Below are positions 1-64,000 of a stretch of DNA of 64,000 nt, one piece after another. The stretch covers positions 16,300 through 80,299 of the forward strand of contig JANXBX010000002.1 of NCBI GenBank assembly GCA_025060595.1, written 5' to 3'. Position 1 is the stretch's first letter; each line of letters starts with the position of its first letter. Made by a program: the position numbers and the translations under genes. The notes under the pieces were generated by a model. That model saw nothing but the letters and a program-made list of their open reading frames with translations. It made no database searches and was not told the origin of the DNA. This DNA is from Synergistota bacterium. GTDB lineage: Bacteria; Synergistota; GBS-1.

Positions 1-87
1 ATACCCCTGCGCTAAAACCGGAGAAGTAAAAAGTAAAGCAACTAATAAAACTATACATGTAGCACTTATCCCCCTGAGACAAAACAT
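1..87 (-). CDS. Exported protein, N-terminus only (cut by window edge)
   Basis: The minus strand shows an ATG at 87 preceded by a textbook AGGAGGTGA ribosome binding site at about 90-98, then 29 open codons to the window edge. The peptide has a charged start, a hydrophobic core and a plausible signal peptidase I site after residue 26 (VLA before QGY), so the product is exported. Nothing of the mature protein is visible, so its family cannot be named. It is the next gene downstream of the CTERM protein on the same strand but is separated from it by a terminator and about 570 nt, so it should have its own promoter. Confidence 0.72.
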   Translation of the reverse strand, partial: MFCLRGISATCIVLLVALLFTSPVLAQGY

Positions 88-600
88 TCTTTCACCTCCT
101 CATAAACAATATAGTTTGAGCTAACAAATTAACCATTTTTAATCCCTGATACACCAAGGAATGCTACCTAGCTACTATATTTTTCAAAAGACCCTGGGAT
201 GCTTTTCATTTTAACACTCCAATTTCACCTCCTATAAAGCGATTAAGCACCCCCAGGGCAGTCTGCAAAAATCAGCTTATCCCTAAACCTTTTCATACTT
301 TAATAAAGTGCTTTTAAAATTGTATGTCAGGTTTTTATAAACAAGCAATTTACAATAGCAAATTATATTCTACTTTAAAAAATCTTAACATATCAACCAC
401 AAGTTACTAACTTAAATGTAAACAAGTTTTTAATAAACATTTCTTTTTTCCCAAATAGTAACTATAATTATTCTCCATCTAAAATTCCATGCTATTTTAA
501 AGGATTGAACTTCTTATATAAAGGATAGCACTCCATAAATTGATAGTCAATAGTTAATTTGGAAAATACTTCCACAAAGCGGAAAAAACAAAAAATAAAA
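88..600 (-). promoter_or_regulatory. Long A/T-rich upstream region of the left-edge gene
   Basis: No convincing gene lies in these roughly 510 bases. On the minus strand it should hold the promoter and leader of the gene cut by the left edge. A perfect Shine-Dalgarno (AGGAGGTGAAA) sits at 223-233, about 140 nt before the real start, without a usable start codon at normal spacing; GTG, TTG and ATG codons near it open only reading frames of a few codons. A matching pair, cctggg at about 192-198 and cccagg at about 251-258, could close a stem across it. Several AT-rich -10-like hexamers exist and I could not choose a promoter among them. Confidence 0.45.
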
Positions 601-629
601 AGGGCTGGAGTCTAAAAGACTCCAGCCCT
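585..629 (-). terminator. Rho-independent terminator of the first CTERM gene
   Basis: A perfect 12-bp inverted repeat (agggctggagtc / gactccagccct, 601-629) with a 5-nt loop is followed on the minus strand by a long T-rich run (585-600). It lies 29 nt past the stop codon of the exported protein ending at 658. Confidence 0.9.
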
Positions 630-657
630 CTATCCTAAGGGGTTTTAAGCTTTATAG

Positions 658-3600
658 CTACTTCCTCCTTAAAAGGAGAAGCGCAGGACCAATTAAAAGT
701 AGCGCTAATCCAATCGAACCAGATACCGATGCGCTACAACCGCCGCCTTCACCAACTTTGAAAACACCTTTTCCTTTAACTTTGAAGCTTTTACTCTGAT
801 TACCAGCACTTACAGTGACTGTTGCTTCATAATCTTTCCCATCGGTAGGTTCAAAGGTAATTATGACCTCTTTCTCATATATTTTATTCGCAGGAGCGGT
901 CCAGGTCGTATTAGATATAGTAAATGCGGAAGCACCAGCACCAGCGATAGCTATATTAACATTAACATCATTGTTTGTCCCATTAGAAACAATTACATTT
1001 CTTCTAAGCAACTTAGATTCGTTCACGAAAACTTCACCAAAGTTCATATCTGAAGTGTCAACTGTAAGCGTAACTTGCCCTGGAGGAGGCTGAACATAAC
1101 CCTTTCCAGATACCGCTACATAAAGGGTATAACCTCCACCAGTTATCGTTACAGTTCCAGAGTAACCTTTGTCCTGGGTTGGTGAGAACTTAACAGCAAA
1201 GGAAACGCTTCCATTAGCTGGGACAGTGGTTGCAGAAACTGCAGGAACGAAGGCATTATCACTAGAAGATATGCTCACACTTATATTAGATGAAGTGGTA
1301 TTAGTTAAGGTAAAGTTAGCACTCGCAGAGGAACCAACCAATACATTACCAAAGTCGTAACTCTTAGGTGAAACATCTAAGGTGCCCGGTGGAGAAGGAG
1401 GAGCTATATAGGGAACGCTATCTGAAACTGCAATCTTTAGAGCCTTGTTAGTAGCATCGTAGGAAAGGACGTAAAGCTTGTTTCCGTCAGTACCAATCTG
1501 TGAGTACTGACCAACATCGTAAGCGGCACTATCACAGCCATCAACCTCGTCTCGAGTATATGGGCTTCCTTCGTAAGCAACCTTCAAGCCTTTAACATCG
1601 CCTGCGGTAGCCTGGCTATATTGATAATAGCTTACAACCAAAGAGTTATTAACCACAATAGATGAAGGCCACTCGAATACTCCCTGAGAATCTACAAATT
1701 TTCTTCCTTCAAAGGTTAAAGTAGAAGATACATATCTTGCTTCCTTAAGATCTTCAAGACCAGCCCTGTAAACTATATAAGCACGGTCGCGAGCTGGGTC
1801 AACAAATATATCGGTGTGTACCGGAGAGTAAGGCACGGTAGAATACTCCACAATGGTATCCGTTCTTTGGGTATCTTGGTTGTCCATATTCTTAAGGTTG
1901 TCTCTCCAAATCCAGTGTACCTCTTGAGAATCCTTACCATAAGAAAGATAAAGATCCCCATTCACTATCTTCATGCTTATCGAGTCTATAGAGGAGCTTG
2001 CAGAGGCAAGCGGCACAGTAGGAGCGGTACTACCGCTTAATACATCTATCCAGCCTCCTGTGTTAGATTTTCTAAAGAGATAGATCTTATCTTTGTCTAT
2101 ATAGGCTATATACGGCCTATTACCATCGCTCGAATCTACCGCTATAGCAACCCCTCTTGAGCTAGTGGCTGGAGTTGAAACCTCTGCGATATCGGTAGGA
2201 CCGCTCCAGCTTTCAAAGCCTATTCTGTAAGAGTAATAAAGCTTTGATACAGAGCTGGTAGCTATATAGGCTATGTGAGGTGTTCCACCTGAAAGGGTTA
2301 TACCAAGTGCGGAAGCGGTCGCCTGAGTTACCATCTCAGCCATCCAGTAACCGTCATCACTTCTTCTCAGATACCATATCTCATAACTATTTGTTGCAAA
2401 AGCAACAGCATGAAATACTCCACCAGACATAATACCTGCGACATTCTTACCAAAGTCAACCTCCCTAATTATCGGGAAACTATCAGGCGATCGGGTAGTC
2501 CCAGAAGCTATATTAAAGGCATGCCAATAGTGCAAGTTGCTATTATCAGTCCCAAGAATATGAACCATTAAGCCATTAAGGGTAGAAGCACTTGAGTTAT
2601 GGAAGGCAAAGACCACTGCCTCAGTTGCTAACGTGCTTGGAATTAAGGTTGCTGTAGAAACGCTTGCTGCATCTGAAGGTAATGGTGGGAAATAAGAAAC
2701 AGCAACCGTAGCACCAGTAGCATAGAAGGCAAACATCCTTACAGAATTTCCCACTGTAGCGCTATATATGTCAACCCATTCCGCATCTCCAGAAGGTGCC
2801 TTCAAATTTCGAACAAACCAGGGACCTGTATTTGGAGTTGTGGAGTAAGCGACAAAGACTCCAGACTCACTTGCGAAGGCAACATGAGGATAGCCACTGG
2901 CATCAAAACCTAAGGCTATAAACTTACCAGTAGAGGGAGAAGTAGTAGCTGTAGTGGAAACCCAGCTTGGAGCACCATATGCATATTGAACTCCGTTAGA
3001 TGATATATAGGCAACCACAGGAGAACCAGCTCTTATACCTAAAGAGGGGCGAGATGAAGCAGCACTAGAGATAATGCTCGGTGTGCTCCAGCTTCCAGAG
3101 CTTTTACTAACAGAAACAAGCTTATTGCTATCATCATAATAAGCTATATAAACGGTGTTACCAGATATAGCTATAGAAGGAGTACGGTTCTTATTAAGCG
3201 TTCCTGTAGAATTTCCCACAATCTCTTTACTCCATACCCCTGAGGAGCTTCTTTTAGCATAAATTAGCTTGTAAGATGTTGTAGAAACCTGCTTATAGTA
3301 AGCTATATGAATCTCTTCTCCGCTTACAACTGCTGAAACACATCCTAGTTTATAAGAAACCTGCTCAACCACGTCTATCTCCTCAGGAGCTTTCCATTCT
3401 ACATAATACTCTGCTCCGCTTTGAACAACTCTTCCCTCTATCCCCCAGATCCTTTGGAAGGTATTAGCTCCATTGTTAAAAAATGCATCCTCATACACAA
3501 CATAAAACCTATCACCGCTTAATGGAACTAAAGCCCTGTTTGGATACCAGTTAGAAAGGTCATGATTTGAGCCACCCCAGATGAAGGCATTTTTCCAGCC

Positions 3601-3690
3601 AAGGGAAGCAAAGGCAGGAAGAACAAAGGAAAGAACACCAATCAATCCGACCACTATCAATGCTGGTGCAACCGCTCTAAAGTTTCTCAC
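658..3690 (-). CDS. Secreted beta-repeat protein with two ASH/HYDIN-like domains and Synergist-CTERM tail
   Basis: About 1010 residues. The signal peptide covers residues 1-28 and ends AFA. The body (about 30-770) repeats short strands of the type PxIAYID/YIAYYD, resembling sialidase-like beta-propeller blades. Two Ig-like choice-of-anchor (ASH/HYDIN) domains follow at about 780-875 and 885-975, each opening with a YDFGNV- or MNFGEV-type strand. The tail is GEGGGCSAS, a glycine-rich hydrophobic helix and RRK, the pattern of the Synergist-CTERM sorting signal. I chose GTG at 3690: the longer frame from 3702 starts inside the Shine-Dalgarno AAAGGAGGTG, whereas 3690 lies 11 nt past it. A surface or anchored role is inferred; the ligand is unknown. 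Its neighbour on the same strand has the same architecture with one Ig-like domain. Confidence 0.85.
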   Translation of the reverse strand: MRNFRAVAPALIVVGLIGVLSFVLPAFASLGWKNAFIWGGSNHDLSNWYPNRALVPLSGDRFYVVYEDAFFNNGANTFQRIWGIEGRVVQSGAEYYVEWKAPEEIDVVEQVSYKLGCVSAVVSGEEIHIAYYKQVSTTSYKLIYAKRSSSGVWSKEIVGNSTGTLNKNRTPSIAISGNTVYIAYYDDSNKLVSVSKSSGSWSTPSIISSAASSRPSLGIRAGSPVVAYISSNGVQYAYGAPSWVSTTATTSPSTGKFIALGFDASGYPHVAFASESGVFVAYSTTPNTGPWFVRNLKAPSGDAEWVDIYSATVGNSVRMFAFYATGATVAVSYFPPLPSDAASVSTATLIPSTLATEAVVFAFHNSSASTLNGLMVHILGTDNSNLHYWHAFNIASGTTRSPDSFPIIREVDFGKNVAGIMSGGVFHAVAFATNSYEIWYLRRSDDGYWMAEMVTQATASALGITLSGGTPHIAYIATSSVSKLYYSYRIGFESWSGPTDIAEVSTPATSSRGVAIAVDSSDGNRPYIAYIDKDKIYLFRKSNTGGWIDVLSGSTAPTVPLASASSSIDSISMKIVNGDLYLSYGKDSQEVHWIWRDNLKNMDNQDTQRTDTIVEYSTVPYSPVHTDIFVDPARDRAYIVYRAGLEDLKEARYVSSTLTFEGRKFVDSQGVFEWPSSIVVNNSLVVSYYQYSQATAGDVKGLKVAYEGSPYTRDEVDGCDSAAYDVGQYSQIGTDGNKLYVLSYDATNKALKIAVSDSVPYIAPPSPPGTLDVSPKSYDFGNVLVGSSASANFTLTNTTSSNISVSISSSDNAFVPAVSATTVPANGSVSFAVKFSPTQDKGYSGTVTITGGGYTLYVAVSGKGYVQPPPGQVTLTVDTSDMNFGEVFVNESKLLRRNVIVSNGTNNDVNVNIAIAGAGASAFTISNTTWTAPANKIYEKEVIITFEPTDGKDYEATVTVSAGNQSKSFKVKGKGVFKVGEGGGCSASVSGSIGLALLLIGPALLLLRRK

Positions 3691-3893
3691 CTTAATTTTC
3701 ACCTCCTTTAAAGGTTTCTAAAAACCCAAAACTCCTATTTGGGATTCAATCCTATACGACATCACCTCCTTACTGCGACAAAGACAAATAATCCCATTCT
3801 AATTATACTATAAAATACCAAATAAACTTTGCTTTATTTTATCACAAAGCTTCTCAACCTTGCAACTCATCCAAGAAAAAACAAAAAAGAAAA
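3691..3893 (-). promoter_or_regulatory. Leader and probable promoter of the first CTERM gene
   Basis: On the minus strand a TATAAT lies at 3802-3807, but no good -35 box sits at 17 nt, so the promoter is tentative. A perfect Shine-Dalgarno TAAGGAGGTGA at 3762-3772 lies about 72 nt upstream of the real start. The ATG directly after it is only 2 nt away and would encode 14 codons, so it is more likely an orphan ribosome-binding element than a translated leader. Confidence 0.4.
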
Positions 3894-3932
3894 TTAAAAG
3901 GGCTAGGGGTTTTAAACCCCTAGCCCTTTTAA
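3894..3932 (-). terminator. Rho-independent terminator of the second CTERM gene
   Basis: A perfect inverted repeat of at least 16 bp (ttaaaagggctagggg / cccctagcccttttaa) around a short loop lies 24 nt past the stop at 3956 and is followed on the minus strand by a T-rich tract (about 3876-3893). It isolates the two CTERM genes from each other. Confidence 0.9.
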
Positions 3933-3955
3933 TCTATAGGATCTTTAAGCTTCGT

Positions 3956-6898
3956 TTACTTCTTCCTCAACGCAAGGATAGCAGGACCAATTAAGAGCAA
4001 TGCCAATCCAAGCGAGCCAACATCAGCCGCGCTACAACCTCCGCCACCAACAGCCTTACCAGTTCCACTCACAGAGACAGTCTTACTAACGGTACCGACA
4101 GTTATAGTTATGCTTCCACTATAGGATATATCATCAGTAGGAGCAAAGGTAACTTTAACGGTCTTCGAGTCACGAGCACCAGCAGCAACTTGCCATGAAG
4201 CAGGTGTTACACTAAAGCCAGTAGGTGCGCTTACACTTACATTAACAGCAGCAGCTGTCGGGTTATCAACTACAACAGTAAGAGTAAGCTCCTTAGTGTC
4301 ACCCACGTTAACCTCACCGAAGCTGAGAGAAGCAGGATTCACATCCACGGTAACCTGAGCAGGTGGAGGAACTTCGCTTACCATAGCGTTAGCCACACCA
4401 GCAGCACCCTTGTAGAAGAACAATGCCTTGCTCATCAAGGCTTCCGTACGAGATGCGTTAGCAAATACAGGTTTAGATTCCTGCTTATTCCCGCCAACCA
4501 CTACATACTCAGGCGTTCCAGCAACATCGCCAAACCTGAAGTAATACTTCGTTGCTGTTGGGTAATCAAGGTACTTGTAAAGGACATAGACTTTACCGCC
4601 CTCTGCCACAGCAAATGGATCTTTACGCTCGCAAAGCGGGCATCCGCCATCATTGATCTCCTTCCTAGTACCCTTCCATCCGTTATCTACAGAAACTTGA
4701 GCTACATCTTCCTCGTACATTAAGGAGCCTCTACCACCAGGAGAAGAGTAAACTACCGTGGCTTTGTCACTGTAAAGGGCAAGAGCAACCTCACACATCT
4801 CCTCATAGCCGCTGAAGGTCTCAACCTTGAACACATGAGAGAACGTCTGCTCGCTAGCCTCTTTCCAAGCATAGTAGACATAAGAACTAGAGGTTGTATT
4901 ATAGCCTATTGCAAGTCCCATAAGCTCATCACCATTGGAAAGGACAAGAACTTTCATATCAAGATTACCATCAGCAAGTATATTAACACTCTCTAAGCCA
5001 TCTACTGATTTGATCGTCTGCCAGGAAGCGCCTTTCTTCTGCCTGTAGAAGACACCCTTATTCACAGTTACCCATGCCACATGGATCGCATCTTTCATGT
5101 CACCAACAGAAGTAAGCTCGATATCAACATCACGAACATTGTAGTCATATGAAACAATTTCAGGCCCTGTAGTCCAACCATCGGTTATAGCAGTAACATA
5201 ACTAACTGTGGCAGGAGTAGCAGGATTTACAGCGCTATCTAAGTTACTTGCCGAGCCAGAAAGAATCGATGTAAAGACTATATGAGGAGCACCCTTAGAA
5301 TCAAGATCTATATCAGTATTCCAACCAGCATCAAGGTAATCTGGTATTTTAACCCCTAAAGCTTCACCCTTTATTTCGAACCAACCAGGCTTATTGGCAG
5401 CACCACGATTAATTAAGGTAGTAGCATCTGCAAGCACCTTATAATCGGAGCCAAATTTCACATAGTTAAGAGTCCTAAGAATCGCATCATAGAAGCTGGC
5501 ATGGTAATCACCGCTTCCAGCTACACTGTAACCCATACCAAATAGAGAGGCATTAGCAAGCGTTCTACCACTAGCAGGAGTCCAGCTTCTAAGGTTGTCA
5601 GCAGAAGCAGTTGCAAGCTTCAAGAGATCACCAGCTGTAGCCCAAGAGTAGTAGTAGTAGCCAGTATCGCTAACAAGCGTTATAGCACCATAGCCACCCT
5701 TATCAACTTGATAATATAACCAATTAATAGTACCGCCTAAAGCAGCATTAGTTGCATAAACAACACATGCTCCACCACCTAAATCCGGATCGCGAGTATC
5801 AAAGTAAGCTATAGCGACCGTCGCTTGAGAAGCAAGGCCAGTTATACCCATATCTATATTGCAAGGCCTAGCATTCTTTTGAACCACAACATTCTTCTTA
5901 AACTCACTTTGAGCCACTTGAGGAAGCTGTCCTATGATATCCCAGGTAGCCGATGTGGCAAAGGAAGTGAAAAGAATATTTCCGCCCTTCGTAACATAAG
6001 CTATACCTATTGCAGCCTCAGTAGCAGTATAACTTCCTACCCATAGCGAAGTATCCGCACCCACAGTGCAAGCATCCACAACAACGTTAGGATCAGAATC
6101 AACTAAAGCTACGCAACCTTTAGCTCCACTCCAGCTTTTACCATCCTTAGATACAGCTAAGTAAAGACCAGAACCCGATTGACCATACTTCCTAGCAATA
6201 TAGGATACAAATATCAAACCAGCCCAATTCCCAGCAAAATTCTGAGGAGTAACGAAAACATCAACACCAGTCGCCTCATAGCTAGTTATCTTACTTACTT
6301 CCCAATTAAGGTTAGCCTCAAACTCAGCCTGAGTTGCACTATCAGCAGCAACTTCAGCCATATTTAAGGTAGCAAGGTAAACACCGCTATCTCCACCAAC
6401 AGCTATAGCGGCAACGGTAGCACCGTTAGTGAAAGCGCCGGTAGCATAACCTACAGCAACGGAAGTGTACCTGGGATTTTGAAGATCAGCACAGGGGACA
6501 GTATGCACATACCAATTTGAACCATCAAACAAAGCAGCCTTAAGGGAATTACCAGAAATGTAAGATAAGATTATAAACTTCTTGTCATAATTATAAAGTG
6601 CCATAGATGGGTAAGCTCCCGCAGAGCCAGAAACCAAGTTACCATCGATTAGCCATATACCATCGATCTTTTCACTGCCAGTGGCTAAATCCCACCTATA
6701 TACTACCAATCTGCGACCATCATGAGCAGCAACATAAGCTTTATTACCATCAATGACTATTGCATTTTGAGGTATGGTCTCCTTAAAGGTGACGCTTTGG
6801 ATAGGCGTACTCTGCCATGCTGCAAAGGCAGGAAGAGCAAAAAGAAGCATGACTAATAGCGCCGTTCCCAGAACGCTTAACTTCTTAGAGAAACTCAT
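3956..6898 (-). CDS. Secreted beta-repeat protein with one ASH-like domain and Synergist-CTERM tail
   Basis: 980 residues with a signal peptide at 1-26 (ending AFA). The long central part has irregular beta-propeller-like repeats (AIAYVTKGG, VAIAYFDTRD, PHIVFTS) similar in style to the neighbouring CTERM protein. One Ig-like ASH domain lies at about 855-945 (SLSFGEVNVGDT) and the protein ends GGGGCSAADVG, a hydrophobic helix and RKK. A start at 6898 fits GGAGGTGA 8 nt upstream. The sorting tail predicts processing at the Cys/Gly site and anchoring or release at the surface. It is transcribed from a strong promoter through a 330-nt leader shared with the SLH porin at 18261-19757, and is divergent from the secretion operon. 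Substrate or function is unknown. Confidence 0.87.
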   Translation of the reverse strand: MSFSKKLSVLGTALLVMLLFALPAFAAWQSTPIQSVTFKETIPQNAIVIDGNKAYVAAHDGRRLVVYRWDLATGSEKIDGIWLIDGNLVSGSAGAYPSMALYNYDKKFIILSYISGNSLKAALFDGSNWYVHTVPCADLQNPRYTSVAVGYATGAFTNGATVAAIAVGGDSGVYLATLNMAEVAADSATQAEFEANLNWEVSKITSYEATGVDVFVTPQNFAGNWAGLIFVSYIARKYGQSGSGLYLAVSKDGKSWSGAKGCVALVDSDPNVVVDACTVGADTSLWVGSYTATEAAIGIAYVTKGGNILFTSFATSATWDIIGQLPQVAQSEFKKNVVVQKNARPCNIDMGITGLASQATVAIAYFDTRDPDLGGGACVVYATNAALGGTINWLYYQVDKGGYGAITLVSDTGYYYYSWATAGDLLKLATASADNLRSWTPASGRTLANASLFGMGYSVAGSGDYHASFYDAILRTLNYVKFGSDYKVLADATTLINRGAANKPGWFEIKGEALGVKIPDYLDAGWNTDIDLDSKGAPHIVFTSILSGSASNLDSAVNPATPATVSYVTAITDGWTTGPEIVSYDYNVRDVDIELTSVGDMKDAIHVAWVTVNKGVFYRQKKGASWQTIKSVDGLESVNILADGNLDMKVLVLSNGDELMGLAIGYNTTSSSYVYYAWKEASEQTFSHVFKVETFSGYEEMCEVALALYSDKATVVYSSPGGRGSLMYEEDVAQVSVDNGWKGTRKEINDGGCPLCERKDPFAVAEGGKVYVLYKYLDYPTATKYYFRFGDVAGTPEYVVVGGNKQESKPVFANASRTEALMSKALFFYKGAAGVANAMVSEVPPPAQVTVDVNPASLSFGEVNVGDTKELTLTVVVDNPTAAAVNVSVSAPTGFSVTPASWQVAAGARDSKTVKVTFAPTDDISYSGSITITVGTVSKTVSVSGTGKAVGGGGCSAADVGSLGLALLLIGPAILALRKK

Positions 6899-7230
6899 TC
6901 ATTTCACCTCCATTTCAGATTTTGAAGAGAAGATCGACCTCTTCCTCTTTAAAGCTTCATCCACTACTACCTCCCAGGGCACTCTTTTCCCAACAAGTAT
7001 CCTACGTTTCCTTGTCGGAAAGATCACCCTTAACGGAGGCTTAAGATAGAAGCTTAAGAGGAAGAGAAAACAAAACAATCCCCCTTAGAAGCCTTTAAGA
7101 GCGCTTCTCCCAATAAAAGATCTTCACCTCCTCCCTGGGATAGCTTAGCGCCCCTGCCTTCGTTTAAAGGCGAGGCTTCCAAAAGAGACCCCTTCCCTTA
7201 TTTCCTTTTCAAGGTCCGTTATTTAACTTC
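6899..7230 (-). promoter_or_regulatory. Long structured mRNA leader (copy A) shared with the SLH-porin leader
   Basis: About 330 nt of untranslated minus-strand RNA. It contains hairpins (for example GCCTT/AAGGC near 7156-7176 and AGAAGC/GCTTCT near 7088-7111) and a perfect Shine-Dalgarno at 7123-7135, about 230 nt before the true start, with no start codon at proper spacing. Blocks shared in the same order with the leader at 19758-20078 are: CCTTGAAA plus AAATAA near the 5' end; CGCTAAGC just before GGAGGTGAAG; a 21-mer at 6994-7014 (18 of 21 identical); and a 21-mer at about 6940-6960 (18 of 21). The genes downstream are unrelated, so the leader itself is the conserved element. It does not match a riboswitch class I know. 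Confidence 0.6.
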
Positions 7231-7236
7231 AGTATT

Positions 7237-7265
7237 ATTATAACCAAAGCAACCTTAATTGACAA
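7237..7265 (-). promoter_or_regulatory. Sigma-70-type promoter of the second CTERM gene
   Basis: On the minus strand TTGTCA (7260-7265), a 17-nt spacer and TATAAT (7237-7242) give a near-consensus housekeeping promoter, predicting a start of transcription near 7230. The same hexamers and spacing occur before the SLH-porin leader. Confidence 0.8.
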
Positions 7266-7285
7266 GGGGAAAAGCTTAAAATTTG

Positions 7286-7294
7286 TGATATAAT
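7286..7294 (+). promoter_or_regulatory. Extended -10 promoter of the secretion operon (leaderless)
   Basis: TGATATAAT at 7286-7294 is an extended -10 element. Its last base is 11 nt before the ATG at 7305, so the predicted transcript starts only about 0-4 nt before the start codon, and no Shine-Dalgarno is present. The TTGACA at 7259-7264 lies 24 nt away, too far to be its -35 box; it belongs to the divergent promoter. Confidence 0.6.
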
Positions 7295-7304
7295 CGCTTT
7301 AAAG

Positions 7305-8138
7305 ATGAGTAAGAAGGGCTCGATATTTTTAAGCGTGATTTTAGGGACAAGTATCGCCATAGCTTTAAGCATAGCGCTAAATTACTTTGCAAGAGTAGAG
7401 ATTAATAAAAGCTATAATTTCCGATATAGAAGCGAGGCTCGCATTCTTTCAAGGAGCATAATAGACGCTTTGAAAACAAACCCTATATCCATTCCACCTT
7501 ATGAGTTAAGCCCGAAAAGATGGATCAGAGTAGAATCGGAAGACTTAGAGCGTTACATAAATATAAATACCATAATTTTGCCAGATGGCAAGACCCTTGA
7601 CATAAAATGGGAAAAAATTTTTGAAAGGATCTTAAGGTTAGCCGGTGCTCCGATAGATCTGTTACCAAAGATATGTGACTTTATAGACACGGATAAAGAT
7701 GCTCGCTTAGGAGGATACGAGGGAGAGGAGAACTTAAATAGAAGGCTTTATCTCTTAGAGGAGATATTAAGGATGAGAGATTTAAATAAGGAGCTTTACG
7801 ACAAGGTCTTCTCAAAATACTTCACGGCGGTCTCCAGCGGGAGGATTAATATAAATACGGCACCAAAGGAGGTCCTCATGGCTTTATCTGAAGAGATAGA
7901 TGAAGAGGTTGCCGATGCTATAATAGAGTTTAGAAGGGGAGAGAAGATTGAGAGGGCCTCGGACTTAAAGAAGATACCTGGTTTTCCTGAGAAGATAATA
8001 CCCCAAGTGGCAGAGGTTATATGTTTCGATAGCAAGTACTATAGGTTGAAAGTTGAAGTTAAGGTTGAAGAGGCAATTTTTAAAACCGAAGTAGTGGTAA
8101 GCGATGGAAGGATAATATATGAGAGGGAGGGCTGGTGA
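7305..8138 (+). CDS. gspK: Type II secretion minor pseudopilin GspK
   Basis: 277 residues. The N-terminus (SKKG then SIFLSVILG) is a type III prepilin-like signal with a hydrophobic helix and no glutamate at position 5, as is normal for GspK, the tip pseudopilin. Helix-hairpin-helix-like segments (INTAPKEVL; KIPGFPEKI) lie at about 185-240, characteristic of the GspK periplasmic domain. GspK caps the pseudopilus in the periplasm. It is the first gene of a ten-gene operon, where canonical operons have it near the end, and probably starts a leaderless message. The partners GspI and GspJ with which it forms the tip complex are not in this operon. Confidence 0.82.
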   Translation: MSKKGSIFLSVILGTSIAIALSIALNYFARVEINKSYNFRYRSEARILSRSIIDALKTNPISIPPYELSPKRWIRVESEDLERYININTIILPDGKTLDIKWEKIFERILRLAGAPIDLLPKICDFIDTDKDARLGGYEGEENLNRRLYLLEEILRMRDLNKELYDKVFSKYFTAVSSGRININTAPKEVLMALSEEIDEEVADAIIEFRRGEKIERASDLKKIPGFPEKIIPQVAEVICFDSKYYRLKVEVKVEEAIFKTEVVVSDGRIIYEREGW

Positions 8139-8146
8139 ATTAAGAC

Positions 8147-9346
8147 TTGAGAGTATGCGGAGTATATGAGGGCAAGGATGGATTTTACATATCAAGATGG
8201 GATAAGGGATTTAAAGGGAAAAGCCTTTTAGAGGAGGTAAAGGTAAAAGAGCTTAAGGTAGGTAGAAACGAAAGGGTGGTCTTTGCGCTACCCGCGAGGT
8301 TAGCCTTTTTAAAGAGCATAGAGCTACCCTTAAGCGATCCTGGAAGGATAAGGGGGGCTTTACCGTTTGAGATGGCGGAGGAGCTTGCAGGAGAACCAAG
8401 CGAGTATCTCTTTTCCTTTTATTTTATAAATAGGGTCAAAGGCTCCTCTAAGATAGTTGGAGGAGGAGCAAAGAGGGAAACTATCGAAAGCGAAGTTAAA
8501 AAGCTTGGAGCAAGAAAGGTTGAGGTTACATCTTCAAGCACTGCCTTCTTAAATTCGCTTCTTGAGAGAGGAGCTTTAAGCGATGATATACTATACTGCT
8601 TTAAAGGTGAAAATGAAGGGTTGATACTTTTAGCCAAGGGAAGGGAGATAGTCTTCGAAAGGTCTGTTTCACCCTTGAGAATAGAAAGTGAAAGCGAGCT
8701 TTCAAGAAAGCTCCTGGGAGAAAAGGTTAGGGAGGTAAGATTCTTCGAAGATCCCTTTATGATAGCTAGGGGCGCAGCGCTTGGGGCCCTTGAGCCTGAG
8801 ATATTCGCTCACCTTAACTTCTTTGAGGAAAGCGGAAGCTGGAACAAGTTCTTAAAGGAAAATCAAAGAGAGATAAGAAGGGTTACCCTGGCCTTGATCC
8901 TTCTTCTTTTCGCATGGGGATTAAGCTGGGGGGTCGACTACAAGAATACTATAAGTGAGTTAAGAAAGGTTGAGAGGGAAATCACAGAAAGCTATAAAAG
9001 ATATTTTGGTGAGGGAAGGGTAGTTAACCCAGTCCTTCAGGCCAAAAGAAAGGTAGAGGAGCTTGAGCTAAACTTAAAGAAAAGAAGCTCAGCGGGAGTA
9101 TTACCGCTTCTTGTACTTGAAAAGATAAGCGAAAGCATCCCTTCAAGCTTAGAGGTTAAGTTTAACGGGATACACATTATGACAAACGGTATAGAGATAG
9201 AGGGAACGGCAAAAAGCTTTGAGGAGGTAGATGGGCTTAAAAAGGCCCTTGAGAAGTCCTTTAAAGGCGTTGAGGTTAGCTACGCAAGATTAAGCGCTGA
9301 TGGAAGAAGCGTTAACTTCGGTATTAAGTTTAAGGAGATGATATAA
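8147..9346 (+). CDS. gspL: Type II secretion inner-membrane protein GspL
   Basis: 399 residues: a cytoplasmic actin-like region (about 1-235, as in GspL and PilM), one membrane helix (about 246-262, ending near LLLFAWGLSWG), a coiled coil and a ferredoxin-like periplasmic domain at about 325-399. GspL anchors the ATPase GspE to the membrane with GspM. The start is TTG at 8147, 9 nt after gspK; the ribosome site is weak, suggesting coupling to gspK. It overlaps gspM by one base (TAATG). Confidence 0.8.
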   Translation: MRVCGVYEGKDGFYISRWDKGFKGKSLLEEVKVKELKVGRNERVVFALPARLAFLKSIELPLSDPGRIRGALPFEMAEELAGEPSEYLFSFYFINRVKGSSKIVGGGAKRETIESEVKKLGARKVEVTSSSTAFLNSLLERGALSDDILYCFKGENEGLILLAKGREIVFERSVSPLRIESESELSRKLLGEKVREVRFFEDPFMIARGAALGALEPEIFAHLNFFEESGSWNKFLKENQREIRRVTLALILLLFAWGLSWGVDYKNTISELRKVEREITESYKRYFGEGRVVNPVLQAKRKVEELELNLKKRSSAGVLPLLVLEKISESIPSSLEVKFNGIHIMTNGIEIEGTAKSFEEVDGLKKALEKSFKGVEVSYARLSADGRSVNFGIKFKEMI

Positions 9347-9807
9347 TGGGAGAGAGGGAAAGGAAAGCTTTAATATACGGTGGAATAGCAGTAGCTTTGA
9401 TACTTATTTTTAACTTTCTTTTATACCCCATGCATCTTAAGCTAAAGGATGCAAAGATTCAAATAGAAATTAAGAAGGAGGAGCTTAAACAGATAATAGC
9501 TTTAGGTGAGAGATATTTGTATCTTTCGAAAAGCACCTTAGGGGGAGAGAAAAAGGTGGAGAGCCTTTTTTCCTATTTAAGCGCTCTTCCTCAGAAGCTT
9601 GGAATAGCTGAAAAGCTTATATATATAAAGCCTCTAGGGGGAGAGAGATACGAGCTTAAGCTTGAAGGGCTCACTAATGAGGAGCTCGTCAGGTATCTAT
9701 CTGAGCTTGAGAAAGATGGAATAGCGATTATAAGGGAGGCGGACATAAAGTCTGGCGGAAATCCAAGAAGGGCATCCTTATCTTTGGTGGTGTCAACGCT
9801 TGAGTAA
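9346..9807 (+). CDS. gspM: Type II secretion protein GspM
   Basis: 153 residues with a short charged N-terminus, one membrane helix (about 10-27), an amphipathic coiled coil and a small ferredoxin-like periplasmic domain; length and layout match GspM, the GspL partner. Assignment rests on position and architecture, since GspM diverges strongly in sequence. It starts at the stop of gspL and overlaps gspN by 8 nt. Confidence 0.72.
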   Translation: MGERERKALIYGGIAVALILIFNFLLYPMHLKLKDAKIQIEIKKEELKQIIALGERYLYLSKSTLGGEKKVESLFSYLSALPQKLGIAEKLIYIKPLGGERYELKLEGLTNEELVRYLSELEKDGIAIIREADIKSGGNPRRASLSLVVSTLE

Positions 9808-10369
9808 AATAAAGATCCTATTTTTAAGCTTTACCATAGTTCTGCTTTCTTTTCTAATCTTCACGCTTTTAAGGTTTCCCTACGAAAGGCTCCTTGATAA
9901 GGCCTTAAAGGGCCTTGAAAAGGGAGGAGTTAAGATAAGCTATAGTGAAGCTAACGTTGAGCCCTTTAAGCTTAAGGCTACCTTTAACGATGCTAATATA
10001 GTAACTAATCTATTTAACTTAAGGGCTAAAAGCCTTGAAGGAAGGCTCTCAGTGGGTGAGCTTATCTTTGATTTCAAGGTATCGGTAAACTTAAAGCTTT
10101 CAAGCGGAGATATAACCCTTCCTGCAATCCCCGGCATACAGATACCCTTTAACGAGGGAAGAGCGGTTTTAGAAAGAGGGAAAAACAGCTTAAAGATAGG
10201 TGAGCTTTATATAAGAGGTTCGGAGATATTGATAACGGGCGAAATAGACGGTAAAAAGTATAACCTGAGGATAAAGCCCTCGGGAGGGGTTGAAAAGAGC
10301 CTAGCGCCCTTTTTAAGGCTCCTTCAGAAGGATAAGGAGGGATTCTATAATTTAAGGAGTGAGATATAA
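9800..10369 (+). CDS. gspN: GspN-like type II secretion protein
   Basis: 189 residues with an N-terminal membrane anchor (about 5-25) and a beta-rich periplasmic domain (KLKATFNDANI, KLSSGDITLP, IRGSEILITGEIDG) that resembles the GspN family (AsmA-like fold) found in secretion operons of some deep-branching didermic bacteria. It starts with TTG at 9800 overlapping gspM. Its role is accessory, perhaps in secretin biogenesis; the family link is from pattern and position, not a search. Confidence 0.6.
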   Translation: MSKIKILFLSFTIVLLSFLIFTLLRFPYERLLDKALKGLEKGGVKISYSEANVEPFKLKATFNDANIVTNLFNLRAKSLEGRLSVGELIFDFKVSVNLKLSSGDITLPAIPGIQIPFNEGRAVLERGKNSLKIGELYIRGSEILITGEIDGKKYNLRIKPSGGVEKSLAPFLRLLQKDKEGFYNLRSEI

Positions 10370-11290
10370 ATGAGATTATGGAAGATGGTTTTGAATTTGT
10401 TGTTTTTAGGGATACTTGTATTAACGGGAATGGAGCTTTCAAACCTGTTTTTAAGCTATGTGGATAAGGTTTTTGCCGAAGAGGATATAAAAGCGGAAAT
10501 TAAGCTTGATACCTCGAAAGAAAGGGATAAGAAGAAGGAAGACCTTGGTAAGTACTTAGAGGGGAAAAGGACATTAGCGAGAAACATACTTGATATAACG
10601 CCACAGGAGAAGAAAGAAGCGACTCAGGTCAAGAAGGAAGAGGCTAAAAAGGAGGAGGTTAGAACACTTAACGTTAGGCTTTTAGGGATCGTAACTGGGG
10701 CTACGGAAGAAGCGGTTATATCAGATGGAAGCGGAATTAAAAGGATAAAGGTTGGAGACGATGTAATGGGATATAAGGTTAAAAAGATAGAGAGAGACTT
10801 GGTTATACTTCAAAAAGATAATGGAGAGGAAGCTTTGATATCCTTCCAATATAGCGGAGCCCAAGTGAGTCAAGAGATTAAAAAGCCAAGCCAACCTACC
10901 GCTTCTGCAACATCTCCTGAACCGCCTAAGGAGGAGAAAAAGGCGGAAGCTGATGTTACTAAAACAGCCGAAGGGAAAACTGTGATATCAAGGGATACAG
11001 TGAATGAGTTTTTGATGAGTCCCCAAAACTTCCTGAAAGGTATATTCATAGGGCCTAACTTTAAGGACAATAAGCCTAATGGTTTCATAGTGAGAAACAT
11101 AACGAATGAGCACATATTAGCCAAGATAGGAATCAAAAGAGGAGATATTATTAAGAAGGTTAACGGAATAGAGATAAATAACGTGACAGATTACTATAAC
11201 GCTATAAGATCTGTAACCCAGGGGGAAAACTTAACCATAACGATAGAAAGGGAAGGAAAGGAGATCGATATAGGATGCGAAATAAGATAG
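10370..11290 (+). CDS. gspC: Type II secretion protein GspC with PDZ domain
   Basis: 306 residues: membrane helix (about 8-28), a Lys/Glu-rich linker, the homology region (about 100-160; LNVRLLGIVTG, IKRIKVGDDVMGYKV) that contacts the secretin, a second linker and a C-terminal PDZ domain (about 220-306; KIGIKRGDIIKKVNGIEIN). GspC connects the inner-membrane platform to the secretin and may select cargo. It begins directly after the gspN stop and overlaps gspD by 16 nt. Confidence 0.86.
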   Translation: MRLWKMVLNLLFLGILVLTGMELSNLFLSYVDKVFAEEDIKAEIKLDTSKERDKKKEDLGKYLEGKRTLARNILDITPQEKKEATQVKKEEAKKEEVRTLNVRLLGIVTGATEEAVISDGSGIKRIKVGDDVMGYKVKKIERDLVILQKDNGEEALISFQYSGAQVSQEIKKPSQPTASATSPEPPKEEKKAEADVTKTAEGKTVISRDTVNEFLMSPQNFLKGIFIGPNFKDNKPNGFIVRNITNEHILAKIGIKRGDIIKKVNGIEINNVTDYYNAIRSVTQGENLTITIEREGKEIDIGCEIR

Positions 11291-13140
11291 CCTTATTGAT
11301 GGCTCTTTTTTTGACGCTATTCGCCTTTGAGACATTAGCCATACCTGGAGGAACAGGCTTTGAAGTTAAGGAAGAAGCGAAGAAAGCCAAAGGAACAGGA
11401 TGGGTAACTTTTGACTTTAAAGATATCGATCTAGAGGTATTCATTAAATTCGTAGCAGAGATAACCGGAAAGAATATAATACTTTCGCCTGAGGTAAGAG
11501 GAAAGGTAACCGTGATATCCCCTAAACCCATTCCGATTAAGAACGTATACGATGTATTTCTCTCTATCTTGAGGCTTAACGGATTTACCGCGGTTAAGTC
11601 GGGCGAGTTTATAAAGATAATACCCCTTAAAGATGCGAGAGCGGAATTGGGAGATTTCCTAGAGGGAAAAATAAAGGTAGAGCCAGGTGATGAGCTTATC
11701 ACACAGCTTGTATCCTTAAACTATGTGGATGCAAAGCTTGCAGCCGAAATGGTTAAGGTCCTTCTATCTCCTGTAGGAAGAATAGGGATATATCCTCCAA
11801 CGAACACGATAGTTGTAAGCGATAGCTCTTCGGTGGTATCAAGAATAGTAAGGTCGCTTGAGGTTATAGATACTCCAGAGGAGGAAAGAAAGCTTGAGGT
11901 GTATAAACTAAAATATGCAGGAGCAAACAGCTTGGCCAAGAAGCTATTAAATATCATAAAGGAGGATAAAACCCAGACCAGGTTTGCCCTTAACACGGCG
12001 ATGGTAATGCCTGATGAAAGGACAAACTCGCTTATACTTCTTGGAAGCGCTGCACAACTTCAAAGGATAAAGCAAATACTTCCTGACCTTGATAAGCCCG
12101 CTGAGGCCGGCTCTAACCTATTTAACGTATATAGACTTAAGAATGCAAAGGCTGAAGAGGTAGCGAAAACCTTGGAAAGCATAGTCAAGGCTACAGTAGA
12201 AAAGGGAGCAGATCCTCAGGATGCGGTAATCATATCCCCAAGCAAGGAAACTAACTCCTTAATAATAATGGCATCACCTGAAAGGTTCAGAATGCTTCTA
12301 CCATTAATTCAAGAGCTAGACAAGCCAAGAAAGCAAATCCTAATAAAGGCGCTTATAGCGGAAGTCAACATGACCAGGCTTGAGCACAAGGGAATAGATT
12401 GGGCAACCATAGGCGGGATCATTGAAAGCGGCGTTTTGTATGGGGCATCCATATCTATGGGTGAGGGAGGAATACCAAGTGAAGCCATAAGCTTGGCTCA
12501 AGAGAAGAAAGCAACTGGAATAGTTTATGCCATAGTAAACCTGCTTAAGAAATATAATGCACTAAATATACTGTCTATGCCAACCCTTCTATGCACGGAA
12601 AACCAAGAGGCAAGCCTTCAAGTGGGCCAGGTTATACCACAGATTAAGTCGGCAGCAAGCAAGGTTGAGGATCCAACGGCGATAAATAAGGTTTATGAAT
12701 ATAAAGATGTGGGTATAATACTTAAGGTTACCCCCCATATATCTGGTGAAGAGACCCTGAGGCTTGATATAAAGCAGATAATAGAAGATGTGATAAGTCC
12801 AATAACATCAGAAACACCAGTAACCACGAAAAGAGAGATAAACACGACAACGGTTGTAAGAAGCGGACAGACTATAATGCTCGGAGGGCTAATTCAAAAC
12901 GCCACGAAGAGAGTGGAAAGAAGGACTCCCGTTTTAGGATATATACCGTTAGTTGGAGAGCTATTTAAGACCAAGATAACCCAGTTTGAGAAGGTGAACC
13001 TTATAGTATTTATGACCCCTTACATAATAGAGAAGCCTGAAGATCTACAGAAGCTAACACAGGAAAGCCTCCTTGAACAGGAGGATGTTAAAAGAATCGA
13101 AGAATGGTTAAAAAAGCAAGGGGTTATAAGAGATAAATGA
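11275..13140 (+). CDS. gspD: Type II secretion outer-membrane secretin GspD
   Basis: 621 residues with signal peptide (about 1-22). The N0 domain (about 40-120; VTFDFKDIDLEVFIKFV) is followed by three N1-N3 repeats (to about 345) and the secretin barrel, ending with the conserved VLGYIPLVGELF and IVFMTPYII motifs (about 555-590). It forms the outer-membrane channel, direct evidence for a didermic envelope. A pilotin-binding tail is short or absent. It overlaps the next gene through ATGA. Confidence 0.95.
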   Translation: MRNKIALLMALFLTLFAFETLAIPGGTGFEVKEEAKKAKGTGWVTFDFKDIDLEVFIKFVAEITGKNIILSPEVRGKVTVISPKPIPIKNVYDVFLSILRLNGFTAVKSGEFIKIIPLKDARAELGDFLEGKIKVEPGDELITQLVSLNYVDAKLAAEMVKVLLSPVGRIGIYPPTNTIVVSDSSSVVSRIVRSLEVIDTPEEERKLEVYKLKYAGANSLAKKLLNIIKEDKTQTRFALNTAMVMPDERTNSLILLGSAAQLQRIKQILPDLDKPAEAGSNLFNVYRLKNAKAEEVAKTLESIVKATVEKGADPQDAVIISPSKETNSLIIMASPERFRMLLPLIQELDKPRKQILIKALIAEVNMTRLEHKGIDWATIGGIIESGVLYGASISMGEGGIPSEAISLAQEKKATGIVYAIVNLLKKYNALNILSMPTLLCTENQEASLQVGQVIPQIKSAASKVEDPTAINKVYEYKDVGIILKVTPHISGEETLRLDIKQIIEDVISPITSETPVTTKREINTTTVVRSGQTIMLGGLIQNATKRVERRTPVLGYIPLVGELFKTKITQFEKVNLIVFMTPYIIEKPEDLQKLTQESLLEQEDVKRIEEWLKKQGVIRDK

Positions 13141-14621
13141 TAGATTATAAGGAACTTGAGGGGATACTACACCTTAAGCTCTCTATAGATTTCTTAAAGA
13201 AAAATAAGATATGCCCCATATCCCTGAGGGATGGGACTTTAAAGGTAGCTATAAGCTCTTTCGAGGGACTTAAGGCAGCCAAAAGCTTAGGGGTTGAGCT
13301 TAACTTAGAAATAGAGCCTGTCTTAATAGATGAGAAAGAGATACTTAACGCAATAAGCTGGCTTTACGATGCAACCACTAAAAGCACCCTTCAAGAGGTT
13401 GAAAGGCTCGATGAGGAGAGAATCTCCCTCGAGGAGCTATCGGAAAGGCAGGATATAATAACCTCTGAGGACTCCGCTCCGATAATAAAGCTTGTGAACT
13501 CCTTAATATTTCAAGCAATTAAAGAGAGAGCCTCGGATATTCATCTTGAGCCTTACGAGAGAGAGCTTAGGATAAGATATAGGATAGACGGAATACTCTA
13601 CGATAGATTATCCTTACCCAAGAAGCTTCACCCCCCTATACTTTCCAGGATCAAGGTTATGTCGAAACTAGACATAGCGGAGCACTTCATACCACAAGAC
13701 GGAAGAATAGGAGTAAAGCTAACCGATAGAGAGATAGATATAAGGGTGGCGGTTATACCTACGCAATTCGGCGAAAGGGTTACCTTAAGGCTTCTTGATA
13801 AGAAGCAGGGATTGATAACCTTAAGCGAGCTTGGTCTTGACGAGGATGGGGAAAAGAAGTTAAGGAGGCTTATATCAACCCCTTACGGGATAATACTCGT
13901 CACAGGGCCTACGGGAAGCGGAAAGACTACAACCCTTTACGCTATCCTGCAAGAGCTTAAAACGCCAGAGGTAAATATAATAACTATAGAGGATCCGGTT
14001 GAATACGAGCTTGAGGGAATAAGCCAGATACAGGTTAACGAGAAAGCTGGGTTAACTTTCGCATCGGGTCTTCGCTCCATATTAAGGCATGACCCAGACA
14101 TAATAATGGTAGGAGAAATAAGAGATAGGGAAACGGCAGAGATAGCGGTTCAGGCAGCTTTAACGGGTCACTTAGTCCTATCCACCCTTCACACAAATGA
14201 TGCCCCAAGCGCGGTAACAAGGCTTGTAGATATGGGAATAGAACCTTACTTGGTATCCTCATCAGTAATAGGGGTGATAGCTCAGAGATTGGTAAGGAGA
14301 ATATGCGGAAAATGCAGAGAAAGCTATGAGGAGGATCCAGAGGTATTAAGGGAAATGCGAATCGAAAAGGGAGTTAAGCTTTACAGGGGCAAGGGTTGTT
14401 CAAACTGCTTAAATACGGGATATTGGGGAAGAATTGCTCTCTTTGAACAGCTTGATTTTGACGAAGACTTAAGAAGGGAGCTTATAAGAACTCAGGATGC
14501 TAGCGTTTTAAGAAGGATAGCGATAGAAAAGGGAATGAGAAGTCTAAAGGAAGATGGGGTACTTAAGGCCCTTAAAGGGATAACCACACTCTCTGAGGTA
14601 ATAAGGGTTGCGGGAAGATAA
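13137..14621 (+). CDS. gspE: Type II secretion ATPase GspE
   Basis: 494 residues: N1E/N2E domain (1-120), then the secretion ATPase core with Walker A GPTGSGKTT (about 257), Asp box and Walker B (DPDIIMVGEIRD), His box and the zinc-binding tetracysteine motif CGKC...CSNC (about 390-422). Powers pseudopilus assembly from the cytoplasm through GspL. All catalytic motifs are intact. Confidence 0.96.
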   Translation: MIDYKELEGILHLKLSIDFLKKNKICPISLRDGTLKVAISSFEGLKAAKSLGVELNLEIEPVLIDEKEILNAISWLYDATTKSTLQEVERLDEERISLEELSERQDIITSEDSAPIIKLVNSLIFQAIKERASDIHLEPYERELRIRYRIDGILYDRLSLPKKLHPPILSRIKVMSKLDIAEHFIPQDGRIGVKLTDREIDIRVAVIPTQFGERVTLRLLDKKQGLITLSELGLDEDGEKKLRRLISTPYGIILVTGPTGSGKTTTLYAILQELKTPEVNIITIEDPVEYELEGISQIQVNEKAGLTFASGLRSILRHDPDIIMVGEIRDRETAEIAVQAALTGHLVLSTLHTNDAPSAVTRLVDMGIEPYLVSSSVIGVIAQRLVRRICGKCRESYEEDPEVLREMRIEKGVKLYRGKGCSNCLNTGYWGRIALFEQLDFDEDLRRELIRTQDASVLRRIAIEKGMRSLKEDGVLKALKGITTLSEVIRVAGR

Positions 14622-15815
14622 ATGGCAGTCTTTGAGTATCAAGCTTATGGAAGAGACGGAAGAGGAATAAAGGGAACGATAGAGGCAGAATCAAAAAGCC
14701 AAGCACTAAGCAAGCTTAAGAGGGATGGCTTAGTAGTAGTTGAGCTTAAGGAGACAAGGAGAGTAGAAAAGAGAAAGAAGCTTACCCCTAACAAGGAAGA
14801 GATCTTGAACTTAGCCCACGGCCTCGGAGCTCACCTAAGGGCAGGAATCCCCCTTATAGAGGCCTTAAATATACTAATAGAGCAGACACCATCGAAGAAC
14901 TTAAGAAGCGCTTTAATATCTATAAGGGAAGATGTTTCCGGAGGAAAGAGGCTCTATGAAAGCCTAAGCAACCACCTAAACTTAGATGAAAGCACCGTTG
15001 GATTGATAAGGGTTGGTGAGGAAAGCGGCTCCTTAGATGAGGTATTTGAGAGAATAGCTGAATTAAGAGAAAGAGAGATAGATGTGGTAAGGAAGATAAC
15101 CAGCGCTCTCGTTTACCCGATGATAATGCTTGTTGTAGGAATAGGGGTTGTCTCCTTTCTCTTAGCCTTCGTTGTTCCCAAGGTGGTTACCCTATTTACG
15201 GAAAGCGGAGCTCGTCTTCCAGCGATAACGAGGCTTCTGCTCTTTGTAACCTCTTTCTTCAATGAAAACGGTTTATACCTTATCCTTATTTTACTTGGCT
15301 TGCTTTTAACGGTTCGATTTGGCGCTAGAAGCTCCAAGATAGGGGAGCGCTTAGACTCACTAAAGCTTAAGATACCTTTCTTTAAGAGGGTTCATACGCT
15401 TTACAACCTTTCTCTCTTTTGTGAAACGCTCAGAATCATGATTGAAAGCGGAATGAGCATATTAAGAGCTCTTGAAATAGCTAAGGGGGTTTTCAGTAAT
15501 TCCATTTTCAGAAAAGCAATAGAAAAGACGATAGAAGATGTCAAGGAAGGGAAAAAGTTAGCGCTATCCTTAAGAGAAAGCAGGGTCTTTCCTCCAGATA
15601 TGGTATACTTAATAGCGCTAGGGGAGGAAAGCGGAGAGTTAGAAAGGAGCTTAAAGCACTTAGCCTTAAACTACAATAGGGATCTATCATCGGCCCTATC
15701 TAAGATGACAAGCGCCTTTGAACCGCTTATGATCTTAGCCTTAGGTGGAGTTGTAGGATTCATAGTCATAGCTATACTTCTTCCCATATTCGAAATAAGC
15801 AGGCTGATAAGGTAA
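14622..15815 (+). CDS. gspF: Type II secretion platform protein GspF
   Basis: 397 residues with two tandem GspF domains (about 65-190 and 270-390) and three membrane helices (about 165-190, 215-235, 370-393). The N-terminus [19 protein letters not shown] is typical. It is the inner-membrane scaffold that works with GspE. ATG directly follows the gspE stop. Confidence 0.95.
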
Positions 15816-15843
15816 GAGAATAGACGATAAGGGGTGGTTAAAT

Positions 15844-16269
15844 TTGAAGAAAAGAAAAAAGGGGTTTACCCTAATCGAGCTTATGGTCGTTATAGTTATA
15901 CTCGGTCTCTTAGCTGGACTTGTCATACCAAGACTGGTAGGAAGAGGAGAGGAAGCAAAGGTTGAAATAGCTAAGATGCAGATAAAGGAGATAGAAACTG
16001 CCCTTGAGCTTTATAAGCTTGACAACGGTTTTTACCCAACTACCGAGCAGGGGCTTGAGGCCCTCGTTCAAAAGCCCACAAGCGAGCCCATACCTCCAAG
16101 GTGGAGAGAGGGAGGATACATAAAAAAGATACCCTTAGATCCATGGGGGAGGCCATATGTATATCTTTGCCCAGGGGAGCATAACAAGGATAGTTACGAC
16201 CTATTCTCCTATGGGGCAGATGGAAAAGAGGGCGGAGAGGGGGTCAATGCAGATATAACCAATTGGTGA
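15844..16269 (+). CDS. gspG: Type II secretion major pseudopilin GspG
   Basis: 141 residues with the canonical prepilin site [17 protein letters not shown] (cleavage and N-methylation before Phe8) and the GspG hallmarks [27 protein letters not shown] and the calcium-site region near the C-terminus. Main subunit of the pseudopilus. The start is TTG at 15844 with GGGGTGG upstream. The prepilin peptidase that must process it (GspO) is not in the window. Confidence 0.96.
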
Positions 16270-16691
16270 AAAGAAATGGTTTCACGCTAATTGAGATCAC
16301 AATAGCCTTACTCATAATGGGGCTGTTTTTACATCTTTTAATCGCAAACTGGAGCGGGATCTTAAGCGAAAGCCGTCTTGAGTCCCAGGCAAAGATGATA
16401 AAGGCCTTTATAGAGTTTGCTCGAGAGGAAGCAGTCAATAAATGTATTAAGATAGAGTTAATTTTCAAAGAGAACGAGGTTAAAGCGATAAAAAGCGGTG
16501 GAAATGAAGATACTATAAAGAGCATCACTTTAGAAGGAGCAAGCTTTAAAATGGAGGGAGAAGAGCGGGTTTACATAGATGAGCTTGGGAAGATAAGCGG
16601 GAAAATCCCCCTTTTATTCTATGAAGGTAAAAGCATCGAATTTAAGATAGTCAACCCCATTCTAGGCATAGTTAGCTATGAGATAAAATAA
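16263..16691 (+). CDS. gspH: Type II secretion minor pseudopilin GspH-like
   Basis: 142 residues with prepilin site [18 protein letters not shown] and a beta-rich body. Position after gspG and size fit GspH; a GspI-like identity cannot be excluded because minor pseudopilins differ mainly in divergent C-termini. Start TTG 16263 or GTG 16266, overlapping gspG. It is the last gene before a bidirectional terminator. Confidence 0.72.
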
Positions 16692-16692
16692 A

Positions 16693-16720
16693 AAGGGCGC
16701 CTTTATATAAAGGCGCCCTT
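16693..16720. terminator. Bidirectional terminator between secretion operon and SLH porins
   Basis: A perfect 12-bp inverted repeat (aagggcgccttt / aaaggcgccctt) with a 4-nt loop lies between the stop codons of two convergent operons, with A-rich sequence on the left side. It can serve both strands. Confidence 0.85.
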
Positions 16721-16734
16721 CTATAACTAACCCC

Positions 16735-18180
16735 TTAGAAGGTTATGTATGTGGTGAAGCTGAAGCGAGATTCATTCTGACGAATATCAAATCCGCTTGT
16801 CCAATTAACCCTTTGGAAACCAAACTCAAAGCTCAAAGAAGGAGTATATTGATAGAGGAAGGATAAGGAAAAGGAAGTAGCATCGGGAAGGTTTTCGCCC
16901 TTATAGTTAACGTTATAATATCTCTGCGTAGTTGATACCTTATCGCTCCATTGCTGGGTTAACTTGAGGAAGAATACATTTACATCATCAGCCACATATC
17001 CGCTTAAAACGGGAGAGCTAACCCCATTGATTTCACTCGTATCAATTAAGAACCCCTGAGCCTCTAAGTAGCTGTAAGGTTGGCTTGTCCTGTCAGTATA
17101 GAAGGCTCCCCTATCCATATGCATATATTCAGCAGTTAAAGATGTGAACTTAAGAAGGCTCTGATCTAGCGAAAGACCAAGCTTGTATATAATCGGCTTA
17201 TCAACATACACTCCAGCGACATCAACCCTTCCGCCGAGGTCCTCGGAGATATACTGCCCGTAAAGCTTAAAGCCTTCAGTAAGATTGAAGGTGAAATCAA
17301 CTCCATAAGCATAGGGATCAAGAGTTATACCAGGAGCAGTCTTCCAGCCCATATAGAACAAGCCAAGCCTAAATTTTTCGCCCATGAAGAAGTCTAAGCG
17401 ACCACCATACTCAGCAACCTCATCACCATCGGAGTAAGCGTAGTATAAAGCGATGTCAACGGAACCGCTCTTCTTATTGAAGTATATTATAGGAGCATAA
17501 ACCCTGTCGGTTAAAATAGCATCGTTATCAGAGTAAAGTCCTCTCTCCCCTTCCCAGTCCAAGACCCACTTACCTATGGTCATGTTAATATTCCACGGAA
17601 GAGCTATATCTGCATAGGCTCTTCCCACAACGACCCTACCTGTTTCGCCCTCAAAACGGAAGGTTACGGAGACTTTGTCATCGACCTGTTTGCTAGCATA
17701 AAGGTAAATTTCATCAAACTGGGCCGTCTGATAGTCTTTTGTTAAATTAAAGTAGTCTCCGCTATTCCAGTAGAAATATAGCTCCAGAGAACCGCTAAAG
17801 GCAAAGTTATTCAAGTTCTTCTCAACGGTAGCCAATCTCTTGTCGATCTTGTCAAGCTTAACGCCAAGGGCATTAAGCTCATCCTTAAACTCAACGATAA
17901 GCTTCTTCAATAGAGCAAGATCCTCCTTAGAGGCTTTCGTCTCATCAACCTTCGCCAAAGCTCTCGCTATGACCATCGCTATCTCGTAACGGGTAATGGG
18001 CTTCGTTCCCTGGAAGGTCCCATCGGGATAACCAACGACTATTCCGGCAGCGGAAAGCTTCTTTAAAGCATCATATGCCCAGTGATTCAAGGGAACATCA
18101 ACAAAGGGGTTAGAAGCGTAAAGAGGGGTTACTATTAAAAACAGTGACAGAATCAGCATAATAGGTATTAAACGCCTCAT
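16735..18180 (-). CDS. SLH-domain outer-membrane porin (paralogue 1)
   Basis: 481 residues. Signal peptide about 1-22 (ends YAS), one SLH domain (about 24-82; FVDVPLNHWAYDAL, GTFQGTKPITRYEIAMVI), a coiled-coil spacer (about 85-122) and a C-terminal beta-barrel ending in an aromatic strand (FTTYITF). This is the OmpM-like design in which the SLH domain ties an outer-membrane porin to cell-wall polymer. The ATG at 18180 is chosen over TTG 18195 because GGAGGGA sits 8 nt before it and the signal peptide then starts properly. The first 307 coding bases after the signal peptide are 95% identical to paralogue 2. It lies directly behind a terminator without room for a promoter. Confidence 0.9.
   Translation of the reverse strand: MRRLIPIMLILSLFLIVTPLYASNPFVDVPLNHWAYDALKKLSAAGIVVGYPDGTFQGTKPITRYEIAMVIARALAKVDETKASKEDLALLKKLIVEFKDELNALGVKLDKIDKRLATVEKNLNNFAFSGSLELYFYWNSGDYFNLTKDYQTAQFDEIYLYASKQVDDKVSVTFRFEGETGRVVVGRAYADIALPWNINMTIGKWVLDWEGERGLYSDNDAILTDRVYAPIIYFNKKSGSVDIALYYAYSDGDEVAEYGGRLDFFMGEKFRLGLFYMGWKTAPGITLDPYAYGVDFTFNLTEGFKLYGQYISEDLGGRVDVAGVYVDKPIIYKLGLSLDQSLLKFTSLTAEYMHMDRGAFYTDRTSQPYSYLEAQGFLIDTSEINGVSSPVLSGYVADDVNVFFLKLTQQWSDKVSTTQRYYNVNYKGENLPDATSFSLSFLYQYTPSLSFEFGFQRVNWTSGFDIRQNESRFSFTTYITF
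17811..18117 (-). repeat. SLH-coding direct repeat, copy 1
   Basis: 307 bases match 19388-19694 without gaps and with 15 mismatches by my count (about 95%), mostly at third positions. It covers the SLH domain and coiled coil; the barrel-coding parts on either gene are clearly more diverged. Confidence 0.9.
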
Positions 18181-18206
18181 CCCACATCCCTCCAAACACT
18201 CAAAAA

Positions 18207-18236
18207 AAGGGGCGCTCCTTAAAAGAAGCGCCCCTT
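18207..18236 (-). terminator. Terminator-like hairpin between the two SLH porin genes
   Basis: aaggggcgct / agcgcccctt with a 10-nt loop, followed on the minus strand by seven T residues (18202-18208), a classic intrinsic terminator. The downstream porin begins 22 nt beyond it with no promoter between, so it probably attenuates rather than ends transcription. Confidence 0.85.
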
Positions 18237-18260
18237 GGATCTTTCAAAAAGCTTTCGCGC

Positions 18261-19757
18261 TTAGAATGTGATATAGGTCCTGAAGCGGAAGTGAGATTCA
18301 TCTAAGAGGCCAGCTTTATTCTCGCTCCAGTCAGCAGAAGAGTAGATAAATTCAAAGGCAGTAGAAGGAGTATACTGGTACCTTAAAGCAACGGAGAAAG
18401 CAGTAACATCTGGAAGAGTATCATAGTCAACGGCATAATAGCGCTCGATCGTCGTTACCTTGTCGCTCCACTTCTGCATAAGCCTGAGGAAGAGAATATC
18501 CACATCGTCCTTCAACGCCCTATTCCATATAACATCAGTAGTTCCCTGCTTATAGCCATATTGCAAGAAGTCCTGCCTGAACACGCCAACGCCGTTCCAG
18601 TCATTCCCAGCACCAGGAGCTCCACCATATATACGAGTATTGGCAAATGCACCCTTATCAGCATGGAAGTACTCAGCAACCAAGGATGTGAATCCTATGA
18701 CGCTCTGATCTATACTAACGCCTACCTTGTAAATGGTAGCATTGTCAACGCTCTCTCCTCCTATAACAAATGCGCCACCTAAGTCCTCATTGAAGTATTG
18801 ACCATAAACCCTAAAGCCTTTCATGAAGTTAACGGTGAAATCTATACCGTAAAGATAAGGATTATCAACCAATGGGAATCTATCGGCATCCGTTATCCAA
18901 CCCAAGTAAAGAAGACCCACTCTTATCTTATCATTAAAGTAGAGATCCAGACGTCCGGCATATTCAGCAGTCTCATTACCATCATCATAAGCATAGTAAA
19001 CCATTCCCTTAGCTATACCAAAGTCCTTCTTTAACATGATAACTGGGTTCCAAAGGCGATCGCTTACCACAGCATCGTTATCAAAGTATAAACCAAGGGC
19101 TCCCTCCCAGTCATCCAGGTACTTACCTAAGGTCATCATAACATCCCATGGAAGCTTAATATCAGCCCAAGCTCTGTCTGCAGCTACAACGTTAGCCGTT
19201 CCTCCAACGGTCCTATGAGCATCAAAACGGAAAGCTATACCCACATTATCATCTACCTGCTTTCTAACCCAAAGACGCGCCCTGTGAACAAAAGCATCTT
19301 GATAGTTATTTTGCTGCAGAGCATCATACCAATCTCCACTATTCCATACAAAATCAACCCTCAACTCTCCACTAAATCTGAAATTGCTCAAGTTCTTCTC
19401 AACGGTAGCTAATCTCTTGTCGATCTTGTCAACCTTAACGTTAAGGGCATTGAGCTCATCCTTAAACTCAACGACAAGCTTCTTCAATAGAGCAAGATCC
19501 TCCTTAGAGGCCTTCGTCTCATCAACCTTCGCCAAAGCTCTCGCTATGACCATTGCCATCTCGTAACGGGTAATGGGCTTCGTTCCCTGGAAGGTCCCAT
19601 CGGGATAACCAACGACTATTCCAGCAGCAGAAAGCTTCTTCACAGCATCATATGCCCAGTGATTCAAAGGAACATCGACAAAGGGGTTAGAAGCTAGTGC
19701 CGGAACTGCCAACGCTAAGACAGCCACCAAAACGGCTACAACAGTATACTTTTTCAT
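18261..19757 (-). CDS. SLH-domain outer-membrane porin (paralogue 2)
   Basis: 498 residues. Signal peptide about 1-22 (ends ALA), SLH domain (about 24-80), coiled coil (85-120) and a beta-barrel (about 125-498) with amphipathic strands such as FRVYGQYFNEDLGG and the terminal FRFRTYITF. Predicted abundant outer-membrane porin and wall tether. ATG at 19757 follows GGAGGG at 8-9 nt. It is the promoter-proximal gene of the pair, with a near-consensus promoter and a 320-nt leader homologous to that of the CTERM gene at 3956-6898, which suggests strong expression and shared control. Confidence 0.92.
   Translation of the reverse strand: MKKYTVVAVLVAVLALAVPALASNPFVDVPLNHWAYDAVKKLSAAGIVVGYPDGTFQGTKPITRYEMAMVIARALAKVDETKASKEDLALLKKLVVEFKDELNALNVKVDKIDKRLATVEKNLSNFRFSGELRVDFVWNSGDWYDALQQNNYQDAFVHRARLWVRKQVDDNVGIAFRFDAHRTVGGTANVVAADRAWADIKLPWDVMMTLGKYLDDWEGALGLYFDNDAVVSDRLWNPVIMLKKDFGIAKGMVYYAYDDGNETAEYAGRLDLYFNDKIRVGLLYLGWITDADRFPLVDNPYLYGIDFTVNFMKGFRVYGQYFNEDLGGAFVIGGESVDNATIYKVGVSIDQSVIGFTSLVAEYFHADKGAFANTRIYGGAPGAGNDWNGVGVFRQDFLQYGYKQGTTDVIWNRALKDDVDILFLRLMQKWSDKVTTIERYYAVDYDTLPDVTAFSVALRYQYTPSTAFEFIYSSADWSENKAGLLDESHFRFRTYITF
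19388..19694 (-). repeat. SLH-coding direct repeat, copy 2
   Basis: Second copy of the 307-bp SLH/coiled-coil segment found at 17811-18117 (15 mismatches, no gaps), same orientation, 1.27 kb apart. Confidence 0.9.
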
Positions 19758-20078
19758 CCACGCACCCTCCTTTTTCTCGATTTTTGCTTCTCCCTCTTTA
19801 GAGCTTCCTCTAAGGAGCAGTTCCGGGAGGAAAAGAAAGCAAGTATCCCCTGTTTCCTTGCTTCCTCCTCTTTTAAATCCACCCTCTCTGCTTCCTTTAA
19901 AGAAGCCCTCTAAAGAGGGACAGCTTAAAAGCCTTAAATCTCCTTTCCCTTTCCCCTCCTGTAAAGCTTTGAAAGAAGCTTCACCTCCTTTCCGCTTAGC
20001 GGAAGGAAAAGCAAGGAGATAGGCCTTTCTCCTTTATTTGAGCTTTCAAGGTGCATACTTTAAGTATAGCTTTTAACC
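19758..20078 (-). promoter_or_regulatory. Long structured mRNA leader (copy B) of SLH porin
   Basis: About 320 nt of untranslated RNA without a gene. Short hairpins are frequent: gcatactt/gtatagc at 20053-20070, GGAGA/TCTCC near 20010-20030, CCGC-TAA-GCGG at 19992-20002 and CCCTCT/AGAGGG at 19906-19919. A perfect Shine-Dalgarno AAAGGAGGTGAAG at 19979-19991 lies about 225 nt before the porin start with no start codon at normal spacing. Sequence blocks are shared in order with leader A (6899-7230), including the 21-mer at 19840-19860. No known riboswitch recognised. Confidence 0.6.
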
Positions 20079-20084
20079 ATCTCT

Positions 20085-20113
20085 ATTATAATTAAAGATT
20101 TCCAAATTGACAA
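20085..20113 (-). promoter_or_regulatory. Sigma-70-type promoter of SLH porins
   Basis: Minus-strand TTGTCA (20108-20113), 17-nt spacer, TATAAT (20085-20090); transcription predicted to start near 20078. It is the same promoter form as at 7237-7265. Confidence 0.8.
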
Positions 20114-20136
20114 GGGGCATCGCTTAAAAAGTTTTT

Positions 20137-20145
20137 TGATATAAT
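20137..20145 (+). promoter_or_regulatory. Extended -10 promoter of the glycolipid operon (leaderless)
   Basis: TGATATAAT ends 7 nt before the ATG at 20153, so the predicted transcription start is at or next to the start codon. No Shine-Dalgarno precedes the gene. This is the same arrangement as at 7286-7305. Confidence 0.6.
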
Positions 20146-20152
20146 CTAAAAC

Positions 20153-20806
20153 ATGGAGAAACTATATCTCGCTTTACTCTACCTCCTCTTTATTATACTT
20201 ATATACCAAGAAAGAAAAAAACTCAAGAGGATAACGCTAAATTTTTTAAAAGATAGGAGAGGGTGGATAACGCTCCTTTTAGGGGCGTTAATCGCCTTGA
20301 TCCTAGTTGATGGAAAGCCCTTGATGTATAAGAGTGAAATCATAATTAAAGTGGGAGAAAAGATCGGGAACGGAAACTACCTAATACCAACTTTAACTAC
20401 TTTAACCTATTCAAGCTACCTTTTAAACTTAAATAAAGCAGGTGACGCTCTAAAGGAGGCATTAATATCAGGTGCGCTTTCAGGTATAATAGCTGATGTG
20501 ATAAAGGTGGGGACCTCAAGAGGAAGACCCAGAGTTAGCGAACCCTTTAGCTGGTTCAACTATGATAGATTCCCAGATTCTGAATACTGGTCCTTCCCCT
20601 CAGGTCATACGGCTCTTGCGGCTGGCGCCTCCTTCTCACTATATTTAAAATTTAGAGGGGCTCTAAAGTTATTCTTTCTAGTGCCTCCTGTGCTAACCGC
20701 CTTAAGCAGGATAATGACCTTATCTCACTGGCCCAGCGATGTGATATTCTCTCTTATTTTAGGCTTTTTAATAGCGAAGGGAGGAGAAAGATGGTGTGGA
20801 AAATAA
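20153..20806 (+). CDS. PAP2-family membrane phosphatase
   Basis: 217 residues, five or six membrane helices. The three PAP2 signature motifs are complete: K118-x6-R125-P126, PSGH at 149-152 and S185-R186-x5-H192-x3-D196. Such enzymes remove phosphate from lipid phosphates such as undecaprenyl pyrophosphate or lipid A. Being first in an operon with an ArnT-like transferase, a polyprenyl-phosphate glycosyltransferase and a flippase-like protein, it most likely recycles the lipid carrier or dephosphorylates lipid A (inference). Confidence 0.85.
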   Translation: MEKLYLALLYLLFIILIYQERKKLKRITLNFLKDRRGWITLLLGALIALILVDGKPLMYKSEIIIKVGEKIGNGNYLIPTLTTLTYSSYLLNLNKAGDALKEALISGALSGIIADVIKVGTSRGRPRVSEPFSWFNYDRFPDSEYWSFPSGHTALAAGASFSLYLKFRGALKLFFLVPPVLTALSRIMTLSHWPSDVIFSLILGFLIAKGGERWCGK

Positions 20807-22173
20807 TTTTTTTAACGGTAGCAATTATAGCAACGATAACGCTCTACCCGGTTTTAGACATGGATGAGGCCTGGTACTCAAGCGTATCTTTGAGGATGGC
20901 TAAAACTGGAAACTGGCTTATACCAAACTTCAACGGAGAAATCTTTCCCACAAAGCCACCCTTATGGTTCTGGATAACTGGAGGAATCTTTAAGCTTTTC
21001 GGAGAAAGCGAGTGGGGAGCCAGAATAGGCTCGCTTATATTCACCTTACTTACTGCATATCTTCTCTATATATGGGGCGAGAGAAGAAAAGTAGAAGCGC
21101 ACCTTATATATCTTTCCTCCCTTTTACCTGTCTTAATAGCTTGCGTAGGAAGAATGGATGCTCCAATGGTGTTCTTCTTAACCTTAGCTTTCTTTCTAGG
21201 ACATAGAAGGAGATGGACCTTAGCAGGAATATCTTTAGGACTTGGAATACTTTCAAAAGGACCTGTAGTTCTCATAATATGGGGAGTAAGCTTCTTAATC
21301 TACTCGATTTTATACGACAGAAAGGCCCTTAAGGGAATAGTACTCTCTGGTTTCCTATCCATACTGGTTGGAGGAAGTTGGTTCGCTCTACTTTACTTAA
21401 AAGGTATGGAGGATGTGGTTAAGCACTTTTTGCTTCACGAAAATATAGAGAGAGTGAAAACCGGGCTTGAGGGGCACACGGGACCGCTTTACTACTACAT
21501 TCCGGTTCTGCTTTTAGGAGTTATACCTAATATGGGAAGGCTATTTAAGAGTCTATCTTATTGGAACGAAGAAAACGCCTTATTCTATATATGGTTTTTA
21601 ACTACAATGGTAATGTTTACGATAGCCCAGACCAAATTACCTCATTATATACTGCCGGCTTTTCCAGCCTTAGCATTAATGATGGAAAGAGAGAGGGAAG
21701 GGCTAATCGATTGGCTCTCAGGTGGAATCTTAATCCTTATTCCGCTTTTTATAATGTACTACTTTAAGGAAAACCTACCAGGGGAGCTTAAGAGAGGGCT
21801 CTTTATGAGCATCTTCGCGATTTTAGCTGTATGGGGATTAAGCTTTTACTTTAAGGATTTAAGGAGGCTTATCTCAAGTTTATTCGCCTTATCCCTCGCG
21901 ATACTCGTTTTAAACCCCTTTAAGAACTTTTATCCCCACTATCAAGCTGGGCTTTTCGCGAAGGAAAAAGGAATTGAACTTACCGCAAAAAGAGAAGCAT
22001 TAGCTCCCTCCACAGTATTCTACTATGGTAGGGATATCCCTGTTAACAAGGAAGGAAAGTGGATATTAAGCTACGAAAATGAAATAAAGGGATATAAGGT
22101 TATTTTCGAAAGTGAAGGATTCTCATTATATAACGGTAAGTGGGTTAAGCTCAGGATATTCGAAAAGCAATGA
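20791..22173 (+). CDS. ArnT-like (GT39/PMT) membrane glycosyltransferase
   Basis: 460 residues with about ten membrane helices. The first periplasmic loop has the catalytic DMDEAWY and the conserved PTKPPLWFW segment; later GLGILSKGP and HTGPLYYY resemble ArnT-family proteins. These transfer a sugar from a polyprenyl phosphate donor to an envelope acceptor, lipid A in the ArnT case. The donor sugar here is unknown; no arn genes are present. It overlaps the PAP2 gene by 16 nt and the GT2 gene by 4 nt. Confidence 0.8.
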   Translation: MVWKIIFLTVAIIATITLYPVLDMDEAWYSSVSLRMAKTGNWLIPNFNGEIFPTKPPLWFWITGGIFKLFGESEWGARIGSLIFTLLTAYLLYIWGERRKVEAHLIYLSSLLPVLIACVGRMDAPMVFFLTLAFFLGHRRRWTLAGISLGLGILSKGPVVLIIWGVSFLIYSILYDRKALKGIVLSGFLSILVGGSWFALLYLKGMEDVVKHFLLHENIERVKTGLEGHTGPLYYYIPVLLLGVIPNMGRLFKSLSYWNEENALFYIWFLTTMVMFTIAQTKLPHYILPAFPALALMMEREREGLIDWLSGGILILIPLFIMYYFKENLPGELKRGLFMSIFAILAVWGLSFYFKDLRRLISSLFALSLAILVLNPFKNFYPHYQAGLFAKEKGIELTAKREALAPSTVFYYGRDIPVNKEGKWILSYENEIKGYKVIFESEGFSLYNGKWVKLRIFEKQ

Positions 22174-23129
22174 GAGGGCTCACATCAATAGTTATACCAA
22201 TATATAATGAGAGGGAAAACATAGGGGAGCTTTATGAAAGGCTTAAGGGGGCTCTATCCGGTCTTAACTACGAGATAGTTTTCGTTGATGATGGTAGCAA
22301 GGATGGAAGCACAGAGATTATAAGGGATATAGCATTAAAGGACGAAAGGGTTAAGGGAGTAATCCTTAAGAGAAACTACGGACAGACATCTGCCCTATCG
22401 GCAGGGTTTGAGATAGCCAAAGGAGATGTAATTATAACTATGGATGGAGATCTTCAAAACGATCCAGAGGATATACCTTTACTGCTTCAAAAGATAGACG
22501 AAGGATACGATGTAGTAAGCGGTTGGAGAAAGGCTAGAAAGGATCATTTCCTTAAGAGAAAGCTTCCATCAAGTATAGCTAACTGGATAATATCGAGGAT
22601 AACCGGGGTTAAACTCCACGATTATGGATGTACTCTAAAGGCATATAGGAGGGAAATTTTAGAAGATCTAAGCCTTTACGGGGAGCTACACAGGTTCATT
22701 CCCGCCTTGGCCTCCATGAACGGAGCCAAGGTTACAGAAGTCATTGTAAAACATCATCCGAGAAAGAGAGGGAAGTCAAAATACGGCCTTGAAAGGATCC
22801 CCAAGGTCCTACTTGATACCCTTCTGGTTAAATTTCTTTTAAGCTATAGAACGAGACCTATTCACCTTTTAGGCGGTTGGGGGTTAATAGGCTTCTTTGC
22901 TGGTTTCCTAATAGCGCTTTACCTTTCCATTCAAAAGCTATTTTGGGGAATAGAGTTATCAAGAAGACCTATGCTACTTTTAGCGGTGCTTCTCATGATA
23001 GCGGGAATTCAGCTCATTTCAACGGGCCTGATAGCGGAGATGCTTATGAGGACCTATTACGAATCTCAAGGGAAAAAACCTTACCAGATCAAGGAGATAT
23101 TAAGTTGCGAAAGAAAGGACTTTACATAG
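22170..23129 (+). CDS. GT2 polyprenyl-phosphate glycosyltransferase (GtrB/DPMS-like)
   Basis: 319 residues: GT2 fold (1-225) with VIPIYNERENIGEL, FVDDGSKDGS, the metal-binding MDGDLQNDPED and GCTLKAYRREI, then two C-terminal membrane helices (about 232-258, 268-292) typical of GtrB. It charges undecaprenyl phosphate with a sugar, making the donor for the adjacent ArnT-like enzyme. Confidence 0.88.
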   Translation: MRGLTSIVIPIYNERENIGELYERLKGALSGLNYEIVFVDDGSKDGSTEIIRDIALKDERVKGVILKRNYGQTSALSAGFEIAKGDVIITMDGDLQNDPEDIPLLLQKIDEGYDVVSGWRKARKDHFLKRKLPSSIANWIISRITGVKLHDYGCTLKAYRREILEDLSLYGELHRFIPALASMNGAKVTEVIVKHHPRKRGKSKYGLERIPKVLLDTLLVKFLLSYRTRPIHLLGGWGLIGFFAGFLIALYLSIQKLFWGIELSRRPMLLLAVLLMIAGIQLISTGLIAEMLMRTYYESQGKKPYQIKEILSCERKDFT

Positions 23130-23995
23130 CATCAGGTATAGGAATAACCGCAATAACGCTGTACTTTTTGCTAGAAGAGAAGACCTTAATAGATGCTTTA
23201 AGGTTGTGGAGGCTTTCCGGAATAAAAGGTATCATTCCAGCCTTTGTACTTTATATTATAACTTACCTATTAAGGGCAGAAAGATGGAGGGTTCTTCTAC
23301 CGCAAAAGATTAAAGGAAGGGAGCTTTTCAATATAGTGGCTGTTCATACCGCATTCGCTAATATTCTTCCCGCCAAATTAGGTGAGCTTGCATTTCCTGC
23401 ATTACTTAAAAGAAAGGGAGTTGGACTAATAGTAAGCGGAAGCCTCCTTCTATTAGCAAGGGGGATGGATGCGCTTTGCCTTTTAAGCCTTTTAATTTTA
23501 ATAATTTATCCTTCGCTAGGAGCTATCCTGATCTCCTTTCAGTTTGGCTTCACTTTCTGGGGATTTAGAACCATCGAGAGGCTATTTAAAGCGGTTTTAG
23601 TTGTACCAAAGCTTAAAGAAGTCTACTCTAAGGGCTGGGAAAGGTTCGGCAAAGAGGATCTCCTTAGAGCCTTGGGTTTGACCTATTTTATATGGGTTGC
23701 AAAGGGGGCTGGAATAGCCTGTCTCTTAGCTTCATCAGGGAGATTAAACTTCTTTCAAGCTTTTAAAGGCTCAATCGGAGCTGAATGCTCCTTTTTGATC
23801 CCCCTTTCTGGCTTTTTAGGGCTTGGAAACTACGAGCTTGGCTGGATCATAGCCTCCGGAAGCAAGCTTGAGGAGGCTTTCTTTGCCCATTCGTTTTTGA
23901 TCTTATCCTCGATCATCATAGCCATCATATGCTCGCTAACCTCTTTGAAAACGTCATCAACAGATATAGAAGACATGCATGGACGCACACCATAA
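23105..23995 (+). CDS. LPG-synthase TM-like / flippase-family membrane protein (UPF0104)
   Basis: 296 residues with about seven membrane helices, the RAERWRVLL segment and PAKLGELAFPALL motif of the lysylphosphatidylglycerol synthase-TM (AglD-like) family, many of which act as lipid-linked sugar translocases. A much longer frame from 22877 overlaps the GT2 gene and is not protein-like there; TTG at 23105 with AAGGAG 8-11 nt before it is the natural start and gives a 25-nt overlap. The 3' end overlaps the convergent heptosyltransferase gene by 166 nt, with real sequence on both strands. Confidence 0.78.
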   Translation: MRKKGLYIASGIGITAITLYFLLEEKTLIDALRLWRLSGIKGIIPAFVLYIITYLLRAERWRVLLPQKIKGRELFNIVAVHTAFANILPAKLGELAFPALLKRKGVGLIVSGSLLLLARGMDALCLLSLLILIIYPSLGAILISFQFGFTFWGFRTIERLFKAVLVVPKLKEVYSKGWERFGKEDLLRALGLTYFIWVAKGAGIACLLASSGRLNFFQAFKGSIGAECSFLIPLSGFLGLGNYELGWIIASGSKLEEAFFAHSFLILSSIIIAIICSLTSLKTSSTDIEDMHGRTP

Positions 23996-24969
23996 GGCTT
24001 AATAGCGAAACAGGGGCGATCCCTATAATAACAGGGTGAACAGGGTAAAAACTTATATATTCCTTTAACCATGCCTGGAGGGGCGAAGGGTATCCAGCGA
24101 AACGGATTCGCTAATCCAAAGAGACCGACACACCTTTTACCTAAAGCAGAGGCAACATGAAGAGGACCGGCATCAACACCTATGTGAATGTCAACAAGAG
24201 AGAGCAAGGCTATAAACTCCTCGACAGAAGTTTTACCAGCGGTATTTATAGAAGGATAGAGAATCCTGCCTAGGGCATCAGCATAATCAACCTCGCTGGA
24301 AGAACCTATTATAAGAAAGCTACCACCATAAGCTTCACGTATCCTATCCCCTAAAAGCTTCCAGCTTTTTATCCCCCATCGCTTTATTACTCCATCCCCT
24401 GAAACGCCAATAGAAAAGATAGGTCTTTCAGGGTTCTTTAAGAATTTCTCATATACCGCAGACTTAAGATTCTCGGGAATATAGAGGCAAGGATAAGGAA
24501 TTTCCCTTATTCCAAGGGGCTCAAGAACCTTAGCTCTTATTAAGCTCATAGAATTAAAGGCATATTTATTATTAAAGCCGAACATAACCTCTCGAGGCAT
24601 ATACTCGCTCTTCCTATTTAAAAAGATTCCCCTACCCTGAGTGGGGGAACCCAATCTATCTTTACATCCCGCAAGATAAAGCAATAATCCCTCTCTGAAG
24701 GAAAAATTAGTGGCAACTCCAAGGTCAAAACCATATTTCCTTAACCTCTTAACTATATCAAGCCATCCCTTTAATCCCCTGTGCTCTCCTTTATAGTCGT
24801 AAACTTCAACTTCATCAACATAAGGACAAAGCTTCGCCACGCTTTTAACCTCTCCCACAACTACAGCCACTATCATCGAGTCAGGAAACGCTCTCTTTAA
24901 CGCTCCCATTACGCTTGTTGAAACTACAAAATCTCCTATATGAGCGAGCTCAACCACGAGTATCTTCAC
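23830..24969 (-). CDS. Heptosyltransferase-like GT9 (WaaF family)
   Basis: 379 residues. Rossmann start MKILVVELAHIGDFVVSTSVMGAL, the donor-site segment IGVSGDGVIKRWGIKSW and the GT9 hallmark HIGVDAGPLHVASALGKRCVGLFG, followed by the Cys-rich PCSPCYYRDRPC. It adds heptose or a related sugar to LPS core in the cytoplasm. The last 30 or so residues extend beyond the usual family end into sequence antisense to the flippase gene. Last gene of the LPS operon; overlaps the acyltransferase by 20 nt. Confidence 0.83.
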   Translation of the reverse strand: MKILVVELAHIGDFVVSTSVMGALKRAFPDSMIVAVVVGEVKSVAKLCPYVDEVEVYDYKGEHRGLKGWLDIVKRLRKYGFDLGVATNFSFREGLLLYLAGCKDRLGSPTQGRGIFLNRKSEYMPREVMFGFNNKYAFNSMSLIRAKVLEPLGIREIPYPCLYIPENLKSAVYEKFLKNPERPIFSIGVSGDGVIKRWGIKSWKLLGDRIREAYGGSFLIIGSSSEVDYADALGRILYPSINTAGKTSVEEFIALLSLVDIHIGVDAGPLHVASALGKRCVGLFGLANPFRWIPFAPPGMVKGIYKFLPCSPCYYRDRPCFAIKPYGVRPCMSSISVDDVFKEVSEHMMAMMIEDKIKNEWAKKASSSLLPEAMIQPSS

Positions 24970-25807
24970 GAGGCTTGCTTTTCCACCTCCTATGTATCCA
25001 AAGCCATTGAGAGGGACGCTTTAGGATCTCTTCCTCTATCATTGAGCTTATAGTAAGAGCAAGCTCAAGCTCATTTTTACCTACAGGATATATAGGAGGA
25101 TAAAACTTAGCTACATGATATAAAGAGGCCTCTCTATAGGTAAAAAAGGGAATTAGCGGAACGTTAAGCCTTAAGGATAGAGTAAAAGCGCCTCGAGGAG
25201 TTGAGGAAAGCCTACCCATAAAGGGAACGAATATGCCTTGAGGACCTTCATCTTGATCCACTAGTATAACAAGAATTTCACCCTTTTCAAGGCATCTTAC
25301 ACACTGCCTTAACATGCCATCTTTAGGGATAAGCTTGGCCCCAAAATTCTTTCTAATCTTCCCTATGTATTCAGCGAAGAACGGGTCGCTCGGAGGCCTA
25401 ACTATAACGTTTATGGGAAGACCAAGGGAAGAAAGATAGGCCAAGGTAAGCTCCCAGTTTCCAAAGTGGGCAGAAACCATTATTCCTCCGCCCTTCACGT
25501 GCTCCAACCCCTCTAAGATATAAAGCGTCTGAAGCTCCTCGGCCTTCATCCTCTCGAGGCTCATAACCTCAAGAACGCTCATTCCCAAGTGCTCAAACAA
25601 TCCTTTAAGGATTTCAAACCGCCTATCTCTAAGAATCCCACCAAAAGCTAAAGATATATTCTCCAGAGCTATTTTCTTTCTTCTCAAAAATAGGGGAAGA
25701 TAATAAAATAGCCTTCCTAACCTTTGTCCATATCTTTGGTTTTCCTCAAAGGTAGACCTTAAAGCCCTTTCTCTAACCCTATTAAAAAGCCAATGGAGAA
25801 AGCTCAT
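24950..25807 (-). CDS. Lipid A (LpxL/HtrB-like) acyltransferase
   Basis: 285 residues with the H-x4-E catalytic motif H114FGNWE119, the acceptor motif LVDQDEGPQGIFVPFMG and PLIPFFTYRE, as in the lysophospholipid/lipid A acyltransferase superfamily. It adds a secondary acyl chain to lipid A at the inner membrane. Membrane association is through the N-terminal amphipathic region. Overlaps both neighbouring heptosyltransferase genes. Confidence 0.85.
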   Translation of the reverse strand: MSFLHWLFNRVRERALRSTFEENQRYGQRLGRLFYYLPLFLRRKKIALENISLAFGGILRDRRFEILKGLFEHLGMSVLEVMSLERMKAEELQTLYILEGLEHVKGGGIMVSAHFGNWELTLAYLSSLGLPINVIVRPPSDPFFAEYIGKIRKNFGAKLIPKDGMLRQCVRCLEKGEILVILVDQDEGPQGIFVPFMGRLSSTPRGAFTLSLRLNVPLIPFFTYREASLYHVAKFYPPIYPVGKNELELALTISSMIEEEILKRPSQWLWIHRRWKSKPREDTRG

Positions 25808-26795
25808 TTACAGCCTGAAGCACCTCCTCAACGGATATAGAAAGCATGCATAACTTTGACGGACAGGACCTTCTCCTACAGGGATTACAACCAACTAGGT
25901 TGTGTATTACCTTAACCTTCGGGCCCCAGGGAGAGTTCCTCCAAGGAGGAGTTGGACCGAAAAGAGAGATAGTTGGAATACCTAGGGAAGCGGAAAGATG
26001 GGTTGGGCCGGTATCAACCCCTATGGCAAGAGTACACATGCCTAAGAAAGCACAAGCCTCAGCTAAAGAAAGCCTACCCCCAAGGTTTAAAACACCTGGG
26101 ATGTTAAAATTCATCGCATCGCTTCCACCTATTATAACAGGATAAAATCCGAGATCGAGAAGAGCCTTAGAAAGCCTCTCCCACCTCTCCAAGAGCCAGG
26201 TTCTGGAGCTCCAGGTAGTTGCTGGAATTAAGGCCACAACCCTTCGAGATAGGACTTCTCCATAATCTCTTAAAACCCTTTCCCTGACCTCTTGAGGAAC
26301 ATGAGGTCCTGCAAATGGAGCTTTAGGGATACTCAGATTAGTAAAGTAAAACCTTATAACATCGAGATATCTTTCAGCAACGTGAACGCTTTCAGGCCTT
26401 GATGGAACCCTCTTTAAAAGCAACGGGTTACCCTCAGAGGCATCAGGAAAGGTGAGCTTCACAGGAGACTTAATAAAAAGGGAAATTAAAGCGCTCTTCA
26501 AGTCCCCCTGGAGGTCAAAGAGAACATCCACATCTAAAACCCTTAAGGCGCTTATAAGCTCCCTTACACCTCTTAGGAAGAAAGACCACCTAAAGCTCTT
26601 TAAAAGCAGCTTTAAGTGGCCTTTCTTAACTTCTATTAATCTCTTTATCCTCGGATCTCCTTCAAGAAGCGCTCGAAAGGCCTCATCTACCACCCAGTAA
26701 ACCTCAACTCCATCAATGGAACTTAAAACCTCAAGAGCAGGGAAGGAGTGAACTATATCCCCAAAGGAGCTAAGCTTTAAAACTAAGGCCTTCAA
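25782..26795 (-). CDS. Heptosyltransferase I-like GT9 (WaaC family)
   Basis: 337 residues: KLSSFGDIVHSFPALEVL start, ALIPATTWSSRTWLLERW donor segment, and AIGVDTGPTHLSASLGIPTISLFGPTPPWRNSPWG split over the typical GT9 C-domain. WaaC adds the first heptose to Kdo. A second GT9 lies two genes on, matching a two-heptose core. Overlaps the kdnA-like gene by 4 nt. Confidence 0.85.
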   Translation of the reverse strand: MKALVLKLSSFGDIVHSFPALEVLSSIDGVEVYWVVDEAFRALLEGDPRIKRLIEVKKGHLKLLLKSFRWSFFLRGVRELISALRVLDVDVLFDLQGDLKSALISLFIKSPVKLTFPDASEGNPLLLKRVPSRPESVHVAERYLDVIRFYFTNLSIPKAPFAGPHVPQEVRERVLRDYGEVLSRRVVALIPATTWSSRTWLLERWERLSKALLDLGFYPVIIGGSDAMNFNIPGVLNLGGRLSLAEACAFLGMCTLAIGVDTGPTHLSASLGIPTISLFGPTPPWRNSPWGPKVKVIHNLVGCNPCRRRSCPSKLCMLSISVEEVLQAVNELSPLAF

Positions 26796-27997
26796 AGAAC
26801 CTCTTTAGCCACCTCCATGAAAGAGGTAACTATCTTATCAAGCTTTGCTCTATCCATCTTAGCGCTTATATCAAGGCTTAAGGCCCTATCAAGTATAGAG
26901 CTTGAGCGAGCGTATTTTTCAGGCGAATAGTCTTTTCTCAGAAGCTCGTTAAACTTACAGCCAAAGGGACACTTATAGGCAAACATACTCTTCTGCTCCC
27001 TCATATGCTCCCAATTAGGAACGAAGTGCCAACGATTAGAACCAAGGTGAGCGGTACCTATTCCCCTATTGGATAAGCCCTCCTTAAAGGCTAAGGCCTT
27101 CTCTTTTGAGGGCAGGAAGACGGTCAAAGTGGAAGCTATCTCACCCTCCGGATCGGGTATCTCCCTGAAGGAAATCCCTTTTATCTCAGCTATTCTCTCC
27201 TTAAGGTATTTTTTATTCTCCCTATGTCTCCTTATAACCTCATCCATCTTAGATATCTGAGCTAACCCTAAAGCCCCCTGAAGCTCATTCATCCTAAAAT
27301 TGAAACCTATACAGTATCGCTTTTCCAAAGCCCTTGGGACGCTCATATCGTGTACATGGCCATGATCGTGATAGCAATCTGCCTTAAAGAACAAGTCGTA
27401 ATCGTCAGTTATTACCATTCCTCCCTCCCCAGTAGTTATGGGCTTATAGAAGTCAAAGCTAAATGTCCCAAAATGGCCAAAGGTCCCAAGCTTTTTCCCT
27501 TTAAAGGTGGCACCGCAGGCCTGGGCGTTATCCTCTATCAAATAAATGCCATACTTATCAGTTATCTCCTTTATCCTATCTATCTTAGCCTGAACCCCAG
27601 TCATGTGAACCGCTATAACCGCTTTAGTCTTATCGGTTATATTCTTCTCTATATCATCCGGATCGATGTTTAAGGTTTCATCTATGTTTACGAAAACGGG
27701 AATAGCTCCACAATCAAGTATAGCCTCAGGTGTAGCAACGAAAGTGAAACAACTCGTTATGACCTCATCGCCGGGACCTATTCCCAAGGCGGCTAATGCA
27801 ACCTTCAAAGCAGCGGTCCCAGACATAACGCCTAAAGCATACTTCGAGCCCATATATTCAGCAAACTTCTTTTCAAACTCCTTAACCGCAGAGACACCGA
27901 GCATCTGCTCAGAAGCATACCTGTGTAATATCCCTCTATCAAGTACCTTTATTACTTCCACTATCTCCTCTTTGCCAAAGAACTCGCTACCAGGCAT
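26792..27997 (-). CDS. kdnA: DegT/StrS PLP aminotransferase, probable Kdo8N transaminase KdnA
   Basis: 401 residues. It is a full DegT/DnrJ/EryC1/StrS enzyme: GTAALKVALAALGIGPGDEV, IEDNAQACGA and the PLP lysine K185 in FDFYKPITTGEGG. In Shewanella, KdnA converts the 8-aldehyde of Kdo made by KdnB into 8-amino-3,8-dideoxy-manno-octulosonate. Here the gene directly follows an iron-type alcohol dehydrogenase (TAATG junction) and lies between the Kdo transferase and heptosyltransferase, exactly where Kdo8N synthesis would be expected. The substrate is inferred from this context; another sugar aminotransferase role remains possible. Confidence 0.68.
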   Translation of the reverse strand: MPGSEFFGKEEIVEVIKVLDRGILHRYASEQMLGVSAVKEFEKKFAEYMGSKYALGVMSGTAALKVALAALGIGPGDEVITSCFTFVATPEAILDCGAIPVFVNIDETLNIDPDDIEKNITDKTKAVIAVHMTGVQAKIDRIKEITDKYGIYLIEDNAQACGATFKGKKLGTFGHFGTFSFDFYKPITTGEGGMVITDDYDLFFKADCYHDHGHVHDMSVPRALEKRYCIGFNFRMNELQGALGLAQISKMDEVIRRHRENKKYLKERIAEIKGISFREIPDPEGEIASTLTVFLPSKEKALAFKEGLSNRGIGTAHLGSNRWHFVPNWEHMREQKSMFAYKCPFGCKFNELLRKDYSPEKYARSSSILDRALSLDISAKMDRAKLDKIVTSFMEVAKEVL

Positions 27998-29175
27998 TAA
28001 AATCCCTCCTCCCTTCCGAAGTTGTAAACATCACGATAGATATTGTATATCTCCTCGTAACCTATTCTACGAGGGTTATTGGCCAAGGGTCGATCCACCT
28101 CAAGAGCAGAAGCAGCCAACCTTGGAAGGTCTTCTTCAGGAACACCTAAAGAGGCAAGATTAACTGGAATGTTTAAGTCATAAAGAAGCTTAAGTAAAGC
28201 ATCGTAAACTGCAAAGGCAGCATCTCTTGGTGACATGTCCTCCACGTTCTCACCTAGTATGGAAGCAACGGTAGCGTATTTCTTAGGCGAAGCTATAGCG
28301 TTATACAAAGATACATGAGGAATCAAAACGGCGTTCGCAAGACCATGCCCTATACCATAAAAGGCACTTAAAGGATAAGACATAGAGTGACAAGCTCCAA
28401 CACCTGCATGAGATAGAGCAATACCTGCAAGGAAGCTTCCAAAGAGCATTCCCTCCCGAGCTTCAAGGTTATCCGGGGCGGAGTAAGCGAGCCTTATATT
28501 CTGAGAGATGAACCTTAAAGCCTCGAGAGAGAATAACTCACTCATCATGTTAGAGGACTTAGCAACATAAGATTCGAGAGCGTGAGTTAAGGCATCCATA
28601 CCCGTTGAAGCAGTAAGAGAGGGCGGCAAAGATATGGTAAGCTCAGGGTCAAGTATAGCAAGATCAGGAATTATGTACGGGCTGTTTATACCGCCTTTCT
28701 TCCTTTCGTCGAATATAAAAACTGCGGTTGGTGTAACCTCGCTACCCGTCCCAGCCGTTGTAGGTATCGCTACTATGGGAAGACCCTTTCTAAGAACTTT
28801 ATTTACACCGATGTAGTCTCGAGCTTTACCACCGCTTGAGGCTACCACGCTTGCCCCTTTAGCCACATCTATGGAGCTTCCTCCACCTATACCTATAACT
28901 AGGACGCACTCTTTAGCTAACTCGCCAGCCTTATCCGCCTGCTCCACGCGAGGCTCAGGAGTAACCCCATCATAGATAAGATATTCTCTGCCTGATCTTT
29001 CAACCTCCTTAATCAGGTCCTCAACTATCTCACTTCTAGCTAAATTCTCATCGGTTACTATTAACACCTTGCCAGGAGGAAAACTCTTAAGCTCCTCGGG
29101 AAGCTTCTTTAAAGACCTTGTCCCAAAGACCACCTTACCAGCCGTCTTAAAGACAAAGGGTTTAATCTCAAACAC
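27997..29175 (-). CDS. kdnB: Iron-type alcohol dehydrogenase, probable Kdo 8-oxidase KdnB
   Basis: 392 residues of the Fe-ADH superfamily: NAD-binding GIGGGSSIDVAKG (about 95-107) and metal ligands D194, H198, H263 and H277. In Shewanella, KdnB oxidises the 8-hydroxyl of Kdo before amination by KdnA. Placement immediately before a DegT aminotransferase and after waaA supports the same pathway. The annotated GTG at 29175 lies inside the Shine-Dalgarno GGAGGTG; the codon at the favoured spacing is ATT at 29166, so the real N-terminus may be three residues shorter. Confidence 0.65.
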   Translation of the reverse strand: MFEIKPFVFKTAGKVVFGTRSLKKLPEELKSFPPGKVLIVTDENLARSEIVEDLIKEVERSGREYLIYDGVTPEPRVEQADKAGELAKECVLVIGIGGGSSIDVAKGASVVASSGGKARDYIGVNKVLRKGLPIVAIPTTAGTGSEVTPTAVFIFDERKKGGINSPYIIPDLAILDPELTISLPPSLTASTGMDALTHALESYVAKSSNMMSELFSLEALRFISQNIRLAYSAPDNLEAREGMLFGSFLAGIALSHAGVGACHSMSYPLSAFYGIGHGLANAVLIPHVSLYNAIASPKKYATVASILGENVEDMSPRDAAFAVYDALLKLLYDLNIPVNLASLGVPEEDLPRLAASALEVDRPLANNPRRIGYEEIYNIYRDVYNFGREEGF

Positions 29176-30385
29176 CTCCTATAAGCTCATTTACAACACT
29201 CAAATATTTATTCGCGATCCCTTTAAAGGAGCTTAAAGCTCCATTTAAGGAGGAAGATATCTCTTTAAGCTTATCTCTATCAAGAAGTAGAGCCTTAACC
29301 TTCTTATAAAGATCATCCTCATCCTTAACGGGAAAGCCCGCACCGATCTCCTGAAGAAATTGGCTTTCCTCAAGAAAATCGTTAACATAAGGACCATAAA
29401 GAACAGGCTTCCCCCAACAAGCGGGCTCAATAAGATTATGTCCTCCTAAGGGGACCAAACTTCCACCGCAGAAGGTAACTGTAGCAGCAGAGTAAAGCTT
29501 AAAAAGCTCACCCATAACATCCCATAAGACAACCTTCGAGCTAGGGTTAACGCTCCTTAAGGAAAAGCTTAAACCATATTCTGAAAGAAGCCTTGCTACC
29601 TCAGGAACCCTTCTTATGTGTCTTGGTACTAAGGCTAACCTAAGGTTAGGAAATTCCTCCAAAAGCCTCTTGTAAACCCTTATAACTACCTCCTCTTCGC
29701 CCTCATGGGTGCTTCCACAAACCCATAAGGGCTCATCAGCAAGGGATATCACCCTTTTCATTTCCTCTGGAAAGGAATCTTTCATCTCTTCTAAAACGGT
29801 ATCATACTTCAAATTTCCCATAACTTCAACACGATTAGGGCTAGCGCCAAGCTCAATAAACCGATCCTTATCCTTCTGAGTTATAGCACCTATAAAGTCA
29901 AAGGAGGAAAGAACCTTCCCTAATAAGGAAGAAATAAGCTTGTAGCTACCGTAAGATCTATCAGATATCCTTCCATTGGCAAGGATAAGCTTAACTCCCC
30001 TTTTCTTTAAGGTGGTTATCATTAAGGGCCAAAGCTCCGTCTCCATAACTATATAAAGGGAAGGCTTTATCCTATCTATGGCTCTTTTGACAGACCAGGG
30101 GAAATCCCAGGGGTAAAAAAATATCTCCTTAACTCCGCTATCTTTAGCCACAGAGTATCCGGTTGGGGTAGTTACAGATAGGCAAACCTCCTTAAGTCTC
30201 TTAAGCAAAGGCAGAGCAGATTTAACCTCCCCGACGGAAACAGCATGTACCCATATCCTCTTCCCTTTCGGGGGCGGTAAGGAGACATTCCCCATCCTCT
30301 CCTCAAACCCTTGAGAGTAACGCTTTCTTAAGTAAGGATAAAGAGGCAAAAACAGAGCGCTTCCTAAAAGAGAATAGAAAAGCAT
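29168..30385 (-). CDS. waaA: Kdo transferase WaaA (KdtA)
   Basis: 405 residues with an N-terminal membrane-proximal helix, the WVHAVSVGEVKSALPLL motif carrying the catalytic glutamate, WPLMITTLKKRGVKLILANGRISDRS and the C-domain GGSLVPLGGHNLIEPACWGKPVLYGP. Transfers Kdo (or Kdo8N) from its CMP form onto lipid A precursor. Confirms an LPS-bearing outer membrane. Starts 2 nt after kpsF ends and overlaps kdnB by 8 nt. Confidence 0.94.
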   Translation of the reverse strand: MLFYSLLGSALFLPLYPYLRKRYSQGFEERMGNVSLPPPKGKRIWVHAVSVGEVKSALPLLKRLKEVCLSVTTPTGYSVAKDSGVKEIFFYPWDFPWSVKRAIDRIKPSLYIVMETELWPLMITTLKKRGVKLILANGRISDRSYGSYKLISSLLGKVLSSFDFIGAITQKDKDRFIELGASPNRVEVMGNLKYDTVLEEMKDSFPEEMKRVISLADEPLWVCGSTHEGEEEVVIRVYKRLLEEFPNLRLALVPRHIRRVPEVARLLSEYGLSFSLRSVNPSSKVVLWDVMGELFKLYSAATVTFCGGSLVPLGGHNLIEPACWGKPVLYGPYVNDFLEESQFLQEIGAGFPVKDEDDLYKKVKALLLDRDKLKEISSSLNGALSSFKGIANKYLSVVNELIGGV

Positions 30386-30387
30386 CT

Positions 30388-31359
30388 TTAAGCTATCCCC
30401 GCCTTTAAAAGATCATGAATATGAACTATTCCCACGATATTATTATCCCCATCAACTACGGGAAGAACGGATATCTCGTGTTTCTCCATAAGGGCTAAAG
30501 CCTCAGCGGCAAGCTTACCCACCAGTATTCTCTTTGGATTCCCTATCATAACCTCGCCAACCTTCTTATCAAGAAGAGAATACCCGAACCTCTCAAGAAG
30601 CCTTCTTAAGTCTCCATCCGTGAGTATGCCAGCCAGCTTCCCTTCCCTTTCCACAAGTATAGTTCCAAAGCCTTTGGAGGTCATCTCAAACAAAGCATCC
30701 TTTAACAAGGTATGCTCTTTAGCTAGAGGAATCTCCCTGCCAGTATGCATTACATCCTCAATCCTAAGAAGGAGCCTGCGACCTAAGCTCCCATCGGGAT
30801 GAAACATAGCAAAGTCCTCTTTACTTAATCCTCTCATCCTCGCTAGAAGTACCGCTAAAGCATCTCCTAAAGCGAGCATAACCGTTGTGCTAGAGGTAGG
30901 AGCAAGCCCCAAGGGACAGGCCTCCTGAGTAACGGAGGTATCTAAAACCACATCTGCCTCCCTAGCTAAGGTGGATGTCATCTTACCGGTGAAAGCTATT
31001 ATCTTAGTCCCAATTCTCTTAAAATAGGGAATGGCAAGCAGAACTTCCCTAGTTTCACCGCTATTAGAAAGTATCAAAGATATATCCTCTCTTTTAACCA
31101 TACCTAAGTCTCCATGAAGCGCTTCAGCAGGATGAAGAAAAAAGGAAGGAGTACCTAAAGAAGATAGCGTAGCAGCGATCTTTCTTCCTATAAGCCCTGA
31201 CTTCCCCATACCCATAACCACAACCCTGCCAGAGGAGGAATATATCAACTTTGCCGCCTTAACTATCTCCTCCCCAAGCCTTGCTCTTAAGTTTAATATT
31301 TCTTGAGCCTCAAGTTCCAAAACCCTTTTAGCCTCTTCAAGGAACTTTAATTCATCCAT
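30388..31359 (-). CDS. kdsD: Arabinose-5-phosphate isomerase KpsF/KdsD
   Basis: 323 residues: SIS domain (about 40-175; VMGMGKSGLIGRKIAATLSSLGTPSFFLHPAEALHGDLG) followed by two CBS domains (about 205-320). Converts ribulose 5-phosphate to arabinose 5-phosphate, the first committed step to Kdo. ATG at 31359, 7 nt past AGGAAG, is preferred to TTG 31365. It leads the LPS operon. Confidence 0.92.
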   Translation of the reverse strand: MDELKFLEEAKRVLELEAQEILNLRARLGEEIVKAAKLIYSSSGRVVVMGMGKSGLIGRKIAATLSSLGTPSFFLHPAEALHGDLGMVKREDISLILSNSGETREVLLAIPYFKRIGTKIIAFTGKMTSTLAREADVVLDTSVTQEACPLGLAPTSSTTVMLALGDALAVLLARMRGLSKEDFAMFHPDGSLGRRLLLRIEDVMHTGREIPLAKEHTLLKDALFEMTSKGFGTILVEREGKLAGILTDGDLRRLLERFGYSLLDKKVGEVMIGNPKRILVGKLAAEALALMEKHEISVLPVVDGDNNIVGIVHIHDLLKAGIA

Positions 31360-31434
31360 AGTCAAGCTTCCTTATCCTCCCCCGCTAATATTAATTTTTC
31401 AGATCAGACATTCCCCCTTGATCAACCTACATCG

Positions 31435-31443
31435 ATTATATCA
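31435..31443 (-). promoter_or_regulatory. Extended -10 promoter of the LPS operon
   Basis: The minus strand reads TGATATAAT here, overlapping the last codon of pdxT, about 76 nt before kdsD. It is the same extended -10 used by the secretion and glycolipid operons. No -35 match is apparent. Confidence 0.55.
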
Positions 31444-32034
31444 AAAAGATAAAACTTTCTCTAAAAAATATCTGTGAAGCCTAGTATCATCAGCTAACTC
31501 AGGATGAAAGGTCAAGCCTATTAAGTTTCCTTGCTCTATCCCAACAACCTCTTCCTCTAAGAAAGCTATAGGTTTAACCCTATCAGAAAAGCTTAATATC
31601 TTAGGAGCCCTGATGAAGACTCCCTTAAAGGGTCTCTCATCAAAAGAAAGCTTAAGAGGAGCTTCAAAGCTATCTACTTGACGACCATAAGCGTTCCTAC
31701 CAACCTTTGCGTCCAGGACGGAAAAGGTCTTCTGTCCATCTATTCCTCCCTCTATCTCTTTTGCAAGCATTATTACCCCTGCACACGTACCCATAACGGG
31801 AAGGCCCCCAAGGATAAGCTCTCTCAATCTATCAAACAAACCATCCCTTAAAAGAAGCTTGAAAATGGTTGTACTTTCACCTCCAGGGATTATAAGCCCT
31901 TTTAATCCATGAAGGTCTTCCCTTTTCCTAAAAGGGAAGACCTCTCCATCTATTTTAAGTTCCCTTAAGGCTCTCAAGGTAATATCTATATGCTCAGTCA
32001 CATCTCCCTGAAGCGCAAGAACCCCTAACCTCAT
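31441..32034 (-). CDS. pdxT: Pyridoxal 5'-phosphate synthase glutaminase PdxT
   Basis: 197 residues, class I glutaminase with catalytic C84 ([10 protein letters not shown]), H177 and E179 (FHPEL) and the substrate loop GGESTTI. Supplies ammonia to PdxS. ATGA overlap with pdxS. Confidence 0.96.
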
Positions 32035-33035
32035 AGACCTCTTTCCTCCATTCTCACCGCTAATCTCTCTATCTCAAGTCCTCTCATCGGCTCACCTAAT
32101 CCCTTACTCACCTCTGCTAAAATCTCAGGATCATCGTAATGATTTACCGCATCAACTATAGCCCTTGCCATCTTCTCAGGATCTGAGCTCTTGAATATAC
32201 CGCTTCCGACGAATACTCCATCAACTCCCATCTGCATCATCAAAGCGGCATCAGCAGGAGTAGCAATTCCTCCCGCAGCGAAGTTAACCACAGGAAGCCT
32301 TCCGAGCTCCTTTATCTCAAGAAGTATGCCGTAAAGGCCCTCCACTATCTCCTCATAGGTGTACTCACCATAGATCGGCTCATTATCAAGGACCTTCCTC
32401 TCCAAACCGCTAATTTCCCTAATCTCAAGGGCAAGCCTAAGGTATGGTTCAGCAAACGCTTTAGCCACTCCCCAAAGCTGTTCATCAGTCATCCTTCTTA
32501 TAAGCCTTATGTTCTCGTTCATCAAACGAACGTGCTTAACAGCCTCAATTATATTACCTGTTCCGGCCTCACCCTTGGTTCTTATCATCGCAGCCCCTTC
32601 CCATATTCTTCTTGTGGCCTCTCCTAAGTTTCTCGCTCCACAAACAAAAGGAACCTTAAAGCTCCTTTTATCTATATGGAAGTACGGGTCAGCCGGAGTC
32701 AAAACCTCGCTTTCATCTATCATATCAATTCCAAGAGCTTCAAGAGCTTGAGCTTCAGCAAAATGTCCGATTCTTGCCTTAGCCATAACGGGAATGGTAA
32801 CCGCATCCATTATCTCTCTGATCTTCTTCGGATCAGCCATCCTCGCCACACCGCCAGCAGCTCTTATATCCGCAGGAACTCTCTCAAGAGCCATAACAGA
32901 AACCGCTCCGGCCTCCTCAGCAATGCGCGCCTGTTCCGCATCAGTGACATCCATTATCACTCCACCCTTTACCATCTTAGCGAATCCTCTTTTAAGCCTT
33001 TCGGTTCCCTTCTCTTCTATAACTCTAAATTTCAA
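32031..33035 (-). CDS. pdxS: Pyridoxal 5'-phosphate synthase lyase subunit PdxS
   Basis: 334 residues, highly conserved (beta/alpha)8 enzyme: [29 protein letters not shown] is recognisable across the family, with the catalytic lysine at about 86 (PVMAKARIG) and the second at about 153. With PdxT it makes PLP from ribose 5-phosphate, glyceraldehyde 3-phosphate and glutamine. Start is TTG at 33035, 8 nt past GGAGGTG. PLP is the cofactor needed by the nearby KdnA-like enzyme. Confidence 0.97.
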
Positions 33036-33078
33036 TGCTACATCACCTCCACCCTCTATATTATCCCTTTTAAGCGAG

Positions 33079-33102
33079 ATTATAACACAATTATGTTATA
33101 AT
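33079..33102. promoter_or_regulatory. Back-to-back extended -10 promoters in a perfect palindrome
   Basis: attataaca (33079-33087) and tgttataat (33094-33102) form a perfect 9-bp inverted repeat around 6 bp. Each arm is a TGTTATAAT extended -10: the left one fires leftward to pdxST, the right one rightward to the gene at 33124. The two promoters cannot easily be occupied together. Confidence 0.65.
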
Positions 33103-33123
33103 ACCCTTAAGGAGGTGGGGAAT

Positions 33124-34569
33124 ATGAAACGCCTTATAATTTTAGCAGTAACGATTTTACTGGCTTGCGGACCTGCCATTGGATCGACCCCTCCAAAGGA
33201 TCCGCTGGCCTTTTTCCCCCAACCTAAAGGAGATGAGTTTCTACTATATCTTGAGATAAATAATTTTTCTTTCTTCCTAGATATATCAGAGGGGCAATGG
33301 TTTCATAACCTTTTAGTTAACCTTGGAGACCTCAAGGAGGAAGACATAGTGGCCATTCATGCAGCTATAGGAGTTTTAAGAACGTTCCTGAAGGAAGCCT
33401 CCATAGTAGCTTATCTCAAATCACCAGAGATAAACCTTATGGGGAAGGAGCGAAACGTAAAAGCAAAGGTATTTACAATACTTCGCACCAAAACCAATCC
33501 TAAAGTGATAGTTAAAGCCTTAGATATGAAGTTAGAGCAAGAGGGAAACATAGGCAAATTCAACTTAGAAAGATATACGCTTTATGCTTACTTAGATGAA
33601 AGCTATGCAATAATTAGTAACGATAAAGCAGCACTTAAAATGTTAGTTAGCCCCATAAGGCTCAAGCTCCTAAAGATATGGGAGGAGGATACTACTATAC
33701 CGATCCCAAAACATGAGAAAGGGGATCTTTACGCCTTTATAAAAGCTCCTAAAGATAAGAACCTATTAAAAGAGCATATAGAGATACTTGGAAAGGCAGA
33801 GAAGAGCTCTTTTGTATTAAATGTAAACGTTAAGGAAAGAGGCACTACTCCAATAGCTTTTAATCCTCGACCCCTCTATACTCAGATACCTGGAAAGGGA
33901 AAACCCCTTATCTTGGGAGCTCTCTCTTTAGATGGGAGCGTTATAATCTCCATGCTTAAGTTGGCTCTCCCCCCGATAACGATACCAGCCATGCTTACTC
34001 CTTTATCAATAACTGAAGATGAGCTCACCAAGCTATTAACAGGAAGATTATACTTAGTGATAGGCGGAGAGAGCAAGATCTTTGAGATCCCTTCTATAGG
34101 ACTATACCTTTACTTTCTAAGCGATCTTCCCCCAGAGGAGCTATCGCAGATCTTTAAGAAGGTAATGGGGGGAATTATGGGGAACCTAGGCTTAGAGGGA
34201 ATTATAAAGATAGATAATATGCCTGGATGGGATGCGTTATGCACATCAAACCTGCCAATGGATCTTATGATAGGCCTAAAGGGAAGAGAGATAATAATTG
34301 GTATAGTTTCCCCTGAAACCTTATCCTCAAAGGTAGAGCTGGCAAGCCATGTTGAAGATATACTTAAGTCTTCAAATTTATCTTTCCTTTATATAAATAT
34401 AAGCGAGTTAAAGACTTCCTTAAACAAATTATTAGAGCCTATTCAAAATCTCTCTGGGGAGAAAGACGCAGAGGAAACTGAAAAGCTTCTGCTTGTTATA
34501 CCTCCTTGGAAAGAAATAATCGGAAGAAGCTTAGATCAGAGAAGGGGGGAAATAAGGATAATATATTAG
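33124..34569 (+). CDS. Exported protein of unknown function, possible lipoprotein
   Basis: 481 residues. The ATG at 33124 has AAGGAGG 8-9 nt before it and starts a signal peptide; LLAC followed by Gly at residue 17 could be a lipobox, otherwise signal peptidase I would cut near residue 22. The mature part is alternating beta/alpha with no motif I recognise (DLYAFIKAP, YLVIGGESKIFEIPSIGLYLYF, PGWDALCTSN); it recalls DUF3352-type exported proteins in style, a weak resemblance. The upstream in-frame extension is antisense to pdxS and not real. It leads the oxidoreductase operon (3-nt gap to the next gene). Confidence 0.72.
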   Translation: MKRLIILAVTILLACGPAIGSTPPKDPLAFFPQPKGDEFLLYLEINNFSFFLDISEGQWFHNLLVNLGDLKEEDIVAIHAAIGVLRTFLKEASIVAYLKSPEINLMGKERNVKAKVFTILRTKTNPKVIVKALDMKLEQEGNIGKFNLERYTLYAYLDESYAIISNDKAALKMLVSPIRLKLLKIWEEDTTIPIPKHEKGDLYAFIKAPKDKNLLKEHIEILGKAEKSSFVLNVNVKERGTTPIAFNPRPLYTQIPGKGKPLILGALSLDGSVIISMLKLALPPITIPAMLTPLSITEDELTKLLTGRLYLVIGGESKIFEIPSIGLYLYFLSDLPPEELSQIFKKVMGGIMGNLGLEGIIKIDNMPGWDALCTSNLPMDLMIGLKGREIIIGIVSPETLSSKVELASHVEDILKSSNLSFLYINISELKTSLNKLLEPIQNLSGEKDAEETEKLLLVIPPWKEIIGRSLDQRRGEIRIIY

Positions 34570-34572
34570 ACT

Positions 34573-36312
34573 ATGAAAGAACTCAAAGGATTAAAGGTAG
34601 AGCTATCAAGGGGAGAGATAAAGGAAGAGTACGTTCCAGGTGAAGTAGCTCTAAGGTATATAGGGGGAAGGGGTATAGGAGCCTATCTCTATCTTAAAGA
34701 GAAGGAAAATGAGGAGGAACCTATAATAATAGCCCTAGGGCCTTTAACAGGCTCGCCTTTACCCTCCACAGGTAGGGCAAGCCTTACAACCCGCTCACCT
34801 CTAACAGGGACCATCCTTGATTCAAACATAGGTGGAAACTTCGGAACCCTTTTAAGAAGGACAGGCTATAGCTTCTTGATAATCAGAGGAAAAGCGAGCT
34901 CACCTGTTTATCTACTTGTAACTGATAAATCGGTCAGAATAGAGGATGCCTCAAATTTATGGGGTTTAGATACCTTAACAACTTCAGAAAGGATAAAAGA
35001 AATCTACGGTAAAAGGCTATCCGTTATCTCCATAGGCCCTGCGGGAGAAAAGGGAGTAAGATTTGCAAATATAATGGAAGACGGTAAAAGAGCCTTTGGA
35101 AGGGGTGGAACGGGAGCAATATTAGGAGAAAAGAAGCTTAAAGCGATAGCAGTAACAGGGGATAAAGATATCGAGATACACGATAAGGAAAGGTTTTCAA
35201 GCGCTAAATATGAGATAATAAGGCCTTTAACCACACATCCCTTAACATCAAAGCTACTTCCAGAACTCGGAACGGCAGGGACGATGAGGGTTATAAACTC
35301 CTTTAAAGCTTTGGGAACAAAGAACTTTCAGGAAAAGCACTTTCCAGAAGCCTGGAAGATAGGTGGAGAGGAGCTCAAAAGGAGGTTTCTTAAAGGCAAA
35401 AGCGGATGTTTTGGCTGCCCGATCCTGTGCGAAAGAGTTTGTGAGATAGATGGAAGAAAAACCGTAGGCCCAGAATTCGAAACCCTCTGGGCCTTTGGTG
35501 CAAACCTTTTTATAAGCGATCTCAGGTTCATCGTAGATTTAAATGAGAGGGCAAATCTTTTGGGACTTGATACCATCTCCTTAGGTGGAGTCTTAGCTTT
35601 CGCCATGGAGCTAAAGGAGAAAGGGATAGCCGACTTGGGGGTTAGCTTTGGTGAAACCAATGGAGTTTTTGAGCTAACCGAGAATATAGCTTTAAAAAGA
35701 GGACAAGGTGAGATCCTCTCCCTTGGAGTAAAAGAGGCATCGAAAATCTTGGGAGGAGAGGAGTTCGCTATGCATGTCAAGGGGCTTGAGCTTCCCGCCT
35801 ATGATCCAAGAGGAAGCTTGGGAATGGGTTTGGGGTACGCTACATCAAACAGAGGCGCATGCCATTTAAGGGGAGGCTTTTCCGTATCCTTTGAAATATA
35901 CGGGGTACCAAAGAGGATTGATAGGCTCGCTTCCGCAGGAAAGGGAGCGCATGTAGCAAGAGCCCAGGATATAGGAGCGATAGTCGACTCGCTAATAGTG
36001 TGTAAGTTCGCTCTCCTTTCCACATCCCTTCATCACTGGGCAAGAGCCTTAAACACCTTAACTGGTTCAGACTATACAGCCTCAGATCTTCAAAAGATAG
36101 GTGAGAGAATTTTCAACCTAGAGAGATTAATAAATAGAAAACTCGGCTTTTCATCGAAAGACGATTCCCTTCCAGAGAGAATCAAGAGAGAAATACCCCT
36201 TGACGAAATGCTAAAAGAGTATTACGAATATAGAGGCTGGGACGAGGAAGGATTCCCTAAGGAAGGAAAGATCAAGGAGCTTTTTGAGGGAGAGAATCTC
36301 GAATGGCTATAA
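34573..36312 (+). CDS. Aldehyde:ferredoxin oxidoreductase (tungsten AOR family)
   Basis: 579 residues. It has the AOR N-domain (YIGGRGIGAYLYLKE, GPLTGSPLPSTGRASLTTRSPLTG), the bis-pterin contact region GPAGEKGVRFANIMEDGKRAFGRGG in two parts, and the four cluster cysteines at about C279, C282, C286 (CFGCPILC) and C477 (IVCKF). It oxidises an aldehyde to an acid with ferredoxin as acceptor, in the cytoplasm, with tungsten most likely. A class II aldolase overlaps its end, so the aldehyde may be an aldol cleavage product such as lactaldehyde or glycolaldehyde (inference). Confidence 0.93.
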   Translation: MKELKGLKVELSRGEIKEEYVPGEVALRYIGGRGIGAYLYLKEKENEEEPIIIALGPLTGSPLPSTGRASLTTRSPLTGTILDSNIGGNFGTLLRRTGYSFLIIRGKASSPVYLLVTDKSVRIEDASNLWGLDTLTTSERIKEIYGKRLSVISIGPAGEKGVRFANIMEDGKRAFGRGGTGAILGEKKLKAIAVTGDKDIEIHDKERFSSAKYEIIRPLTTHPLTSKLLPELGTAGTMRVINSFKALGTKNFQEKHFPEAWKIGGEELKRRFLKGKSGCFGCPILCERVCEIDGRKTVGPEFETLWAFGANLFISDLRFIVDLNERANLLGLDTISLGGVLAFAMELKEKGIADLGVSFGETNGVFELTENIALKRGQGEILSLGVKEASKILGGEEFAMHVKGLELPAYDPRGSLGMGLGYATSNRGACHLRGGFSVSFEIYGVPKRIDRLASAGKGAHVARAQDIGAIVDSLIVCKFALLSTSLHHWARALNTLTGSDYTASDLQKIGERIFNLERLINRKLGFSSKDDSLPERIKREIPLDEMLKEYYEYRGWDEEGFPKEGKIKELFEGENLEWL

Positions 36313-36911
36313 GTAAGGAAATCCTTAAGGAGTTTAAGAAGACAGGTTGGGGAATGTATATAGCAGGGCTACAAAACTCTCATAGCGGAAACTTAAGCGT
36401 TAGGTTAGGAAATAGAATGATAATAACCAGAAGAGGCTCCATGCTTGGTTTCCTTGAGGAAGATGATCTAGTGGAAATGTCTATAGATGAGGAAGATGGA
36501 ATGATGGCTATAGCCTCAACGGAGTTTCATATACATAGAGAGATATATAGAAAGACGGATGCCTTAGCAGTAGCTCACGCTCACCTTATAGCTGCAACAG
36601 CCTTATCCCTGCTTTACGATGAAATAATTCCCGTAGACGTAGAAGGAGCATATCACATAAAGAGGGTCCCGGTCTTGCATTTCGAACTAGGATCGGGCTC
36701 AAGGGAGATGGCAGAAACTTTACCGATCTATTTAAAGGATTACCCTATAGTAATGGTTAAGGGGCATGGTGCTTTCGCAGTTGGAGAAACCCTGGAGGAG
36801 GCTTTCTACTATTGTAGTGCTCTTGAAAATTCTGCAAAAATAGCTATGCTGTTAATCCAGGCTGGTGAGGACATAAGAAAATACCAGCCTGAAGGTTTAA
36901 AGAGGTGGTAA
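36303..36911 (+). CDS. Class II aldolase/adducin family protein (FucA-like)
   Basis: 202 residues with the zinc site of L-fuculose-phosphate-type aldolases: E74 (STEFHIHREIY), H92 and H94 (VAHAHLIAAT) and H155 (VKGHGAFAVG), plus the phosphate-binding SGNLSVR loop (28-34). Cleaves a sugar phosphate to dihydroxyacetone phosphate and an aldehyde, or acts as a decarboxylase-like relative. It overlaps the AOR gene by 10 nt, implying a joint pathway. Confidence 0.88.
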   Translation: MAISKEILKEFKKTGWGMYIAGLQNSHSGNLSVRLGNRMIITRRGSMLGFLEEDDLVEMSIDEEDGMMAIASTEFHIHREIYRKTDALAVAHAHLIAATALSLLYDEIIPVDVEGAYHIKRVPVLHFELGSGSREMAETLPIYLKDYPIVMVKGHGAFAVGETLEEAFYYCSALENSAKIAMLLIQAGEDIRKYQPEGLKRW

Positions 36912-36929
36912 CCTAAGGAGGCGAAAAAT

Positions 36930-38342
36930 TTGATTGATTTTATAAAAGCGGGAATGAAGTCAGAGGAGTATATCTGTAATACCTACACGGGAACTAAGGA
37001 AACGCTTGACAAGATAAAGGAGGAGATAGAATCCATTCCCTTCTTAAATAGGGGCTCTTACAGAAGAATAGATCTTTACGTGAGGGAGCTAAAGGATAAG
37101 CTAGGTGGGGATATTTTCCCATCGGATGTCCTTCCCCTTGTAAGCTATGCATTCCCCCAAGAGCAATTTGAGGAGATCGGGGAAGATGAAGAGGATAAAT
37201 CCTTACCATTATCTATAGAGGTAGATAAGCTTCTGATCTTTTACATGATCTTGAGGTATCATCCTTTCAAGGGAATGATAGTAAGGAGACTTATCTCAAG
37301 GGGAATAAACGCTAGCTTCTTTCTTAAGAGCTCACCTGGTGAAATGGTTAGACTAATAGAGTTTTTAGCTTTAGCTGATGCGGAAGCGGTTGAGGAGGTA
37401 AAAAGATGCCTTTCCTCAGGTAATTTCCTCCTGATAGACTTCGGAACAAGCCTTGAGGATCCTAGAGTTAAGAGCATACTTTCTTATCCATACCTAGTTG
37501 AATTCGAGATGAATAAGAGCGTAGATAAAATAATCAACAAGCTTAAGGGAAAGATCTTTTTAAACAGCTATAGGGAGGAGCTCTCAAAAGCCATACTGTT
37601 TAGATTAAGCGCCCTAAGCGATGAAGGAAGAGCGCTTGCTCTAATAGGCCAAAGAGGAGTAGGTAAAAGCACCTTGATAAGCTCTCTTTTAAAGGAGAGC
37701 GGTTGGCCTTTCTTCTCCATCTCTCTTTCGCCCGGAACACTAGATGAGTTATTTGGAAGCCATAAAGAACCGGGCCTGCTTTTTAAGGGAACGGTCTCTT
37801 GCGGAGTAATAAACCCTTGCATGATATTTGAGGATATAGAGACACCAAGCAGGAAAGCAGAAAAGTTCCTATTTCAGATAGTAGATCCGTATAATAGACA
37901 GGAAATAAGAGACCGCTTCACAAAGATAAGACTATTTTTAGGGAAGGCTCCGGTATTTCTAGTGGGAACGAAGCTAAACAAAAAATTCGACCATCCAAGC
38001 TTCAAAAGCAACGTGGATGTTTACGAACTGCCTCCCTTTAAACCCGAGGAGTTTAACATCATACTCTCAGATTACATCCTGCCAAAGGTTATATCCAAGA
38101 TGAAGGCAAGCTATAGAAAGATCCTTGAACCCTTAAAAGAAAAGGAGGCAGGGGATTTCTTAATAGATATACTAAAGGAAAGACAGAGCATCAAGGGCGG
38201 ATATACCTTGGATGGCCTTGAAAGAGCTGTAGAAAAACTCCTATTTATGCTCATATCCAAGAAGGGAAAGAAGATAACTTTAAGTGAGATAAAAAAGCTC
38301 ACTCCCCTCTTGAAAGAGGAGCTCGGGGGTGAAAGATTGTGA
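36930..38342 (+). CDS. Lon-like AAA+ ATPase without protease or N-domain
   Basis: 470 residues. Residues about 225-400 form an AAA+ module with Walker A GQRGVGKST (about 240-248) and Walker B MIFEDIE (about 297-302). The segment LFQIVDPYNRQEIRDRFTKI followed by VFLVGTKLN lines up with the Lon signature around LLEVLDPEQN...FIATAN. The usual Lon Ser-Lys protease domain is absent, and the N-terminal 220 residues are not the Lon substrate domain but an unrecognised, mostly helical region. TTG at 36930 with AAGGAGG is the start. Likely a remodelling or sensing ATPase of the AOR operon; the target is unknown. Confidence 0.75.
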   Translation: MIDFIKAGMKSEEYICNTYTGTKETLDKIKEEIESIPFLNRGSYRRIDLYVRELKDKLGGDIFPSDVLPLVSYAFPQEQFEEIGEDEEDKSLPLSIEVDKLLIFYMILRYHPFKGMIVRRLISRGINASFFLKSSPGEMVRLIEFLALADAEAVEEVKRCLSSGNFLLIDFGTSLEDPRVKSILSYPYLVEFEMNKSVDKIINKLKGKIFLNSYREELSKAILFRLSALSDEGRALALIGQRGVGKSTLISSLLKESGWPFFSISLSPGTLDELFGSHKEPGLLFKGTVSCGVINPCMIFEDIETPSRKAEKFLFQIVDPYNRQEIRDRFTKIRLFLGKAPVFLVGTKLNKKFDHPSFKSNVDVYELPPFKPEEFNIILSDYILPKVISKMKASYRKILEPLKEKEAGDFLIDILKERQSIKGGYTLDGLERAVEKLLFMLISKKGKKITLSEIKKLTPLLKEELGGERL

Positions 38343-38503
38343 TTAAACCGGCAAGCTATATCTTTAATCTATATAAGGGAGAATACGATGAAGAGGAATT
38401 GAGCATAGATAAAGATACCTTTAGAAGAACCCTGATAGAGCCCTTCTTCATATCTTTAGATATAGAAGTAGAAATAAAGGGAAATGGGGAAGAGGATAAT
38501 TAG
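38339..38503 (+). CDS. Small acidic protein (54 residues), unknown
   Basis: A short frame starts with GTG at 38339, overlapping the stop of the ATPase gene (GTGA), and ends at TAG 38503. It encodes 54 residues that look protein-like (IKPASYIFNLYKGEYDEEEL, LIEPFFISLDIEVEI) and acidic. The Lon-like gene offers GGGGGTGAAAG upstream as ribosome site. Translational coupling suggests a partner or adaptor of the ATPase. No family recognised. It overlaps the convergent DJ-1 gene by 4 nt. Confidence 0.6.
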   Translation: MIKPASYIFNLYKGEYDEEELSIDKDTFRRTLIEPFFISLDIEVEIKGNGEEDN

Positions 38504-39072
38504 CTTCCCTTAAGCTTTCTTACTATCGCTTCCTTAAACTTCTGTGAAGCTTGGGGACCATTAGCCGTTATTATTCCCTTATCCTCTATAACCAGCACAT
38601 CTAAATAGTGAGCCCCTAACATCTTCAAGGTTGGGGCCACACTTGGCCAGCAAGTTGACTTAACTCCCCTAAGCAAACCTGCCTTAGCCAAAGTAACGGG
38701 AGCTATACATATAGCACATACAAGTTTCCCCTGATTGTAGATCTCCTTAGCTATCCTGTGAGCCTCAGGGTCATCCCAGAAAACATCGGCACCGACACCG
38801 CCAACAAAGATAACAGCCTTATAGTCCTTAGAATTAACATCTTTAAGGGCTATTTCAGCCTGAGCTTTTCCACCAAGCATACCCTTAAGCTCACCCTTGC
38901 TCTTCGAAGCTATGACCGGCGTTAACCCCGCCTCTTTTACAGCCTGATAGGATGCCTCAAACTCCTCATCCCTATAGTTATTAGCTACAACTAGCAACAC
39001 CTTGCCCTCTAAAGCGTAACATATGCTTGGAAGCAAAGCCAAGGCTAAACATGTAACGATGACCTCTTTCAT
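38500..39072 (-). CDS. Exported DJ-1/PfpI family protein
   Basis: 190 residues: N-terminal signal peptide (about 1-20) then a DJ-1/PfpI fold with the acidic YRDEEFEASY loop (about 33-42) and nucleophile elbow VCAICIAP (C122). Family members act as chaperones, deglycases or peptidases; export is unusual for DJ-1 proteins. It overlaps the upstream hydrolase gene by 4 nt. Confidence 0.82.
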   Translation of the reverse strand: MKEVIVTCLALALLPSICYALEGKVLLVVANNYRDEEFEASYQAVKEAGLTPVIASKSKGELKGMLGGKAQAEIALKDVNSKDYKAVIFVGGVGADVFWDDPEAHRIAKEIYNQGKLVCAICIAPVTLAKAGLLRGVKSTCWPSVAPTLKMLGAHYLDVLVIEDKGIITANGPQASQKFKEAIVRKLKGS

Positions 39073-40019
39073 CCCCTACTCACCTCCTCCCCCTTTATTT
39101 TATCAAAAATTAGCTTGGATATCTTATTGCCAAAAAATACAGTTAAACCGTGAGTGGAAGGAAGCCAGTGTATCTCAGGCTCTCCCAATGCCTCCCAAAG
39201 CTCCAAAGCGGAAGCCCATGGTATGACCATATCGAAAAGAGAGTTTATCATAACTATCTTCTTATTCTTAACGAAAGGAGCAAAAGTCAATGGGTCAAAC
39301 AGAAAACATATTTTTGGAAGCTCTACTTCTTTCCAGGAACCAGCCCTTTTAATCCGTTCAAGATAGCTAGGATACTCTCTATAAAGCCTATGGCATATCC
39401 CTCTTCCACACCCTTCCTCGGTCATAAAGAGCCTCACTAAGCCTTTCCATACGATTCTTTCAAGGTTCCCTCCTCCTAATATGAGAAATCCTCCCCTTAA
39501 GCTATTCTCAACCGCCAAGGTTATAATGGCTATCATAGCACCAAGGCTTACCCCAGCTACGAAGGAAAAGCCCTCTTTCCCTAAAAGCCTTAAAGCAACT
39601 CGAGCATCCAAAACAGCTTGATGAAAAAAGGCGGCTGTCTCTACATCATTAAAGTCCCTAAACCATATAGCGCTTGACTTTCCCGGAGGAGTCCTTTCAA
39701 GGTGATAAGGAAGGGTCAAAAAGGCACTCTTTACACCAAGATGAGCGAGCTTCTTAGGAAGCAAAGAGTAAAGAAGCTTTTTCCTCTTGGATATCCCCAA
39801 GCCATGAATGAAAAGCAAAAAAGAGTTAAATCTCTTCTCCTTAGGAATAAAAACATCCACATAGACTCTATTATTTACCTCATAGGGGCTTTTATAGGGG
39901 CTATCGTAAGATAACCTATCGATTAGGAGATCTTTCTCCTCTCTAACATCAGAGGATATAGATAGGTTAAGGCCTTCGGGAAGCTCATAGATGAAGCTCC
40001 TCCAATCTTCCGCCCTCAA
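39069..40019 (-). CDS. Alpha/beta hydrolase-fold protein
   Basis: 316 residues: oxyanion-type FIHGLGISKRKK (about 70), nucleophile elbow GVSLGA (S158), acid in NSLFDMVIP and histidine in PSTHGLTVFF near the C-terminus, so the catalytic triad appears complete. No signal peptide. Substrate unknown. It overlaps the ECF ATPase gene end by 35 nt. Confidence 0.75.
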   Translation of the reverse strand: MRAEDWRSFIYELPEGLNLSISSDVREEKDLLIDRLSYDSPYKSPYEVNNRVYVDVFIPKEKRFNSFLLFIHGLGISKRKKLLYSLLPKKLAHLGVKSAFLTLPYHLERTPPGKSSAIWFRDFNDVETAAFFHQAVLDARVALRLLGKEGFSFVAGVSLGAMIAIITLAVENSLRGGFLILGGGNLERIVWKGLVRLFMTEEGCGRGICHRLYREYPSYLERIKRAGSWKEVELPKICFLFDPLTFAPFVKNKKIVMINSLFDMVIPWASALELWEALGEPEIHWLPSTHGLTVFFGNKISKLIFDKIKGEEVSRG

Positions 40020-40632
40020 GCTTATATACCCTCCGGCAAACCCTTTTTAAAAGGGAAAAGTCATGAGCTATTAATATTATAGCCTTATTAAGGCCTTTTA
40101 TGATACTTTCAACCTTCAAAGAGTATCTCTCATCAAGCCCATTTAACGGCTCATCTAATATAAGGCCTTCTGGCTCCATAGCTAAAACCGCGCCAATGGA
40201 AACGATTCTTTTCTCCCCACCCGAAAGCTTATAAGTTATCTTATCTTTAAGATGAGATATGCTTAGCCAGCTTAAGATCCCATTAACCCTATCCTCAAGC
40301 TCCTTACCCCTTAAACCCAAGTTTAACGGACCGAAAGCAATATCCTCAAATACGGTAGGGCAAAAAAGCTGATCATCAGGATCTTGAAAAACATATCCTA
40401 CCTTTGTTCTAAGCTCGTAAAAGTCTCTTTCGTCTCTTAACTCCTTACCTTTAAATAGAAGCTTTCCCTTTTGAGGAGTTATAAAGCCCATTATTATCTC
40501 AGCTAAAGTAGTCTTCCCAGCCCCATTAGGTCCGGTGATCCCTATTTTATCTTCGGGGAAGAGCTCAAGATTAACTCCGCTTAAAAGAGGTTTATCCCCA
40601 TAAGAGAAGTGAATATCAACTAACTTTATCAA
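39985..40632 (-). CDS. cbiO: Ni/Co ECF transporter ATPase (CbiO/NikO)
   Basis: 215 residues: Walker A GPNGAGKTT, Q-loop FQDPDDQLF (the DDQ pattern typical of ECF ATPases), signature LSGGEKR, Walker B GLILDEPLNGLD and H-loop. TTG at 40632 gives the family start IKLVDIHFSYGD; an upstream TTG at 40644 is possible and the frame open from 40686 is antisense-free but overlaps cbiQ. It powers metal uptake with the two genes before it. Confidence 0.9.
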   Translation of the reverse strand: MIKLVDIHFSYGDKPLLSGVNLELFPEDKIGITGPNGAGKTTLAEIIMGFITPQKGKLLFKGKELRDERDFYELRTKVGYVFQDPDDQLFCPTVFEDIAFGPLNLGLRGKELEDRVNGILSWLSISHLKDKITYKLSGGEKRIVSIGAVLAMEPEGLILDEPLNGLDERYSLKVESIIKGLNKAIILIAHDFSLLKRVCRRVYKLEGGRLEELHL

Positions 40633-41272
40633 AGGCTCTCTCAAAAGAGTTATTACCCCCAAAAAGTATCTTACCGTTAAAGCCACGCGCTAACATAGCC
40701 TTATAAACCCTCTCTGCTCTAACGTAGCTTTTTACAAGAAGCATACCTATAAGATATCCATAGATCTTATAGGTATGAAGATCGGTCCTCGGTTTAAAGG
40801 CACGAGCCTTCATCGCCTTCTTAAGCTTTCTATACTCAGATTCTATGACGCTTATATACCTTAAACCAAGAAATGTTATTTCCACAAGCTTAGGAGGAAA
40901 GCCAAGCCCATAAAGAGCACGAACTACTTCAATGGGATCTGAAGAACCTATAAGCATAGAACCCCCTAACAATATTATAGAAGATCGGGAAAAAATAAAA
41001 AGGGCTTCCCTTAAACCCTCATAACTTATAAAAAGAGGACCTATCTCTAAAAGGGGAGTACCTGGATAGGTAAAGGGAAGAAAGAAAACCACTCCTAAGA
41101 GAAATAGTTCAAGGAAAACTACCTTCCTAAAACTACTTATAATATTAATATGATATATTAGGCCTAATAGAAGCAGGGAAAGAAAACCTACAAGAAGAGT
41201 TAGCCATCCTTTGGATATAGCAATAACCGTTGCAAAACCAAAGAGGAAAACCAATTTAAACTTTGCATCCAT
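40616..41272 (-). CDS. cbiQ: Ni/Co ECF transporter T-component (CbiQ/NikQ)
   Basis: 218 residues with about five membrane helices and the coupling motifs RALYGLGFPPKLVE and AMKARAFKPRT, ending with AERVYKAMLARGF, the two Ala-Arg-Gly-type helices that dock on the ATPase. It links the ATPase to the metal-binding CbiM subunit. Confidence 0.9.
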   Translation of the reverse strand: MDAKFKLVFLFGFATVIAISKGWLTLLVGFLSLLLLGLIYHINIISSFRKVVFLELFLLGVVFFLPFTYPGTPLLEIGPLFISYEGLREALFIFSRSSIILLGGSMLIGSSDPIEVVRALYGLGFPPKLVEITFLGLRYISVIESEYRKLKKAMKARAFKPRTDLHTYKIYGYLIGMLLVKSYVRAERVYKAMLARGFNGKILFGGNNSFERAFDKVS

Positions 41273-41288
41273 TTTATCTAACCTGGTC

Positions 41289-42413
41289 CTAATTTCCCCT
41301 CCTTCTTGCTAAAACCATGGCTAAGATGCCAAAAACACCGAATATATAGCCTATCCCACCTACTATTTCGGTTATAGAGGGCTTAGACAGCCTTTCCTCT
41401 ATCTTAAATAGGCTATCCCTTATAGGCTTTAGCTTTTCATCTATCAGCCTAGAAAGCTCTTCAGGATTTTGGATCTTAACCTCGGAAGAGCCAGATGGTA
41501 AAGATCTACCCTCATTAAGTGATAAGAGAGCTTGCGATTTATGCCCAAGATCCGCCTCAACCGTTATCTTAATCTCCGAAACCCCAGGGGGAGGATTAAA
41601 CGCAAAGTTTCCATCTTCATCCGTTTTCCCCTCTAGGATAAGCTCTCCTTTAACGTTATCGTAAACCCAAACCCTCGCGCCCTTAACGCCTTCACCGCTA
41701 CTAAAATAGGTCCTTGTGATTACCTTTCCACTATCATCTAAATAGGCAAAGGTCTTAACCTTATGGGCAAGACAGGAATCGCTTAAAGAGAAGAAAACTA
41801 AAAGAAAAACTAAAACCGATGCTAAAACTTTAGGATTAACCCTTTTTACAAATAGCAAAACCACAGAGCTTATCAATCCTTCGATGACCATAACTGGAAG
41901 ATGAGCTATAAATACAAGCTTAGCAAGAGCCAAAAAGCCCTCTCCCTTTAAAGCTAAGACTAAGGCCACAAGGAACCCCGCAAGGGCAACCGAAAAGGCA
42001 CCTATAAGAAAGCCTCCAAGGGAGCTTAAGAGGCTTCTATCGGAAAGCACCAATCTTCTAAAGAAAAAATAGGATAGAACCGCAGGAAAGGCCATGTTAA
42101 AGGTATTGATCCCAAGGGTGGTTAATCCCCCAAATTGAAATAAAATACCTTGAAGAAACAGGGCAACTAGGATGGACGGGAAAGCCATCCAGCCAAGAAG
42201 AAGACCGTTTAACCCATTTAAGATAAGGTGAACGCTCGTTGGGCCCAGGGGAACATGAACTAAAGAGGCAACAAAAAAGGCAGAAGATAATATCCCAACC
42301 TTAGGTATATCCCTTTCAGTAACCTTTTTTAATCCCAAGTAAGTGCCTCCTATAGTTAAAATAGCCCCAGATATCAAAACTGGCGCTGATAAGACTCCCT
42401 CTGAAATGTGCAT
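41289..42413 (-). CDS. cbiM: Nickel/cobalt ECF S-component: CbiM/NikM fused to NikL-like domain
   Basis: 374 residues. The mature start MHISEGVLSAPV is the metal-chelating N-terminus of CbiM/NikM, so ATG 42413 is chosen; the frame upstream to 42455 runs through the promoter. Residues 1-210 carry the CbiM helices (VPLGPTSVHLILNGLNGLLLGWMAFP). Residues about 215-374 form a NikL-like extracytoplasmic domain (AHKVKTFAYLDDSGKVI, GARVWVYDN, EGKTDEDGNFAFNPP) ending in a membrane helix. The NikL fusion points to nickel rather than cobalt (inference). Confidence 0.88.
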   Translation of the reverse strand: MHISEGVLSAPVLISGAILTIGGTYLGLKKVTERDIPKVGILSSAFFVASLVHVPLGPTSVHLILNGLNGLLLGWMAFPSILVALFLQGILFQFGGLTTLGINTFNMAFPAVLSYFFFRRLVLSDRSLLSSLGGFLIGAFSVALAGFLVALVLALKGEGFLALAKLVFIAHLPVMVIEGLISSVVLLFVKRVNPKVLASVLVFLLVFFSLSDSCLAHKVKTFAYLDDSGKVITRTYFSSGEGVKGARVWVYDNVKGELILEGKTDEDGNFAFNPPPGVSEIKITVEADLGHKSQALLSLNEGRSLPSGSSEVKIQNPEELSRLIDEKLKPIRDSLFKIEERLSKPSITEIVGGIGYIFGVFGILAMVLARRRGN

Positions 42414-42438
42414 TTCGGTATCACCTCTTATCTTCTTG

Positions 42439-42472
42439 GTGTTATCATATCCCATAAAAGTAGACCTGTCAA
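42439..42472 (-). promoter_or_regulatory. Promoter of the Ni/Co ECF operon with GTGTTATCATA box
   Basis: Minus strand TTGACA (42467-42472), 17 nt, TATGAT (42444-42449). The -10 continues as TATGATAACAC (plus-strand GTGTTATCATA, 42439-42449), an 11-mer repeated exactly in the DUF4198 promoter and with one change in the metal-chelate importer promoter. Confidence 0.75.
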
Positions 42473-42499
42473 GGCAAAGGGAAAATTGACACTTTTAAA

Positions 42500-43261
42500 T
42501 TACACCACCTTAGGGATGACCAAAACTCTTCCGTTAAGTTTCAATATATCCACCCTTATGCCATAAACCTCAAAAACAGCCTTTTCGTTAACAACCTCTT
42601 TGCCACCGAAGGCATAGATCTTTCCATCCTTTAATAAAAGAACCCTATCAGCGTAACCTAAGGCAAGATTAATATCATGCATTGTAACTATAGCTGACAT
42701 TCCCTTCTCCTTAACGATGCTCTTTAATAAATTCATCACCTCTACCTGATTTCTTATATCGAGGTTATTAGTTGGCTCATCAAGAAGGAGATACCTTGGC
42801 TCTTGAGCGAAAGCCCTGGCAATCAAAACAAGCTGAAGCTCTCCCCCGCTTAACTCGTTAAGCCTTCTAAAGGCGATCTTCTCCATATTAAGAAGACTAA
42901 TGATCTCTTCGACAACCCTTATATCATAATCCTTAGCCTCCCAATTTATATAAGGCCTTCTACCAAGCAATATAGTGTCGAAGACGGTCAAGTAGTTTAT
43001 CTCTCCTCTTTGAGGAACATAACCAAAGATCCTGGATATATCCTTTAGAGTAAGTTCTCTTAAATCAAGCTTATCTAAATAAACCGATCCTTTAGGGCTC
43101 AATATACCGTTTAAGCACTTCAAAAGGGTAGTCTTCCCGCTTCCGTTAGGACCAAGTATGAAAAGAAGCTCACCATCTCCGATCGAAAAGCCTATATCTC
43201 TTAAAACCTCTACCCCACCATAAGAGTAAGATAAATCGTTAACCTTTAACACCCTTACCAC
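42500..43261 (-). CDS. FecCD-type importer ATPase (FepC/BtuD family)
   Basis: 253 residues: Walker A GPNGSGKTT, Q-loop YVPQRGEINYLTVFDTILLGRRPY (in two parts typical of iron/B12 importers), signature LSGGELQ, Walker B YLLLDEPTNNLD, H-loop. Energises uptake through the permease whose gene it overlaps by 23 nt. Confidence 0.92.
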   Translation of the reverse strand: MVRVLKVNDLSYSYGGVEVLRDIGFSIGDGELLFILGPNGSGKTTLLKCLNGILSPKGSVYLDKLDLRELTLKDISRIFGYVPQRGEINYLTVFDTILLGRRPYINWEAKDYDIRVVEEIISLLNMEKIAFRRLNELSGGELQLVLIARAFAQEPRYLLLDEPTNNLDIRNQVEVMNLLKSIVKEKGMSAIVTMHDINLALGYADRVLLLKDGKIYAFGGKEVVNEKAVFEVYGIRVDILKLNGRVLVIPKVV

Positions 43262-44282
43262 CCTTTAGAAGAAGATATATAAAAAGAGGCGCACCACCTA
43301 TGGAGGTTATAACTCCAACCGGTATTATCACAGGGGATAATATAGTTCTTCCAATGGTATCGGAAACCAAGAGCATGATAGCTCCCACCACTGAGCTTAA
43401 CGGTATCAGAAATCTATAATCTCCACCTATAACCAATCTCAAAATATGGGGGGAAACAAGCCCTACAAAACCTATAACCCCAGTAAACGAAACACATAAA
43501 GCCGTTAACAAGGAAGAGACTATCATCCCTTCAAGCCTAACTCTATTAGGCTTAACCCCTAAAGACATCGCCGTTTCATCGCCCATGAGAATAGAGTTAT
43601 AGTCCCATCTTCGATAGAAGAAGTATATGAAGCAGAGTAAAAATAAAATCAACATTATACGAATCTCGTTCCAGTTTGTCCTTCCCACATCACCAAAAGT
43701 CCAAAAAACTATGGATGCAACATGAACATCAGTAGTAAAGTATTGGATTAACATGACCCCGGCTTGAAAAAGGGCGGACATAGCTACCCCAGCAAGTATC
43801 ATGGCTTCTGGAGTGAAATTCTTAAGCTTAGATAAAGCAAGTATAACGAAGGCGCTTAAAAGAGCTCCCAAGAAAGCGAAAATGGGGACAACGTACGGAT
43901 CAAATATGGTTAAAGCCTCACCAACACGATGAACATGCCCTGCCCCCAAATATATTATTGCTAAGGATGCCCCGAAGGCCGCCCCTTGAGATACTCCAAG
44001 AGTGAATGGAGAAGCCAAAGGGTTTCTCAATATGCATTGCATAACCGCACCAGACAAGGACAAGCTTCCCCCCACAACGATTGCGGAGGCTATCCTTGGA
44101 AGCCTAACGTTCCATAAAACAGGATGTCTATTGAAAAGACCCTCCACAAGATCTAACAAAGACATCCTATAACTACCTAAACCTAAAGAGATAAGGGCAA
44201 GAAAGATCAATCCAGTAAGAAGCGCTATTCCAAAAGTTATCCTACTTTTAACAAGCCTCTTATACTCACCACTTAGTAACAT
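43239..44282 (-). CDS. FecCD-family metal-chelate permease
   Basis: 347 residues, about ten membrane helices, with LWNVRLPRIASAIVVGGSLSLSGAVMQ (family start), FTLGVSQGAAFGA and GFVGLVSPHILRLVIGGDYRFLIP segments. Homodimeric permease for iron siderophores, haem, B12 or other metal complexes. Overlaps the binding-protein gene by 17 nt. Confidence 0.92.
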   Translation of the reverse strand: MLLSGEYKRLVKSRITFGIALLTGLIFLALISLGLGSYRMSLLDLVEGLFNRHPVLWNVRLPRIASAIVVGGSLSLSGAVMQCILRNPLASPFTLGVSQGAAFGASLAIIYLGAGHVHRVGEALTIFDPYVVPIFAFLGALLSAFVILALSKLKNFTPEAMILAGVAMSALFQAGVMLIQYFTTDVHVASIVFWTFGDVGRTNWNEIRIMLILFLLCFIYFFYRRWDYNSILMGDETAMSLGVKPNRVRLEGMIVSSLLTALCVSFTGVIGFVGLVSPHILRLVIGGDYRFLIPLSSVVGAIMLLVSDTIGRTILSPVIIPVGVITSIGGAPLFIYLLLKGGKGVKG

Positions 44283-45342
44283 CTATAACTCCAAGCTCTC
44301 CGTACCTTGAGGCTATCTCATCATAAAGCTCCCTACCCAAGAAGAATCTGTATATCTCATTAGCTTTAACCTTTATCTCCACATCCTTAAAAGCTTCAGG
44401 CATTAAAACCTTACCAATCCAGTAGCTATTAACAAGGGCTTGTTCCACATTGGTATTATAGAAGTTAAAGGAGTATATTCCGTAAACCTTACCGTTTCTA
44501 AAGGCATTTAAGGATTGATAAAAGGTCTTGTCCTTTTCATAATCCTGCTTAACAAGACTGAGATTCCCAAGATCAAGGAATATTACCTCAGGCTGTTCCT
44601 TTAAGAGAAACTCCTTATCTACAAAAACATGTCCGGAGAGCTTAACTTTGCGAGCTATATTTTCATCTCTAATATTGTTAACCTCAAAGGGCGGAAACTC
44701 CGGGTTAGTCGAGGTTATTCCATGCTGTCCCTTGAAACCCAGTCCTCCCACATATACCTTAGAAGGCTTCTTCACGTTTTTAGTTCTCGAATCTAGATCT
44801 TTAATCACCCCCTCTATAAAGGCTATTATCTCTTCCGCCCTCCTCTCTCTTCCTAAAACCTTACCCATAAGCCTTATAGATTGAAAAAGCTCTAAAGTTC
44901 TGAAGTTTCCAAGCGTTCCATAGTTTATAGCAATAACAGGTATCCCAAGCTTATCTTGTAACCCCTGAGCATATTCGGGCCTAACAGTTGCAAATATGAC
45001 ATCGGGCTTAAGCCTGATTACTTCCTCCAAGTTAGGCTTAGGATCATCCGGCCCTCCAACACCGATCGTGGGAAGCTCACCCAACCTAGGATTCGCAAGC
45101 CTATAAGGACGAGTATATACCTCCCAAGTTTTTTCAGCATTTTCAACACCAACAACCTTATCAAGCGCTTGAAGGTAACACACAAGCCTCAAAGCTCCTG
45201 GACCGATGGCGACTACCTTATTTACCTCCTTTGAAACCTCGATTTCCCTACCATATAGATCAGCTACTTTAACCCTCTCAGAGGCAAAAGCCGATGAAAA
45301 GGCTAACAAGATAAAAAGCAGAAAAACAAAAAACTTCTTCAC
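44266..45342 (-). CDS. Periplasmic metal-chelate binding protein (FhuD/BtuF-like)
   Basis: 358 residues with signal peptide (about 1-19) and a two-lobed helical-backbone fold: VADLYGREIEVSKEVNKVVA, NLEEVIRLKPDVIFAT and the segment GLGFKGQHGITSTNPEFPPF between lobes. GTG at 45342, 9 nt past GGAGG, replaces the TTG at 45366. Ligand cannot be read off; position next to a nickel ECF operon and a shared promoter box favour a nickel or cobalt complex over iron, as inference only. Confidence 0.87.
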   Translation of the reverse strand: MKKFFVFLLFILLAFSSAFASERVKVADLYGREIEVSKEVNKVVAIGPGALRLVCYLQALDKVVGVENAEKTWEVYTRPYRLANPRLGELPTIGVGGPDDPKPNLEEVIRLKPDVIFATVRPEYAQGLQDKLGIPVIAINYGTLGNFRTLELFQSIRLMGKVLGRERRAEEIIAFIEGVIKDLDSRTKNVKKPSKVYVGGLGFKGQHGITSTNPEFPPFEVNNIRDENIARKVKLSGHVFVDKEFLLKEQPEVIFLDLGNLSLVKQDYEKDKTFYQSLNAFRNGKVYGIYSFNFYNTNVEQALVNSYWIGKVLMPEAFKDVEIKVKANEIYRFFLGRELYDEIASRYGELGVIDVTKW

Positions 45343-45440
45343 ATTTAAACACCTCCATTTCCACAACGTAATTTCTAATTTACCTTTAAAAAAGACCCTT
45401 CAGACGGTATTACCTTTTCATGCTACTTTTTTATAAACTC

Positions 45441-45475
45441 GTGTTATTATAGCACAGGCTACTTGCTGATGTCAA
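45441..45475 (-). promoter_or_regulatory. Promoter of the metal-chelate importer with GTGTTATTATA box
   Basis: Minus strand TTGACA (45470-45475), 18 nt, TATAAT (45446-45451), followed by AACAC as in the ECF and DUF4198 promoters. The leader is about 100 nt and shows no recognisable cobalamin riboswitch. Confidence 0.75.
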
Positions 45476-45498
45476 TAATTTCAGGTGGAAGTAAAACT

Positions 45499-45532
45499 AA
45501 AGCCCCGAGGGTTACTTAACCCTCGGGGCTTT
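45499..45532 (-). terminator. Terminator of the ferritin-like gene
   Basis: aagccccgagggtt / aaccctcggggctt, a perfect 14-bp stem around a short loop, 26 nt past the stop of the gene ending at 45558. The following T-run is weak on this strand. Confidence 0.8.
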
Positions 45533-45557
45533 AAGCTCGCTGAAAAAAAAGCAAACC

Positions 45558-45998
45558 TTACAGGCCGAGCAATGTAGAAAGCTCCATCACATGCTCTTGC
45601 TCGTCAATGATAACATGTCTAATCTGATGCTCCAAAGTTTCAAATTCATAAAGGAAAGCACCTTTATTTTCGACTACTTTCTTATATATCTCCTTATAAT
45701 ATTCGATAGCTTCCTTCTCTCCCTTTAAGTTCACTTCGAGTATCTCCTTTATATCCTTAGCCTCATATACCTCAGCTAATCCCATAGATGGAACGCCACC
45801 CAAATAGCTCCCAACTAAGGTTCTGAAGATATCCTCATGCTTCTGCTCGTCACTTGCTATCTCCTTAAGCCTCTCAATTATAGGCTCAGCGTTTATTCCC
45901 TTAACGAGCTCCGCATGAGCCAGATACTGTATCCTCGCAGCATGCTCAAGCTCCAACGCCCTGTTTAACATCTTTATTACTTCCTCTCTGACAGACAT
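45558..45998 (-). CDS. Ferritin-like di-iron protein
   Basis: 146 residues forming a four-helix bundle with paired iron ligands: ELEHAARIQY, ASDEQKHEDIF, LKGEKEAIEYY and IIDEQEHVMEL. No rubredoxin domain. Resembles bacterioferritin/DUF2202-type or rubrerythrin-core proteins, used in iron or oxidative stress handling. ATG 45998 is 8 nt past GGAGG; the frame from 46007 begins in the ribosome site. It follows rubrerythrin by 29 nt, probably co-transcribed. Confidence 0.82.
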   Translation of the reverse strand: MSVREEVIKMLNRALELEHAARIQYLAHAELVKGINAEPIIERLKEIASDEQKHEDIFRTLVGSYLGGVPSMGLAEVYEAKDIKEILEVNLKGEKEAIEYYKEIYKKVVENKGAFLYEFETLEHQIRHVIIDEQEHVMELSTLLGL

Positions 45999-46027
45999 TA
46001 ACCTCACCTCCGCTAATGAGTTTTAAC

Positions 46028-46540
46028 TTAAATTGCAAACCCCTTATATAAGGACTTGTCAGCACCACACACAGGACACTTCTCCGGAGGAGCATCCTCC
46101 ACCGTATGACCACAGACAGGACATATAAAGACCTTAGATGCGGTATAATCCTCGTTCTTTAGTATAAGATCTTTTGCCCTCTTATACATCTCAGCATGAA
46201 TCTTTTCAGCCTCCCAAGCAAATCTTGTGCTCCTTTCCGCACCCTTTTCATTTTGGAATAAAGCGGCATTGTTATAAACAGGATACATCTCCTCTATCTC
46301 AAAGGTCTCCCCATCTATACATTGCTGAACGTTATCACCCATACTTTGATAAATTAAGCCCAGTTCCCTATAATGATTCCTTGCATGAACATACTCCGCA
46401 TAAGCTATGGCCCTAAAAAGATTAGCCAGCTTAATTAAGCCTCTCTTTTCAGCCTCATCAGCGAAGATGAGATACTTCATGTGGGCCATACTCTCACCAG
46501 CAAAGGCATCGTGAAGAAACTTCTTGGTCATTTCCCTCAA
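46028..46540 (-). CDS. rbr: Rubrerythrin
   Basis: 170 residues: di-iron four-helix domain (FAGESMAHMKYLIFADEAEKRG; YAEYVHARNHY; EKIHAEMYKRA) and a C-terminal rubredoxin site CPVCGH...CPVCGA. Reduces hydrogen peroxide in anaerobes. TTG at 46540, 8 nt after GGAGG, gives the usual family start REMTKKFLHDAFAGES. Confidence 0.94.
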   Translation of the reverse strand: MREMTKKFLHDAFAGESMAHMKYLIFADEAEKRGLIKLANLFRAIAYAEYVHARNHYRELGLIYQSMGDNVQQCIDGETFEIEEMYPVYNNAALFQNEKGAERSTRFAWEAEKIHAEMYKRAKDLILKNEDYTASKVFICPVCGHTVEDAPPEKCPVCGADKSLYKGFAI

Positions 46541-46574
46541 GGCAAACACCTCCCTTGTAGAAACCTTTAGCAGT

Positions 46575-46583
46575 ATTATAACA
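46575..46583 (-). promoter_or_regulatory. Extended -10 promoter of rubrerythrin
   Basis: Minus-strand TGTTATAAT with no clear -35; predicted transcript starts near 46568 and reads rubrerythrin then the ferritin-like gene. Confidence 0.55.
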
Positions 46584-46652
46584 TAAAATTTAATTTAAAT
46601 TGATATAAAACCTAAACTCCTTAAGATCCTCATAAGAGAAGGCTGTCTTTCA

Positions 46653-46681
46653 TTGACAAACAAGGTGTTTTAAAATAAAAT
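46653..46681 (+). promoter_or_regulatory. Promoter of the EAL signalling gene
   Basis: TTGACA (46653-46658), 17 nt, TAAAAT (46676-46681), 26 nt before the ATG at 46708. Confidence 0.7.
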
Positions 46682-46707
46682 AGCATTGATATCTAAAGGG
46701 AAAGAAC

Positions 46708-49700
46708 ATGATAAGGCTTAGTGTATGTCCTCACGATATATCAAAAGGAATAGAGAAGTGGAAAAGGTTTGCAAAAGAGCTTGAAGAAAAAGTAAAGCAA
46801 CCGGTAAACCTTGAAATCACCCAGAGCTTTAAAGAATGGGATAGGTACCTCGAAAAAGGAGAGCACGATCTTTACTATACAGGTCCACGTTATATCAAGA
46901 GCTTCCTTAGTCAAGGGTATATTCCTGTAGCAAAGTTTAAAGGGCAGAGGGATAGCTTCTTTCTAATAATGAAGGAAGATCCACCGCAAGGAGAAATCTT
47001 AGTAGCCCTTCCTTTTTTAAGGCCAGCGGGTTACGTTCTTTTAAGCCTAGATATAGAAAACATAAAGCTGATCTTTACAAACAACTTTTACGATGCTTTT
47101 CTCCTCCTTAAAAATGGCAAAGTTCACGCAAGCGTAATGTACGATGAAACTTGGAAAGAAATAGAGGAAGAAGAAAAAAGAGATTTTAAGATCATCAAGA
47201 GCTACATTTTTGAGAGCTGTCACATGTTTGTAGTGCGTCCCCAACTTTATGAAAGCATAAAAGAGGCTTTGCTTTCTTTCGAAGATATAGAAGAGCTTCA
47301 GGAAAAAGACATAAGCAGCTCTTTAAAGCTCTTTGATGAGTTTGACAAGTTTATCAAGCTTTGGTCTTACTCAAACATAGCGAAAACCCTTGATAAAACA
47401 TCTCAAATAGGAATATTAATATATAAGGATAAGATCGTATATGCAAGCGAAGGCGCTCTCAAGCTAACCGGTTATAAGAAAGAGGAGATATTAGGAGCCG
47501 AAACGACTAAAGTAGCGGAGAAATTGATCGCCCCAGAATATGGGGAGATTATAAGAACATCTATAGAAAGAGCGATGTCAGGCAACAAAAAGGGATCGAT
47601 CGTCCCCTTAGAGATCCCTCTTTTAAAAGGCGACGGAACCACCCTTTGGACCTTAACCTTCATAGAGGACATACTTTACCATGGCGATTACTACAAAATA
47701 GCACTGCTTATTGATATAACGAAAAGAAAGAGGCTCGAGAACCTTTACACCCTTTTAAAGAGCATAAACAAGATAATCACAGAGTCTATCTTAGAGGAAG
47801 AGCTCTTTGAAAGGGTATGTAGGACCCTGGTATATGACATGGGGCTTAGATTCGTTTGGATAGGAGTACATGATGCAGAGAGTGAAATCATAAATCCGAT
47901 ATATCATTACGGATATGAGGATGGTTACCTACAAGAGCTAAAGATATCAATAAGAGAAGAGGATGAAGGAGTTACCTGTATAGCGTATAAAGAGAATAGG
48001 ATTGTTATAAACCCCGATACAAGAAAGGCATATATAACAACCCAGTGGAAAGAAAGCATGCTTAAGCGAGGGTATCTCTCATCAGTAGCGATCCCTATTA
48101 AGAAGGACAACAAAGTATCCTACATCTTAAATCTCTATGCTTCAGAGCCTCTCTTCTTTGAGGAGGAAAACAAAGCTGTACTGGAGGAAATAAAATCAGA
48201 CATCGAGTTTGCTTTAAAGAGAATGGAAGAGCTGAGGCAGAGCCTGCTTGCCATTAAAACCTTAGAAAACGCATCTTGGGTTATGATCACTGATAAGGAA
48301 GGAAAAATTATATATGTGAATGATGCTGTTTCTAAAATATCTGGCTATAGTAAAGAAGAACTACTAGGAGAAAAGCCCAACATATTTAAGTCTGGATACC
48401 ACTCGAAGGAATTCTACCAAGAGCTATGGGAAAAGATTTTATCTGGAAAAACCTTTCACAGCACATTCATAAACAGAAAAAAGGGGAAAGAGATATTCCA
48501 CCTTGAACAAACCATATATCCCCTTAAGCTCCCAGATGGAACATTAAGATTCATAAGCGTAGGGCTAGATGTAACCCGCGAGGTCATGCTATCCTCAGAC
48601 TTAGAGAGATTAACTCTTTACGATCCGGTTACCGGCCTATTTAACAACAAGACCTTCCTTATCAGAGGAAAAGAGCTTTTAAGAAACTCCGATATCTACT
48701 TCCTAGCGATAATAGATCTCTATAACTTCTCCTCAATAAATAGGATCTACGGCATAGAAAGCGGGGATGTCTTGCTTAAAAAAGTGGGAGAAAGATTAAA
48801 AGAGGAGATAAAAAATAGAGGAATAATCTCAAGAATATCAGCCGATAGCTTTGGAATAATATGCGGTCCTCTAAAGGAAGAGAAAGAGGCGATAATAACG
48901 ATAGAAAAAATTAATGAGACCTTTTCTAAACCCTTCGATATGGAAGGTAAGGAAGTATTCCTATCCACTAACATAGGTACTGTCCTTTATCCAAGGGATG
49001 GTAGGACTATTGAGGAGCTAATAGAAAAAGCAAGCTTAGCGCTACTTGAAGCGAAAAAGGCTGGTGAAGGGGAAATAAGATTCTTTGAACCAAGCCTTGA
49101 AGATAAAGTAAAGGAGTATCTTTCCGCATCAAGATTAGTTGAAAAAGCTATAAACAAAGGGCTTTTCATATTCCATTACCAACCATATTACAGAGCAAGG
49201 GATTTAAGCTTATCTGGCTTCGAAGCCCTAGTTAGAATAAAGGACGAAAAAGGAACCATATATAGTCCGAGGATGTTCATAGATTATCTCGAAAATAGCA
49301 GATTCCTAAGACCCTTTGAAGACTGGGCTATTACGGAAGCAATGAAGAGAACTCAAAAATGGAATCTTCCCATCTCAGTAAATATCTCCGCTAAAACCTT
49401 AGATGATTGGGAATTCTGGGAAAGGCTGTTAAAGGTGTGCAATATATCACCCATAAACATAGAAATTACGGAAAGAGCCTTCGTTGAAAATTACGCTACG
49501 CTTTCCACTATCCACAAAAGGCTCAGAGAATGTGAAAATATAAAACTAGTTTTAGATGATTTTGGAACTGGATACTCCTCCTTAGCGCAGTTAACCAGCC
49601 TACCCATAGATATACTGAAGGTTGATATCTCCCTCGTTAGCGGTTTGACAGAAAACCTTAGAAAGAGGATAATAATTAAAAACGTGATAAACCTTTCTAA

Positions 49701-49863
49701 GGACCTAGGAGTTGAGACTGTCGCAGAAGGAGTAGAAACTCAAAAAGAGCTTGAGATACTTCAAGAAATGGGTTGCACCTACGTCCAAGGCTTCTTACTC
49801 TCAAAGCCCTTGACAGAAGAGGAGGTAGAAAAACTCCTATTGGAAAGGAGATTAAAAACATGA
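46708..49863 (+). CDS. PhnD-like/PAS/GAF/PAS/GGDEF/EAL cyclic-di-GMP protein
   Basis: 1051 residues, no signal peptide or membrane helix. Order: a PhnD-like periplasmic-binding fold (about 1-210; YTGPRYIKSFLSQGY, VRPQLYESIKEAL), PAS (about 235-335), GAF (345-500), PAS (505-620), GGDEF (625-790) and EAL (800-1050). The GGDEF signature is degenerate (ISADSFG near 709), so cyclase activity is unlikely. The EAL domain keeps GFEALVR (about 838), IEITERAF, LDDFGTGYSSL and VAEGVETQ, so c-di-GMP hydrolysis is expected. The cytoplasmic binding-protein domain suggests sensing of a small oxyanion or ligand. Confidence 0.9.
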   Translation: MIRLSVCPHDISKGIEKWKRFAKELEEKVKQPVNLEITQSFKEWDRYLEKGEHDLYYTGPRYIKSFLSQGYIPVAKFKGQRDSFFLIMKEDPPQGEILVALPFLRPAGYVLLSLDIENIKLIFTNNFYDAFLLLKNGKVHASVMYDETWKEIEEEEKRDFKIIKSYIFESCHMFVVRPQLYESIKEALLSFEDIEELQEKDISSSLKLFDEFDKFIKLWSYSNIAKTLDKTSQIGILIYKDKIVYASEGALKLTGYKKEEILGAETTKVAEKLIAPEYGEIIRTSIERAMSGNKKGSIVPLEIPLLKGDGTTLWTLTFIEDILYHGDYYKIALLIDITKRKRLENLYTLLKSINKIITESILEEELFERVCRTLVYDMGLRFVWIGVHDAESEIINPIYHYGYEDGYLQELKISIREEDEGVTCIAYKENRIVINPDTRKAYITTQWKESMLKRGYLSSVAIPIKKDNKVSYILNLYASEPLFFEEENKAVLEEIKSDIEFALKRMEELRQSLLAIKTLENASWVMITDKEGKIIYVNDAVSKISGYSKEELLGEKPNIFKSGYHSKEFYQELWEKILSGKTFHSTFINRKKGKEIFHLEQTIYPLKLPDGTLRFISVGLDVTREVMLSSDLERLTLYDPVTGLFNNKTFLIRGKELLRNSDIYFLAIIDLYNFSSINRIYGIESGDVLLKKVGERLKEEIKNRGIISRISADSFGIICGPLKEEKEAIITIEKINETFSKPFDMEGKEVFLSTNIGTVLYPRDGRTIEELIEKASLALLEAKKAGEGEIRFFEPSLEDKVKEYLSASRLVEKAINKGLFIFHYQPYYRARDLSLSGFEALVRIKDEKGTIYSPRMFIDYLENSRFLRPFEDWAITEAMKRTQKWNLPISVNISAKTLDDWEFWERLLKVCNISPINIEITERAFVENYATLSTIHKRLRECENIKLVLDDFGTGYSSLAQLTSLPIDILKVDISLVSGLTENLRKRIIIKNVINLSKDLGVETVAEGVETQKELEILQEMGCTYVQGFLLSKPLTEEEVEKLLLERRLKT

Positions 49864-50828
49864 GAAAAAGGTTGTTTTTAATCGCGTTTTTTCTAGCAGT
49901 AATAGGGATGGCTTTCGAGGTTAATGCACAGACAATCCAAGAAATCAAGACCGTTAAGGCACATGATAATGGGGTAACATCTATCGCCTTCTTTCCGGAG
50001 GGTAGATTACTTATATCAAGCGGTAGGGATGGAACACTTAAGATATGGGATATCATAGAGGGAAAGGAGATTTACAGGTTTAATGTTAAAAGCAATAGCT
50101 TTAACAGCCTTGCGGTATCCAAAAATGGAAGGTATGTAATTGTAGCTAGCGAAAAGACCGCTAAAATAATAGACTTAAAAACAGGACAAGAGATAAAAAG
50201 CCTAACGGGACATGTATCTTCCGTATCCGGGGTATCTATATCCCCAAACGGCAAATACGCCTTAACAAGCGACTATTACGATGGAAAGGTGAGATTATTC
50301 GATGTTCAAACAGGAGAGGAATTAAGAAGCTTCTCCGATCATAGAGCTCAATTTGTAGCCTTAGCGTTCTCACCTGATGAAAGATATATACTTTCCGGAG
50401 GCTTTCTAAGAAACAATCAATATATAAAGATCTGGAGTATAGAGAAGGGAGAGGAAATCCTAAGCATTTCGTTAGGCCCCAAGGATATTTACGCCCTTTC
50501 CTTCTCTCAAGATGGGAGATACGCTCTTTCAGCCTATGAGGATGGAGTTATAAAAGTTTGGGATCTTAAGACAGGAAAAGAAACGGTTTCCCTGAAGGTT
50601 GAAGAGAAAGACATATTCATAATATCCTTAGCCATGTCTCCTGATGGAACCTATATAGCTTCAGGAGATGACTTAGGAAAGATCACCTTATGGAATCCAA
50701 AGACCAAGAAAATCTCCTATATAATAGAACATGGAGAGCCCATAAACGTTATAGCCATATCCCCTGATGGAAAATACCTAGTTTCAGGCGGTGACTACAA
50801 AACTATAAAGATGTGGAAAGTAAGGTAA
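49860..50828 (+). CDS. Exported WD40 beta-propeller protein
   Basis: 322 residues: signal peptide (about 1-22, ending NAQ region) then about seven WD40-type blades (GVTSIAFFPEGRLLISSGRDGTL; SFSPDGRY-like; SGGDYKTIKMWKV). ATG 49860 overlaps the EAL stop (ATGA), so it is coupled to that gene; the longer frame from 49773 is antisense-free but lies inside EAL. WD40 proteins are scaffolds; a periplasmic one translated with a c-di-GMP enzyme may relay an envelope signal (inference). Confidence 0.83.
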   Translation: MRKRLFLIAFFLAVIGMAFEVNAQTIQEIKTVKAHDNGVTSIAFFPEGRLLISSGRDGTLKIWDIIEGKEIYRFNVKSNSFNSLAVSKNGRYVIVASEKTAKIIDLKTGQEIKSLTGHVSSVSGVSISPNGKYALTSDYYDGKVRLFDVQTGEELRSFSDHRAQFVALAFSPDERYILSGGFLRNNQYIKIWSIEKGEEILSISLGPKDIYALSFSQDGRYALSAYEDGVIKVWDLKTGKETVSLKVEEKDIFIISLAMSPDGTYIASGDDLGKITLWNPKTKKISYIIEHGEPINVIAISPDGKYLVSGGDYKTIKMWKVR

Positions 50829-50841
50829 AGTTAAAATTCCA

Positions 50842-51669
50842 TTACCTTTTAACCCCTTCAGGAACCGGGAAAGCTTTAATCCATATAACCGCGTCAAGCT
50901 CAATAGGATATCTTTTGCTTTGGTGTTCCCTCTCTCCACCCTCACCTATCGCAGCAAAACCCCACCAACCTGCCCATGGAATCACATAGGAGAAGATACC
51001 ATTTTCATCGGTCTTTACTACCTGCGTTACAAAGGCATCCGACGGAATATCCTTAATCTTTCCATCCTCATTATAATACTCAATCTCCACATCGATATTA
51101 GAGGCGGGTTTTCCATCTATCAAAACCTTCCCCTTAAACTCATTACCTACCCATAGAGCATAAGGCTTAACCAATGGAACTATTTCAGCTTTAAGCCCCA
51201 GAGGTCTATCCCATCCCTCCTCGGCACCGAAGGCATTAACAATCACCTTTGTAATTTGCCAGATAAAGCGTCCCTCCTGCGATTCAAAATAGGGTTGAGG
51301 AATAAGATAAAAGATATAATCACCAGGCTTATCGATCAAAACCTCAGCCTTATAAGCTCGGGCTTTCTTCCCCCTATTATCCTTATAGTCAGGATGCCAA
51401 GAGGGAAAAACTTCAACCTCAACAGCTTTAATGGCGTCTTTCAAAACCTTTCTTTCACCCTTAAGAGAGAACCCAAATTCGGCCGGCCTTTCCACATCCA
51501 TTATAGGACCGCCCTCCATAGGATGAGTAAAGGGCATAAAAAACTCTAACTTTTGGGGAGAACCCTCAACAAAAACCTTAGAAGGTATTAAGAGCTGAAA
51601 GTGAGCAAATGAGGGACAAGCAAAAGATAAGATTACCACTAAAGATAACGCAACCGAAAGCCTTTTCAT
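50842..51669 (-). CDS. Exported DUF4198 protein, likely nickel/cobalt uptake associated
   Basis: 275 residues with signal peptide (about 1-22). The mature start HFQLLIPS and blocks PFTHPMEGGP, GDYIFYLIPQPYFE and GKPASNIDVEIEYYNEDG match the DUF4198 family, which occurs with nickel and cobalt transporters. Its promoter shares an exact 11-mer with the Ni/Co ECF promoter, which supports a metal role. ATG 51669 has AGGAGGGG upstream. Confidence 0.8.
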   Translation of the reverse strand: MKRLSVALSLVVILSFACPSFAHFQLLIPSKVFVEGSPQKLEFFMPFTHPMEGGPIMDVERPAEFGFSLKGERKVLKDAIKAVEVEVFPSWHPDYKDNRGKKARAYKAEVLIDKPGDYIFYLIPQPYFESQEGRFIWQITKVIVNAFGAEEGWDRPLGLKAEIVPLVKPYALWVGNEFKGKVLIDGKPASNIDVEIEYYNEDGKIKDIPSDAFVTQVVKTDENGIFSYVIPWAGWWGFAAIGEGGEREHQSKRYPIELDAVIWIKAFPVPEGVKR

Positions 51670-51707
51670 ATTGATCCCCTCCTTTAGTGCTACCTTTGAT
51701 TAATCAT

Positions 51708-51741
51708 GTGTTATCATACAACCTAAAGAGAGAGGTGTCAA
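51708..51741 (-). promoter_or_regulatory. Promoter of the DUF4198 gene with GTGTTATCATA box
   Basis: Minus strand TTGACA (51736-51741), 17 nt, TATGAT (51713-51718) and AACAC; the plus-strand 11-mer at 51708-51718 is identical to that at 42439-42449. Confidence 0.75.
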
Positions 51742-51804
51742 GTATCTTTTAGATTAAGCTAATTTGAGGGAACGTTAGCAAGCGATCGCTTAACTTTCGA
51801 CCGT

Positions 51805-52716
51805 TTATCCAATTAAAAGCTTATTTACCAATAAACCTGATAGAATGGCAAATAAGGAAACGTACAACAGATAAATCATAAAATGCCGAGCGTCCAATAT
51901 AACCTTGATCGCTCCGAGATTAGTAAACTTCGTAGCTGGACCAACTATCATGAAGGCTGTAACTGCTCCCAAGCTCATACCTTTATCCAGCCACTCCATT
52001 ATCAGCGGAATGGTTCCCCCACCACATATATAAAGAGGAACGCCAAGCCCTGCAGCCATTAAAACCCCAAAGCCCCTATAGCTCCCAAAAAGGTTGGCAA
52101 AATCCTCCTTCGGCACATAAAGCTGAAAAAGCACGGAAAGGAATATACCAATAAGAAGATTTAGCCAGGTTGCTTTAACGTTCTTAAAAACGTTTTTAAG
52201 CAATAGAAATACCCCACTAGAGCTTTTACATCCTCCCACGGGTTCCAAAAAGCTAGAAAAGTTAAAGAATTTATCATATCTATAAAGAAACCTAATTAAA
52301 AGCCCCATTAAAACCCCACAAGTAAAGCAGGATATAAAACGTGTGATAAGCACAGCTTTACCAAGAACTATGCTATAAACAAGAAGCTGGGGATTAAGCA
52401 AAATAGAGCTCATCATGAAAGCTCCAAGCCAATCGTCCCTTAAACCCTTTCTGGAAAGCGAAGCCAAAATGGGAATGGTTCCATAAGCACATATAGGTGA
52501 TGCTATTCCAAGCAGGCTCGCTAAAATTAGACCTGATATTCCAATTCTTCTACCTTGCAAAACCAAAAGCAACTGGTGAACCCTTTCCCCACCGAAAGAT
52601 GAAATAAAGGATCCTGTAATGATACCGAAAAGCCAGTAAGGGGCTATCTGCTCGAACATAATGAGGAAGTAATACCATAGATAGATAAACTCTCGCTCAA
52701 GTATTTCAGCCATCAA
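51805..52716 (-). CDS. Permease of the DUF318/UPF0718 (ArsP-like) family
   Basis: 303 residues with about eight membrane helices and the duplicated signature LLGIASPICAYGTIPILASL and GVPLYICGGGTIPLIMEW, the two half-repeats of this permease family, which carry conserved cysteines. ArsP relatives export organoarsenicals; the substrate here is unknown. Overlaps the DUF362 gene by 11 nt. Confidence 0.82.
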   Translation of the reverse strand: MMAEILEREFIYLWYYFLIMFEQIAPYWLFGIITGSFISSFGGERVHQLLLVLQGRRIGISGLILASLLGIASPICAYGTIPILASLSRKGLRDDWLGAFMMSSILLNPQLLVYSIVLGKAVLITRFISCFTCGVLMGLLIRFLYRYDKFFNFSSFLEPVGGCKSSSGVFLLLKNVFKNVKATWLNLLIGIFLSVLFQLYVPKEDFANLFGSYRGFGVLMAAGLGVPLYICGGGTIPLIMEWLDKGMSLGAVTAFMIVGPATKFTNLGAIKVILDARHFMIYLLYVSLFAILSGLLVNKLLIG

Positions 52717-53668
52717 TTCTCACTAACACATATTTTTGACTACCTAACCCTATCCTCTCCGCATACTCTAACATATAGGTACCGTTTCTAGATTGAATGC
52801 GCCTAACAAGCGATTGCCCATCAGGTGCCGAAAAAACAAGGTCCACACAAGCCTTATCTAAAGCTACAGGATCAAGCGACCCAAGTATACCTATATCATG
52901 CATATCTGGCTCTGAGGCATTTGAAAAGCAATCGCAATCTACAGATAAACGATTCATCACGTTTATATATACTACCCTCTCTCCAAGGTCATCAGCTATG
53001 GCCTTAGCAGCCTCAGCCATAGATTCCAGAAAGGAATTTTGCGATGTAACTAAGCTGAAAACAAATCCTGCAGTCCTCTTAGATGCTCCAGCAGTGTGGA
53101 TCATAATCTTTCCTGGAGCTGAAGCAATACCCACAGCCATGTTTTTTATTGCACCGCCAAAACCTGCCATTAGATGTCCCTTAAAGTGAGATAGGATAAT
53201 AAAAAAGTCATAATTTTTATAGCGCGAACCTACAAGAATCTCATCCAGATGCTTCCCATTCTTAACGGGTAAACTTATAGACCCCTCAGCATCCATAATA
53301 TCCACCTTGGCAATAGCAGAAAATCCATGATCCTTAGCAACTTGAAGATGTGTCATCGTGCTAGCGCGAGGCCCACCAAAGGCAGAGTTACACTCTACAA
53401 TCGTGCCCTTAACATGCTGAACTAGATCCTTTATTAAATTAGGAGATAGAAAGTTCTTGTTTCCTGGTTCCCCCATATGGATCTTAACAGCTACCCTACC
53501 CTTCGCCTCACGTCCTAAAGCTTTATAAATAGCCATTAAACCCTTCGGGCTAATATCGGTAGTCATATATACTCTTGGTAAATTAACATCGCTACCATAT
53601 ACTGTAAAAGCAAAGAAGGCTACTATAATCAGAATAGTTGCAATAAAGATTTTACCCCTCATAGTCAT
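52706..53668 (-). CDS. Exported DUF362 protein
   Basis: 320 residues with signal peptide or anchor (about 1-25) and the DUF362 fold: VAVKIHMGEPGNKNFLSP, VECNSAFGG, SHFKGHLMAGFGGAIKN, DIGILGSLDPVALDKACVDLV. The ferredoxin domain that many DUF362 proteins carry is missing; a CDCF motif (about 245) is the only Cys cluster. It is co-transcribed with the permease. ATG 53668 or 53662. Confidence 0.82.
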   Translation of the reverse strand: MTMRGKIFIATILIIVAFFAFTVYGSDVNLPRVYMTTDISPKGLMAIYKALGREAKGRVAVKIHMGEPGNKNFLSPNLIKDLVQHVKGTIVECNSAFGGPRASTMTHLQVAKDHGFSAIAKVDIMDAEGSISLPVKNGKHLDEILVGSRYKNYDFFIILSHFKGHLMAGFGGAIKNMAVGIASAPGKIMIHTAGASKRTAGFVFSLVTSQNSFLESMAEAAKAIADDLGERVVYINVMNRLSVDCDCFSNASEPDMHDIGILGSLDPVALDKACVDLVFSAPDGQSLVRRIQSRNGTYMLEYAERIGLGSQKYVLVRIDG

Positions 53669-53709
53669 ACCTCACCCCTTTCGCCCACCCTAGGGGACCC
53701 CCTCTATCT

Positions 53710-54177
53710 CTATCTTGGACACATATACTTATCTGGTAAAGTTTCTACCCTCTCCACTACGATCGTTCCTTCCAGATCCCTTATGTAATCCGTTCCCGCA
53801 ACACAACGCCCAAGCTCAAACAACCCACTTGCAGGGTTAGAATCACTATAAAATATAGCTATATTGCCCCATGGAGCATAATAAGCGATCGTTCCAACAA
53901 CAGGCTTAGCTTCAGGAGCACCCTGCGTATTAAGCTTTCTGGGTAATTGAAAGATCTTCTCTTTACCGGCGAAATCTGTTACCTTCACCTTTAAGGGCAA
54001 AAGAGAGTAAAATTCCTTTGCCATAGGGCTATCATTAAGCTCAAAGAACAAAAACTTATCACCCGCTCCTATGCGCACCCTTAAAGTGGTTTCCCCTTCA
54101 CACATAGATGGCAATTCAAAAAAGGCTAAAGTAATAACCAAAGGCAAAACAACTAAAAACAATACTCGGTAAGACAT
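53710..54177 (-). CDS. Exported cyclophilin-like fold protein
   Basis: 155 residues from ATG 54177: a signal peptide (about 1-26) followed by a cyclophilin-like domain (LPLKVKVTDFAGKEKIFQLP, GTIAYYAPWGNIAIFYSD). Such domains usually lack prolyl isomerase residues. The frame open to 54246 would place two hydrophobic helices in a row and I consider it over-extended. It is 42 nt upstream of the DUF362 gene and may be in its operon. Confidence 0.72.
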   Translation of the reverse strand: MSYRVLFLVVLPLVITLAFFELPSMCEGETTLRVRIGAGDKFLFFELNDSPMAKEFYSLLPLKVKVTDFAGKEKIFQLPRKLNTQGAPEAKPVVGTIAYYAPWGNIAIFYSDSNPASGLFELGRCVAGTDYIRDLEGTIVVERVETLPDKYMCPR

Positions 54178-54263
54178 CAAACTCACCACACACAGTAAAC
54201 CTAACAAATATTCTAACACATAAACACAAAAGTTTACAATAATCACTAATAATTAGGAAATAC

Positions 54264-56264
54264 TCAAACCTTAAACTTCCTCAATAAATCAGATAAATTA
54301 TCCGCTATAGAAGAAAGCTCCACAGAAAGATCAGCTAAACTCTGTATCTCCTTAGCCTGCTCCCCAACAAATCTGGCTATCTGCTCAACCTGCTGAGCTA
54401 TATCCGTTATAGACCTCGTCGAAGTATCCATAGCACTCGACATCTCCTGAGATGCAGCACTCTGCTCCTCAGCAGCAGCCGCTAAGCTCTCTATCTGAGA
54501 TCCAATCCTACTTATCTCATCCATGATCCTATTAAACTGCCTCAACACCTGCTCCGACTGAGATACCACCCTCTCAAAAACTGAAACAGTCTCCCTTATA
54601 GAACCATCAGCCACCTGAGCACCCTGACTAACCTCATTCAGTATCTGCGCAATCCTGCTAGTAGCCTCCCTACTACTTTCAGCAAGCTTCCTAATCTCAT
54701 CCGCCACAACAGCAAAACCACGCCCAGCTTCCCCAGCCCTAGCAGCCTCTATCGCAGCATTCAAAGCTAAAAGATTGGTCTGCTCCGCTATAGAGTTTAT
54801 AGTACCTACTATAACCACTATATTCTTCGCCTTCTCACTTAAACCAGACATTATCTTGGCAGTCTGCTCTATCTTCTCCCTCACCTGCAATATCATATTA
54901 GCTACATTCTTTATAAGTGTGTCACCCTCCCTCGCAGCACCACTAACCTCATTAGACCTCTCAGAAAGCTCCTGAGCCGCCTTAGAAACATTCTGAGCAC
55001 TAGCCGCAACCTGCTCTATCCCACTCGTAACCTCCTCCACAGAAGCCGAAATGTCTTGAATGCTTTTGTTTACCTCTTCTACTTGCGAGGATGCCTCTTG
55101 AGCCGAACTAACTATCTGATGAGATACATCCTTAAGCGTCTGCGAGAAACTATCTATTTTCCTGGAAGCTTCACTTATATTCCTTAAGTATTCCTTAAGA
55201 GCATCAGACATTTGATTCAAGGCAATGGCTAATTTAGCAATTTCACCGCTACCCTTGGTCTCAAATTTAACTGTGAGATCACCCTTACCAAACTGAAGAA
55301 TCTTTTCAACAAGAACTCTAATAGGTTTAGCTATTGACGAGCTTATAAAGAATAATACTACCGATATCAAAGCCAAAAGCACAGCGAAGGCTACAATAAT
55401 AGTTCTATTAAGCTTATTAGCCTCTAACATCACCTCTTCCTCTGGTATAAGAACAGTTAAAGTCCAACCTTTCACAGCCTTAACAGGTGAATAGAAACAA
55501 TATCCTGCTGAGCCATCCGGCATCTTTAATTTGATATATCCGATATCTCCAGATAAAAGCTTACTCGAAACCTTTTCTAGTTCCTCAAGGCCCTCTCTAG
55601 AAGCCCACTTAATATTCAGCTTCAAGGTATAAACGCCAGATGTATCTGAGATCACGCTTCCACTTGAATCGATTAACCATACCAATGTATTTTTAGTAAT
55701 ACGGGCCTCTTCTAAAAATCGCCTAAGACTATCAATTGGAACTGCCGATCTAAAAGCTCCTATTATCTTACCTTTTTCATCCTTTACCGATGCAGCTACC
55801 GCAAATATCGTCCTTCCAGTACCTCTTGACGTAAAGGCATCGCTCACAAAAATATCTAAGCCCTCACGCACGGTCTTTATAAACCAGGTTAAATCAGCTA
55901 CATTAACTTCACCTCCAAAGGTATCTATGGCACTGCCATCCGGATAAGCTAACAGAAAAGAATCTATGTAGGGCCTTTCTTTAGCTCTGACAGCCAAATC
56001 CTTCTCAATCAAATCCCTATATTCTCCCGTCTTAAGAGCATTTACAACTACAGCTCTTTGAGAGAAAAGCCTTGTCTCCTTAACTATACCGTCAATCCAT
56101 TCGCTTATAAGACCAGCGGAAGAGACAGCCACCTTTATGGCAGATTTCTCTAAGACATCAACCATAGAGGATTTCACCCCATAATTAATGAAAATGGCCA
56201 CTATAACTAGCAGGACTGCGACCGGTGCCAATACGCTCAAAAGCATCTTATTTCTCAAACTCAT
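54264..56264 (-). CDS. Methyl-accepting chemotaxis protein with dCache sensor
   Basis: 666 residues: membrane helix (about 9-29), periplasmic dCache domain (about 35-275; [38 protein letters not shown]), second helix (about 287-308), HAMP (310-362) and a methyl-accepting signalling hairpin with the invariant [19 protein letters not shown] and [15 protein letters not shown] tip. Senses a small molecule, perhaps an amino or carboxylic acid, and signals to CheA. No che genes are nearby. ATG 56264 sits after AGGAG. Confidence 0.95.
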
Positions 56265-56487
56265 CAAAGCCCATCTCCTCTCAGCTATGGAATCAATTCA
56301 ATATTATTATAATTATTTATGGTAATTATAATGGATCAAACTTATAATTTCAATACGAACGGGAAGCTTAAAGGACTTGGGATGCTTATTAAAACGGCGA
56401 TTTATTAAAAAAATTTTCTAAACCGATTAGATCGGATTTAAAGCCAACTTAACTTGTGATATCATACTTAAAAAACAATAAAAAGGG
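56265..56487. promoter_or_regulatory. Divergent upstream region between chemoreceptor and TPR gene
   Basis: Very A/T-rich. On the plus strand TGATATCAT (56457-56465) is an extended -10-like element 22 nt before the TPR gene. Several TATAAT-like strings on the minus strand around 56301-56332 could serve the chemoreceptor; none has a clear -35 partner. No gene seen. Confidence 0.4.
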
Positions 56488-57774
56488 GTGAGACAGATTA
56501 AAAAGCTTTTTTGCTTGCTAATGTTAACGTTATCGTTAGGCGTAAATATCATCTATGCTTTTGCCCAACAATCAACCTCTCAAAACCCCCAAGTTCTGAA
56601 AGAGGCAGCGATGTGGAAGTTCGTACCGGAAGAGAAAGTCGTAATTACATACTTTCCATGCTCGATAGCTGAAGAGTCCTGTAAAAGGCTTAAGGTAAGC
56701 GACGGGTTTTTCAAAGCTTACTTTCCAGATGGATTCGTACTAACGATCTCATCATCAGGAGAGGTATTAGAACACTATTATCTTCCATCAGAGCAGCATA
56801 AGAAAGCGTTGGATAAAAACTATGAGCTTTATGGAAAAGCTGACTTTGAAAACCTACCTGAGGAGCTTAAAAAGAGGCTTAAAACCCGAATAAAGGACAT
56901 GAGGAAGTTCTTAAAAGGAGAAACCATCGACATTTTCTCCATTGAAGAGCTGAATAAAGGACAATATAAAGAGGCTCTAAAGAAGATAGATAACTCAGGT
57001 CTTAAGAGCATCTTATACTTTCTATTAGGTGAAAATGAAATCGCAAAGGAAACTATCCTGAAGGCGAAGGAAAGCGATATCTGGTTTAAGAGAGCCTCAG
57101 CCATTATACTACTTGATAAAGATGCGCTTAAAGAGCTCTCAGAGGATGATGACGATATGGACAATCTCATAATAGCAATAGCCTACGCAAAAACAGGAGA
57201 TATAGAAAGCTCAAGAAAGGCATACGAAAGGATATCAAACAAGCTCTTGAGATCAAAAAGCGCATTTATTCAGGATCTAATTAAAGCTTTTGAAGCATCA
57301 CTAACTCCCTATTTAGCTAAGGATTTAGATAGAGCCTATAGCTTTGAAAAAGCGAATAAGCTATCTGAAGCGCTAAAAATATACCAAGCTGTCTTTAACC
57401 TAAGTAATATCAGCGAAAGGAAGAAAATCATATCTCGCGTAAGCTCCATATTTAAAAAGGAGCCTAAACTTAGAGAGCTACCAGAGGAAGCAAGAAAGCA
57501 CATTGTAGTTGCAAGCATGCTATTCGAAAGGAAAAGGTTTAAAGAATCTCTAGAAGAGTGCAAAAAGGCCTTACATGTAGCACCCTTTACACCTATAGCC
57601 TTTAAGGGCATTGCGAAATGTTACGGTGCTCTTGAACTCTATGAACAAGCTATAGAAAATATGAGCTATTACTTAGAGCTCTCTCCAGATGCCCAAGACG
57701 CAAGAGAGTGTAAAGATGACATTTATAGGTGGGAGTTTCTTTTAAAGGAAAAAACTGGCTCTAAGTCGTCTTAG
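56488..57774 (+). CDS. Exported TPR-repeat protein
   Basis: 428 residues with signal peptide (to about residue 26, ending AFA) and helical TPR-type repeats, clearest at about 335-410 ([27 protein letters not shown] and [17 protein letters not shown]). Middle region also alpha-helical. Probably a periplasmic scaffold; partner unknown. The annotated GTG at 56488 forms part of the ribosome site AAGGGGTGAG; at normal spacing the codon is ATT (56497), which would give an N-terminus [10 protein letters not shown], so the true start is uncertain. Ends 14 nt into the convergent ilvD gene. Confidence 0.78.
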
Positions 57775-59437
57775 AAACTCTTATTACGGCTCCTTCATCA
57801 GCTGAAGTCACAAGCTGAGAATATAAAGCTAAATATCCCTTAGTAATTTTAGGGGCAGGTGGCTTCCAACTTTCGAGCCTTCGTTTTATCTCCTCAGGGC
57901 TCAGATTAAGATCAAGCCTTCTTCTATCTATATCTATGGTTATAAGGTCACCATCTTGAACTATAGCTATTGGGCCTCCTGAGGCTGCCTCAGGTGAGAC
58001 ATGTCCGACGCATGGCCCCCTTGTGGAACCCGAAAATCTGCCATCGGTTACCAAGGCAGTACTATCACCCAATCCCATTCCCACTAAAGCAGCGGTAGCG
58101 GAAAGCATCTCTCTCATCCCAGGTCCGCCACGAGGCCCCTCATAGCGAATAACTATCACATCTCCCCTTTTTATCTTTCCACCGAGGATAGCTTGAACCG
58201 CATCTTCACAAGACTCAAAGACTCTAGCTGGACCCGTGTGAACCCTCATAGATGGTGATACAGCCGTCTGCTTAACTACCGCTCCGTTGGGAGCTAAATT
58301 GCCCTTAAGTATGACTAGACTTCCCTCTTTATGAACCGGATTATCAAGGGAGCGTATAACTTCCTTATTACGATTCTGAGCTTTCTCAAGCACCTCTCTC
58401 AAGGTAGATAAGGTAACATTCCTCTCATCTAAGTGAAGTAGCGGAGAAAGCTCTCTCATAATCGCAGGTATCCCCCCGGCATCATCTAAATCCTTAAGGG
58501 TGTAGGGACCAGAAGGTTTCGTGTTAACTAAGTGAGGAGTAGTTTTGCTTATCTTATCAAAATCATCTGGGGTAATTCTAAAGCCTCTCTCACGAGCTAT
58601 CGCAGGTATGTGAAGAAGAGAGTTGCTCGATCCTCCAACGGCAACTACCACCCTCATAGCATTCTCAAAGGAATTCTGAGTTACTATATCGGATGGCTTA
58701 ATGCCGCTTTCTATAAGCTTCATAACTTGAATTCCAGAAAGCTTAGCTTCTCTAAGCTTTTTTGAATAAACAGCATGAGTTGTAGCACAGCCTGGCAAAG
58801 TTAAACCTAAAGCCTCAGCTACACAGGACATGGTATTGGCCGTACCCATCATAGAGCATGATCCAAAGGTGGGACATATGCACTCCTCCATCTCCCTGAA
58901 CTCCTCTTCTGTCATAAGTCCACGCTTTAATAGCCCTGCAGCCTCTCTTATCTCATAAACCGCTAAGCTCCTCCCTTTGAAGCTTCCAGGAACCATGGGA
59001 CCGCCAGTAACCATTATCGAAGGTATATCAATCCTCATCATCGCCATAAGCATTCCAGGAACTATCTTGTCACAGGCCGCTATAAAAACCAAGCCATCCA
59101 ACTGTTGAGCCTCAACCACAAGCTCTATAGAGTCCGCTATTACCTCCCTACTTGGGAGAACATAACACATTCCCTTGTGTCCCTGAGTTATTCCATCACA
59201 TATGGATATAGTGTTAAATTCAAAGGGAACCCCACCAGCGAGCCTTATTCCCTCTTTAACAGCTTCAGCGATCTGACGAAATCCCTTATGTCCCGGATGC
59301 ATCTCATTCCAAGAGTTAACGACACCAACAAAGGGACGGGTCATCTCCTCATCTATAAGGCCACAGGCTTTGAGTAAAGCTCTCATACCGGCCTTCTCTA
59401 TACCTTCGACTACTACCCTACTTCTTAGCTTTTCCAA
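57761..59437 (-). CDS. ilvD: IlvD/Edd family dehydratase (dihydroxy-acid or sugar-acid dehydratase)
   Basis: 558 residues. Cluster cysteines appear in [23 protein letters not shown] and [16 protein letters not shown]; the C-terminal [12 protein letters not shown] and [22 protein letters not shown] are intact. It removes water from a 2,3-dihydroxy acid. In branched-chain amino-acid synthesis the substrate is dihydroxyisovalerate, but its place after larA and a TRAP transporter, with no other ilv genes, favours an aldonate or similar acid. TTG 59437, 8 nt past AAGGGGG, replaces 59464. Confidence 0.88.
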
Positions 59438-59450
59438 CTTGCATACCCCC

Positions 59451-60734
59451 TTAAAACTTAACAACGGGAATGGTTACCAAAGCATTGGGTATAACCCAAA
59501 CTTTGGCATCCTTACCAAGCTTATTAAAAGCATACTTTAAAGCCTCTTCCATAGTAGGTCTATACTCAAGAAGTAGCTCCCTTAATATGAACTCAGGTAC
59601 CTTAGTACCAACCATAACTATCTCAGCCCAGTTTAATGCCTTAGCTAAAACAAAGGCCTTGTGCTCTCCAGGCTCAAATCCCTCACGGTAGGCCTTTTCT
59701 AAAGCCTCTTCTGGAGTTTTAACGCTTTTCATCCATATGTGATACCCTTCATGTCCTATACCATCCTCACAAAGAGCCGGGATAATTATAATGCCCCCCT
59801 TTCTAACTAGGGGAACAGGGCCAAAAAGAACATTATTAACTGCCCTCGTTGCCTGATATAGATCCCTATCTTTAGGATATTTAGGTATCGCTATAACTAT
59901 CTCAGATTGCTCCTTAACCTCAACCTCATATACCTTCTTGGCGAAGTTTACCCCTTCACAATAAGCCTCTTGAGGATGACCGGCTACAATCCTTATAGGC
60001 CTTTTATAATCATCTAAAACGACATTTATAATAAAGTCAACCCCAAGAAAGCATGCTGCCTCATCCAAAAACTTTCTAAAGAGGTTATCCTCAATTACAC
60101 CAAGGCGAGTTTTTGGGTGATCAAGCATGGAAATGTTATGTGTAGCAGATATGGTTCGAACGCCAGCAACACCAACGGCTATGCTCTTTATACCACCACT
60201 ATATCCAGCAAAAAGATGGGGTTCTATAACACCGGTAGTTATTCTAAAGTCTGCCTCAAAGACGAACTTATTTACTTCCACAGGTATGCGAGAAGTAGGC
60301 GTCTCTCCAAGATAGACCAAAGATGAAGGATCATAAGGAGAGTGGTTTATAACCTTAACTCTCCTTAATACTTCCTCACCATACATCTTGGCACACTCTT
60401 CCATAGTATTAGGCCTATGAGTACCAGTAGCTACAACTATGGTTATATCTTTATCAGGGATACCAGATTCATTTAACTCATTAAGCAAAATAGGTAAAAT
60501 GATCTCCTCACAGGCATATCTAGTTATGTCTGTAGCTACTATCACAACCTTTTGACCAGGCTTCACAAGCTTCCTTAAGGGACTACAACCTATTGGGCTA
60601 TCTATGGCATCCCGAATAGCAGAAGGAAGGTTCTCGATAGGGGGATACTCCTTGGAGGATATCATCCCTAGAAAGTTTCTGTCCGGAATCTCAAAATTTA
60701 AGAAATCCTTCCTAACAGGAAGACTAATAAGCAA
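59451..60734 (-). CDS. larA: LarA-family nickel-pincer racemase/epimerase (DUF2088)
   Basis: 427 residues. Residues that correspond to LarA H108, H174, K184 and H200 are present as H106 (GTHRP), H173 ([11 protein letters not shown]), K183 and H199 (ATHN), so the nickel-pincer cofactor site looks complete. The N-domain has [20 protein letters not shown]. Such enzymes epimerise 2-hydroxy acids. The LarB, LarC and LarE cofactor makers are not in the window. TTG start at 60734 follows AAGGAG at 9 nt. Substrate likely shared with the flanking dehydratase and transporter. Confidence 0.85.
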
Positions 60735-60773
60735 GTTAACTCACTCCTTCTAAAAACTTCTTAAAAATTAAGC

Positions 60774-62057
60774 CTAATAACCCAATAGCTTAGGAATAAA
60801 CATGGTAATCGATGGAACGTAAGTAATAACAAACAAAGCAAAGATTAAAGCTATTACAAAGGGGAATATAGCTTTAGAGAGAACATCAAAGCTCATACCT
60901 GTAAGGCCACAAGCAACAAATAAGTTTACCCCTACAGGAGGAGTAATAAACCCTATCGCCAGGTTAACAACCATGATGATGCCAAAGTGAATTAGATCAA
61001 CGCCATACCCTTCAACAACCTTGTACAAAATGGGCCCTAAAATTAGTATAGCTGAAAGAGTCTCCATAACACAACCAACAATTAGTAACAAGATATTTAT
61101 CAATAACAACAAGACAAGCTTATTCTGAGTCAATGCTTGAAACATAGCAACGATCTTATCAGGAATCCCTTCGATTGTAAGCACCTTAGCAAAAGCGGTT
61201 CCCGCACCTAATATTATCAATATAGTTCCCACCATTACAGCAGTATCCTTTAACGCCTCTATAGTATCTCTCCAACTCAGCTCTTTGTAAACGAATTTAC
61301 CCACAAAGAAACCGTAAAAAACCGCAACAACAGATGCCTCTGTAGGAGTAAATACCCCACTATATATTCCTCCTAAAATAACCAATGGAATCATTAAAGC
61401 CCATATCGCGTCTTTAAAAGCAATTAGCACCTTCTTTATACTAAACTTTTCTCCTGACCCCACATAGCCTGCCTTTTTAGCAACAAAATAAGATAAAACC
61501 ATTAATGCTCCACCAAATACAACTCCAGGGCCGAATCCCCCTAAAAACATTTTTCCTATGGAAGCCCCTGTTGCCACTCCATATACAACCATCGGGATGC
61601 TCGGAGGAATTATTACTCCCAATCCTCCAGATGCTGCAGCAAGAGCGGTTGCAAACTCCTTGGAGTAACCCCTTTCTACCATAGCAGGGATCATGATGGA
61701 GCCAATTGCAGCTACGGTAGCAGGGCTTGATCCTGAAACCGCTCCAAAAAACATACAAGAAAGGATCGTCACAAATGCAAATCCGCCTGGCACATACCCT
61801 ATAAGGGCTTCCGCAAGGGCCACAAGCCTTTTAGAAAGCCCTCCTTCCTTCATTAGCGAACCAGCAAGTATAAAAAACGGTATGGCCATCAAGGGGAAAG
61901 AGTCACAAGCAGTGAAAAGATTTTGAGCCAAAAACTTCATAGGAACAGAACCCAAAAAGTAGATATAAAGCATGACAGCCAAAGCTATAGATATCCCAAC
62001 AGGCACATTTAACAGTAGAAATAAACCCATCCCCCCTAACAACACCCATAAAACCAT
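60774..62057 (-). CDS. dctM: TRAP transporter large permease DctM
   Basis: 427 residues, about twelve membrane helices with GAVSGSSPATVAAIGSIMIPAM and AAASGGLGVIIPPSIPMVVYG in the first half and GFITPPVGVNLFVACG in the second, the diagnostic DctM repeats. Uses the sodium gradient to import an organic acid. Starts 29 nt after dctQ. Confidence 0.95.
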   Translation of the reverse strand: MVLWVLLGGMGLFLLLNVPVGISIALAVMLYIYFLGSVPMKFLAQNLFTACDSFPLMAIPFFILAGSLMKEGGLSKRLVALAEALIGYVPGGFAFVTILSCMFFGAVSGSSPATVAAIGSIMIPAMVERGYSKEFATALAAASGGLGVIIPPSIPMVVYGVATGASIGKMFLGGFGPGVVFGGALMVLSYFVAKKAGYVGSGEKFSIKKVLIAFKDAIWALMIPLVILGGIYSGVFTPTEASVVAVFYGFFVGKFVYKELSWRDTIEALKDTAVMVGTILIILGAGTAFAKVLTIEGIPDKIVAMFQALTQNKLVLLLLINILLLIVGCVMETLSAILILGPILYKVVEGYGVDLIHFGIIMVVNLAIGFITPPVGVNLFVACGLTGMSFDVLSKAIFPFVIALIFALFVITYVPSITMFIPKLLGY

Positions 62058-62086
62058 TTTCCCTATCCCCTCCCAGGTTAAGGCTC

Positions 62087-62593
62087 TTACTTCTTACAAT
62101 TTGCGGTCAGATTCCTTTCCTTAACCAACGAAACGGTATCCCTTATCAACGCTATGCCCATTAAAACGACTCCTACAAGGACACTCAAGTAAGCCAAGGA
62201 CATAGGAAACCTCACTGCTGGGGAATATTGAGGTCGAATAAACTGCAGAGAATAAACAAGATAAGCTCCCTCATAAGCCATAACTACACAGAAAAACAAA
62301 AATAACATATTTGATACCAATCGAAGCACAAACTTTCCCTTTTCCCCTAAAAGAAGCAAAACTATATCTACCTTTAAGTGCCTTTTTCTTCTCACAGCCA
62401 TACTAGCTCCAAGATAGATAACCCATACGAATAAATATCTTGCAAGCTCTTCCGTCCATGCAAGAGGCCAGTTTAAAATATATCTAAATATTATCTGTAA
62501 TCCTATAAAAACACACATAGTGGCTAAAAAGGTCACTGCTAAAAACTCCTCGATATTATCTAAATACCCTAAAAGAGCCTTCATCGATCTCAT
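62087..62593 (-). CDS. dctQ: TRAP transporter small permease DctQ
   Basis: 168 residues with four membrane helices and the family segment NWPLAWTEELARYLFVWVIYLGASMAVRR split by a loop. ATG 62593 lies 8 nt after GGAGGG; the longer frame from 62653 reads through the upstream hairpin. Works with DctM. Confidence 0.92.
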   Translation of the reverse strand: MRSMKALLGYLDNIEEFLAVTFLATMCVFIGLQIIFRYILNWPLAWTEELARYLFVWVIYLGASMAVRRKRHLKVDIVLLLLGEKGKFVLRLVSNMLFLFFCVVMAYEGAYLVYSLQFIRPQYSPAVRFPMSLAYLSVLVGVVLMGIALIRDTVSLVKERNLTANCKK

Positions 62594-62616
62594 TTCACTT
62601 CCCCTCCAGATAAAAG

Positions 62617-62644
62617 GGTGGCCTCCCCTTGGGGGAAGGCCACC
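62617..62644 (-). terminator. Intercistronic stem-loop between dctP and dctQ
   Basis: ggtggcctcccc paired with gggga-aggccacc (one bulged base), followed on the minus strand by TTTTAT. It lies 20 nt past the dctP stop and 24 nt before dctQ. Expected to raise dctP over dctQM levels by partial termination or 3' protection. Confidence 0.75.
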
Positions 62645-62663
62645 AGCTCTCACCTCTGGATAT

Positions 62664-63677
62664 TTATTTCTTGGACCTTGCCTCTTCTATCTTCTTCAAC
62701 TCATTTAGTATCTTATTAAGATTCTCTTCTCCTATTTCCTTCTTAAACACATCATATGTGCCTTTCGATGCTTCTGCAAACTTCGCCCTTTCCTCAGGGG
62801 TTAGCTCTGTAAACTGCAATTTCTCAGCCACAAGCTTCCTAAACTTATCATCATCAGTTATAGCTCTTTCCCTCTGGAAGGTAGTTGCGGTCTTAGCTGC
62901 CTTTTTAACAGCCTCCTGAAGATCCGGAGACAAACTATAGAAAAACTTCGGATTTATCATAAAACCTGTCACATCATAAAAATGACTAGTATCTGTAATG
63001 TACTTTTGTACCTCATGGAACTTCATAACATACATGTTAGAATAGGAGTTTTCCTGACCATCGATAACACCCTGCTGTAAAGCTGTAAAGACCTCTCCGA
63101 AAGCCATAGGGGTTGGAAGAGCTCCCATCTGCCTGAAAGCCTCCATATGCACAGGGTTTTCCATAGTTCTTATCTTCAAGCCTTTAAGGTCCGCAGGAGT
63201 TTTAATTGGGCGCTTACTATTTGTCACATGACGATAACCGTTCTCCCAGAAACTAAGAACAAGAATCCCATCTTTTTCAACAAGTCTCTTCATTTCCTCC
63301 CCTATAGGGCTATCTAAAAACTCATATGCAATCTCTCTTGTCTTAAATAAATACGGCAAATTAAATACAAGGAACGTTTTGCTAAAACCAGATAAGGGAG
63401 CTAATGAATGTTCACACATCTGAATAGAACCCATCTGTACACCTTCGATTAACTCACGTCCACTGCCCAACTGACCACTTGGAAAGACTTTAACCACTAT
63501 CTTGCCACCTGAGAGCTTCTCAATCTCCTCTTTAAACTTAAAGCAAGCATCAACAAGACAGTGCCCCTGTGGTAGAACGCTAGCTACTTTAATCTCTATA
63601 GGTTGTCCTAATACCAAGCTCGGAAAAGCAATAAAAACGAACCCCATCAACAATACTAATGAAATTAGCTTCTTCAT
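62664..63677 (-). CDS. dctP: TRAP transporter substrate-binding protein DctP
   Basis: 337 residues with signal peptide (about 1-23, ending VLG) and the DctP fold: FPSGQLGSGRELIEGVQMGSIQM, KGLKIRTMENPVHMEAFRQMGA with the carboxylate-binding arginine (R in KIRTMENP), and ALQQGVIDGQENSYSN. Captures an organic acid in the periplasm. ATG 63677 is chosen because GGAGAGGAG lies just before; the frame from 63746 starts in another, orphan Shine-Dalgarno (63742-63754). Confidence 0.93.
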   Translation of the reverse strand: MKKLISLVLLMGFVFIAFPSLVLGQPIEIKVASVLPQGHCLVDACFKFKEEIEKLSGGKIVVKVFPSGQLGSGRELIEGVQMGSIQMCEHSLAPLSGFSKTFLVFNLPYLFKTREIAYEFLDSPIGEEMKRLVEKDGILVLSFWENGYRHVTNSKRPIKTPADLKGLKIRTMENPVHMEAFRQMGALPTPMAFGEVFTALQQGVIDGQENSYSNMYVMKFHEVQKYITDTSHFYDVTGFMINPKFFYSLSPDLQEAVKKAAKTATTFQRERAITDDDKFRKLVAEKLQFTELTPEERAKFAEASKGTYDVFKKEIGEENLNKILNELKKIEEARSKK

Positions 63678-63771
63678 CTTTCTCCTCTCCTTTACGTTAA
63701 ATTTTACCCCCCTCAGCTCAGCTAAAGATTTGACCTCAGTATTCACCTCCTTTTGGCTATCCTTAATACAC

Positions 63772-64000
63772 CTATAAGCCTCTAAAATCCAACCCCACTA
63801 TACATAAAGCTTCCCTTATAGCCTCCATAGTTTTCTCATCTATCGGTATTCCTTCTTTCAATCTTTTTTGCATTAATTTGTAGCTTCTCTCACCAGGAAG
63901 AAGGATCTCTTCCACATCTTTTGCTTTTTTAGAACCCTTAATAACCCTTATGTAATCATCAACCCTTCTTTTAAATTCCTCAATAGGCATAAAGCTATCT
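63772..64000 (-). CDS. Ldh_2 family (malate/L-lactate) dehydrogenase, C-terminal end
   Basis: The frame stays open to the window edge. The visible 76 residues (EEFKRRVDDYIRVIKGSKK, EILLPGERSYKLMQKRLKEG IPIDEKT in two parts) match the C-terminus of the Ldh_2/YlbC family of NAD(P)-dependent 2-hydroxy-acid dehydrogenases. An internal ATG at 63990 is not the real start. First visible gene of the TRAP operon; it would oxidise a 2-hydroxy acid or reduce a 2-keto acid. Confidence 0.75.
   Translation of the reverse strand, partial: DSFMPIEEFKRRVDDYIRVIKGSKKAKDVEEILLPGERSYKLMQKRLKEGIPIDEKTMEAIREALCIVGLDFRGL

Follow-up and report, generated by a model that had tools for sequence, protein, structure and literature searches.

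Leaders before two unrelated surface-protein genes as probable divergent copies of a cis-acting RNA found across the Synergistota

Why should two genes with unrelated protein products be preceded by long leaders that resemble each other? The question arises in the 64,000-nucleotide stretch of a Synergistota bacterium contig analysed here (the window), where a gene for a 980-aa secreted protein (the CTERM gene, 3956–6898, minus strand; choice-of-anchor D/ASH domain and a C-terminal sorting-like tail) and a gene for an SLH porin (18261–19757, minus strand; SLH domain and outer-membrane barrel) are preceded by leader RNAs at 6899–7230 (minus strand, predicted transcript start to start codon) and 19758–20078 (minus strand), respectively. 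A sequence-only reading had proposed that these ~330-nt leaders are homologous and share a promoter while their coding sequences are unrelated. The domain contents of the two proteins bear out the last point, and the promoter is indeed the same, TTGTCA-17-TATAAT on the minus strand, at 7237–7265 for the CTERM leader (TTGTCA 7265–7260, TATAAT 7242–7237) and at 20085–20113 for the porin leader (TTGTCA 20113–20108, TATAAT 20090–20085); the four genomes of the family (the window genome plus G001, G002 and G003) all have this arrangement at their SLH-porin leaders. Opposite both leaders, the divergent genes for T2SSK and a PAP2 phosphatase have a common TTGACAAGGGG...TATAATC region on the plus strand (7259–7295 and 20107–20145), so the similarity extends past the leader promoter. 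The CTERM protein and the product of 658–3702 (minus strand) are two large secreted choice-of-anchor D/ASH proteins with a common tail, GGG.CS...GS.GLALLL.GP..L.R.K, and their genes adjoin the type II secretion gene T2SSK at 7305; a sorting or secretion pairing of both tailed proteins with T2SSK is plausible.

A profile HMM of the four family SLH-porin leaders gives a colinear match over most of the CTERM leader (E = 3.4e-8, score 27.8; the top score was 13.2 among the 267 of 1000 dinucleotide shuffles that scored at all), and with the promoter removed the match still has E = 1.2e-5; the relation extends further than had first been seen. The 21-mer that matches at 18 of 21 positions (7014–6994 against 19860–19840) and a second 18 of 21 block (near 6940–6960 against 19790–19810) lie where they were originally placed, and so do the blocks said to occur in the same order in both leaders, except that the CGCTAAGC block is equivalent only in part: in the SLH leaders it reads CCGC-U-AAGC and belongs to helices P2/P3, its AAGC pairing with a downstream GCUU, and this arrangement is not clearly seen in the CTERM leader. 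A search of the 1.86-Mb genome for the hairpin pattern AAGGAAACNNNGGATACTT, with no mismatches allowed, gives two matches, one in the CTERM leader and one in the SLH leader; the other three genomes of the family have a single match each, always in the SLH-porin leader. Pairwise similarity between the two leaders falls under blastn detection (the CTERM leader did not find the SLH leader when searched against its own genome), as might be expected of chance similarity or of a mobile DNA repeat without RNA function; chance is ruled out by the profile E-values together with the phylum-wide covariation described below, and the copies are not scattered the way a repeat would be, so we give this explanation negligible weight. 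At the level of sequence comparison, then, the two leaders are homologous.

Both leaders are also predicted to fold stably (CTERM leader −131.3 kcal/mol, z = −6.9; SLH porin leader z = −7.0). In the SLH leader, arm 1 (19949–20011, minus strand) is built on the helix CUUUUCCUUCC/GGAGGGGAAAG (20011–20001 with 19959–19949), which relatives retain with altered pairs, and contains a P3 helix AAGC/GCUU (19997–19994 with 19967–19964) that closes the loop GGAAAGGAGGUG (19993–19982); its P5 hairpin (19833–19867, minus strand, identified by pattern match and stem-loop comparison) has the loop GAAACAGGGGATA at 19856–19844. The CTERM leader (features likewise on the minus strand) has the 5′ conserved block CCTTGAAA at 7207–7214 (CTTTGACAA in other families), an arm-2 base in which CUCUUCCUCUU (7056–7066) pairs with AAGAGGAAGAG (6939–6949) as a perfect 11-bp inverted repeat, and a P5 hairpin (6990–7018, an exact pattern match) with the loop GAAACGTAGGATA at 7010–6998. 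Its arm-1 loop block GGAGGTGAAG (7122–7131, no start codon at Shine-Dalgarno spacing) recurs in the SLH leader at 19988–19979 and is the counterpart of the GAAAGGAGGUG loop of the wider family. The CTERM leader thus retains the promoter, CCTTGAAA, the GGAGGUGAAG block, P5 and the two-arm fold, and its arm 1 has diverged further.

What is the wider family to which these leaders are compared? In most Synergistota families the regions upstream of SLH porins show the same blocks in the same order: CTTTGACAA, then arm 1 (helices P1, P2 and P3, with the loop GAAAGGAGGUGC...CCCCC, which displays GAAAGGAGGUG beside a C-tract), then a AAGGCGGA segment that pairs just before the ribosome binding site (RBS) as helix P4, then the P5 hairpin AAG[G.AAC NN(N) GG..A]CUU that caps arm 2, then a second C-tract and finally the RBS, AAGGGGGU. 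Covarying stems were sought and found in arm 1, where 92.3% of cells are paired in 20 sequences against ≤46% with slid partners, the covariation score in these 20 is 0.483 against 0.240 for shuffles and ≤0.155 for slid partners, 63 distinct sequences give 149 double-change cells against 46.7 ± 5.2, and 40 sequences that include other phyla give a covariation of 0.627 against 0.190; among these counts, those on alignments A4 and A6 lean to the model used for aligning, and that on A2 comes from a MAFFT alignment whose arms we had trimmed at P1 beforehand. The P5 stem-loop is present in 61 of the 62 leaders examined, and a swap test supports P4 as a closing helix. These data establish the arm-1 structure, the P5 hairpin and the association with SLH porins. 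Three other candidate features were rejected: a CsrA-type site built on GGA motifs (the second GGA is not kept, being GGU, GGC or GGG in P5, and the first varies too), a leader peptide beginning after GGAGGUG (where no start codon is conserved at the Shine-Dalgarno distance) and an RBS mini-hairpin AACC:GGUU (retained only in part).

The sequence-only reading had suggested a search of related genomes, and the 71-nt arm-1 covariance model (R1) matches 125 of 188 Synergistota genomes, representing 49 of 63 genera, with E-values down to 1e-24, usually once per genome and upstream of SLH porins; SLH-porin orthologs were found in 55 of 61 Synergistota genomes. R1 by itself does not significantly recognise either window copy; on the four SLH leaders of the window family it scores 8.6–12.6 bits in the right place (E = 0.05–1.1, none significant), so that position, loops, P5 and HMMs are what place them in the family. 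The SLH copy has the P5 hairpin with its G.AAC..GG..A loop, the GAAAGGAGGUG loop and the position before the orthologous porin; its P3 is changed, AAGC:GCUU closing the GGAAAGGAGGUG loop, and its P5 loop fits a pattern also present in G009 (L057). The best match in the window to an HMM made without the window family is the SLH leader (E = 9e-4, plus a second colinear piece). The CTERM copy has P5, GGGAGGAGGUG in place of GAAAGGAGGUG, and a downstream gene that is not an SLH porin. A second SLH porin (16735–18195, minus strand; identical tandem in G001) lies just 65 nt downstream of the first and so is without a leader of its own. Just upstream of and outside the window (G000:C2:15380–15691) is a further gene, with two SLH repeats in a 708-residue open frame, where no exact match to the hairpin pattern was found.

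Outside the Synergistota we searched two samples of about 200 genomes each. One genome, G403, has an R1 match at 3.1e-6 on a contig that is native, as its neighbouring YqgF is 83% identical to that of a congener, and the same RNA lies beside yqgF and before SLH genes in G512, G263 and G517 (the copies in G403 and G512 were detected by the model, those in G263 and G517 by yqgF synteny); the association of the RNA with SLH genes thus holds in at least one phylum besides the Synergistota. With broader models, another three intergenic copies turned up in G265, G311 and G446, each ahead of a gene for an outer-membrane barrel or porin that has no SLH domain. Five other weak matches (L179, L182, L186, L187 and L188) were discarded because they fall within coding sequence or open frames. 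Since such false positives reach similar E-values, model E-values near 1e-4 are optimistic, L180, L181 and L183 are probable only, and the support for the three barrel copies comes from their gene context and from loop:RBS complementarity (seen in two of them, G265 and G446). We consider these three barrel copies in other phyla probable.

How might such a leader act? Two C-tracts, one in arm 1 and one following P5, are complementary to the RBS, and each leader's own tracts bind its own RBS better than swapped ones do, for both tracts (0 of 5000 permutations, sequence relatedness being ignored). Natural double changes preserve the complementarity, as in CUCCC:GGGAG (L086), CUCUCCU:AGGAGAG (L070), GAUCCCCC:GGGGGAUC (G263) and AUCCCCC:GGGGGAU (G446). 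Sequence comparison thus supports RBS/C-tract complementarity with compensating changes, part of which could come from the general G-richness of an RBS. In the window family the C-tracts are not clear, the RBS being GGAGGGU or GGAGGUG without a matching CCCUCC, so the pairing mechanism is extrapolated there; an alternative closing helix in this family, between a 5′ ACCUUG and the RBS, was rejected since covariation gives it no support (p = 0.098).

We consider it probable that both window leaders are divergent copies of a Synergistota-wide cis-acting 5′-leader RNA that most likely controls translation initiation. In arm 1 a loop would expose GAAAGGAGGUG together with a C-rich tract acting as anti-RBS, and arm 2, capped by the conserved P5 loop, would be followed by the second tract; pairing of the gene's own G-rich RBS with either tract would occlude it over a long range and turn translation off, and a free RBS would leave it on. 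Some signal (a ligand, a protein, ribosome occupancy or a small RNA) would act on both conserved loops, and GAAAGGAGGUG, lying next to the C-tract, may compete for it or dock ribosomes. By such means the leader probably sets the amount of the main outer-membrane protein made, and the CTERM gene may have gained its copy by duplication, for porin-like expression.

The same folds could instead be a constitutive element, compact enough to shield the message from 5′ decay and so raise expression of an abundant envelope protein, with no switching. Very stable folding (z about −7), the place of such SLH porins among the most abundant proteins (PMC9388160) and the recruitment of the leader by other secreted proteins all agree with this, but it leaves the conserved loop sequences and the compensatory C-tract/RBS changes unexplained; because the RBS pairs with conserved C-tracts and does so with compensatory changes, regulation is favoured over pure stabilisation, which we rate as a minority possibility. 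Ribosome docking, in which the GAAAGGAGGUG loop pairs with the 3′ end of 16S rRNA, forming a standby site ~200 nt upstream from which the 30S subunit is passed to a weaker, occluded RBS, draws on the loop's complementarity over 11 nt to CACCUCCUUUC in several phyla and on its having no start codon. Several lineages, however, have GGUGGUG, GGAGAUG, GGAGGCG or inserted middle bases, so perfect anti-SD complementarity is not kept, and we think docking unlikely.

Two further alternatives depend on which genes carry the leader. A riboswitch that senses a metabolite or ion (for example a c-di-GMP envelope signal), with arm 1 and P5 as its aptamer, would account for the long, highly conserved unpaired loops and an RBS open to sequestration, and it is the reading proposed by Stav et al. 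(PMC6429828); but the leader nearly always accompanies a single gene family and genomes have about one copy each, a pattern closer to that of a gene-specific leader than to that of a metabolite riboswitch with several pathway genes under it, and no Rfam riboswitch resembles it, which leaves this reading improbable to about the same degree as docking. Autogenous feedback, with translation repressed through binding of the porin, or of an envelope-stress protein, to the leader once export reaches saturation, fits the restriction to one gene family and the way in which copies accompany porin paralogs: all ten leader copies in G063 precede SLH porins, and this genome (L124–L132) has about ten SLH-porin paralogs, each with its own nearly identical leader. 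Against it, the CTERM gene, secreted proteins in G004 and the probable non-SLH barrels also carry the leader, and no RNA-binding domain was found in the porin; we regard it as quite unlikely. In G004 two identical copies (L189 and L190) stand before two unrelated secreted proteins, so that unrelated secreted proteins have recruited the leader at least twice, counting the CTERM gene of the window. The two G004 proteins have the same N-terminus and may belong to a family of variable surface proteins.

In these deep-branching diderms the main outer-membrane protein, which links membrane and wall, is produced in very large amounts, and a leader conserved phylum-wide, present beyond the phylum and reused by unrelated surface proteins suggests one common control. 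A broader proposal, that leaders of this kind form a translational-control family spanning several phyla and serving abundant outer-membrane and surface proteins, with or without SLH domains, one loop combining a 16S docking sequence with an anti-RBS tract for the distant start site in a switch passed between unrelated secreted-protein genes, we advance only tentatively, as more doubtful than not.

Is the RNA new? Rfam 15 gave no match in the window at the gathering score, and in 15 related loci only scattered chance matches at E ≤ 5, none in leaders, so no Rfam 15 family explains it as a known class. Stav et al. (2019, BMC Microbiol 19:66, PMC6429828) did, however, report from Thermovirga lienii (Synergistetes) a riboswitch candidate, the "SLH motif", with 80 examples in Synergistaceae, Clostridia and Negativicutes, about 60% of them upstream of SLH-domain genes. 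The present leader is very probably this motif, an identification drawn from the agreement of phylum, gene and context and not from the published consensus: like the motif as described there, it lies directly upstream of SLH-domain genes in Synergistota, and some copies precede non-SLH genes (CTERM, G004 and the probable barrels). Of the initial description as a new structured regulatory RNA, the structured, conserved leader therefore holds, through covariation, phylum-wide recurrence and recruitment, and the word "new" does not. Relative to that account of the motif, the additions are the spread over 49 of 63 genera, the window's divergent family, the non-SLH secreted proteins, the second arm and the RBS pairing. 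What we take to be new is the divergent form, the non-SLH recruitment, the model with two arms and RBS pairing, and a broader range that includes probable barrel copies; the covariation model with its C-tract:RBS prediction renders the 2019 orphan candidate directly testable. Autogenous ribosomal-protein leaders are gene-specific, structured, occlude the RBS and occur about once per genome; the leader described here is like them in its gene-specific structure, its proposed RBS occlusion and its copy number, and differs in that its target is an outer-membrane protein and that no Rfam leader matches it. Long structured 5′ UTRs are also found on the abundant envelope-protein mRNAs of Thermus slpA and E. 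coli ompA, to which the present leader is alike, by description alone, as a long structured leader on an abundant envelope-protein message.
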